From assembly GCA_025930495.1 (NCBI GenBank), contig JAICOU010000010.1, positions 1 to 36,511 of the forward strand: DNA of 36,511 nt. Reading direction: 5' to 3'. The notes below the pieces were generated by a model that was not told the DNA's origin, did not search any database, and saw only the letters and a list, made by a program, of their open reading frames with translations. A program made the translations under genes and the position numbers. This DNA is from Nitrososphaeraceae archaeon (GTDB taxonomy: Archaea; Thermoproteota; Nitrososphaeria; Nitrososphaerales; Nitrosopumilaceae). The stretch's first letter is position 1; each line of letters begins with the position of its first letter. This document shows, one piece after another, positions 1 to 36,511 of the stretch.

Positions 1-1
1 G

Positions 2-160
2 GAGATTCTATGTTCAGATAATGCAGGAGATGAAATAGTCAAAATAATTCAAGATACAGCCAGAACAGGTGAAAAAGGAGATGGAGTAGTATATGTCTAC
101 AAAATAAACAAATTAGTGAAAATCAGAAACGGAGACACAGATGAAAAGGCTTTAGCATAA
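2..160 (+). CDS. P-II family nitrogen regulator, C-terminal part (5' end outside window)
   Basis: The frame starting at base 2 gives 52 residues ending at TAA 158-160. It contains the P-II C-terminal signature TGEKGDGVVYVY followed by KIRNGDTDEKAL, which forms part of the ATP/2-oxoglutarate binding site and the last strands of the trimeric P-II fold. P-II proteins sense energy and nitrogen status and bind ammonium transporters or enzymes. The T-loop lies outside the window, so GlnB and GlnK cannot be told apart and no target can be named. The gene converges on leuA, with five bases between the two stop codons. Confidence 0.85.
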   Translation, partial: EILCSDNAGDEIVKIIQDTARTGEKGDGVVYVYKINKLVKIRNGDTDEKALA

Positions 161-165
161 TGGAT

Positions 166-1683
166 CTAGTGCCCAATTTGTTTTTCATTGAACATTTTTT
201 TGAGCATAATTCTGTTGATACCGTCAATTACTGCTTGAACGCTGGTAGTAACAATATCTTCGCCTATAGATTTTGCAGAGACACTATTTCCTTGTGCATC
301 TTCAACTCTGATTGTTACTTCACATAATGCAGTAGAACCGCCAGATATTGATGCCAAGCCATAGTCTTTGATTCTAAGTTCAGATATTTGTCCGGTAATT
401 TTTTGAATTGCATTTAATGCAGCATCGACTGGGCCAACACCATAATCAGTTCCTATAAAGTCCTTACCATCAATATTCAATTTAACAAATGCATAAGGCA
501 TTGTTCCAATTCCAGTAGATACGGAAAATCCAGTCAATTGGACAATTCGTTTGATTCCTTTTTCTCCTAGAATATTACTTGCAATAGAAAGGAGCTCAAC
601 ATCTGTAATTTGTTTTCCTTGGTCACCAATAATTTTTATTTTATCAAGAATTTGTTTTGCCTGATCATCTGTTGGGCGTATACCATATTCAGCAAGCATT
701 GCATTCATACCATGAATTCCGGCATGTTTTCCAACTTGAAGCCATCTCTTTCTTCCAACTAATTCAGGACTTATTGGCTCATAGGTTAACGGATTATTCA
801 ATATGCCATGTGTGTGTATTCCAGACTCGTGACCAAATGCATTATCGCCAACAATTGCTTTGTTTGGTTGAACTTGAACCCCTACAGTTTTGGAGATAAA
901 TCTAGATGTCTCATAGAGCAATTCAGATTTAATTCCAGTTTCGTATTTTTGATCATAAGGTAAGCACTTTAAAGCCATAACAAATTCTTCCAATGATGCA
1001 TTACCTGCTCTTTCACCAATTCCATTAATTGTGACATGAGCACATTGAGCACCTGCTCTTATTCCAGATAACGCATTGGCTACAGCCAACCCAAAGTCAT
1101 TATGACAATGAACACTAATTGGAAGTTTTGCAGCTTCAATTGCATCTTTAGTGATTTCTGCCATATATTCCGGAGTTGCATAACCAACAGTATCAGGGAT
1201 GTCGATTCTGTCAGCACCTGCTTTTGCAACTTCACTAAATACATGTTTAAGAAAAGTTCTGTCAGTTCTTGTTGCATCTTCTGCAGAAAACTCCACTAGT
1301 AGCCCTCGAGATTTACCATATTCTACTGCCTCTATTGCTTTTTCAAGTGCTTGTTCTCGTGTCATTTTGAGTTTATACTCTAAATGAATATCAGAAGTTG
1401 CGATAAAGGTGTGAATATAGTTTAATCCTGCATCAACTGCAGCATCAATGTCTTTTTTATTAGTTCTAGCCAAACCACAGATATCAGCAGACAAACCTTC
1501 ACTTGCAATCATCTTTACAGCTTTGAATTCACCTTCAGAGATTACTGGAAATCCAGCTTCAATTGCATCAACACCAAGTACGTCAAGTTTTTTTGCAATG
1601 GCAAGTTTTTGATCTGGAGATAATGAAATACCAGGCGTTTGCTCACCATCTCTTAATGTTGTATCAAAAATTCTGATTCTCAT
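166..1683 (-). CDS. leuA: 2-isopropylmalate synthase (LeuA/CimA family)
   Basis: This 505-residue protein belongs to the DRE-TIM metallolyase family, which condenses acetyl-CoA with a 2-oxoacid; for LeuA this is the first committed step of leucine synthesis. Visible motifs are FDTTLRDGEQ (residues 6-15, metal-binding Asp7), HCHNDFG (192-198, metal-binding His192 and His194) and GIGERAGN (221-228). The barrel is followed by a C-terminal region (about 380-505) with the GTDYGVGPVDAA pattern of the LeuA regulatory/dimerisation domain, where feedback inhibition acts. The ATG start overlaps the end of ilvH by four bases, so the two are translationally coupled. Citramalate synthase (CimA) has the same architecture and cannot be fully excluded. 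The neighbouring ilvBH supports a branched-chain amino acid role either way. Confidence 0.88.
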   Translation of the reverse strand: MRIRIFDTTLRDGEQTPGISLSPDQKLAIAKKLDVLGVDAIEAGFPVISEGEFKAVKMIASEGLSADICGLARTNKKDIDAAVDAGLNYIHTFIATSDIHLEYKLKMTREQALEKAIEAVEYGKSRGLLVEFSAEDATRTDRTFLKHVFSEVAKAGADRIDIPDTVGYATPEYMAEITKDAIEAAKLPISVHCHNDFGLAVANALSGIRAGAQCAHVTINGIGERAGNASLEEFVMALKCLPYDQKYETGIKSELLYETSRFISKTVGVQVQPNKAIVGDNAFGHESGIHTHGILNNPLTYEPISPELVGRKRWLQVGKHAGIHGMNAMLAEYGIRPTDDQAKQILDKIKIIGDQGKQITDVELLSIASNILGEKGIKRIVQLTGFSVSTGIGTMPYAFVKLNIDGKDFIGTDYGVGPVDAALNAIQKITGQISELRIKDYGLASISGGSTALCEVTIRVEDAQGNSVSAKSIGEDIVTTSVQAVIDGINRIMLKKMFNEKQIGH

Positions 1684-2162
1684 GCTCCACTCCTCTGCAA
1701 AGCTGCAACCCCTGTTCTTGCAACTTCAATTATTCCAAACGGTTTTGCCAATTCCTCAAAGGCTCTAATTTGATCAGGAGTGGCAGTCAACTCTACCATT
1801 ATTGAATCCTTTCTAACATCATGTATTTTTCCACCATATGCATTTGCTAATTTGTTTACTTCCATACTATCATTAGCGTTACTTAGTTTAATCTTAAAAA
1901 TACTTAGTTCACGGTATACTGTTTTGTGCTCATCCAAGTGTTTTACTTCTAATACATCAATCATTTTATCAAGTTGCTTTACTATCTGTTCGACTTGTTT
2001 TTCATCACCATATGTTGTGATAGTCATCCTTGAGTATTCAGGATTGTCAGTTACGCCCACAGAAATACTGTCAATATTGAAGTTCCTGGATCTGAAAAGA
2101 TGAGTGACCTTAAACAATATTCCAGGTTTATTTTCAACTAAAAGAGTAAGAATAGCCCACAT
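1680..2162 (-). CDS. ilvH: acetolactate synthase small (regulatory) subunit
   Basis: An about 160-residue protein with an N-terminal ACT domain beginning WAILTLLVENKPGIL and a second ACT-like half, typical of IlvH/IlvN. It binds the catalytic subunit IlvB and confers valine feedback regulation. The ATG at 2162 is preferred: the homologous region starts there and a GTGAT Shine-Dalgarno-like stretch precedes it. A GTG at 2171 would add three residues and overlap the ilvB stop codon by one base. The gene lies between ilvB and leuA and overlaps leuA by four bases, so the three genes form one transcription unit. Confidence 0.9.
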   Translation of the reverse strand: MWAILTLLVENKPGILFKVTHLFRSRNFNIDSISVGVTDNPEYSRMTITTYGDEKQVEQIVKQLDKMIDVLEVKHLDEHKTVYRELSIFKIKLSNANDSMEVNKLANAYGGKIHDVRKDSIMVELTATPDQIRAFEELAKPFGIIEVARTGVAALQRSGA

Positions 2163-2170
2163 GATAATCA

Positions 2171-3859
2171 CTATGAAGGTAAAATCATATCCGCAAGAGA
2201 AGTTCCTGGTGCTACAAATGGCAACACATCTTCTTCAGGATCAATTGGAATATCAATTACTGTTGCAACGTCACTTTTCAATGCTGTTTTGATTGCCTTA
2301 TCAAGCTCATCCATTGACTGTGCACGTATTCCTTGAGCTCCATATGATTCGGCTAGTTTTACATAATCCGGACATTTTCCTTGATCAACTCCTATCATTC
2401 TTCTATTATAGAAAGTTCGTTGCCATTGTGCAACCATTCCCAACGTAAAATTATTTAAAAGAAATACAATCACAGGGATATCTTCCAACACCGCGGTTGC
2501 AAGAGAGTTTTCTGTCATGCTAAAACTACCATCTCCTGCAATGTCCACTACAGGAACATCAGGTTTTGCTACTTTGGCACCAATTGCTGCAGGGAATCCC
2601 CATCCCATAGTTCCAAGTCCAGTAGAACTAAAGAAAGTACCAGGTTGTATTACATCATAAAATAGAGATGCCCACATTTGATGTTGACCTACTTCAGTAG
2701 TTACAATAGACTCATGAGGCAATATTTCTCTGAGCTTTCTCAAGATTTTTGCGGCACCCATTTCACCTGGATGGAGTTTCAAATTTTCTTTCCAATATTC
2801 TTTGGTTTCTTTTACATGTTTAATCCAAGTATTTTCTTCAGTTCTTTTGATTGTTTTTTGCATAAGCATTTTTACCATAATTCTAAGTGATGCACGTACA
2901 TCACCAACTACTGCAACTGAGGTAGTTTGATTTTTACCAATTTCAGCGGGATCTACATCCATATGAATAATTTTTAGCCTCTTTTCAAATGCTTCAAAGG
3001 TTCCAACAGATCTATCAGAAAACCTTGTACCTATTGCCAATACACAATCAGCCTCAGTCATCATTTTGTTTGCCTCTGCGTGACCATGCATTCCAATTGG
3101 TCCCAATGATAATGGATGATTCTCTGGAAATGCGCCTTTCCCTTTGAAAGTAGTAACGACTGGAATCATAAGTAATTCAGCTATAGATTGAAGTTCTGCA
3201 AATGCAGATGAAATGATGGTTCCACCACCAGCTAAGATAATTGGTCTTTCTGCACTAAGTAACATTTCAATTGCTCTTTCAACATTTGCAATATCAGGAT
3301 TAGTCCATGGATGATAACCGCGAATTTTGAATTCGTCTGGAAAAATCATAGACGCTTCTTTTTGTTGTACATCTTTTGGAATATCAATAAGAACAGGTCC
3401 AGGGCGACCGGTTTCTGCAATGTAAAATCCTTTTCTAACTACCATAGGAATTTCATCAGGAGATCTAGGTTGAAATGCATACTTTACAGCAGGATTAGCC
3501 ATTCCAATAATATCACTTTCCTGAAATGCATCTTTTCCTATCATCGCTACTGGAACTTGACCAGTAACTGCAACTATAGGAGAAGAATCAGCTTGTGCAG
3601 TAGCAATTCCAGTTAGAATGTTAGTAGCACCAGGTCCAGATGTAGCAAAACACACACCAGGTTTTCTGCTAACTCGTCCAAATCCATCTGCCATATGTGC
3701 TGCAGATTGCTCATGTCTAACCAAGATGTGTCGAATATTACATCTAGCAAATTCATCATACATTGGAAGGTTTGCACCTCCGGGTAAGCCAAATACTTCT
3801 TTGACACCTTCTTTTTCCATAGCAACCATCAATGCTTTGGCACCTGTCATAGTTTCCAT
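2171..3859 (-). CDS. ilvB: acetolactate synthase large (catalytic) subunit
   Basis: A thiamine-diphosphate enzyme of about 562 residues that makes acetolactate or acetohydroxybutyrate, the shared first step of valine, leucine and isoleucine synthesis. Visible are the N-terminal pyrimidine-binding domain with the catalytic Glu in LVRHEQSAAHMADG (about residue 50), the central FAD/Rossmann-like domain, and the ThDP-Mg signature GDGSFSMTEN...LLNNF near residues 442-470. Length and domain order are normal. The ATG at 3859 is used here; a TTG at 3868 would add three residues. It leads the ilvB-ilvH-leuA unit. No ilvC or ilvD is present in the window. Confidence 0.92.
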   Translation of the reverse strand: METMTGAKALMVAMEKEGVKEVFGLPGGANLPMYDEFARCNIRHILVRHEQSAAHMADGFGRVSRKPGVCFATSGPGATNILTGIATAQADSSPIVAVTGQVPVAMIGKDAFQESDIIGMANPAVKYAFQPRSPDEIPMVVRKGFYIAETGRPGPVLIDIPKDVQQKEASMIFPDEFKIRGYHPWTNPDIANVERAIEMLLSAERPIILAGGGTIISSAFAELQSIAELLMIPVVTTFKGKGAFPENHPLSLGPIGMHGHAEANKMMTEADCVLAIGTRFSDRSVGTFEAFEKRLKIIHMDVDPAEIGKNQTTSVAVVGDVRASLRIMVKMLMQKTIKRTEENTWIKHVKETKEYWKENLKLHPGEMGAAKILRKLREILPHESIVTTEVGQHQMWASLFYDVIQPGTFFSSTGLGTMGWGFPAAIGAKVAKPDVPVVDIAGDGSFSMTENSLATAVLEDIPVIVFLLNNFTLGMVAQWQRTFYNRRMIGVDQGKCPDYVKLAESYGAQGIRAQSMDELDKAIKTALKSDVATVIDIPIDPEEDVLPFVAPGTSLADMILPS

Positions 3860-3921
3860 TTTATTCAATCAAATCAATCTCCATAATTTTAATGTGTTAA
3901 AACTCAGAGCACTTTTTACAG

Positions 3922-3938
3922 TACTAGATCAACTAGTA
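3922..3938. repeat. 17-bp perfect inverted repeat upstream of ilvB
   Basis: TACTAG, a five-base spacer ATCAA and CTAGTA form a perfect 6-bp-arm dyad about 63 bases upstream of the ilvB ATG, in the 239-bp gap between divergent ilvB and the gene at 4099. Its place upstream of a promoter fits an operator, for example for an Lrp/AsnC or TrmB regulator, but nothing identifies a binding protein. Dyads of this size also arise by chance in AT-rich DNA. The rest of the gap holds no convincing gene. Confidence 0.3.
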
Positions 3939-4098
3939 ATAAGACACCCAATTTACCAGTTATCGTTGTGCTCATTGAAATTCAAATGTAACATACAATT
4001 GATAATTAATAAAGATTCTCAAGAAATTGCTAGTGTTTTTTGACGTGTCTGGTCCAGAAGACTTAAACTGATAATTTTTCATATTTGAAATAACGATT

Positions 4099-4503
4099 TT
4101 GTCGGAAAATGAAGAGATTATCAGAATAATTGAAACACTGTTTGAATCAGGAAAGACAAAGGATTTTTCATCGCTTAGAGACATTCATCTCAATGATTCT
4201 AGATTTTCAAGTTTTAGTGATTTGCCACCATATGATTTAAAAGATTTTCAAACTACAGTAGAATTAGAGGAATTAAAATTCATAAGTATTTCTGATTATG
4301 ACTATCAAATTAAAAATCCAAAAATAAGTGTATTTGGAAATGCAGCGATTGTAGCTTTGGAGTTAAATCAAAAAGGAATGCTAGTAGATACTAAAGCATA
4401 CACAGGCGAACATATTTCAATTGAAGGTAGAGCAACTTTTGTGTTAGTTAAACAGCCAACATGGAAAATTGCACATATACATCTAGCTAGAATAAAAAAT
4501 TAA
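4099..4503 (+). CDS. SnoaL/NTF2-like small protein
   Basis: A 134-residue protein with the layout of the NTF2-like (SnoaL/DUF4440) alpha-plus-beta barrel: an N-terminal helix (EEIIRIIETLFESGK), then strands ending in GRATFVLVKQPTWKIAHIHLAR, the usual pattern of paired final strands of the cone-shaped fold. Members are small-ligand-binding proteins or isomerases, and no substrate can be read from the sequence. The start is a TTG at 4099; no ATG lies near the N-terminus. It is divergent from ilvB and convergent with the aldolase gene at 4507, three bases away. Confidence 0.65.
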   Translation: MSENEEIIRIIETLFESGKTKDFSSLRDIHLNDSRFSSFSDLPPYDLKDFQTTVELEELKFISISDYDYQIKNPKISVFGNAAIVALELNQKGMLVDTKAYTGEHISIEGRATFVLVKQPTWKIAHIHLARIKN

Positions 4504-4506
4504 AAG

Positions 4507-5406
4507 CTATTTTTTATTTGCTACTGGTTTGGGTTTGGTTTGAGTAGGTTGGTTTGATTTGTGTTGTGGTTTGGTTTGAGTAGGTTGGTTTGATTTGTGT
4601 TGTGGTTTGGTTTGTTGTGTCTTTTCATTACGTAATGTTTGGTATAATTTGAATGCCTGATCAACAGTTGCATTTCCATGAACAATATGTCTAACAGCTC
4701 TGATCATTGCTACTGGATTTTCAGATTGCCAGATATTTCGACCCATATCAACACCTACAGCACCGCCTTTGATTGAATTGTATGTTAATTGTAATGCATC
4801 TATCTCTGGAATCTTTTTCCCACCTGCAACAATTATTGGAACGGGGCAGGATTGAACGACTTTATCAAAATTATCACAATAATAAGTCTTAACAATATGA
4901 GCACCTTGTTCAGCAGCTATTCTGCATGCTAATGAAAGATATCGAGCGTCTTTTCCAAGTTCTTTGCCAACTGCAGTTACTGCAAGTACTGGAATTCCAT
5001 ATTCTTCTGCCTCATTGACTAATTTCCCAAGATTGACAATAGTTTGATGTTCATATTTTGAGCCAACAAAAATAGACATTGCAAGTGCGCTGGCATTTAG
5101 TCTAATTGCATCTTTAATACTGACAGTAATTTCCTCTTGCGATAAATCTTCACCAATAATACTTGAACCGCCAGATACTCGTAAAACCATAGGCACATTA
5201 GTAGAAGTTGGAACGGATGTTCTTTGTACACCTCTTGTAAGCATCAAAGAATCACAATATTTCAATAATGGTGCAATTACTTTTTTTGGATTTTCTAATT
5301 TTTCAGTGGGGCCTAAAAAATATCCATGATCAACTGCCAACATTAACGCACGATTATTTTGTGGTTTGATAATTTGTGAAAGTCTATTTTTTAATCCCCA
5401 GTCCAT
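4507..5406 (-). CDS. LsrF/class I aldolase-family protein with repeated Lys/Gln/Pro tail
   Basis: Residues 1-260 closely follow the DeoC/LsrF class I aldolase family: start MDWGLKNRLSQI, AVDHGYFLGPT (24-34), and the Schiff-base lysine region HIVKTYY with Lys173, then VAGGKK and GVDMGRNIWQS (phosphate-binding loops). Relatives include LsrF thiolase, archaeal fructose-bisphosphate aldolase and the aldolase-like enzyme of archaeal aromatic amino acid synthesis. The match reads closest to LsrF, but the reaction is not settled. Residues about 263-299 are an extra tail holding two identical copies of QTKPQHKSNQPT and ending KPKPVANKK. This tail is hydrophilic, positively charged and probably disordered. 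The gene lies 37 bases downstream of a zinc dehydrogenase on the same strand. Confidence 0.75.
   Translation of the reverse strand: MDWGLKNRLSQIIKPQNNRALMLAVDHGYFLGPTEKLENPKKVIAPLLKYCDSLMLTRGVQRTSVPTSTNVPMVLRVSGGSSIIGEDLSQEEITVSIKDAIRLNASALAMSIFVGSKYEHQTIVNLGKLVNEAEEYGIPVLAVTAVGKELGKDARYLSLACRIAAEQGAHIVKTYYCDNFDKVVQSCPVPIIVAGGKKIPEIDALQLTYNSIKGGAVGVDMGRNIWQSENPVAMIRAVRHIVHGNATVDQAFKLYQTLRNEKTQQTKPQHKSNQPTQTKPQHKSNQPTQTKPKPVANKK
4534..4614. repeat. 36-bp exact tandem repeat (2 full copies plus partial)
   Basis: Bases 4534-4569 and 4570-4605 are identical 36-mers, followed by nine more bases of the same unit (4606-4614). The unit is a multiple of three, so in the aldolase gene it encodes two copies of a 12-residue segment without shifting the frame. 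The + strand is G/T-rich with almost no C. Copy number could vary by replication slippage. Confidence 0.9.
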
Positions 5407-5443
5407 ATCTCTTCGATTTTGAAATACCTTTCTTAAGCCTTTC

Positions 5444-6472
5444 TTATTTTGTAATAATTATTTTCATTGCATTGTCACCACTTCTAGCATGATCAAATGC
5501 TTTTTGAGAGTCTTGAATAGAATATGTATGAGTGACTAATTGTTTAACATCGATTTGAGAGAGTTCAATCAGCCTAAGAGCTTCTTTGGTGTCATTATCA
5601 GAGGCAGCATAACTTGTCACCAATGTGATTTCTTTAGAATAGATTTTACTCATATTCAAAACAATTTGTGCATCCTTTGAAGGAACACCAAACATCATAA
5701 CAGCACCGCCTTTTCGTACCATATCAATTGCATCTTCTAATGCTTTGAGACTACTGGTAGCAACTATTGCGACATCTACTCCTTTTCCTTCAGTATGATC
5801 CAAAATTCTTTGTTTTCTATTATCATCTAGAGAATTGATAGAATCTGTAACATGAAATTTTTTTGCAAATCCTAATCTAAAGTTATTTACATCAAAACAG
5901 AAAATCTTTGAGAATTTTTTTGATTGCGCAAGCATCACATGCATCATACCGGTAGGGCCAACACCAAAAATTGCAACTGAATCTCCTTCTTGATAAGAGT
6001 ATTTTGTCCATGCCCTAACACAACATGCTAAGGGTTCAATCATTGCGGCTTCTTCAAAACTCATAGAATCAGGAATCTTGAGCACGCCTCCATGATCTAC
6101 ATTCCATTTAGGTACAACATATTCTTCAGATAGACCGCAGGGAGAAAGATTTGTTTCATAGTATTTTGGACACATTGTCTCATTACCATGTTTACACAAG
6201 TGACAAGAATAACATGGAACATGATGGTGAGTAAATACCCTATCACCTTTTTTAAATGCAGTTACATCAGAGCTAACATCAATAATTACTCCTGCAGGTT
6301 CATGACCTAATCGCATCGAAGGTTGTCCATATTCTCCAAATACTTTTTCCAAGTCAGAACCACATATACCACATGCATGCATTTGTACCAAAATATCTCC
6401 AGAACTTAATATCGGATTTTCTGTTTCACTAATTGAGATAACAGATGGTTCTTTGACATATACAGTCTTCAT
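5444..6472 (-). CDS. zinc-dependent medium-chain alcohol/polyol dehydrogenase
   Basis: A 342-residue MDR-superfamily oxidoreductase. It shows the catalytic-zinc motif CGICGSD (Cys37), GHE (His57-Glu58), a four-cysteine structural-zinc lobe (Cys87, Cys90, Cys93, Cys101) and a Rossmann nucleotide-binding GVGPTG near residue 175. The sorbitol/threonine dehydrogenase-like layout suggests oxidation of a secondary alcohol or polyol with NAD(P), but the substrate cannot be read off. It lies between the subunit F gene upstream and the LsrF-like aldolase downstream, each about 37 bases away. Co-transcription with the aldolase suggests a shared sugar or ketol-type substrate; that is inference. Confidence 0.85.
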   Translation of the reverse strand: MKTVYVKEPSVISISETENPILSSGDILVQMHACGICGSDLEKVFGEYGQPSMRLGHEPAGVIIDVSSDVTAFKKGDRVFTHHHVPCYSCHLCKHGNETMCPKYYETNLSPCGLSEEYVVPKWNVDHGGVLKIPDSMSFEEAAMIEPLACCVRAWTKYSYQEGDSVAIFGVGPTGMMHVMLAQSKKFSKIFCFDVNNFRLGFAKKFHVTDSINSLDDNRKQRILDHTEGKGVDVAIVATSSLKALEDAIDMVRKGGAVMMFGVPSKDAQIVLNMSKIYSKEITLVTSYAASDNDTKEALRLIELSQIDVKQLVTHTYSIQDSQKAFDHARSGDNAMKIIITK

Positions 6473-6509
6473 ATCAAAACTTTAGAAGATTGAATATAAG
6501 TAGATTAAA

Positions 6510-6803
6510 TTATACACCAAGGATCTTTTTGAGCATTAATCTATAATCAACCTCAGATTTTTCACTTCCCACTGAAGGCAATGCAAAAACTAGAGTGGAT
6601 TTTGCTGCTCTAAGCGCAGTTAATTCGTCACTAATAGATTCAGTCATATCATCACTTACCAAAATTAATCCAACGTCAGAATCATCAGTTAGTTTCTTGA
6701 TTTCATCTAATGTTTTTTTAGGCGTATCTGAGATGATTCCATGCACTCCTGCTAATTGGAAGCTTGTAACAAAGGATTTGCTTCCTACGGTGAATATTTT
6801 CAC
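6510..6803 (-). CDS. atpF: A/V-type ATP synthase subunit F
   Basis: A 97-residue Rossmann-like protein with features of A/V-ATPase subunit F: MKIFTVGSKSFVTSFQLAGV at the start, a central DVGLILVSDDM, and a C-terminal stretch resembling the catalytic-complex contact. Subunit F sits in the central stalk and regulates coupling between the A3B3 head and the rotor. Length is typical (about 100 residues). It is the only ATP synthase gene in the window, so it appears separated from the main A-ATPase genes, or they lie elsewhere. It heads a minus-strand run with the zinc dehydrogenase and the aldolase. Confidence 0.75.
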   Translation of the reverse strand: MKIFTVGSKSFVTSFQLAGVHGIISDTPKKTLDEIKKLTDDSDVGLILVSDDMTESISDELTALRAAKSTLVFALPSVGSEKSEVDYRLMLKKILGV

Positions 6804-6892
6804 AGATCAAAATTTTGTTTATTCTAATTTAACCCTTTTTGGCATGGATTAGATCAGGAAAGATTGATTTAGTTTAAGATACCAAGCAAATT

Positions 6893-7189
6893 ATGGTAAA
6901 AATCGACAGCCAAAAAAGTGTCTACTTATTCACGCATGGAAGAATGGATCTGCAAGAAAAAGCAGTTAGCATTCTAGTCTCAAAAGGATTCTCAAAGGAG
7001 AAAATCATCATGGCATTACCAAGCAAAGTTGGAAATGTTGGCGATTACATGGCAATGCTTTGGATGCCACCTACCCCAGATCATATAAAAATTCAGCACA
7101 TAACCAAAGTTGAAGAAGTAAAACCGGAAGGAATGATTGGGCTTTGGAAAGGTGTTTCAAAAGAAGACGTTGAAACTATTCCGTTATAA
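6893..7189 (+). CDS. small protein of unknown function
   Basis: A 98-residue soluble protein starting at ATG 6893, beginning MVKIDSQKSVYLFTHGRMDL. Predicted alternation of strands and helices (SVYLFTHGR, then an amphipathic helix LQEKAVSILVSKGF, then KIIMALPSK) suggests a small alpha/beta fold. No catalytic motif is recognised. It is divergent from the subunit F gene (89-bp gap) and converges on the gene at 7195 with five bases between. Its regular codon use and start make it a real gene; no function can be given. Confidence 0.7.
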   Translation: MVKIDSQKSVYLFTHGRMDLQEKAVSILVSKGFSKEKIIMALPSKVGNVGDYMAMLWMPPTPDHIKIQHITKVEEVKPEGMIGLWKGVSKEDVETIPL

Positions 7190-7194
7190 TAAAA

Positions 7195-7446
7195 CTAGCT
7201 GAATCCAGCACCAAACGCATCACCCTTTTGAAGAGGGTCACCAGAATCTGAATTTTTTAATTTTAAATAAAGCAGTGATTCATAGACTAACTTTGTTGTG
7301 TTCTCATCATTTAGATTTGAATTAGATTTTGCATGGTCTTTGTATTTTTGTAGTTTCTGGATATTTTGTTCATCAACAGATAATCCATCTTTTTCCATCA
7401 TTGTTGCAATTTTTTCAATTAGAGAGTTGTATTGATTTTCATCCAT
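7195..7446 (-). CDS. small helical protein of unknown function
   Basis: An 83-residue acidic, mostly helical protein (MDENQYNSLIEKIATMMEKDGL...TTKLVYESLLYLKLKNS) ending in a Gly/Asp-rich tail GDPLQKGDAFGAGFS. There is no signal peptide or membrane segment and no known motif. It follows the SWIM protein gene on the same strand after about 50 bases, so the two may be co-transcribed. Confidence 0.6.
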   Translation of the reverse strand: MDENQYNSLIEKIATMMEKDGLSVDEQNIQKLQKYKDHAKSNSNLNDENTTKLVYESLLYLKLKNSDSGDPLQKGDAFGAGFS

Positions 7447-7496
7447 AATTATTTCGTATTATTTCTAGTTATTAACAAGTTCTAATAATAGAATTT

Positions 7497-7799
7497 TTAT
7501 AAATCTGAAATCAACCCTGAAAGAAAATCACCATACTCTTCATCAGAAAATCTAATTGTTTCTATTTTATTTTCTTTTTTAGCTAAATATGCGGATTCTA
7601 AATGATAGCAACTTGCTTTTCCATTTAATCTACCAAAATAATATCCAGGACATGAACAATATTGAGCATCAGGATCTAACCAATGTTCCTTACCTTTCCC
7701 AACTACAGTCCAAATTTTTCTTTGACTTGGTTCAAAAAGATGTAATTTGACACGTTTTTCAGAAACTACAGATTCGATTCTTTCAGAATCTTTGTTCAC
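7497..7799 (-). CDS. SWIM zinc-finger domain protein
   Basis: A 100-residue protein that is essentially one SWIM domain. The metal ligands are Cys48, Cys50, Cys64 and His66 in the pattern C-x-C-x13-C-x-H (YCSCPGYYFGRLNGKASCYH), preceded by strands KLHLFEPSQRKIWTVVGKGKEHWLD. SWIM domains mediate nucleic-acid or protein binding and, in Sws1/Shu2 proteins, partner with Rad51-like paralogues in recombination. Stand-alone thaumarchaeal versions have no assigned role that I know. It is divergent from the metallophosphoesterase gene with only 34 bases between the starts, so each promoter must lie largely within the other gene. Confidence 0.8.
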   Translation of the reverse strand: MNKDSERIESVVSEKRVKLHLFEPSQRKIWTVVGKGKEHWLDPDAQYCSCPGYYFGRLNGKASCYHLESAYLAKKENKIETIRFSDEEYGDFLSGLISDL

Positions 7800-7833
7800 A
7801 AGAATTTAATCCATTGTCTATTGTATATCTTTG

Positions 7834-8583
7834 ATGCTCAAAACAAGAATAATTCCATCAAAACCAATAATGGTTTTGGAAGGTAGAAAAAAGAATCTCA
7901 TAGTTACAGATATTCATATTGGGTTTGAAAATACTCTTGCATCAAATGAAATCTTTATTGGGAAAAATACGTCAATCAATGAGACAATAGAGGAATTATC
8001 AAGTGTTATTGATTTAGAAAAACCAGACTCACTTATTTTATTAGGAGACATAAAATCTAGCATCAAAAACATCTCAAAAAATGAATGGAATGAAGTCCCA
8101 TTATTTTTTAATAAAATTAAACAAAAATGTGACATAATATTAATTCCCGGAAATCATGATGCAAACATACAGAGACTAGTTCCAGAAAATATTTCAATGA
8201 TCAGTTCGATGGGAATGGTAGAAGAAAACATTTTACTTACACATGGACATACAATGCCTTCAGAAAATTTTTCCCATGTGGATAAAATTATCATGGGCCA
8301 TGTACATCCTGTATTTTTTCAAGAAGATTCAGTATTAAATGGACAAAGAGTATGGGTATCAATAAAGACAGAAAAACAAAATATCTTCCCAAATAAATCA
8401 GGAGATATAGAAATAACAATCATCCCATCATTTAACAGATATTTTTATGCAACGCACAAAAAAAAATATAAAAAATCAATTTCCCCAATAATAGAAAAAA
8501 TCAAACAGATATCATCTGCCAGAATAATTACATTAGATGGAACAATTATTGGAGATGAATCAGTAATTGATCAAGTGTTATAA
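7834..8583 (+). CDS. calcineurin-like metallophosphoesterase (SbcD/Mre11-related archaeal family)
   Basis: A 249-residue protein with all blocks of the two-metal phosphoesterase fold: DIHIG (D-x-H), LLGDIKSS (GD), PGNHDA (GNHD), LTHGH and GHVHP. The archaeal SbcD-related family to which it looks closest is often found near helicase or repair genes; substrates may be nucleic acid or nucleotides. A TTG at 7831 would add one residue, but the ATG at 7834 is preferred. Residues about 205-215 are very lysine-rich. The gene is divergent from the SWIM protein and converges on carB 17 bases further on. Confidence 0.82.
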   Translation: MLKTRIIPSKPIMVLEGRKKNLIVTDIHIGFENTLASNEIFIGKNTSINETIEELSSVIDLEKPDSLILLGDIKSSIKNISKNEWNEVPLFFNKIKQKCDIILIPGNHDANIQRLVPENISMISSMGMVEENILLTHGHTMPSENFSHVDKIIMGHVHPVFFQEDSVLNGQRVWVSIKTEKQNIFPNKSGDIEITIIPSFNRYFYATHKKKYKKSISPIIEKIKQISSARIITLDGTIIGDESVIDQVL

Positions 8584-8600
8584 TTAAATTCAGATCAAGA

Positions 8601-11600
8601 CTATTCTATTTTATCATAGGGTTCAATAGGATCTTTTGTTGTTTGATTATCTTTGAGCCATTCCAGAGTCTTTACAAAAGAATCGGCTAGCTCAATAGTT
8701 GTAAGAACAGGAATTCCTAATTCAAGGGATTTTCTTCTAATTTGATATTCATCCTCAAGCATTCCAACATATTTTTCAAGGGTTGAAGTACTGGGAATAT
8801 TTATGATAAAGTCTATCTTTCGTTCATAAAGCAAATCTGCAATGTTAGGTTTTCTTGTAGGTTCTGAAATTTTGTGAACAACTTCAACATCACCAATCTT
8901 TTCTTCAAAAAATTCTGCAGTATGCTCAGTTGCAAGTATTTTAAATCCAAGATTCTTCAATCGTGCAATTGGTTGCAGTAACTTTTCTTTATTTTGAGAA
9001 CCACCAACTGTAACAAGGGCCGTACCTGTACTTGGAAGAGTGTATCCTGCAGAAGTAAGTCCTTTAGCTAACGCATCGTAAAAGCTTGTACCAAAACAGG
9101 CAACTTCTCCAGTAGACTGCATTTCTACGCCTAGTCTAATATCTGCCCCCTCGAGTTGCATAAATGAGAATTGAGGTACCTTGATTCCAAAATTGTGAAT
9201 TTTTTGCCATTTGTTTTCAGGCAATTTAGGCAGAGGCTTACCCAAGATTGCCTTTGCTGCTAGTGAGATAAGATTTGTCTTGACAAGTTTTGATACAAAA
9301 GGCATGGAACGAGATGCTCTAATGTTTAATTCAATTACATATACATGATCATTATGGATTAAAAATTGCAAATTAAACGGTCCTTTGACATTAAACGTTT
9401 TTGCAATCTTTGTAGAGTATTCAGTTATGGTTTCAATAGTTTTGTTGTTGAGTCGCCATGGTGGAATGCACATCATAGCATCACCAGAGTGAACACCTGC
9501 ACTTTCAATGTGTTCAACTATAGCTCCAATTATGACATCAGTTCCATTACTAACTCCATCAACATCAACTTCTAATGAATTTAGCATGAATTTTGAGATG
9601 ACAACTGGGTGATCAGGAGATACATCTGTTGCTTCTTTGACATATTTTTTTAATTCATCTTGAGACCATACAACTTTCATTGCAGCACCAGATAATACAT
9701 AGGAAGGTCTGACAATTACAGGAAAGCCTACATTTTGTGCAAAACTTTTTGCCTCAGCAATATTTGAAAATGCTTGCCATCGTGGCTGTTGAATATGCAA
9801 TTTATCTAATTCAGCACTGAATTTGGAACGATCTTCTGCTCTATCAACATCAGATGCAGCAGTGCCCAATATGTTAATACCATTTTTTGCAAGACCTAAT
9901 GTTAAATTATTTGCGGTTTGACCTCCAACACAAGTAACTATACCTTTTGGATTTTCAAATTCTGCAATATCTAAAATCCTTTCCAAAGTTAATTCTTCAA
10001 AGTATAGTCTGCTACAAATATCATAATCAGTAGAAACTGTTTCAGGATTACAGTTTACAACTGAAACATTTTTTTCGCCATTTTCTTGCAAACCCCAAAC
10101 CATATTCACAGTACCCCAATCAAATTCCACGCTGCTGCCAATACGATAAGGGCCTGCACCAAGTACAATGACTCCTTTGTCATCAGATGTGATTTCAATA
10201 TCATTTTGATTACCACCATATGTTAGATAGAGGTAGTTGGTAACTGCAGGCCATTCAGCTGCTAAAGTATCAATTTGCTTTACCGAAGGCAAAACTCCTG
10301 CTTTTTTACGTATTTCACGTATTTCTTCAGCAGATTTGTCTTTTGCACGAGCGATTTGCTTATCAGAAAATCCCATCTTTTTTGATTCCCAAAGTAAAGA
10401 GGTGGTGAGTTGTTCTTGTTTTAATTTGGATTCAACATCAACAATATTTTTGATCTTTTCAATAAACCAAGGATCAATTGCAGAAAGTTTATAGATTTTC
10501 TCAACTGAGATTCCCATCTTAAGTGCGGCAGCCACATAATACAAAATTAAATCATCAGGATGAGAGAGATGTTCTTCTATTTGCTCTTCATCATAGGATT
10601 CCATAGTTGTACGGTTTAGAACAAGACCATCATTTCCAATGTCAAGCATCCGTATTGATTTTTGCAATGATTCCTCAAAACTTCTTCCAATTGCCATAAC
10701 TTCACCAACTGATTTCATGGTAGGACCAAGTTTTCGTTTTACAAGATCAAATTTTGCAAAATCCCATCTAGGATGCTTACATACAATATAATCCAAAGAA
10801 GGCTCAAAACAAGCAGTAGTAGTTTTTGTAATTCTGTTTTCTAGTTCCGGTAATGTATATCCCAAACCAATTTTTGCAGACATGTATGCAAGTGGATAAC
10901 CAGTTGCTTTGCTTGCAAGTGCAGAAGAACGTGACAACCTAGGATTAATTTCGATTGCAACGTATCTATCAGAATCAGGATCTAATCCATATTGTATATT
11001 GCACTCACCTACAATTCCAACATGTTTTGTTGCACGTAAAGCTGCAGAACGGAGCATATGATATTCATGATTATCAATTGTTTGGGAAGGTGCAACGACA
11101 ATATTATCACCAGTGTGAACTTTCATGGAAAGAACATTTTCCATATTACAAACAATCACATTATTTCCGTCATAATCCTGCATTACCTCATATTCTATTT
11201 GCTTCCAATGTCCAATGTATTCCTCAATTAAGACTTGACCCACAAGACTTGCTCTTAGTCCTCGTTCAACAATTTCATGTAATTCAATTTCATTGTAAGC
11301 AACTCCACCACCCTTACCGCCAAGGGTATACGCTACTCGAATAATTACAGGGTATCCTAATTCTTGAGCGATTTCTTTTGCGTCTATAAAATTTGTAACC
11401 GTTCTACTTTTCAGAATCGGAACATTGCATTGATTCATAGAGTCTTTGAAGAGTTGTCGATCCTCAGTTCTTTGAATTCCAGGAATTTGTGTGCCTAAAA
11501 CATGTACGCCATACTTTTCAAGTATGCCTGCCTGTGCAAGATTAACACCACAATTCAAAGCAGTTTGACCTCCATATGCTAACATTATCCCATCAGGCCT

Positions 11601-11864
11601 CTCCTTTTCGATAATAGATTCTACATACTCTACATTCACAGGTAACAGATACACTTTATTTGCAAATCTAGTATCTGTCTGAATTGTTGCAATGTTTGGA
11701 TTGATTAAGATACTTTTCAGTCCATCTTCGTGTATTGCTTTGAGGCATTGGCTTCCGGAGTAGTCAAATTGACGGTCGTTTTAGCGACTTTCGCCGGCTT
11801 CTCCGATTTTTATTGCCCCACTACCAAGTACAAGAATTTTTTTTATCGATTCATTCTTCGGCAG
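8601..11864 (-). CDS. carB: carbamoyl-phosphate synthase large subunit, frame interrupted at codon 28
   Basis: CarB makes carbamoyl phosphate from bicarbonate, ATP and CarA-derived ammonia, for pyrimidines and arginine. The uninterrupted frame runs from GTG 11654 to 8601 (1017 residues): the rest of the first ATP-grasp half, an oligomerisation region, the second half with LGAGPYRIGSSVEFDW, and the C-terminal MGS-like allosteric domain. The missing N-terminus lies directly upstream in the same frame. From a CTG at 11864 it reads LPKNESIKKILVLGSGAIKI then GEAGE, then two codons and a TAA (11781-11783). Removing 21 bases (11769-11789) restores GEAGE-FDYSGSQ and a 1080-residue protein of normal length. 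GGAGGAAGGT before the CTG is a good ribosome-binding site, and the start overlaps carA by 14 bases. As given, the gene is either defective, misassembled, or rescued at RNA level. Confidence 0.85.
11769..11789 (-). other. 21-base in-frame insertion with stop codon inside carB
   Basis: Read on the minus strand, these 21 bases fall exactly between GAA (Glu25) and TTT (the Phe of FDYSG). They encode S-R-stop-N-D-R-Q. The duplicated second half of the same protein (residues GSSVEFDW) has no such insertion at the equivalent place, which fixes the borders to within two bases. The first four bases (AGTC) can pair with GACT lying three bases beyond the insertion. Inside it, GTCG and CGAC can form a 4-bp stem around a 6-base loop. 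It is not a duplication of the flanks. Confidence 0.8.
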
Positions 11865-13023
11865 ATTTACCTTCCTCCATAAGGTGTTTGAATTCTTCAA
11901 AGACGAATTTACAATCATAAGGTCCTGGTGCAGCTTCGGGATGAAACTGGACAGCAATACAATTTTGTTTTTTGTGTTTTATTCCTTCAACTGTTTTATC
12001 GTCTGCGTTTGTAAACCATAAATTAAATTCAGATGCATTCAGAGATTCAGGAGTTATTCCATAGCCATGATTCTGACTTGTGACATAAACTTGATTATTT
12101 TCTAAATTAACACATGGTTTGTTTTGTCCTCTATGACCATATTTTAATTTGTAAGTTTGAGTGTTTCCAGCAAGACCAATGATTTGTGCACCTAAACAAA
12201 TTCCAAGTGTTGGAATATTATGTTCAATTAGTTTTCGTGCAGTTTCAATAGTATCAGGACATTTTTGAGGATCACCTGGGCCATTGCTAATTACAACACC
12301 TTTTGGATGATATGACATAATTTTTTCAAAAGATGTGTTCCAAGGTAATTTTATTACTTTGTACCCCAGGTCACGAATATTTCTCAGTATTGCATTTTTT
12401 GTACCAGTATCAATCACAACGACAGATTTTTCTTCAGATCCATACATCACTTCTTGTTTGGTAGACACTGTATCCATGAATTGTTCAGAATTGTAATTAG
12501 GTGCAGATGCAAGTTGTTTTTTTATTTCATCTACATTAATTTCAGTGTCAGATACTACTAAAGCAGCCATCATCACTCCTCCTGTACGAAGATTTTTTGT
12601 TAGTGCTCTTGTATCAATTCCAGAGATTCCAGGAATTTTTTCATTATATAACCACTCATCAAGAGTCATTGATAAATTCCAGTGACTGGCAGTTAAAGAC
12701 AACTCATGAACAACTAGTCCTCTTAGTTGAATTTTGTTAGATTCAAAGAACTTTGGGATTCCATCTTGATCTTTAATTGATGAATCTGGTACACCATAGT
12801 TTCCTACAAGAGGATAGGTAAGTGTAAGAATTTGCCCACTGTATGACGGATCAGTAAGAGTCTCAGGATACCCCACCATTCCTGTATTAAAGACAATTTC
12901 ACCAAAAACAGTTGTAGAATAACCAAAACCCATTCCATCAAGGACAGTCCCATCATCAAGAATCAGCTTCCCAAACTTGTTTGCGTGGATTGATTTCTTT
13001 GTAGTAATTGTGACCCTCGACAA
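11851..13023 (-). CDS. carA: carbamoyl-phosphate synthase small subunit (glutamine amidotransferase)
   Basis: A 390-residue protein with the CarA-specific N-terminal domain (FGYSTTVFGEIVFNTGMVGYPET, residues about 33-55) and a C-terminal class I glutaminase domain. The catalytic triad is visible: Cys276 in LGICLGAQ, and His361 and Glu363 in VQFHPEAAP; VISNGPGDP is the oxyanion-loop region. It hydrolyses glutamine and channels ammonia to CarB. The start is TTG at 13023. It sits 62 bases downstream of cdvC and overlaps the inferred carB start, so carA and carB are coupled. Confidence 0.93.
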   Translation of the reverse strand: MSRVTITTKKSIHANKFGKLILDDGTVLDGMGFGYSTTVFGEIVFNTGMVGYPETLTDPSYSGQILTLTYPLVGNYGVPDSSIKDQDGIPKFFESNKIQLRGLVVHELSLTASHWNLSMTLDEWLYNEKIPGISGIDTRALTKNLRTGGVMMAALVVSDTEINVDEIKKQLASAPNYNSEQFMDTVSTKQEVMYGSEEKSVVVIDTGTKNAILRNIRDLGYKVIKLPWNTSFEKIMSYHPKGVVISNGPGDPQKCPDTIETARKLIEHNIPTLGICLGAQIIGLAGNTQTYKLKYGHRGQNKPCVNLENNQVYVTSQNHGYGITPESLNASEFNLWFTNADDKTVEGIKHKKQNCIAVQFHPEAAPGPYDCKFVFEEFKHLMEEGKSAEE

Positions 13024-13085
13024 GTGCTTTTGATTATAAATTTAAGTTTTTTGAAGGTTGATCGCAAAATGAAATTAAAAATTTC

Positions 13086-14279
13086 TTAAAGTGCTCGGAA
13101 TTCTTCACTCCACTTGTGATAGGCACGGATCATCTCAAGTGAAACGCTTGGTTTTCTTCTTGCCATGATTTCCTTAAAGTCAGATGTGTTAAGTTCGCGT
13201 GGCTGTATTGGTGCTTCACCAGATACTGGCTCATGGTAATCAGGGGCATTGAAGATTTCATGAACTGCTTTAATTTGTGCTGCTTGACAGACGTCTTTGA
13301 TATCGCTTGCACTATAACCATCAAATAATTTTGCAAGTTCTGTTATGTTAACTCGAATATCTTTTCTTAATGGAGCAGTATATTGCTCAAATAATTTTTC
13401 TCTTGCTTCTTGAGTTGGAAGTGAAACATAGATTCTTTTTTGGAATCTTCTAAGAAAAGGCCAATCAAGACTCCATGGTTTGTTAGTAGCGCCAATAACA
13501 TAAAGCATCAAATCCTTACCTTTACCATTAACACCATCCATTTCTGTCAAGAACTGATTTTTCGTTCTCACCTCTCCTCCAACTTCACTATTTCTAGAGC
13601 CTAAAAGAGAATCAACTTCATCTACAAAAAGAATTACAGGCTTTCCTTCTTTTTCAGCATATTTTCTTGCCATAGCAAATAATTTTGAAACATTTTTTTC
13701 AGCCTCGCCTAACCATTTACTCATCATGGATGCAGCATCTACATTAATGAAATATCCGTCCATTTCATTTGCAGTTGCAGCTGCCAGCATAGTTTTTCCA
13801 GTTCCTGGTGGACCATAAAGCAGCATTCCTTTTGGCCAGCCCAAAGGAAACAGATCAGGTCTTTTGGTAGGATAAACTATTGATTCTCGTAATGCGTTCT
13901 TTGCATCATCTAACCCAATTACTTCACTCCAACTGATATTGGGTTTTTCTTTCATTACAAGATCTTCAAAATCATTTTCATCAGTTTGTCTTTGTACAGA
14001 AGCTTGTTGTTCTTTAGGGGAAGCATTTGGATCCACCGCAGGCTCTACTCCACGGGATTCTTGAAGTGCTGTTATTCTATTATGATAAGAGTTACATCTG
14101 TCTTTGTAAATAGGATTAAGTTTGCTTGTAGGATAAAGTTGCAGTAGCTTTACAAGTGAATCAATTGCGCGCTGATAATGCGTAATGGCCATGCCTCGTG
14201 CGCCTTGAGAATCAAACTTGATTGCCTCTGAAGCATACTTGCTTGCATTGTTTTCTAATTCTTGCGGGGCTAAACTCAT
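13086..14279 (-). CDS. cdvC: CdvC, Vps4-like AAA ATPase of archaeal ESCRT cell division
   Basis: A 397-residue protein with an N-terminal MIT domain (about 5-75, three helices including YASEAIKFDSQGARGMAITH), a linker, and one AAA module: Walker A GPPGTGKT (156-163), Walker B ILFVDEVDS (about 216-224), sensor ATNKPW and the arginine-finger region WPFLRRFQKRI. In Sulfolobus and thaumarchaea the Vps4-like CdvC remodels or disassembles ESCRT-III (CdvB) filaments at the division site; the MIT domain binds their C-terminal motifs. It follows an ESCRT-III-like gene and an unknown gene on the same strand with a 5-base gap, supporting a division operon, and carAB follows it. Confidence 0.92.
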   Translation of the reverse strand: MSLAPQELENNASKYASEAIKFDSQGARGMAITHYQRAIDSLVKLLQLYPTSKLNPIYKDRCNSYHNRITALQESRGVEPAVDPNASPKEQQASVQRQTDENDFEDLVMKEKPNISWSEVIGLDDAKNALRESIVYPTKRPDLFPLGWPKGMLLYGPPGTGKTMLAAATANEMDGYFINVDAASMMSKWLGEAEKNVSKLFAMARKYAEKEGKPVILFVDEVDSLLGSRNSEVGGEVRTKNQFLTEMDGVNGKGKDLMLYVIGATNKPWSLDWPFLRRFQKRIYVSLPTQEAREKLFEQYTAPLRKDIRVNITELAKLFDGYSASDIKDVCQAAQIKAVHEIFNAPDYHEPVSGEAPIQPRELNTSDFKEIMARRKPSVSLEMIRAYHKWSEEFRAL

Positions 14280-14284
14280 CTATA

Positions 14285-14782
14285 TCACTTGCACAGTACT
14301 TGAGAATTTTGTTGGTATTCAGTGGGGTTAATCGCTGTAGTAAAATTGGTTAAATTAATTGAACCAGTTTTAGATTCATCCCCAGCGGATTCATCTAGAT
14401 ATGATTTTTTAAGGTCAGATTTTTCGGAAATTTTAGAATGCATATTTTTGACTTTATTGATAGAATCCTCAGCAGATAAGATTAATTCAGAGATTTCATC
14501 ATCAATACATTCTATTGATTGCGCAGATTCAGTGATAATTGAAACAAAATGTTGTAAAATTAAGCGTGTTTCTTTTTTATCCTCATATTTGAAGAGCATA
14601 AAATTAGCCAATCCCACAATTTTATTTATGTCCTGCAATTCCTCCAGAGTTAATTTATCAATTTTAACATCGGGGGCATTAGAGGCAGATAATTTTTTTT
14701 CGATTTTTGCAGATAATGATTGGAGATGGTCTATATCAGTTGCAAAACCATGTTTAGAGCTAATAAAATTCAAGTATTGCAT
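14285..14782 (-). CDS. unknown helical protein in the cdv cluster
   Basis: A 165-residue protein I do not recognise. It is almost entirely helical up to about residue 125 (LQSLSAKIEKKLSAS, LTLEELQDINKIVGLANFML, HFVSIITESAQSIECIDD), then has a polar, probably disordered tail. There is no signal peptide, membrane segment or zinc motif. The start ATG at 14782 overlaps the end of the ESCRT-III-like gene by 13 bases, and cdvC follows five bases after its stop, so the three are probably translated together. It may be a division accessory factor or a highly diverged ESCRT-III-like protein; both are inferences from position and helix content. Confidence 0.65.
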   Translation of the reverse strand: MQYLNFISSKHGFATDIDHLQSLSAKIEKKLSASNAPDVKIDKLTLEELQDINKIVGLANFMLFKYEDKKETRLILQHFVSIITESAQSIECIDDEISELILSAEDSINKVKNMHSKISEKSDLKKSYLDESAGDESKTGSINLTNFTTAINPTEYQQNSQVLCK

Positions 14783-15327
14783 GCTTTAGAAAAAGCAAGA
14801 TTAGGGTACTGCTTACTTATTTTAGAGTCTACCATCAATTTTACTTTATTTAGTATTGATGATGATTCAGCATTGGATTGGTTAAAATCAAATCTAGCCT
14901 CGGTAAGAATTGCAGAATCCAAGATAATACTACCTAAATGTACGGATAACTCAGAAAGGTTTTGACTGCAGGCAGGAAGTAATCTAAAAAGCTGAGCACT
15001 CACAGTCCTCATCATAGGGATTGTCAAAGGTAAAAGTTCAGGAATGCTGTTTATTCCAGAGATAGAATTCATTTTCTTTTGGATTTGAGAGAGAATTTCT
15101 AATGAAAAGATAATAGTTTTCTCAAAATCTAGTGCTTTAACATAAGTATGATCATCATCTAATTCTAAGAAATTACGGTTTAATTTTTTTAGTTCAGTTT
15201 TTTTTGTTTTTAAAATATCCACAATACTGTTTAGTAAATTATTTGAATATTCAAGTCTTGGAACAATAGTGACAGTTTGAGATACATTTACACATTCTGT
15301 TTGAGTCAATTTTGGATTACACATCAT
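14770..15327 (-). CDS. ESCRT-III-like (CdvB-family) protein
   Basis: A 185-residue helical protein resembling the Snf7/CdvB family. A long N-terminal helical hairpin (residues about 22-95) is followed by SIPELLPLTIPMMRTV and NLSELSVHLGSIILDS, which match the position and pattern of the conserved CdvB region before the last helices. It ends with a helix ending KISKQYPNLAF, like the usual end of archaeal CdvB proteins. These proteins polymerise at the division site. No winged-helix CdvA-binding tail is present, so it looks like a short CdvB paralogue. Two ATGs (15327, 15324) are possible. It heads the minus-strand run to carB. Confidence 0.65.
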   Translation of the reverse strand: MMCNPKLTQTECVNVSQTVTIVPRLEYSNNLLNSIVDILKTKKTELKKLNRNFLELDDDHTYVKALDFEKTIIFSLEILSQIQKKMNSISGINSIPELLPLTIPMMRTVSAQLFRLLPACSQNLSELSVHLGSIILDSAILTEARFDFNQSNAESSSILNKVKLMVDSKISKQYPNLAFSKACNT

Positions 15328-15360
15328 ACCAATTTATCAATAGAGATTTGATATTTCAGG

Positions 15361-15410
15361 ACAGTGTCACAATTTTATCAGTAACTGCGGTAACACCTCC
15401 CTAGGGTTAC
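15361..15410. promoter_or_regulatory. operator-like repeats, upstream cluster
   Basis: ACAGTGTCAC (15361-15370) nearly repeats ACAGTGTTAC found at 15453. GGTAACACCT (15389-15398) is an inverted copy of the same core, and with GGGTTAC (15404-15410) it forms an imperfect dyad GTAAC-N11-GTTAC. The cluster lies between the divergent ESCRT-III-like gene and the TrmB-like regulator. TrmB-family regulators bind dyads of this kind near their own genes. Binding is inferred. Confidence 0.45.
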
Positions 15411-15412
15411 AA

Positions 15413-15420
15413 TTTTAAAT
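15413..15420 (+). promoter_or_regulatory. candidate TATA box for the TrmB-like gene
   Basis: TTTTAAAT is a reasonable archaeal TATA element on the + strand. Transcription would start about 25-30 bases downstream, near 15445, just before the operator-like cluster at 15453-15478. No factor B element is clear, so the call is weak. Confidence 0.3.
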
Positions 15421-15452
15421 TTTTTGAGTATTTGTGTAAAGGAATTTAGCTC

Positions 15453-15478
15453 ACAGTGTTACCTAATCAGGTGTAAAC
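15453..15478. promoter_or_regulatory. operator-like repeats next to the TrmB-like start
   Basis: ACAGTGTTACC (15453-15463) and AGGTGTAAAC (15469-15478) are inverted versions of one core (GGTAACAC / GTTTACACCT) with the inner dyad ACCT-AATC-AGGT. They end eight bases before the ATG at 15486. A regulator bound here would block transcription or translation initiation of the gene at 15486, which suggests autorepression. Confidence 0.45.
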
Positions 15479-15485
15479 TAGAATC

Positions 15486-16646
15486 ATGGTAAATGAATAT
15501 GCACTGACGGTTAGTCTTGAAGAATTTGGCTTGAGCAAATATGAGGCTCAGGCATATGTTGCCCTTATCTCAAAAGGAACAATATCTGCAGGGGAACTTG
15601 CATATTATTCAGATCTTCCAAGAACCAAAATATATCCCACATTACTAAAGCTGGAAAACAAGAAGTTGGCAATAATTTCAAAAAGCAAGCCAATCATGTG
15701 CACGGCAATTGCACCTGAAGATGCATTTGATTCAATTATTCATGAACAGATTAACAAAGTAAATGCAATGAACACATTGGTTTCAAATCTAAAAAAAGCA
15801 AGTGAAGAAAGTAGAAAGTCAAGAGGTTCAGAAGAAAAAAAATATTTTCATGTTAGCGCAAACAATGTCTTAGAACAGCTAAGAACAATGATTGAATGTT
15901 CAAAATCTTCAATCAACATCATGACAGATCAGTGGGGATTGGGATTATTAGAAGAATGTAAAGAGCAATTACTATCGGTACTTCGTAGAAATTTAGAAGT
16001 CAGATTATTGTTGCCATCAGCACAGATTTGTTCAGAATCATACAAAGCAATTCCAAATGAGGTAAAAATTAGAATCTCAGATATAATACAAAATTGTTTT
16101 GTTTTTGACGAAACAGAAGTATTGATGATAAACAATGAAAACGGTAAGGGAGCAATATTCTCATCAACAGATGTGTTAGGAGTAAATCAGAATAGAATGT
16201 TTGCAGATATTTGGAGAAATTCAATTAAAACAGAATCACTTGCAGACATGACAAAAAATGAGGCTCAAGAAGTTTACAAAATCATTCGCGTCATTAATGA
16301 AAATGGATTAATGCATATTCTAAATTCAACGATGATTTCAAAAAAACCTGAATTGGATATGCTCAAATTACTTGAAAAGAATGGAATTAATTTAAAAGGT
16401 AAATCACTTGATGAAATAATTGAGATCATGGATGCCGTACTACAAATCATGTGTTCTGGTCATGTGAATTTTGATGCTAACACTAAAAACATAACAATAG
16501 AATCAAAATTAAATAGCGGACATTCATTGCCATGGGCATCTATTTTGGATGGATGCCTACAAAAACAAGGGTACAAAACAAGAACAATATATCAAAATAA
16601 TTCAAGCAAAGGAGAAAAAGTCATCATTAAAATAAGTAAAAACTAA
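15486..16646 (+). CDS. TrmB-like transcriptional regulator
   Basis: A 386-residue protein with an N-terminal winged helix-turn-helix (residues about 8-75: LEEFGLSKYEAQAYVALISK, then ELAYYSDLPRTKIYPTLLKL), the hallmark of TrmB-family archaeal regulators. A short coiled-coil linker and a central domain of phospholipase-D-like fold (about 118-250, INIMTDQWG, VRLLLPSA) follow. The last about 110 residues are a separate alpha/beta part I do not recognise. Classic TrmB proteins bind sugars, but the effector here is unknown. Operator-like repeats sit directly upstream. It is divergent from the ESCRT-III-like gene. Confidence 0.8.
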   Translation: MVNEYALTVSLEEFGLSKYEAQAYVALISKGTISAGELAYYSDLPRTKIYPTLLKLENKKLAIISKSKPIMCTAIAPEDAFDSIIHEQINKVNAMNTLVSNLKKASEESRKSRGSEEKKYFHVSANNVLEQLRTMIECSKSSINIMTDQWGLGLLEECKEQLLSVLRRNLEVRLLLPSAQICSESYKAIPNEVKIRISDIIQNCFVFDETEVLMINNENGKGAIFSSTDVLGVNQNRMFADIWRNSIKTESLADMTKNEAQEVYKIIRVINENGLMHILNSTMISKKPELDMLKLLEKNGINLKGKSLDEIIEIMDAVLQIMCSGHVNFDANTKNITIESKLNSGHSLPWASILDGCLQKQGYKTRTIYQNNSSKGEKVIIKISKN

Positions 16647-16671
16647 AATCAGATAACAAACATTCACAGTT

Positions 16672-17124
16672 GTGATTGAAGAAAAGATAAAATCAATTGG
16701 AATTAAACTGCTCAATCCACCAAATCCTGCTGGATCTTATATTCCAGTAGTAAAATCAGGCAATTTACTATATGTTTCAGGTCAAATCCCAATGGAAGAT
16801 GGAAAAGTAGTATTTACAGGAAAAGTTTCAGATGCAAATATTGAAACGGCACAAAAATCAGCAAGAGTTTGTGCAATTAACATACTTGCTCAACTCAAAA
16901 AAGAATTAGGAGATTTGGAAAAAATTTCCAGAATTGTCAGATTATCAGGATTTGTAAATTCAGTGCCAGAATTTACACAGCAACCAAAAGTAATCAATGC
17001 TGCCTCGGATTTATTTTATGAAATATTTGGAGAATGTGGAAAGCACTCTAGAATTGCAGTCGGGGTATCAAGTTTGCCGTTAAATTCGATGACAGAAATT
17101 GATGCCATAGTAGAAACAAAATAA
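16672..17124 (+). CDS. Rid (YjgF/YER057c/UK114) family protein lacking the RidA arginine
   Basis: A 150-residue protein with the Rid fold: LLYVSGQIPMEDGKVVFTGKV (residues 32-52) and CGKHSRIAVGVSSLPLNSMTEIDA near the C-terminus. In RidA enamine/imine deaminases an arginine directly precedes the LP of the last motif; here that position is Ser134, so classic 2-aminoacrylate deaminase activity is not expected. The QPKVINAASDLFYEIFGE segment and length match the longer subgroup of unassigned Rid-like proteins. It starts with GTG at 16672, 25 bases after the regulator gene on the same strand, so co-transcription is likely. Confidence 0.82.
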   Translation: MIEEKIKSIGIKLLNPPNPAGSYIPVVKSGNLLYVSGQIPMEDGKVVFTGKVSDANIETAQKSARVCAINILAQLKKELGDLEKISRIVRLSGFVNSVPEFTQQPKVINAASDLFYEIFGECGKHSRIAVGVSSLPLNSMTEIDAIVETK

Positions 17125-17147
17125 TGAAATTCCAATTTTGAAATTAT

Positions 17148-18203
17148 CTAGTTTAATTTTTTATTGAATTCTTTAAGGAATGTTTGAATTTTTGGTTTTG
17201 GGATAACAGCCCCGCATGCTTTATCATGTCCACCCCCAGAACCACCAAGTTCAGTTGCAAGAATATTAACAATTTTACCCAAATGGATTTTGCAAGATTT
17301 TGATCCTCTGACAGATACTGCATAGATACCATGATCAACTCTCTCTTTGTATGCAACACCAACATCTTTTCCAGATAATCCTAAAACAAAGTTAACTGCG
17401 CCGCTTGCACCAGAATCCATAATTTCCATATAGCCAATATTCTTCATAGTCTTCATTCCTTTTTTGACTTTGGCAATTATTAGTGCAAGTTTCTCAACTT
17501 GGATTTGTGCAAATTCAAATGTATTTGGAATCTCATGTGGGAATTTTGAATCGGCTAATTCTTCTACCAAATACAGCAAGTAATCAGGATCTTTTTGGTG
17601 TCCAACTATATTGTAAGTAAGAACAGTTGCATTAATCAATGCAAATTGCCTATCGTAGATTTGCAGTAATTTAGAACCAATTGGCCTATCCTCCATATAA
17701 TCAGTAATAGCAGCACATGCTGCAATGAATGGAGCTTGATCAGAGAGTTTTGATTTGAATGCATTATAAACCTGAACAGTGGTACATTCATTGATATCAT
17801 GAATCATTTTTACTTTAATTTTTTCTAATTCTTTGGTAATTTTGGGATCAATATCATGATGATCAATGTACGTTACTGCAACATGATTCTTTTTTAAAAT
17901 TCTCAAGAGATCAACAAATTCATCTTGATTCTTTTTACTAAGACCCAAATCGCAAATATATAATGATTTTAATTTTTCATCTGCACAGACTTTCTGGATA
18001 GCCTCCATCTGTCCGGGATAATCAACCAATACAGAATCACCACCAAATGCCTGTCTGATCAATGCTGCAGAACTTATGCCATCAGCGTCTTCTTTGTGTG
18101 AAATACAAACAATTTTAGTTCTTTGTTGTTGAGATGTTTTTGGTTTTGTCATAGTTTTTTTCTTAACAGTCTTTGTTGTTTTCTTTATTTTAGATGCGAC
18201 CAT
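17148..18203 (-). CDS. DHH/DHHA1-family phosphoesterase
   Basis: A 351-residue protein with a very lysine-rich N-terminus (first about 30 residues) and then the DHH family: SHKEDADGISSA (35-46, metal-binding His and Asp), LYICDLGLS, YIDHHDID (the DHH motif), and a C-terminal DHHA1 domain with GGSGGGHDKACGA. Such proteins are RecJ-like or NrnA-like nucleases or cyclic-nucleotide phosphodiesterases. The archaeal RecJ-like protein GAN works with GINS at the replication fork, but assignment to that group is not possible by eye. It converges on the Rid-family gene. Confidence 0.82.
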   Translation of the reverse strand: MVASKIKKTTKTVKKKTMTKPKTSQQQRTKIVCISHKEDADGISSAALIRQAFGGDSVLVDYPGQMEAIQKVCADEKLKSLYICDLGLSKKNQDEFVDLLRILKKNHVAVTYIDHHDIDPKITKELEKIKVKMIHDINECTTVQVYNAFKSKLSDQAPFIAACAAITDYMEDRPIGSKLLQIYDRQFALINATVLTYNIVGHQKDPDYLLYLVEELADSKFPHEIPNTFEFAQIQVEKLALIIAKVKKGMKTMKNIGYMEIMDSGASGAVNFVLGLSGKDVGVAYKERVDHGIYAVSVRGSKSCKIHLGKIVNILATELGGSGGGHDKACGAVIPKPKIQTFLKEFNKKLN

Positions 18204-18247
18204 TATTGTCGATTCACTTGCATACCCTCATTTAAATCAAGAATGAG

Positions 18248-18445
18248 TTATTGTTTTGATTCCTGAGATTCTTGTTTTATGCTTTGATTTTCCAAAGATG
18301 TGGAATTTACAAATGCATCATAAAATGACAATCCATTCATCTGAGTTTGAATGTCAATTTCTTGAATTTTGCGTAACTCATCTCCAGATGCAGTTAAGAC
18401 CAGATTATCAAGTTTCTCTAAAAGTTTTCGTTCAGCTGGAGTCAT
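18248..18445 (-). CDS. small protein with FYD motif (upstream of DHH gene)
   Basis: A 65-residue polar helical protein: an N-terminal helix ERKLLEKLDNLVL, a conserved-looking MNGLSFYDAFV, and a Gln/Ser/Glu-rich tail. The segment resembles KGITFYDMVF in the 86-residue protein at 19732-19992 across the citrate synthase gene. No known domain. The ATG start at 18445 and position 45 bases upstream of the DHH gene on the same strand suggest a real gene, possibly co-transcribed. Confidence 0.5.
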   Translation of the reverse strand: MTPAERKLLEKLDNLVLTASGDELRKIQEIDIQTQMNGLSFYDAFVNSTSLENQSIKQESQESKQ

Positions 18446-18558
18446 TTAATTTTTAATTAAAAATAATCATTTATGAGCCAGAGTTGACATATTAGACTAA
18501 TTACTAAACTTCATAGACATGATTTCTTGCGAAAATATAATAAAAGATTTCTCAAAGG

Positions 18559-19728
18559 ATGTGCGTGGAAACAAAAAACACAGGCTTGCGTGGGATTCAG
18601 GTTGCAGATACAAGAATCTCAAATATTGATGGAGAAAAAGGCAAGCTGATTTATCGTGGTTATGACATATTAGAACTTACAAAAAAATCAAACTATGAAG
18701 AAACAGCATATTTGTTATTACATGATGAATTACCAACCAAAGAACAACTATCAGAGTTCAAATCCAAACTAAATGAGGCAAGATGGATTCCCAAAAGAAT
18801 GCAAATCAATATGGGGAATTGGAGAAAAGATGCCGACCCAATGGACATGCTACAAGCATTTGTTGCAGCACTAGCAGGATATTATGATGAAGAATTTGCA
18901 ACCAAAGAAGCAAGCTATGATAAAGCAATCAATCTAATTGCTAAAGTACCTACAATAATTGCAAGTTGGCAAAGAGTTCGAGATGGATTAGAAATAGTAG
19001 ATCCTGATCCAAATTTAGATCATGCAGCAAATTTTCTCTACATGATGTTTGGAGAAAAACCAGATAAAGAAATTGAAAAGATTTTTGACACATGTTTAAT
19101 TCTTCATGCAGAACACACCTTTAACGCATCCACATTTGTTGCAAGACAAGTGGCATCAACTAGAGCACATATGTATTCAGCAACAAGTGCGGCAATTGGT
19201 GCATTAAGTGGAGAACTGCATGGCGGAGCAAACACAGAGGTAATGAAGATGCTTTTAGATATAGGTACAATAGATAATGTGGTTCCATGGATTAAGGAAA
19301 AAATTAGCAAGAGTGAAAGAATCATGGGGATGGGTCATGCTGTGTATAAAACATATGATCCTAGGGCACAAGTTTTAAAAGAATTATCAAGAAAGCTTGC
19401 TGCAAAAACAGGTGAACCATGGTATGACATTACAGAAAAAGTAGAAACAACGACAATTGCAGAAATAAAAATGCAAAAAGGAAAAGAAATCTATCCAAAT
19501 GTCGATTTGTACAGTGCTTCAATTTACTATATGCTAAAAATTCCAATGGATCTTAATACACCAATTTTTGCAATATCAAGAGTTGTAGGATGGGCAGCAC
19601 ACATAATTGAAGAAAAATTTGCAGAAGCCGCACCAAAGCCTGCATTGTACAGACCAGAAGCAGTCTACGTTGGAAAATATTGTGGACCAGAAGGTTGCGA
19701 ATACAAAGGTCTGGACTTGAGAAAATAA
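18559..19728 (+). CDS. gltA: citrate synthase
   Basis: A 389-residue citrate synthase that condenses oxaloacetate with acetyl-CoA. The N-terminus GLRGIQVADTRIS...GKLIYRGYDI matches the shorter archaeal/Gram-positive type. Active-site blocks are HAEHTFNAST, ELHGGANTEV, MGHAVYKTYDPRA and NVDLYSASIYY (catalytic Asp). In autotrophic thaumarchaea the enzyme serves the biosynthetic branch to 2-oxoglutarate. A methylcitrate synthase role is possible for this family but no prp genes are present. An A/T-rich promoter-like stretch lies at 18533-18546. Confidence 0.93.
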   Translation: MCVETKNTGLRGIQVADTRISNIDGEKGKLIYRGYDILELTKKSNYEETAYLLLHDELPTKEQLSEFKSKLNEARWIPKRMQINMGNWRKDADPMDMLQAFVAALAGYYDEEFATKEASYDKAINLIAKVPTIIASWQRVRDGLEIVDPDPNLDHAANFLYMMFGEKPDKEIEKIFDTCLILHAEHTFNASTFVARQVASTRAHMYSATSAAIGALSGELHGGANTEVMKMLLDIGTIDNVVPWIKEKISKSERIMGMGHAVYKTYDPRAQVLKELSRKLAAKTGEPWYDITEKVETTTIAEIKMQKGKEIYPNVDLYSASIYYMLKIPMDLNTPIFAISRVVGWAAHIIEEKFAEAAPKPALYRPEAVYVGKYCGPEGCEYKGLDLRK

Positions 19729-19731
19729 TTT

Positions 19732-19992
19732 TTAATTTCTTGTGTTAAGCCACTCTTTAGCTTTAGAGTTTACGTCATGTTTGTACAATACTTCAAAAAC
19801 CATATCATAAAATGTGATGCCTTTTTTTTGTGCTTGATTATCTAGCCAACGAATTCCATCAGCCAATTCAGGATCATATTCTGAAAATTCTACAAGTTCA
19901 TCGACCATTTTTGAAAAGAATGTATGCGACTCTAGCATATGTTGCTCTTTGAATCTTTGATCATAAGGGCGGGATTCAAAATATATAGACAA
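19732..19992 (-). CDS. small protein with FYD motif (downstream of citrate synthase)
   Basis: An 86-residue acidic helical protein converging on citrate synthase three bases after its stop. Features are ADGIRWLDNQAQKKG, then GITFYDMVFEVLYKHD. It shares the G-[IL]-[ST]-F-Y-D core with the protein at 18248-18445. No known domain or metal motif. The start is a TTG at 19992, only 22 bases from the divergent TTG start at 20015, so the exact 5' end is uncertain. Confidence 0.55.
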   Translation of the reverse strand: MSIYFESRPYDQRFKEQHMLESHTFFSKMVDELVEFSEYDPELADGIRWLDNQAQKKGITFYDMVFEVLYKHDVNSKAKEWLNTRN

Positions 19993-20014
19993 AAAACCGC
20001 TTTTTGGTTGACAA

Positions 20015-20395
20015 TTGGAGCATGTTTTATTTTTTGATGGAAATACAAAGAGAATATCTTGGGTAATTCAAACAAACAATTCAGTCATAGAGCAAAAAAG
20101 AGAACACGTCGGGATTTACTTGGATAAAGTAACAAATCGACAATCAAAATACATGGGATTGCATGTTGGGTTGTTTTGGGGTATTGGCACATTTATCATA
20201 AAAAATCAAGACGTTGTAAAAATAGCAATAGATGATAACTCGATATTTGAGCATCTGTCAACAAATCAAAAAAGCCATGACGAATTTATTGAAAAAAGAG
20301 CTTGTTTTATCAGACAGTTAATTGAACAAAGAAAATTAAAAGTTCATTATGAATTGATAACAGCAGACAAAAATTTGGCTGCTAAAAAAATATAA
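20015..20395 (+). CDS. RNase H-fold protein with altered active site
   Basis: A 126-residue protein that follows the RNase HI/RVT_3 pattern in order: a first strand with FFDGN (Asp8), a T-N-x-x-x-[E]-Y-x-G-L helix seen as TNRQSKYMGLHVGL (40-53), KIAIDDNSIFEHL (Asp73/Asp74) and a C-terminal HYELITADKNLAAKK (Asp118). The helix position normally holding the catalytic Glu (TNNxAEY) is Lys45. Three acidic positions are kept and one is lost, so nuclease activity may be reduced, absent or reassigned. The TTG start is supported because the first strand begins at once. Divergent from the gene at 19732. Confidence 0.55.
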   Translation: MEHVLFFDGNTKRISWVIQTNNSVIEQKREHVGIYLDKVTNRQSKYMGLHVGLFWGIGTFIIKNQDVVKIAIDDNSIFEHLSTNQKSHDEFIEKRACFIRQLIEQRKLKVHYELITADKNLAAKKI

Positions 20396-20689
20396 TGCAA
20401 AGGTGCTTAAGACCAAAAACGGGAGTTACTTGGTGACAGCTCCGATGCATTTTATGAGGGTATTAGAAAAATGAATCATAAAAGAAAGAGTTGTTCAACA
20501 TGATTGACTATAGTTAAAATCAATTAAAGCGATCATGTGAGATTTGCAACAGTTTTTTTAGATTTGTGTAATTTTTTGAAGAAAAAGAGAAATCACACAC
20601 ATAATTAAATTTCAAACTGAGATTCATACAGGATATAATTTTCTAAATTTTCCAATTATTTTAAATTGTGAACGTAACAGTAAAGATTA
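20396..20689. other. non-coding stretch upstream of the cupredoxin gene
   Basis: No credible protein gene is seen here; the longest start-to-stop run of interest is only 19 codons. Bases 20420-20444 can form a hairpin: CGGGAG pairs with CTCCG (one bulged G), then TTAC with GTGA around a TTG loop. No T-run follows, so it is not an obvious terminator. The rest is A/T-rich and featureless until the promoter region. Confidence 0.4.
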
Positions 20690-20690
20690 G

Positions 20691-20700
20691 ATTTATTTAG
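20691..20700 (+). promoter_or_regulatory. candidate TATA box of the cupredoxin gene
   Basis: ATTTATTTAG is centred about 30 bases upstream of the ATG at 20725, the distance expected for a TATA element driving a leaderless or near-leaderless archaeal transcript. No Shine-Dalgarno sequence precedes the ATG, which agrees. Confidence 0.4.
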
Positions 20701-20724
20701 CTTGAGGAAATTCTTGGATTAATT

Positions 20725-21285
20725 ATGGCAGGTATAGATAAAGCGGCAATTGCATTTTCTATTGCAATTGTAGCTGTTGGCGTAGGATTCGCAGCTTATG
20801 CTGGTAACGTTCAAGACAACACACCAGCTGTTTCTGCTCCAGTAATAACAAAAACTGTGGAGCCAGAAACACAAACAGACCCATTTGCAGACATAGCAGA
20901 TAAGGTAAAGCAAGATGCAGAATCTACAACAACGAAAGAAACTATCGTAGAAGATGAGGTAATGGTTGAGGAATCATCCGAACCAAAAACAGCTAGTGTG
21001 GAAATTCCAAAAGGAACTGCATCTCCAGGCTGTGAAACATCTAATGCATGTTTTTCACCAGCATCACTTACAATCAATGTAGGTGATACTGTAGAATGGA
21101 TAAATGTAGATACAGCTGCACACACAGTAACAAGTGGCAGTCCAGCTAATGGTCCATCCGGAGTATTTGATAGTAGTTTAATCATGGGAGGCGCATCATT
21201 TGAAAACACATTTGATGAAGCAGGAAGCTATGATTACTTCTGTATGGTACATCCATGGATGGTTGGAAACATTCAAGTGAACTAA
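20725..21285 (+). CDS. membrane-anchored or secreted plastocyanin-like blue copper protein
   Basis: A 186-residue protein. Residues 6-26 are a hydrophobic signal/anchor segment, about 30-95 an acidic Thr/Glu-rich linker, and about 97-186 a cupredoxin domain. Type 1 copper ligands are His133 (AAHTV), Cys173, His176 and Met179 (YFCMVHPWM). Cys103 and Cys109 in C-x5-CFSP could form a disulfide. Thaumarchaea use many small blue copper proteins as extracytoplasmic electron carriers in place of cytochrome c, feeding electrons from ammonia oxidation to the respiratory chain. The exact partner is unknown. It stands alone, with a T-rich terminator directly downstream. Confidence 0.88.
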   Translation: MAGIDKAAIAFSIAIVAVGVGFAAYAGNVQDNTPAVSAPVITKTVEPETQTDPFADIADKVKQDAESTTTKETIVEDEVMVEESSEPKTASVEIPKGTASPGCETSNACFSPASLTINVGDTVEWINVDTAAHTVTSGSPANGPSGVFDSSLIMGGASFENTFDEAGSYDYFCMVHPWMVGNIQVN

Positions 21286-21289
21286 CCAA

Positions 21290-21318
21290 AATTTTTCTCT
21301 TTTTTCTTATTTTATTTG
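21290..21318 (+). terminator. T-rich terminator after the cupredoxin gene
   Basis: A + strand run with several T-tracts (TTTTTCTCTTTTTTCTT then TTTTATTTGG) begins five bases after the cupredoxin stop. Archaeal RNA polymerase terminates at such oligo-T tracts without a hairpin. It overlaps the last codons of the converging uvrC. Confidence 0.5.
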
Positions 21319-22893
21319 GTTTTTACGTATTGTTCTATTGTATGTCACACCAAATCTATGAGTCTCATCTCTAGCATATTGTAAAATTTTCAATGATGGT
21401 CTATTTTTTGAGATTACAATTGAGTTTTTTTGATTTGGAACAAATATCTCCTCGTTTTCTTTAGCAAGTGAAATACAATCAAGATGTAATCCAAGTGATT
21501 GCAATGATTTGAGTGCAGCATTTAGCTGTCCTTTTCCACCATCAATCAATATCAAATCAGGTAACTGTGAATTGTCTTCCAGTAATCTAAGATATCTTCG
21601 TTTGATTATTTCACTGATCATTGCAAAGTCATCTCTGCCAGAAACGGTTTTAATTTTGAATTTTCGATATCCAGATTTGTTTGGCTTACCGTCTACAAAT
21701 CTAGACATAGATCCAACTGCAAAATCATCCCCATGATTAGAAATATCAAAGCATTCAATGATGTGTGGAATTGCAGATAAATGTAATATCTCTTTTAGTT
21801 CTATCAAACCAAGATCACCATTATTGGAATGAATCAATGAGATATTCTTCAAAATCAAATTGATTATATCCATTTTTTTACCACGTTGTGGGCAAATAAT
21901 TTCAACTGAGAATCCTGCTTGTTCAGAGAGTAGAGATTCTAAAAGTATTTTATTTTCAGGAAGTTCGCTAACAAAAATAAATTTCGGGATTTTGTGGCTA
22001 GAATAATACTGAAAAAGAAAATTTGAGAAATTATTATCTCCAACAAGATCAAAAAAGAATTTGTCACTGTCTCGCATCACTCCATTAATCATTCTAAAAT
22101 TCATTACAGTTACAGTTTGATCTTTATCCCTAAATCCAAAGTATTCTTCATCAGAATTCTCAACATATTCCATTTTTTGTTTTGTTTGAAGACTGCCCAA
22201 TCTAATCAGAGTATCACGAATATCCTTTGCACGTTCAAATTGCTGTGATTCAGCAGCTTGTGTCATCTCTTCTTTTAATTTTTTTGTAAAAATTTGGGTT
22301 TGATTTTTTCCTTTTAATACTTCTTCTAATGCCGATACGTGCTGTAAATATTTATCTTGGGCATCTTTGAATTCACATGGACCTTCACAATTTCCCAAAT
22401 GGTATTCCAAGCAGACTTTTTTTGGCAATTGTTTACAGATTCTAATTTGAAATGCTTTTCGTAGAGTTCCGATTGTAAGTAGCTTTGAGCTGCCTTGCAT
22501 AAATGGGCCAAAAATTTTTCCACCACCTAAAAACTTTCCATCATGTGTTCGTCTTGCAACAAGTAGTCTAGGATATTTCTCATTTGATATTCTAAGATAG
22601 GTGTAACGTTGTTGATCTTTTAGTTCAATGTTAAATTTTGGTCTATATTTTTTTATCATATTGGATTCTAAAAGAAATGCTTCACTTTCATTATCAGTTA
22701 AAACAAATTCAATATTAGAAATATTTTCCATAAGCTTTTGCGTTTTGTAGTTTTGATTTTTTAAAAAATAGGATCTTACTCTGTTTTTTAGATTTTTTGC
22801 CTTGCCAATATAGATAATTTTTTTATCAGAATCCTTCATCAAATAGATGCCTGGGTTTGATGGGATGTGAATTTTTGAAATATCAAAAGTCAT
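21307..22893 (-). CDS. uvrC: UvrC, excinuclease ABC nuclease subunit
   Basis: A 528-residue protein that makes the dual incisions in bacterial-type nucleotide excision repair. It has the GIY-YIG nuclease domain (residues about 12-90, PGIYLMKDSDKKIIYIGKAKN), a cysteine cluster (CKQLPKKVCLEYHLGNCEGPC), a UVR domain binding UvrB (QQFERAKDIRDTLIRL), and the RNase H-like endonuclease (IECFDISNHGDDFAVGSM, LILIDGGKGQLNAAL). It stops right after RDETHRFGVTYNR, where bacterial UvrC continues into a tandem helix-hairpin-helix DNA-binding domain, so that domain is missing. The start overlaps the uvrA stop by four bases (ATGA). Confidence 0.93.
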   Translation of the reverse strand: MTFDISKIHIPSNPGIYLMKDSDKKIIYIGKAKNLKNRVRSYFLKNQNYKTQKLMENISNIEFVLTDNESEAFLLESNMIKKYRPKFNIELKDQQRYTYLRISNEKYPRLLVARRTHDGKFLGGGKIFGPFMQGSSKLLTIGTLRKAFQIRICKQLPKKVCLEYHLGNCEGPCEFKDAQDKYLQHVSALEEVLKGKNQTQIFTKKLKEEMTQAAESQQFERAKDIRDTLIRLGSLQTKQKMEYVENSDEEYFGFRDKDQTVTVMNFRMINGVMRDSDKFFFDLVGDNNFSNFLFQYYSSHKIPKFIFVSELPENKILLESLLSEQAGFSVEIICPQRGKKMDIINLILKNISLIHSNNGDLGLIELKEILHLSAIPHIIECFDISNHGDDFAVGSMSRFVDGKPNKSGYRKFKIKTVSGRDDFAMISEIIKRRYLRLLEDNSQLPDLILIDGGKGQLNAALKSLQSLGLHLDCISLAKENEEIFVPNQKNSIVISKNRPSLKILQYARDETHRFGVTYNRTIRKNQIK

Positions 22894-25709
22894 TGTTTTA
22901 GTAATTTTTTGAGGTATTTTCCAGTATAGCTTCCAGGCGCTTTTGCAACTTGAAGAGGTGTGCCTACAGCAACTATTTTGCCACCCTCATCTCCACCTTC
23001 AGGTCCCAAGTCAATTAACCAATCAGAGTTTTTGATTACATCCATGTTATGCTCAATTACCAATATGGTATTTCCTAGATTTACCAGTCTGTTTAGCACG
23101 TCAAGAAGTTTTTGAACATCTGCAAAATGTAATCCTGTAGTAGGTTCATCAAGAATGTAAAATGTTTTTCCAGTTCCTCTTTTGGATAATTCAGATGCAA
23201 GTTTTACTCTTTGTGCTTCCCCACCAGACAAAGTAGTAGATGATTGCCCTAGCTTGATGTATCCCAATCCAACATCAAAAACGGTTTGTAATTTTCTTCT
23301 AATTGAAGGGATGTTTTCAAAAAATTGTAGTGCCTCATAAACGGTCATATCCAATACATCTGAAATATTTTTTCCTTTATACAAAACTGATAGAGTTTCA
23401 GAGTTGTATCGTTTTCCTTTGCATTCATCACACTTTACATAAACATCAGATAAAAATTGCATCTCAATTTGTTTTACACCGTCACCTTCACAAGCAAAAC
23501 ATCTTCCATCAGTTACATTAAAGGAGAATTGTCCTAGGGAATAGCCTCTTTCTTTTGATAATTCTGTGTTTGCATATAATTCTCGTATAGGAGTAAATGC
23601 GCCAATGTATGTTGTAGGATTAGAGCGGGGGGTTCGTCCAATTGGCGATTGATCAATTGCAATCACCTTATCAATATTTTCAAGACCTAAAATTTCACTG
23701 TGACTTCCAGATTTCACATTAGACTTGTAAAAATGATTTTCAAGAGATTTTAATAAAATACCATTTATCAAAGTAGATTTTCCAGAACCAGACACACCCG
23801 TTACAGAGACAAAAAGACCTAATGGAATTTCCACATCAATGTTTTTTAGATTATTTTCAGACGCTCCTTTGATAATTAAGGAACCAGAGCGATTACGTAT
23901 CTTCTCGTCAAGTTTTATCAATGAATTATTTTTCAAATAATTTCCAGTCACAGATTTATGGCCATTAAGAATTTGACCAATAGTCCCTTCAAAGACTATA
24001 TTTCCTCCATGTACTCCTGCACCCGGACCCAAATCCACAATCCAGTCTGAATTTCGTATAACTTCTTCGTCATGCTCCACTACAATTACTGTATTTCCAA
24101 GATCTCGCAGCTTTGTTAGCGTTTTAATGAGACGCTCATTATCACGTTGATGTAAGCCAATTGTAGGCTCATCAAGAACATACAAAACCCCAGTAAGATT
24201 AGAACCAATCTGAGTTGCTAATCTAATTCTTTGAGATTCACCACCAGACAAAGTAGAGCTTAATCTATTCAATGTGAGATAGTTTAATCCCACATTCATT
24301 AAAAATTCTAATCTTGCTTTAATTTCTTTAAGGACATCTCGTGCAATGTATTGTTCATTTTCAGTTAACTTTAAGGTGGAAAAAAAATCATAGCAATGAT
24401 CAATTGACAAATCACAAACATCCATAATTCCCTTATCGTTAACTTTGACTGCCAATGATTCTGGTTTTAATTTCTTTCCATTACACACAGTACATGGGGT
24501 ATCTCGCATGAATTGTTTTAGCCATTCACGTTTTGATTCGGAATCAGTTTCCATAAAAGAGCGTTGAAGGTTAACTAACACTCCTTCAAATGCATTAGTA
24601 TATTGCCAAGATGAATCACCAGATTTAGAACTATATTTAAAATCAATCAAGTCATCAGACCCATGTAAAATAATTCGAAGATGTTTGGGTAATATTTTTT
24701 CAATAGGTGTCATCAAATCAAAACCAAACTTTTTCCCAACAGCCCTTAATGCTTGTTTTCTAAATGCAGAAAATCTTCCACTCCATGGAACAATTGCACC
24801 ATCTAAAATTGATTTACTCTTATCAGGAATTACAAGTTCTGCATCAAATTCCATCTTTACACCCAATCCATTACATGCCTTACACATTCCAAATGGAGAA
24901 TTAAATGAGAAAGTCCTAGGTTCTAGCTCACCAATTGTCAATCCACAGTAAGGGCATGCATTGTTTTGTGAAAAAATTTTTTCTGATTTTTCAGACGAAA
25001 TCATGACGTCTCCTTTTGATGCCTTGATTGCAGTTTGTATTGCCTCAAATAATCTAGATCTTTCAGATTTTTCTGTCTGGATTCTATCTACTACAATCTC
25101 AATATTGTGCCATTTCTGTCTGTCAAGTGTCGGAAACTGTTCATCTAGGCTCAAAATCTCCCCATCTAGGCGTATTCTAGAGTATCCATCTTTTTTTATC
25201 TGTTCAAATAATTTCTCGTATGTTCCTTTTTTTCTCTGAATAATTGGAGATAAAATTAGGATTTTTTGGCCAGCAAAGTCCTTGAGAATAGAATCACAAA
25301 TAGTTTCAACTGATTGAGTAGATATTTTTCTAGCACAATTTGTACAGTAAGGAATTCCGATTCTTGCATAAAGTAATCTCATGTAATCATAGATTTCAGT
25401 AGTTGTTCCAACAGTAGAACGGGGATTCTTATTTGTAGTTTTTTGTTGAATAGATATTGCAGGAGAAAGTCCTTCTATAGAGTCAACGTCAGGTTTGTCC
25501 ATTAATTCAAGGAACTGTCTTGCATAAGCAGAAAGTGATTCCACGTAACGTCTCTGTCCTTCAGCATAAATTGTATCAAAAGCTAAAGTAGATTTTCCAG
25601 AGCCGGATAGTCCACTAATCACAACTAGTTTATTTTTTGGAATATCAACATCAATATTTTTTAGATTGTGATGTCGGGCACCACGAATTTTTAATTTATT
25701 TTCTGCCAT
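22890..25709 (-). CDS. uvrA: UvrA, excinuclease ABC damage-recognition ATPase
   Basis: A 939-residue ABC-type ATPase with two nucleotide-binding halves: Walker A GLSGSGKS (34-41) and GVSGSGKS in the second half, signatures [12 protein letters not shown] and [12 protein letters not shown], and D-loop/Walker [10 protein letters not shown] and LDEPTTGLH. Zinc-binding cysteine pairs are visible (CTNC, CPYC...CKAC, CTVC, CFAC...CDEC). UvrA dimers detect lesions and load UvrB. Length is normal. Its start overlaps uvrB by 14 bases and its end overlaps uvrC by four, giving one tightly coupled operon. Bacterial-type Uvr genes in archaea are generally taken as acquired by transfer. Confidence 0.96.
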
Positions 25710-27648
25710 CTTTGAATTTAATCTCCTTTTCCAGTCTTTTTATTCTATCTCGGCATTCAATTGCACGCTCAAAATCTAATTCTTCTGAATATGTTTTCAT
25801 TTGAGATTCTAGTTCAATAATATCAGTAGCAAGATCGTGTATTGATTTTAGTTTAGATTCATCTAATGTTGTAACTTGCTCGGGAACTGATTTTATAATT
25901 GTCTGTGGAGTTATGTTATGCTCTTTGTTGTATTGTATTTGTTTTTCTTTGCGTCTTTTTGTTTCATCCATTGCATGAGACATTGATTTTGTAATGTTAT
26001 CGGCATACATAATTACCGAACCGTTTACATTTCTTGCAGCTCTTCCAAATGTTTGAATCAAGCTTGTAAAATTTCTCAGAAATCCTTCCTTGTCTGCATC
26101 TAAAATTGCAACTAGTGAAACCTCAGGAATATCCAAGCCCTCCCTTAACAAATTGATTCCAACTAGAACATCAAATTCTCCTAATCGTAATTGTCGAATT
26201 AATTCTGTTCTTTGCAATCCTTCTATTTCAGAGTGCATGTATCTCACCTTCACCTGTTTTTTTGAGAGATATTCAGCAAGGTCTTCAGCCATCCGCTTTG
26301 TCAGAGTGGTGACTAAAACACGCTCATTTTTGGCTACTCTTTTGGCAATTTCTTGAATTAAATCATCCATTTGGCTCTTTGTGGACCTAATCTCTACTGC
26401 TGGATCAAGTAATCCTGTAGGTCTTACTAGTTGCTCTGCTATTTGAGAGGATATTTTTTTCTCATATTCACTGGGAGTTGCAGATACAAAAATTGTATTT
26501 TTCAGATAACCCTCAAATTCTTCAAATTTTAATGGTCTGTTATCATATGCACTTGGCAGACGAAAACCATATGTCACTAGTTCCTTTTTTCTTGAATAGT
26601 CACCCTTGTACATTCCATGTAGTTGTGGCAAAGTAACATGTGATTCATCAATTACAAGTAGATAGTCATCTCCAAAAAAATCCATCAAACAAAACGCTTT
26701 CTCACCTGGTTGTCTTCCATCAAAATGCCTTGAATAATTTTCAATTCCTGAGCAATAACCCAACTCTTCTATCATCTCCAAATCATATTTTGTTCTCATA
26801 TCCAATCTTTGCTTTTCTAATTCATTTAGTTCGGGTAATCGTTTTTCTAGCTCGTCTTTAATTGAAAGTACAGCTTTTTCTCGAACATCTTTTGCAATCA
26901 AATAGTGTTTTGCAGGAAAAATTTTCATCTGAGTTACTTTGCGTTTTTCTTTAAGCGATATATTATCAAGCAGTGTGATTTTTTCTACGTCGTCACCAAA
27001 CATTGAAATTCGTACAATATCTTCAGAATATGCAGGTACAATATCTATCGTATCGCCCCTTACTCTGAAATTACCAGGAGCTACTTCAGTGTCATTTCTT
27101 TCATATCTTGCATCAACGAATTTTTTTATTAGTTCATTTCTTTTTATTACATCGCCGGCATTAATTGTGATTGCCAAGTCTTCCCAGTCCTGGGGATTGC
27201 CAAGTGAATAGATGCAAGATACAGTTGAGACAATAATCGTAGGGTCTCCAGAGAGCAACATTGCAGTTGCCTCTAATCGTAATTTTTCAATTTTTTCATT
27301 GATTTGTGTGTCTTTTTCAATATAGGTATCAGTTTGGGGCATATAGCTTTCAGGCTGATAATAATCATAATACGATACAAAATAACCCACGTTATTTTTG
27401 GGAAAAAACTGCTTTAATGCAGAATATAGTTGGGCAGCCAAAGTTTTGTTATGAGATATGACCAGTGTGTTTTTTCCAGTTCTTGCAATTACATTTGCAA
27501 TAGAAAATGTCTTTCCACTACCAGTTACGCCAAGTAATGTCTGAATTGTTTTCTTTTTTACACCTTCAACTAGGGCATCAATTGCTTGTGGCTGATCACC
27601 AGTAGGTTCAAACTCAGATACTAGTTCAAATTTATGAATTTGTTGCAA
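25696..27648 (-). CDS. uvrB: UvrB, excinuclease ABC helicase-like subunit
   Basis: A 650-residue protein with Walker A GVTGSGKT, the damage-probing beta-hairpin region YYDYYQPESYMPQTDTYIEK, the DESHV motif II, a helicase C-terminal half (GINLLREGLDIPEVSLVAILD, QTFGRAARN) and a C-terminal UVR domain (FERAIECRDRIKRLEKEI) that contacts UvrC. It verifies lesions and holds the pre-incision complex. The start is TTG at 27648. It is the first gene of uvrB-uvrA-uvrC, divergent from the cupredoxin gene at 27861 across a 212-bp gap. Confidence 0.96.
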   Translation of the reverse strand: MQQIHKFELVSEFEPTGDQPQAIDALVEGVKKKTIQTLLGVTGSGKTFSIANVIARTGKNTLVISHNKTLAAQLYSALKQFFPKNNVGYFVSYYDYYQPESYMPQTDTYIEKDTQINEKIEKLRLEATAMLLSGDPTIIVSTVSCIYSLGNPQDWEDLAITINAGDVIKRNELIKKFVDARYERNDTEVAPGNFRVRGDTIDIVPAYSEDIVRISMFGDDVEKITLLDNISLKEKRKVTQMKIFPAKHYLIAKDVREKAVLSIKDELEKRLPELNELEKQRLDMRTKYDLEMIEELGYCSGIENYSRHFDGRQPGEKAFCLMDFFGDDYLLVIDESHVTLPQLHGMYKGDYSRKKELVTYGFRLPSAYDNRPLKFEEFEGYLKNTIFVSATPSEYEKKISSQIAEQLVRPTGLLDPAVEIRSTKSQMDDLIQEIAKRVAKNERVLVTTLTKRMAEDLAEYLSKKQVKVRYMHSEIEGLQRTELIRQLRLGEFDVLVGINLLREGLDIPEVSLVAILDADKEGFLRNFTSLIQTFGRAARNVNGSVIMYADNITKSMSHAMDETKRRKEKQIQYNKEHNITPQTIIKSVPEQVTTLDESKLKSIHDLATDIIELESQMKTYSEELDFERAIECRDRIKRLEKEIKFKDGRK

Positions 27649-27860
27649 CAGTTACGATAATCCAAAACTGAACTTATAGCTAACTATCGTTAAGTAAAAA
27701 ACCACAGGTAAGCAGAAAATCATATCAAGTATCCAAAATACAATTCTATGAGGCGGTACGTTAGGTCAATGTCCAATGTGTAAGAAGAAAATAGAATTAA
27801 CAATACACCATCTCAAAGAATTGAGTATAGATATTAGAACGCCAATATCTTCAAAGACTG

Positions 27861-29333
27861 TTGAATCCAGTATCTAAAAAATCTACAGTTGTTCTGATTC
27901 TCGCATTACTTGTATGTTCATTACTTATCACTTTATTAGTTAACGAATCTGAAGCTGCCAAACCTCCAAAAGATCCAAAACCTCCAAAAGATCCAAAAGA
28001 TCCCAAACCTCCAAAAGATTCAAGTGATACAACACAAGGATCTCCAACTTCATCAAGTGCTAACAAAAGTAGACCACCTCCACAAATTTTAGGAGTTGGA
28101 TTATACCATATAGAACAATCCAATTCGGAAAATTCCTACTCCAATATGATTGTGTATGGAAAAGATAAACAGCATATAGGATTTGAAGATTACTTTCCAT
28201 ATAGTAGATATAGTGACAACACAGATCAAAAAAATTACGGTGTTTCTAAATATGATAAACGTGGTTACTATATCCCTTTCTCCAGAAATGTAAATCCATC
28301 ACCACTTTTCATTACACCTAATGAAGTGTTACAGATTCAAGTGCAATTAAAAGAACAATTTGCAAGTACAAAGATAGAACATCTGTCGTTATACATCGGA
28401 AACGGAAATGATACACCTGAATCATATCCTATTGAGTTAGTTTTTGATAAAGGACGAAAGTTACAAGTATTAGATCCTAAAAAAATTATCAAAAAGGTAA
28501 CTGTAAATAATTTTCTAGAGGGAGGTGCATATTGGATTAATTTTGACATGGTATTCCAAAAAGAGATCGGTCAGTCCAACATTTTCTTACAAACTTGGAA
28601 TGAACAAAAAAAACCCATACATGCATTGTTTGAAAATTCGTTAGATATATCAAAAAATACTTTTTCACATAATAACACTGTGTCGCTTACAGCAATAATA
28701 GATATCACAGATGGTGCATCATCGCCCATATGTAAAATAGATAACACATGTTTTTCTCCTAATAATGTATCAATTCTCAAAAATGGAATAGTTACATGGG
28801 TTAATCATGATTCACTTATTCATGATATTGCAGGAGGTGTCCCAAATAATCCCAATAATATATTTTATCTTATTCTCCAATCTAATGAATCGGTTCAAAA
28901 AATATTTGGATATTCTGGGATTTACCCATATTTCTGCTCATTGCATCCATGGATGAAAGGCAGTATAACTGTAGTTGACTCACACAACCATGTCAAAGGA
29001 TATGATTCTACTATACTACCCATAGTTGTTGCACACCATGGTTCAAACGGATATGTCATAATCGAACCAGACCAAAAAATAATTACATCTAAAAAGGATC
29101 TGGAAGTAATAATTTCAGGAAAAATACAAGAAAAAGATCCCCATAACGTTACAGTAATCATCATTCGGCCTGATGGAACCAGTATCCAGAGTGATGTGAT
29201 GACTACTAAAATGGGAGATTATTTGTTTCCTTCTCTACTAAATACAAAATGGCTTGATGGAGAATACACTATAATTGTCAACTATAAGAATACGGAGAAA
29301 GGACGAATAATGTTTTCCCTTTTTTCTAAATAA
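27861..29333 (+). CDS. secreted multidomain protein with a C-terminal-half cupredoxin domain
   Basis: A 490-residue exported protein. Residues 8-28 are a hydrophobic signal segment, followed by a Pro/Lys/Asp repeat (PPKDPK units, 35-53) and a Ser/Thr-rich spacer. An unrecognised region (about 75-270) precedes a cupredoxin domain (about 275-373) with copper ligands His321, Cys359, His362 and Met365 (YFCSLHPWM), and a beta-sandwich-like tail (about 395-490, DLEVIISGKIQEKD...). C-x5-CFSP at 291-299 matches the same motif in the cupredoxin at 20725. The start is TTG at 27861. Probably cell-surface electron transfer or copper binding; the large N-terminal region is unassigned. Confidence 0.8.
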   Translation: MNPVSKKSTVVLILALLVCSLLITLLVNESEAAKPPKDPKPPKDPKDPKPPKDSSDTTQGSPTSSSANKSRPPPQILGVGLYHIEQSNSENSYSNMIVYGKDKQHIGFEDYFPYSRYSDNTDQKNYGVSKYDKRGYYIPFSRNVNPSPLFITPNEVLQIQVQLKEQFASTKIEHLSLYIGNGNDTPESYPIELVFDKGRKLQVLDPKKIIKKVTVNNFLEGGAYWINFDMVFQKEIGQSNIFLQTWNEQKKPIHALFENSLDISKNTFSHNNTVSLTAIIDITDGASSPICKIDNTCFSPNNVSILKNGIVTWVNHDSLIHDIAGGVPNNPNNIFYLILQSNESVQKIFGYSGIYPYFCSLHPWMKGSITVVDSHNHVKGYDSTILPIVVAHHGSNGYVIIEPDQKIITSKKDLEVIISGKIQEKDPHNVTVIIIRPDGTSIQSDVMTTKMGDYLFPSLLNTKWLDGEYTIIVNYKNTEKGRIMFSLFSK

Positions 29334-29468
29334 ATCTAAATTATAATATTTTAATACATTATTTAATGAAATAGCAAAATCAGTCTCAAAAATTAATCCA
29401 AGACAATTGTGTTATTATGGCGCTTTTACTTGTTAAAATAGAATTTAAAGCAATGGTGATATTAGAAA

Positions 29469-30116
29469 TTACCATACAGGTTCATCAACCATGTGCAATC
29501 CATTTTCAGTTATCTCAAATCCCATAATTTTCAAAGTTTCTTGTGCAGTGGGAGAATTTTTCTTCAATATTTTTTCTGCCAAATCCATTCTACTTTCTGT
29601 ACGCACGTGTTGTCCAATTTTGTATTTTCCATAAAGTGTGTCAGGTGTGACTTTGATTACTGCAACACTATCTAAAACTCTCATAGTAGACTGAATCGGA
29701 TCATATCCTCCCTCAGGTTGATATTTTTTCATAAGACCGTTTAGTGCAAGTGTTTTTTCTTCTCTATCTGTTACTAATGATGCTTTACCCTTGATTACAA
29801 CACTAATGTACAATGTATCTGCAAGTGATGCATCTTTTGGATCTTCAAAGTAGGAAGGCAGAAACTCTAGTTCCCTATCAACTTCAAAACCAACTTTGTT
29901 ATTTCGATTGATATTATCAATTTTTTCACCTTTGGTATGAGAATGCATGTATATGGAATCATTTAGAAAAACAAAATTCATGGGAATTATCTGAGGGTAT
30001 CCATTCTCATCAATACTGGAAATTCGTCCAATATGCTCTTGATTCAAAAATTCTTGGATTTTTTGAAATGATTTGATTTGTAAAATTCCAACTAGCTGCA
30101 ACACGGTTATTTTCAT
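29469..30116 (-). CDS. pyridoxamine 5'-phosphate oxidase-fold flavoprotein
   Basis: A 215-residue split-barrel protein. HIGRISSIDENGYPQIIPMNF (about 28-48) and SIYMHSHTKGEKIDNINRNNKVGFEVD (about 54-80) match the flavin-binding part of the PPOX/NimA-like family, which includes F420- and FMN-dependent reductases and heme-binding members. The cofactor cannot be decided by eye. The C-terminal about 50 residues are helical. It is transcribed toward the 490-residue cupredoxin protein across a 135-bp A/T-rich gap with nothing else visible. Confidence 0.78.
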   Translation of the reverse strand: MKITVLQLVGILQIKSFQKIQEFLNQEHIGRISSIDENGYPQIIPMNFVFLNDSIYMHSHTKGEKIDNINRNNKVGFEVDRELEFLPSYFEDPKDASLADTLYISVVIKGKASLVTDREEKTLALNGLMKKYQPEGGYDPIQSTMRVLDSVAVIKVTPDTLYGKYKIGQHVRTESRMDLAEKILKKNSPTAQETLKIMGFEITENGLHMVDEPVW

Positions 30117-30176
30117 TAATAATATTATAAATCCAGATCATGAATCTCTAAAATACCAGTTGGTTAAAGAAAAATT

Positions 30177-30407
30177 ATGAATGATCCTTATCTAAACGAC
30201 CTAAAAAATGAGTTTAGAAAATATTCATCAGAACTAAAAATATTAAAGAAAAATCTCTTAAAATCAAATTCATCTGAAGAACAATCAAAAATTATAAAAA
30301 AAATAGACAATATTGCAAAAGAGATGGAAAAAAATCAAAGACAATCAGTCAGAGTAACAAAATCAAGATTAAAAGAAATGAGTAGATCAAAAAAGGCCTT
30401 CCAATAG
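30177..30407 (+). CDS. small basic coiled-coil protein; possible frameshift donor
   Basis: A 76-residue, strongly charged coiled-coil protein (LKNEFRKYSSELKILKKNL ... KIIKKIDNIAKEMEKNQ), starting at ATG 30177. No known domain. Its last codons contain A AAA AAG in the zero frame (30389-30395), the classic -1 slippery heptamer. A -1 slip there enters the frame of the next gene, which is open from 30386 onward. The gene may therefore make both this short product and a fusion, or the two may be one gene split by a poly-A length error. Confidence 0.65.
   Translation: MNDPYLNDLKNEFRKYSSELKILKKNLLKSNSSEEQSKIIKKIDNIAKEMEKNQRQSVRVTKSRLKEMSRSKKAFQ
30389..30395 (+). other. A AAA AAG slippery heptamer
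   Basis: Zero-frame codons are TCA AAA AAG GCC, so the heptamer is correctly phased for -1 slippage. The stop TAG follows at 30405-30407. After a -1 shift the reading continues as GGC CTT CCA ATA GGG AAC into the downstream gene. A weak stem GGAA-CAAAA-TTCC lies at 30408-30420. Confidence 0.6.
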
Positions 30408-30451
30408 GGAACAAAATTCCTAAAATACAGGATGAATATAGAGCAAGCAAA

Positions 30452-30877
30452 TTGGACGAAAGAGAAGAAGAACGATCAAGGGCAACAAATTTGGCACTTA
30501 AAGTTCTAGAAGAGTGGGGAACTAATTCAAGATTCATTTGGTTTAGAGAACTACATAGAATTACAGATATTGACAAAGGGTTACTAAGAAATATTCTCAA
30601 TGATTTGAAAAAATCAAAAGAAGTCAAAGAGATGCATGGGACAAATAACAGAATATTTTTTTGCCTAAGAAAATACTATACAAAATGCCACGACATAGAA
30701 TTTAGATTTAAAGGAAAACCAATAATGCTCAGAGATGGAAGCAAAGTCAAAATAATACAAGGTGAAACAAACTCCACAGCACGTACAAGAAAAAGATTAG
30801 AAAAACAACAAAAAAGACGACAAGTAAAATCATACACTAGAATGAAAAGCAGAAACAGACGACCACATAAATCATAA
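30452..30877 (+). CDS. basic winged-helix-like protein, start uncertain
   Basis: At least 141 residues. A helical region (ATNLALKVLEEWGTNSRFIWFRELHRITDIDKGLLRNILNDLKK) resembles a winged helix, followed by KPIMLRDGSKVKII and a very basic tail (RTRKRLEKQQKRRQ...), suggesting nucleic-acid binding. The nearest usable start is TTG 30452, yet the open frame extends back to 30386 with protein-like codons (GNKIPKIQDEYRASK) and no ATG or GTG. This fits either a -1 frameshift from the preceding gene, a non-standard start, or a sequence error. Confidence 0.6.
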   Translation: MDEREEERSRATNLALKVLEEWGTNSRFIWFRELHRITDIDKGLLRNILNDLKKSKEVKEMHGTNNRIFFCLRKYYTKCHDIEFRFKGKPIMLRDGSKVKIIQGETNSTARTRKRLEKQQKRRQVKSYTRMKSRNRRPHKS

Positions 30878-30888
30878 ATTAATCAGCA

Positions 30889-31113
30889 TTATGGATCTGC
30901 TTTTCTGCGCATAAAACTAAATTCGGCACGTTTTAGTTTTGCAGATTCTGCGACATCATCAGTCATATCATATAGATCATGTAGATCCAAATCAGAAGTT
31001 AGTTCATCCTCTTTTTGGTCTTCTAAATTCAATTCAATATTAGATAAAATACCGATATTTTCTTCTAGAATTTTTAGGCATTTTTTTATTGATTCAGGAA
31101 GTTCATCATCCAT
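30889..31113 (-). CDS. small acidic protein of unknown function
   Basis: A 74-residue acidic protein from ATG 31113 (MDDELPESIKKCLKILEENIGIL), with a Ser/Asp-rich middle and a basic C-terminal end (KLKRAEFSFMRRKADP). GGTGAT sits four bases upstream of this ATG as a ribosome-binding site, which favours it over the GTG at 31122. No known domain. It converges on the basic winged-helix-like gene with 11 bases between. Confidence 0.55.
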   Translation of the reverse strand: MDDELPESIKKCLKILEENIGILSNIELNLEDQKEDELTSDLDLHDLYDMTDDVAESAKLKRAEFSFMRRKADP

Positions 31114-31164
31114 TAATATCACCTAGAATTAGTATAGTAAATGATTTTCGATGTACAAGTGAAC

Positions 31165-32268
31165 TTATTTTTTTAGTTTTTCTCGCAGATAAGGCATAAC
31201 ATGACTTGCAAATTTGTCAATTGAGCCAAAGTAGTTTTTACCCCAGAATCTAATTACAAAGTGGTTTACACCAGCTTTCATGAAGCGCTCAAAGGTGGGA
31301 ATTATATCATCAGGAGTACCAACAGCAGTTGATGAACGAGCAATTTTATCAGGGATTTTTGTTGCAGCCTCTCTCATTTTGACAATCCAAGATTGATCAG
31401 ACATTGAATATTCTGTAAAGTATTTTACAAAATCAAATCCTTCAATTTCTTTAATACCGTGAACACGTAACACTTCGGGTTTGAACAAACTTACCTTTAC
31501 TGCTTCTTTCATTTTTGCCCAAGATTCTTCTGCATCTTCAGAAAAGTAGACGTCTATGTCCAGTGCATATTGGAAATTATCTTTTTCAGATTGAGTACGA
31601 TTATGTTTATTCATAGAATCTTTGATTTGCTTTGCATGATCTTCAAACAACTCTGGTGTGTAACCGATTGGCAACCACCCCTCTCCAAGTTTTCCAGTGA
31701 GTTCCAAAGTACGTGTACCACCTGATGCCATGTATGTTGGTGGATGAGGCTTTCTAATTGGTGGGGCTTGCAGACATGCACCTTCTAATTTGTAATATTT
31801 ACCATTATAATTTACAGTGTGATCAGGAGTAGAACCATACAAAATTTTGATTACTTGAATTTGTTCTTCCCATTTAGAAACTGGTTTTTCAAATGGAATA
31901 CAAAATTCTTTTAGATTTTGAGCCTCTCCTGCACCAATTCCTAAAATTGCTCTTCCTTTTGAAACTCTATCAAGTGTAATTGCAGCTAGTGCAATATTTG
32001 ACGGATGTCTTCTAATGGCATCAGTCACACATGTTCCCAATTCAACATTATTTGTAACTGCGGCAATTGCAGACAACATTACCCAAGGATCCAAAACAAT
32101 TGCGTTTTTCCATTGTGGGACATTTGTGTGATCCATATAGAAAATAGAGTCATAACCTGTTTTATCGGCAAGCATGCAAGCAGTTAAAATTTGATCTTCA
32201 GTGTATCCGGCTCGGGCAACATTTAATCCATTTTGAATACCGAATTTCAATGGTTTTTCAGTAATCAT
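31165..32268 (-). CDS. LLM-class (F420-dependent) oxidoreductase
   Basis: A luciferase-like TIM-barrel protein of 367 residues. Family marks are FGIQNGLNVARAGYTEDQ at the start, LGTCVTDAIRRHPSNIALAAITLD, GRAILGIGAGEAQNLKEF, and PTYMASGGTRTLELTGKLGEGWLP. The group includes F420-dependent methylenetetrahydromethanopterin reductase and glucose-6-phosphate dehydrogenase-like enzymes; the substrate is not evident. The ATG at 32268 is chosen over 32292 because homology begins here and a TATA-like TTATTTAT lies about 28 bases upstream, fitting a leaderless transcript. Confidence 0.82.
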   Translation of the reverse strand: MITEKPLKFGIQNGLNVARAGYTEDQILTACMLADKTGYDSIFYMDHTNVPQWKNAIVLDPWVMLSAIAAVTNNVELGTCVTDAIRRHPSNIALAAITLDRVSKGRAILGIGAGEAQNLKEFCIPFEKPVSKWEEQIQVIKILYGSTPDHTVNYNGKYYKLEGACLQAPPIRKPHPPTYMASGGTRTLELTGKLGEGWLPIGYTPELFEDHAKQIKDSMNKHNRTQSEKDNFQYALDIDVYFSEDAEESWAKMKEAVKVSLFKPEVLRVHGIKEIEGFDFVKYFTEYSMSDQSWIVKMREAATKIPDKIARSSTAVGTPDDIIPTFERFMKAGVNHFVIRFWGKNYFGSIDKFASHVMPYLREKLKK

Positions 32269-32367
32269 ACACTGAAACAACAATATCAGCATAAATAAGT
32301 TTAGTCAAAATAGCCAATTTTGTAGTTTATTAATAAAATAGAAAAAATGTAAAAATATAAGAATTTT

Positions 32368-33312
32368 TTACAGATTACCTGATTTAATATCTTGTAGACA
32401 CTTGATGATGTCTTCTTTGGAGATTGGAATTGGGTTTGGATCCAAGTGTCCTCTATCAGTCATTATAGTATCTGCCGCAACTGAAACATCAGCTTTTAGA
32501 TCAAGTTTGTCAAAACCTAGCTTTTTCATGGCTTCCTTGAATCTATCATAGAAGATGGATTTGTTATGCTTGTGTGCAACTGTAGTACAAGAAGACAAAG
32601 AATAACCATGTGGCACTCCTTCATTTGAGAAGACATATGATAATGCATGTCCAAGTGTAGTTGAACAGTTACCAAATCCAATACCAGATAACATTGAACC
32701 GTATGGATAGTTTTCTGGTTTGTCATTCATTATTGCATCATATAGAATCTCAAATGCTTGTTTACATAAGGTTCTTGTAAAGTCATTTCCAAGTTTGCTG
32801 TCATAACCTTCTGTTGCCTGAGCACATGCATCACAGACAGAATTTTTTATGACTTGTTCTGGAGTGCCGTCCATAAAATATGAATCCACTACAGCCATGT
32901 CAGCAAGAAATCTGTCTTCTCGCAACAATTTCTTTTTTCCATCAAATTTCAAAACGCAATACGTTGTCATTTCAGCTCCAGTTCCAAAAGTAGTTGGAAT
33001 TAAGATTTTCTCTTTTTTCATCTCTGGTGCAGCATATTTTACTACATCCATTGAACTACCTCCACCTAATCCAATTAGAGTAGAGGGATTTTTGTCTTTG
33101 AATTGTGAAATCACAGCGTTGACATCATCAATTGATGGTTCAGGTTTTACTTGATCATACAGCATATAGTCCTTAATTCCCATTTTGGCAAGCCATTTGT
33201 CAGAAAGTTCTGGAGGAACAGTCGTAACAACTAGGGCATTTTTTGGATATTCTGTTTCACCAAGTGCATTTTTTCCAAAATTGATAACTTTTGGAATACG
33301 TACTGTGTACAT
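32368..33312 (-). CDS. iron-containing alcohol dehydrogenase (candidate semialdehyde reductase)
   Basis: A 314-residue protein of the Fe-ADH/dehydroquinate-synthase-like superfamily: NAD-binding GLGGGSSMDVVKYAA (about residues 101-115), IPTTFGTGAEMTTYCV, and metal-ligand histidines in LGHALSYVFSNEGVPHGYSLS. It is shorter than bacterial Fe-ADHs (about 380). From memory, a Nitrosopumilus maritimus enzyme of this family is the malonic semialdehyde reductase of the 3-hydroxypropionate/4-hydroxybutyrate CO2-fixation cycle, with a paralogue for succinic semialdehyde. Assignment to either is inference. It is divergent from glycerate kinase and seems to share a TATA region with it. Confidence 0.8.
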   Translation of the reverse strand: MYTVRIPKVINFGKNALGETEYPKNALVVTTVPPELSDKWLAKMGIKDYMLYDQVKPEPSIDDVNAVISQFKDKNPSTLIGLGGGSSMDVVKYAAPEMKKEKILIPTTFGTGAEMTTYCVLKFDGKKKLLREDRFLADMAVVDSYFMDGTPEQVIKNSVCDACAQATEGYDSKLGNDFTRTLCKQAFEILYDAIMNDKPENYPYGSMLSGIGFGNCSTTLGHALSYVFSNEGVPHGYSLSSCTTVAHKHNKSIFYDRFKEAMKKLGFDKLDLKADVSVAADTIMTDRGHLDPNPIPISKEDIIKCLQDIKSGNL

Positions 33313-33330
33313 AAATCAGAGGCATCATTG

Positions 33331-33344
33331 ATTATTATTATATC
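33331..33344. promoter_or_regulatory. shared central TATA region of a divergent promoter
   Basis: ATTATTATTATATC lies in the middle of the 55-bp gap between two divergent ATGs. Its centre is about 26 bases from the Fe-ADH start (33312) and about 29 from the glycerate kinase start (33368), the right spacing for leaderless transcripts in both directions. No ribosome-binding sites precede either ATG. Confidence 0.45.
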
Positions 33345-33367
33345 TTGCAGTAAGAGAAAATTAGCAT

Positions 33368-34645
33368 ATGATTATTCAGAATTATGAAGATTTAGCAACA
33401 TCAGATAAAAAAAGAGAATGTTTGGAGATTTTGGAGGCAGGATTAAAAGCTGCAGAGCCAGAGAACATCATACCAAAATTTGTCACTCCAGAAGAAATTA
33501 AAATTGATGGAAAAATTCTCAAACTACAAGGCTTTTCAAATATTTACACAGTAGCATTTGGAAAAGCAGGTGATTCTATGACGAGGGCATTAAATGCAAT
33601 TATTCCAATTAAAAGTGGAATCATAGTAATTCCAAAGGGTTCTAAATCAAAGATAAAAGGCAAAAAATTCCAGATTTTTAATTCTGGACATCCAAAACCA
33701 GATCAAACAAGCATAAAGGCTGCAAAAGAGGTGACAAAATTTCTTCAAAATAGAAGAGATGGGGAATTGGTAATTTTTCTTGTTTCAGGTGGAGGATCGT
33801 CATTACTTGCCATTCCAGATGACATAACATTAGATGATAAAATCTATGTAACCAATCTATTGTTAAAATCAGGAGCCAACATTCAAGAATTTAATTGCAT
33901 TAGAAAGCATTTATCAAAAATAAAAGGAGGCAAACTAGTTGAAAACATCAAATGTCACGGAATTGGACTTGTTATGTCAGATGTTGAAGGAGATGATCTT
34001 TCATCTATTGCATCAGGAACAACATACATGGATAACACCACTTTTCTGGATGCACTAAATATAATCAACAAATACAAATTAAAAAATAAAATCCCGTTAG
34101 AAATTCTACAAATACTTGAAGATGGATTTAAAGGAAAAATTCCCGAAACCCCAAAAAAAGCAAAGATAGAAAATTACATTATTGCAAACAACAGAGATTG
34201 TTTAAAAGCAATGGAAGTCAAAGCCAAAGAACTTGGATACAAAGTAAAAACAATCCAAGTATTTGGCAACATAAAAGATGCTACAAAAACAATTATGGAA
34301 AACATATCAGAAGAGCAAAAAAGTTGCCTCATTTTCGGTGGCGAAACTACAGTTGAAGTTATTGGAAAAGGATCAGGAGGAAGAAATCAAGAATTAGTTT
34401 TAAGAATTTTAAAGAATTCACAAAATTTAAAAAAAATGATCATCTCATCAATGGGAACAGATGGAATAGATGGAAATACATTTTTTGCAGGAGCCATAAC
34501 AGAAAACATCAAAATAGATGAATCAATAATCAAAGAATTCTTAAAAAACAGCGACTCTGGAAGGTTTTTTCAAAAACAAAAAAACAACATCAGAACAGAT
34601 TTTACTCATACAAATCTGATGGACATTGGGGTAATATTGAAATAA
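33368..34645 (+). CDS. glycerate 2-kinase (DUF4147/MOFRL family)
   Basis: A 425-residue protein of the glycerate kinase type long mis-named hydroxypyruvate reductase. Motifs are VAFGKAGDSMTRAL, NSGHPKPDQTS, FLVSGGGSSLLA, CIRKHLSKIKGGKL, VMSDVEGDDLSSIASG and the C-terminal MOFRL part GGETTVEVIGKGSGGRNQELV followed by SMGTDGIDG. It phosphorylates D-glycerate to 2-phosphoglycerate, joining lower glycolysis/gluconeogenesis. Length is normal. Starts at ATG 33368 with a TATA element at leaderless spacing. Confidence 0.88.
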   Translation: MIIQNYEDLATSDKKRECLEILEAGLKAAEPENIIPKFVTPEEIKIDGKILKLQGFSNIYTVAFGKAGDSMTRALNAIIPIKSGIIVIPKGSKSKIKGKKFQIFNSGHPKPDQTSIKAAKEVTKFLQNRRDGELVIFLVSGGGSSLLAIPDDITLDDKIYVTNLLLKSGANIQEFNCIRKHLSKIKGGKLVENIKCHGIGLVMSDVEGDDLSSIASGTTYMDNTTFLDALNIINKYKLKNKIPLEILQILEDGFKGKIPETPKKAKIENYIIANNRDCLKAMEVKAKELGYKVKTIQVFGNIKDATKTIMENISEEQKSCLIFGGETTVEVIGKGSGGRNQELVLRILKNSQNLKKMIISSMGTDGIDGNTFFAGAITENIKIDESIIKEFLKNSDSGRFFQKQKNNIRTDFTHTNLMDIGVILK

Positions 34646-34649
34646 ATTT

Positions 34650-34748
34650 TTAGTTGCACAAAACTTGTTTTTCTGTTTTTTCTTTTCTCATTTTGGCGAT
34701 AATTGCAGCTAACTGTGCATCATGAATTTCATCAAGAGTTTCGCACAT
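34650..34748 (-). CDS. possible 32-residue small protein
   Basis: ATG 34748 to TAA 34650 reads MCETLDEIHDAQLAAIIAKM and then a basic helix ending VLCN. It is predicted to be one continuous amphipathic helix with a Cys near each end (residues 2 and 30). It converges on glycerate kinase, four bases from its stop, and overlaps the T-rich stretch that could terminate that gene. Good amino acid composition argues for it; its size argues for caution. Confidence 0.4.
   Translation of the reverse strand: MCETLDEIHDAQLAAIIAKMRKEKTEKQVLCN
34669..34694 (+). terminator. T-rich terminator after glycerate kinase
   Basis: The + strand has successive T-tracts (TTTTTC, TTTTTTC, TTTTCTC, TTTT) beginning about 24 bases after the glycerate kinase stop, as expected for hairpin-independent archaeal termination. 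The same bases code, on the other strand, for the Lys-rich part of the possible 32-residue protein, which alone could explain the T-richness. Confidence 0.35.
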
Positions 34749-34905
34749 ACTAAAAGAATATCTTACACATACTTAAACAACGACTGAAAATTTTGGGATA
34801 TTACTCTGAAATTTCATTATAATTGTTTAAAATATATTCTATAAAATGAATGAATTTTTAATTAAAAATAGATTTCTTGAAATATCATGATTGACATATT
34901 ATACT

Positions 34906-35001
34906 ATGAATAAAAAAAATATGAGTGAATGTGAAGAACCATCCTGCATATGCAAGTGTCATGAAGAAATAGGATATAAAAGAAAAAGAATGAGAGGGTA
35001 A
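34906..35001 (+). CDS. 31-residue Cys-rich small protein, likely metal-binding
   Basis: ATG 34906 (or ATG 34921 in frame) to TAA 35001 encodes MNKKNMSECEEPSCICKCHE and a basic tail GYKRKRMRG. Cys9, Cys14, Cys16, Cys18 and His19 make a compact C-x4-C-x-C-x-C-H cluster suited to one zinc or other metal ion. It ends three bases before the ATG of the Lrp/AsnC-domain gene, and GAGAGGG just before that ATG can serve as its ribosome-binding site, suggesting one transcript. The upstream gap (34750-34905) is A/T-rich with no other gene. Confidence 0.55.
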   Translation: MNKKNMSECEEPSCICKCHEEIGYKRKRMRG

Positions 35002-35004
35002 TAC

Positions 35005-35250
35005 ATGGAAATAGCATATATCTTGATACAATGTGATTTGGGGTCAGAAGAGCAAATCATTAAGGAGATTATGAAAATTCCAGAGATAAAAGAAGTGAGA
35101 GGAACATATGGAATCTATGATGTTTTTTGCAAGGTACAGGCAGACACTAAAGAAATACTAGACCAAGTAATTACCAACAAAATTAGAAAGATTCAAAAAA
35201 TTCGTTCAACTATAACCTTGCACTATATTCCATCACAGGGGGGCAAGTAA
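35005..35250 (+). CDS. stand-alone Lrp/AsnC ligand-binding (RAM) domain protein
   Basis: An 81-residue protein that is one RAM/AsnC C-terminal domain: AYILIQCDLGSEEQIIKEIM, then EVRGTYGIYDVFCKVQADTKE and a last helix and strand RKIQKIRSTITLHYI. It lacks the helix-turn-helix of full Lrp proteins, so it probably forms ligand-binding oligomers and may modulate full-length Lrp regulators or enzymes. It is sandwiched between two Cys/His-rich small proteins with spacings of three and zero bases. Confidence 0.85.
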   Translation: MEIAYILIQCDLGSEEQIIKEIMKIPEIKEVRGTYGIYDVFCKVQADTKEILDQVITNKIRKIQKIRSTITLHYIPSQGGK

Positions 35251-35487
35251 TTGTTAGAAAAACCATTTAATCCAGAGTTGCTGTATAATGGAATTGTACA
35301 TTATTACATGGATAAAAAAGGATATTCAAAAGACAAGGCAAATTCAATTGCACAAACAGTAGTACAAAGAGAAATGCAAAGAAGAATATGTAAAAATGAA
35401 AAGTGCAAGCATTTCTCACATGATCATATTAGAAATTCAGAAACATGTTTGGTTCTAGATTGTGATTGTGGGAAATTTTCACATTAG
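35251..35487 (+). CDS. small Cys/His-rich protein, probable zinc binder
   Basis: A 78-residue protein starting with TTG directly after the stop of the RAM-domain gene. The N-terminal half is helical (ELLYNGIVHYYMDKKGYSKDKANSIAQTVVQREM). The C-terminal half is packed with potential ligands: Cys47, Cys52, His54, His57, His59, Cys66, Cys71, Cys73 and His78 (CKNEKCKHFSHDH, CLVLDCDCGKFSH). No known family recognised. GGGGGG just before the RAM stop could act as ribosome-binding site. Its end overlaps the converging nuclease gene by four bases. Confidence 0.7.
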   Translation: MLEKPFNPELLYNGIVHYYMDKKGYSKDKANSIAQTVVQREMQRRICKNEKCKHFSHDHIRNSETCLVLDCDCGKFSH

Positions 35488-36470
35488 ATAAAATTATCCA
35501 AAGAATTTTCACGTAATGGTTGTGCACTAATTCCAATTTTCCTTAGGTGTTCAGCAAATTCCTCAACAAATCCATGAATAGTATAAACATGCTCTGCCCC
35601 TGAACGCACCACCATGTCTACTAGCTCATTAAAATCACAGTGATCACTCATTGGAATTGAATAATCCGAACGTCTTCCAAATGCAAATCTAGTAGATTGC
35701 GCCCAACCACTAAAACCAATTGTAACTGCACCATATTTTGATTTCATGTCTTTGAGAAATTGATTCTTTTCAGACATCATTGGTGCTACCATTACCCACG
35801 GTTTTTTGGATAATAGTCCATTTTCTTCTGCTTCAGAATGACTAATTCCATCATTTAGAGAGATTCCAAGTTGTTGATGAAGTGTGTTCATTTGTTTTAC
35901 AGAGTCATGAAAGTAAAGAGGACCCCAATGTCCAAAGAGTTGAGTAATGGTTTGAGCTTTTCCTAGCTGATACCCCAATAATATTACAGGGATACCTTTT
36001 CCATAAAACTCTGAAATTAATTCATTTACTTGTTTTTGTATTTCTTCTAATTTTGGAAATATGAATTCAGGTAAGCCAAATGTACATTCTGTGATCAGTG
36101 TTTTACATTTTGGAATAATTGCACCTTTTAAAAATCCGCGACTTCTTGTACAAATATCTCCAGTATAGAAAATATCATCAAAAAGCAGACCCCTTGCGCC
36201 TAAGATATGACCGCTGTCAATTAATGAAAAATCATCAATACTTTGAAGGTGATTTTCCATCTTAAAGCCTCTAAGATTAGCAATTTCACTGGTTTCAAGG
36301 GACGAAAGTATTGTACCACCGTTTTTTGATGGGAGATGATCAGAATGTGCATGAGAGACAAAATTAACTCCAGTAGAATCAGGATTTTTTGGATCCAAGT
36401 ATACTCTTCTCCCATCAATCTCACAGAGGATACCATTTTTTGTCATCTTAATAGAACGAGGCAATGTCAA
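35484..36470 (-). CDS. beta-CASP metallo-beta-lactamase nuclease (mRNA 3'-processing/ligase-associated exonuclease type)
   Basis: A 328-residue metallo-beta-lactamase-fold protein: zinc motif HAHSDH (about residues 39-44), SGHILGARGLLFD, FYTGDICTR, ITECTFGLPEF, then the beta-CASP parts GYQLGKAQTI, FSGWAQSTR, SDHCDFNELV and YTIHGF. It is closest to short archaeal and bacterial COG1236-type exonucleases, some of which neighbour ATP-dependent DNA ligases; no ligase is in this window. No KH domains are present, unlike archaeal CPSF. Start is TTG 36470, with ATG 36446 (residue 9) as an alternative. Confidence 0.8.
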   Translation of the reverse strand: MTLPRSIKMTKNGILCEIDGRRVYLDPKNPDSTGVNFVSHAHSDHLPSKNGGTILSSLETSEIANLRGFKMENHLQSIDDFSLIDSGHILGARGLLFDDIFYTGDICTRSRGFLKGAIIPKCKTLITECTFGLPEFIFPKLEEIQKQVNELISEFYGKGIPVILLGYQLGKAQTITQLFGHWGPLYFHDSVKQMNTLHQQLGISLNDGISHSEAEENGLLSKKPWVMVAPMMSEKNQFLKDMKSKYGAVTIGFSGWAQSTRFAFGRRSDYSIPMSDHCDFNELVDMVVRSGAEHVYTIHGFVEEFAEHLRKIGISAQPLRENSLDNFI

Positions 36471-36511
36471 ACAAAATAATTAGATTTGATATAAATTGCA
36501 GGTTTAGTCTA

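Follow-up and report, generated by a model that had tools for sequence, protein, structure and literature searches.

A 21-nucleotide insert in carB of ammonia-oxidizing archaea as a predicted bulge-helix-bulge pre-mRNA intron

The carA and carB genes of contig JAICOU010000010.1 lie next to each other on the minus strand of the window, a term used here for the whole analysed stretch of 36,511 nucleotides (nt). The upstream gene, carA (11851..13023), is recognized as the small subunit of carbamoyl-phosphate synthase (NCBIfam); its frame extends beyond the apparent start of carB, ends in a TGA at 11853..11851 and overlaps carB by 14 nt. The long downstream frame matches the CPSase II large subunit (NCBIfam, 1389 bits), and this match begins at profile position 26. 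The minus-strand frame at 8601-11852 translates as ESIKKILVLGSGAIKIGEAGE-SR*NDRQ-FDYSGSQ..., in which the asterisk is a TAA that represents the sole stop before the end of the gene; taken up to the apparent start (8601-11864), the carB frame reads ...IKKILVLGSGAIKIGEAGE, SR*NDRQ and then FDYSGSQ... through its natural stop. carB is split at 11789..11769 by 21 nt containing this in-frame TAA, precisely at the GEAGE/FDYSG boundary. Exon 1 (11790..11864) comprises 25 codons from an apparent CTG start (11864..11862) to GAA and encodes (L/M)PKNESIKKILVLGSGAIKIGEAGE. The putative intron with its UAA is delimited to 11769..11789 by the read-through translation and by insert-free orthologues, and exon 2 runs from FDYSG to the stop codon (8601..11768; NCBIfam match and translation). 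As E and F are adjacent in insert-free orthologues (e.g. L019, L020 and L022), exactly 21 bases are extra. A first-pass annotation of this DNA had described a stop-bearing 21-base insertion inside GE/FDYSG and had held that E and F should be adjacent, and both statements are borne out by the translation and these orthologues. The insert sequence is present in one copy in the 1.4-Mb genome (99.18% complete) when up to 3 mismatches are allowed, and the genome's only match for a second structural copy, at E 3.07, is taken as chance. The nearest named records are Nitrosarchaeum assemblies (99% identical). Upstream of carA, Cdv-like cell-division genes are found below the NCBIfam cut-offs (13086-15327), namely a CdvC-like AAA ATPase (13086-14279) and a CdvB1/B2-like protein (14770-15327).

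Starts of carB were gathered through a protein search of 61 genomes (the window's own and relatives) and from public genome contigs (80 of 319 loci kept). With L001 and L002 excluded as repeats of the window, 140 carB loci are available, of which 138 are parsed at the junction; L098 is unparsed, and L126, which carries a variant motif outside the parsed set, proved insert-free on later inspection (as L202). In this alignment of related carB starts, a comparison that the first-pass annotation had suggested, the junction is occupied at exactly the same site in 80 of 138 parsed loci and lacks an insert in 58, and the lengths found are 0 or 20-30 nt and nothing else. Such recurrence at one position goes far beyond what chance would give. 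Since the parsed loci include some genomes present in both collections, insert properties are counted over the 58 distinct insert-bearing junction sequences. The insert is present in all 18 searched genomes of the genus (L003-L018, L115, L123) and, with divergent sequence, in relatives from other families, so that several families of the order carry it. In a phylum-wide draw of 398 genomes, 162 were matched by a covariance model: among the matches listed, at least 47 are of insert length (65-71 nt), all inside the order, and the remainder are of 45 nt, corresponding to carB without the insert, except for one match of 62 nt. This match (G289), the sole candidate outside the order among those listed, was rejected, as it is not carB.

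Several individual records deserve mention in their own right. One draft genome contains, on a separate contig, a second carB-like gene with a 20-nt insert and 77% identity (G004:C35:450-780, L141); this contig is probably foreign to the bin. The Nitrosopumilus-type carB of L049, whose record is titled Candidatus Anammoxibacter (Planctomycetota), suggests a misbinned contig. Other breaks in carB were also considered as further introns and rejected: a second in-frame TGA at the position of the relatives' arginine codon (ICD-R-LYF) in G023 (L032) affects a single codon, the frame being intact elsewhere, and is either real or a sequencing error, and a mid-gene frameshift in the single-contig genome G018 (L211) looks like a sequencing error or lesion; both are unlike the insert. 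In G006, carB lies in three pieces on one contig.

Every copy of the insert brings a stop or breaks the frame. The 58 distinct junctions contain inserts of 20 nt (n=9), 21 nt (n=33), 22 nt (n=10) and 23 nt (n=1), and longer ones of 25 nt (n=1), 26 nt (n=3) and 30 nt (n=1); an in-frame stop lies inside the insert in 48 of them, and none has an insert that is both stop-free and a multiple of 3. Exon 1 nevertheless retains the signature of a coding sequence. Among 51 insert-bearing rows (918 codon cells), 181 departures from the commonest codon are synonymous and 78 non-synonymous, compared with 215 and 17, respectively, among 44 insert-free rows (792 codon cells). The higher share of non-synonymous departures with the insert (78/918 vs 17/792) counts against the intron reading, but the synonymous excess indicates that exon 1 is still coding and that its protein sequence is maintained in insert-bearing genes. 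Since the insert would ruin the protein if retained, and exon 1 is conserved, the product must be rejoined at the level of either RNA or translation.

Constraint on the RNA itself is visible in the synonymous codons beside the junction. Within the ammonia-oxidizer clade, 66 insert-bearing and 44 insert-free carB rows that encode the same junction amino acids were compared. With the insert, glycine is encoded by GGC in 66/66 rows (2/44 without), another glycine by GGA in 66/66 (7/44), aspartate by GAC in 64/66 (1/44), tyrosine by TAC in 66/66 (11/44) and serine by TCC in 60/66 (3/44). In the rest of the same genes, usage with and without the insert is 0.30 vs 0.20 for GAC and 0.33 vs 0.28 for TAC. 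The comparison leaves out 19 deep rows, 4 of which bear the insert; these include L201 (= L125), which has GGT for GGA, and L205 (= L129), which has GGT for GGC. Codon-by-codon profiles place the strongest differences at the pairing region described below and further differences at a distal helix. As the sequences are related, these counts are not independent trials; the contrast is large nonetheless. The flanking synonymous codons are near-fixed only where the insert is present, which indicates that insert and flanks are constrained at the RNA level.

The nature of this constraint emerges from folding the alignment. RNAalifold, unaided, pairs exon 1 with exon 2 in an outer helix, folds a hairpin that is wholly intronic and joins GGCG of exon 1 to CGUC, CGCC or CGCU of the intron in a helix of 4 bp; the 5' splice site is left in a 3-nt bulge of the form A(A/G)A, and the 3' splice site in an unpaired stretch starting A-N-U. 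On the minus strand of the window, RNAalifold and pair counts position the outer helix arms at CGGAG.AG (11798..11805) and, in exon 2, CU.CUCCG (11756..11763), and the intron-internal hairpin GUCG-CUAAAA-CGAC with its covarying stem at 11775..11788. The central 4-bp helix, for which the junction alignment is an additional basis, joins GGCG of exon 1 (11792..11795) to CGUC of the intron (11771..11774). It is flanked by the 5' bulge AA^A (11789..11791), with predicted cleavage between 11790 and 11789, and the 3' bulge AA^U (11768..11770), with predicted cleavage between 11769 and 11768. Cleavage between the second and third bulge base is the rule for archaeal splice sites (PMC2738675), and the cuts predicted in this manner would yield GEAGE-FDYSG, as in the insert-free orthologues. 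When the central helix is placed by the protein-defined junction, 4/4 pairs form in 53 of 58 distinct junctions and 3/4 in the other 5, while the inner intron stem measures 4-7 bp and reaches at least 4 bp in 58/58. As modelled, the inserts fit the archaeal bulge-helix-bulge (BHB; hBHBh') splice motif, with a 3-nt bulge, a 4-bp helix, a 3-nt bulge and inner and outer helices.

Across 44 rows, 98.8% of the 660 cells of this structure are paired, compared to 95.6% in shuffles, and double changes occur in 22 cells as opposed to 3.2 in shuffles. Most of the double changes fall in the intron hairpin and one in the exon:intron helix, namely a compensatory C-G to U-A change in L129 that is the sole full compensation of this helix, in which G-C to G-U changes are otherwise frequent. 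In 4/44 rows the first central position holds G-A and fails to pair, and further pair types are no more numerous than in shuffles (12 vs 11.0; 127 of 500 shuffles as high). Sliding the structure by one column reduces pairing to 34-41%, and shifts of -3 and +3 give 61.5% and 56.1%. In the outer helix, 99.0% of cells are paired; it contains one A.A mismatch, is separated from the core by a small internal loop and has three broken pairs in L125. The covariation supports the BHB structure, mostly within the intron hairpin. A distal exon-exon helix with the arms GGGGCA (11814..11819) and UGCCUC (11742..11747; pairing comparison and fold) shows mean pairing of 0.93 with the insert and 0.71 without it (key pair, 0.91 vs 0.22) and also appears when the window's own sequence is folded. 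Folded singly with short flanks, the window sequence places the BHB structure 1.0 kcal/mol above its minimum-energy fold, a variant in which the central pairs are shifted, and gives the BHB central pairs a probability of about 0.24; z-scores of single sequences are modest (-0.64 to -2.35 for six sequences; -2.65, -1.45 and -2.05 for three longer ones). As the single-sequence fold does not favour the BHB, the structural case rests on comparison and not on one fold.

These results revise the pairing scheme of the first-pass annotation, which had offered a mini-intron as one of several options and had suggested folding the region as a splicing-endonuclease substrate. Such a fold recovers the BHB on the alignment, though not as the minimum-energy fold of the window's own sequence with short flanks. 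The proposed UCGGAG/CUCCGG pairing is real and corresponds to the outer exon-exon helix found by RNAalifold and the pair count. In contrast, AGUC/GACU was rejected as the core, since it is broken in insert-bearing relatives with AGCC, such as L031, L091, L112 and L135; the core is instead the pairing of exon 1 GGCG with intron CGUC. A central helix between the 5' end of the intron and exon 2 was likewise rejected, its pairing being inconsistent. The view that the spacing is not canonical does not hold for either splice site, because the core GGCG:CGUC (CGCC, CGCU) sits between two 3-nt bulges; only the outer helix is offset, by the small internal loop.

Genes for the required enzymes are present in the host genome, which encodes two tRNA_int_endo (PF01974) splicing endonucleases and one RtcB ligase. 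Since two endonuclease genes are present, the enzyme is probably of the alpha-beta type, which is assigned to Thaumarchaeota (PMC4090602) and tolerates a broader range of motifs (PMC7714728). In the proposed pathway, the carA-carB transcript would fold such that outer helices join exon 1 to exon 2 and GGCG, at the end of exon 1, pairs with CGUC at the end of the intron, thereby placing each splice site in a 3-nt bulge. The splicing endonuclease would cut each bulge between its second and third base, and RtcB would ligate the exons to give ...GEAGE-FDYSG... and full-length CarB. Conservation, BHB structure, covariation, disruption of the frame and the enzyme genes together strongly support the mini-intron option, and we infer with high confidence that these 21 nt form a pre-mRNA intron of the kind found in archaeal tRNA and rRNA, and that in the cell it is cleaved out and the exons are ligated. 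A pattern scan for the exon junction returned 0 matches; it covered viral contigs only and is hence uninformative on carB splicing.

An alternative that would also restore the protein, at the level of translation, is bypassing, in which the ribosome hops from GAA to TTT across the insert of an uncut mRNA. Translational bypass elements such as those of phage T4 gene 60 and the mitochondrial byps resemble the carB insert in being short in-gene inserts with a stop and a hairpin, and most carB copies indeed place a stop and a stem-loop just past the would-be take-off codon. At known bypass sites, however, the take-off and landing codons match, whereas the final triplet of the insert is identical to the take-off codon in 0/58 distinct junctions. 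The conserved pairing moreover links exon 1 to the insert and exon 1 to exon 2 in BHB geometry, a feature that sets carB apart from bypass elements and makes bypassing very unlikely.

That carB is simply broken, as a lesion or pseudogene or through use of the internal start GTG 11654 to give a shortened CarB, might be read from the stop in a single genome and from an ORF list that starts the long frame at this GTG. Retention of the insert across many genera, the protein kept in exon 1 (181 synonymous vs 78 non-synonymous departures) and the RNA-level constraint on insert and flanks all argue against it, and a shortened product would leave exon 1 without purpose. A pseudogene would be expected to lose constraint; exon 1 instead shows its synonymous excess and near-fixed junction codons. 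Nor was a second carB found in the 99.18%-complete genome, where the only other match covers residues 104-337 at 26% identity; the first-pass annotation had listed a true lesion among its options, and conservation among relatives refutes it. A broken gene is accordingly a highly improbable reading. Equally hard to credit is a regulatory stop and hairpin, i.e. an attenuator that is sometimes read through or frameshifted and never removed. The insert does follow codon 25 of the downstream gene in a biosynthetic pair and forms a hairpin, mostly with a stop, but the exon 1:intron pairing would have no role in such a device, and lengths of 20, 21, 22, 23, 25, 26 and 30 nt set the exons in differing relative frames, so that no single readthrough or frameshift event could serve. 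The artefact that the first-pass annotation also considered, conceivable for a draft assembly of 120 contigs, has a practically negligible chance and is refuted by many records under separate titles whose inserts are identical or covary, and by the single-contig genomes G009, G015, G018 and G033, which carry such inserts too.

The history of the insert was followed on a FastTree tree of 129 exon-2 proteins, which has some long branches and is uncertain at several deep ones. The tree requires a minimum of 10 changes, each a gain or a loss, and well-supported branches force 6 of these. Because the insert-free carB genes of Nitrosopumilus and Nitrosopelagicus nest among insert-bearing ones, repeated loss is suggested, that is, an old intron lost several times; parsimony alone cannot tell gain from loss. 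The parsed insert-free genes contain no remnant of the insert, as might be expected if spliced RNA had served as the template for loss.

Presence of the insert coincides with an unusual start of carB. The apparent start of the window's gene is a CTG within the end of carA (window 11851-11864, minus strand), and CTG occupies the start position in 45 of the 65 insert-bearing rows that extend this far, as it does in a single insert-free row. Some of the other insert-bearing genes carry ATA, ATT, GCG or TCG at this position, and one genus includes three insert-bearing genomes with ATG (G043, G363 and G390). Among rows with enough upstream sequence, ATG, GTG and TTG are absent near the start in 55/62 insert-bearing genes, whereas a standard start is present in 54/57 insert-free genes, and the carA frame passes the carB start in 54/55 insert-bearing vs 6/47 insert-free genes. 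Over 6 independent pairs on well-supported branches, insert and start type change the same way in 3.2, the opposite way in 0.1 and without difference in 2.7; with a median p of 0.25, these contrasts are too few to prove a link, and a functional tie between intron and start codon is suggestive only. One possible but rather doubtful interpretation is that the carB intron is a splicing-translation switch that has evolved together with a start kept deliberately weak and coupled to carA (CTG, ATA, ATT, GCG or TCG). With such a start, ribosomes would stay off exon 1 and would not unwind the splice site before endonuclease cleavage, such that CarB output would depend on splicing; after loss of the intron, carB would tend to regain a standard start and carA would shorten. 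The pattern of starts and overlaps would also be explained by common descent or by a single recombination tract that replaced the junction as a whole.

Several known systems can be compared with the predicted carB intron. The cbf5 introns of Crenarchaeota (Desulfurococcales and Sulfolobales) measure 16-44 bp and have been lost in some lineages (PMC2738675). The cbf5 pre-mRNA intron is likewise cut by the splicing endonuclease, and its splicing is demonstrated where that of carB is predicted; the carB insert lies at another site, in another gene and another phylum. In carB, the 3-4-3 arrangement of bulges and central helix is canonical, whereas most of the newly described cbf5 motifs are called unconventional in PMC2738675. 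In the window's group, 36/41 genomes yield a cbf5 match that exceeds the family cut-off, and none of the matches listed has a stop inside cbf5 (stops only, frameshifts aside). The 46-nt BHB intron of HVO_1309 in Haloferax volcanii is also located in an mRNA and cut by the splicing endonuclease, but it lies in the 5' untranslated leader and is therefore not needed for a reading frame (PMC7714728). Besides this intron, the same study, from 2020, names cbf5 as the only archaeal mRNA for which a BHB intron had been reported. For an archaeal virus, PMC2738675 mentions putative introns of 12 bp in protein-coding genes, with no splicing shown; these are similarly very short but, in contrast to every carB insert, keep the frame. 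Archaeal tRNA introns of the 37/38 type (11-129 nt) share with carB the 4-bp exon 1:intron helix, the two 3-nt splice-site bulges and a potentially very short length (PMC4090602); carB differs in its mRNA context and in the absence of a tRNA body. The conserved catalytic core of group I and group II introns is absent from these inserts of 20-30 nt, and no Rfam family matches in the window at gathering scores.

Among archaeal protein genes, introns are extremely rare, and no report of a carB intron was found in the literature searched, which lies mostly outside subscription journals. With splicing predicted from comparative sequence data, carB would be the second coding-sequence case of an archaeal mRNA intron, after cbf5. 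If true, coding introns in archaea would not be a one-off, as this one would belong to another phylum and to an enzyme central to the synthesis of pyrimidines and arginine. Such carB genes will probably be given a wrong start, or be dropped, by gene finders, and the short protein from GTG 11654 would be an error of this kind. Should the switch described above exist, it would represent regulated tRNA-type splicing of a metabolic mRNA in ammonia-oxidizing archaea. The carB family, with its 58 distinct junctions and several apparent losses, offers a deep natural series for studying the origin, persistence and loss of an archaeal mRNA intron and is also suited to asking how splicing copes with coupled transcription and translation.
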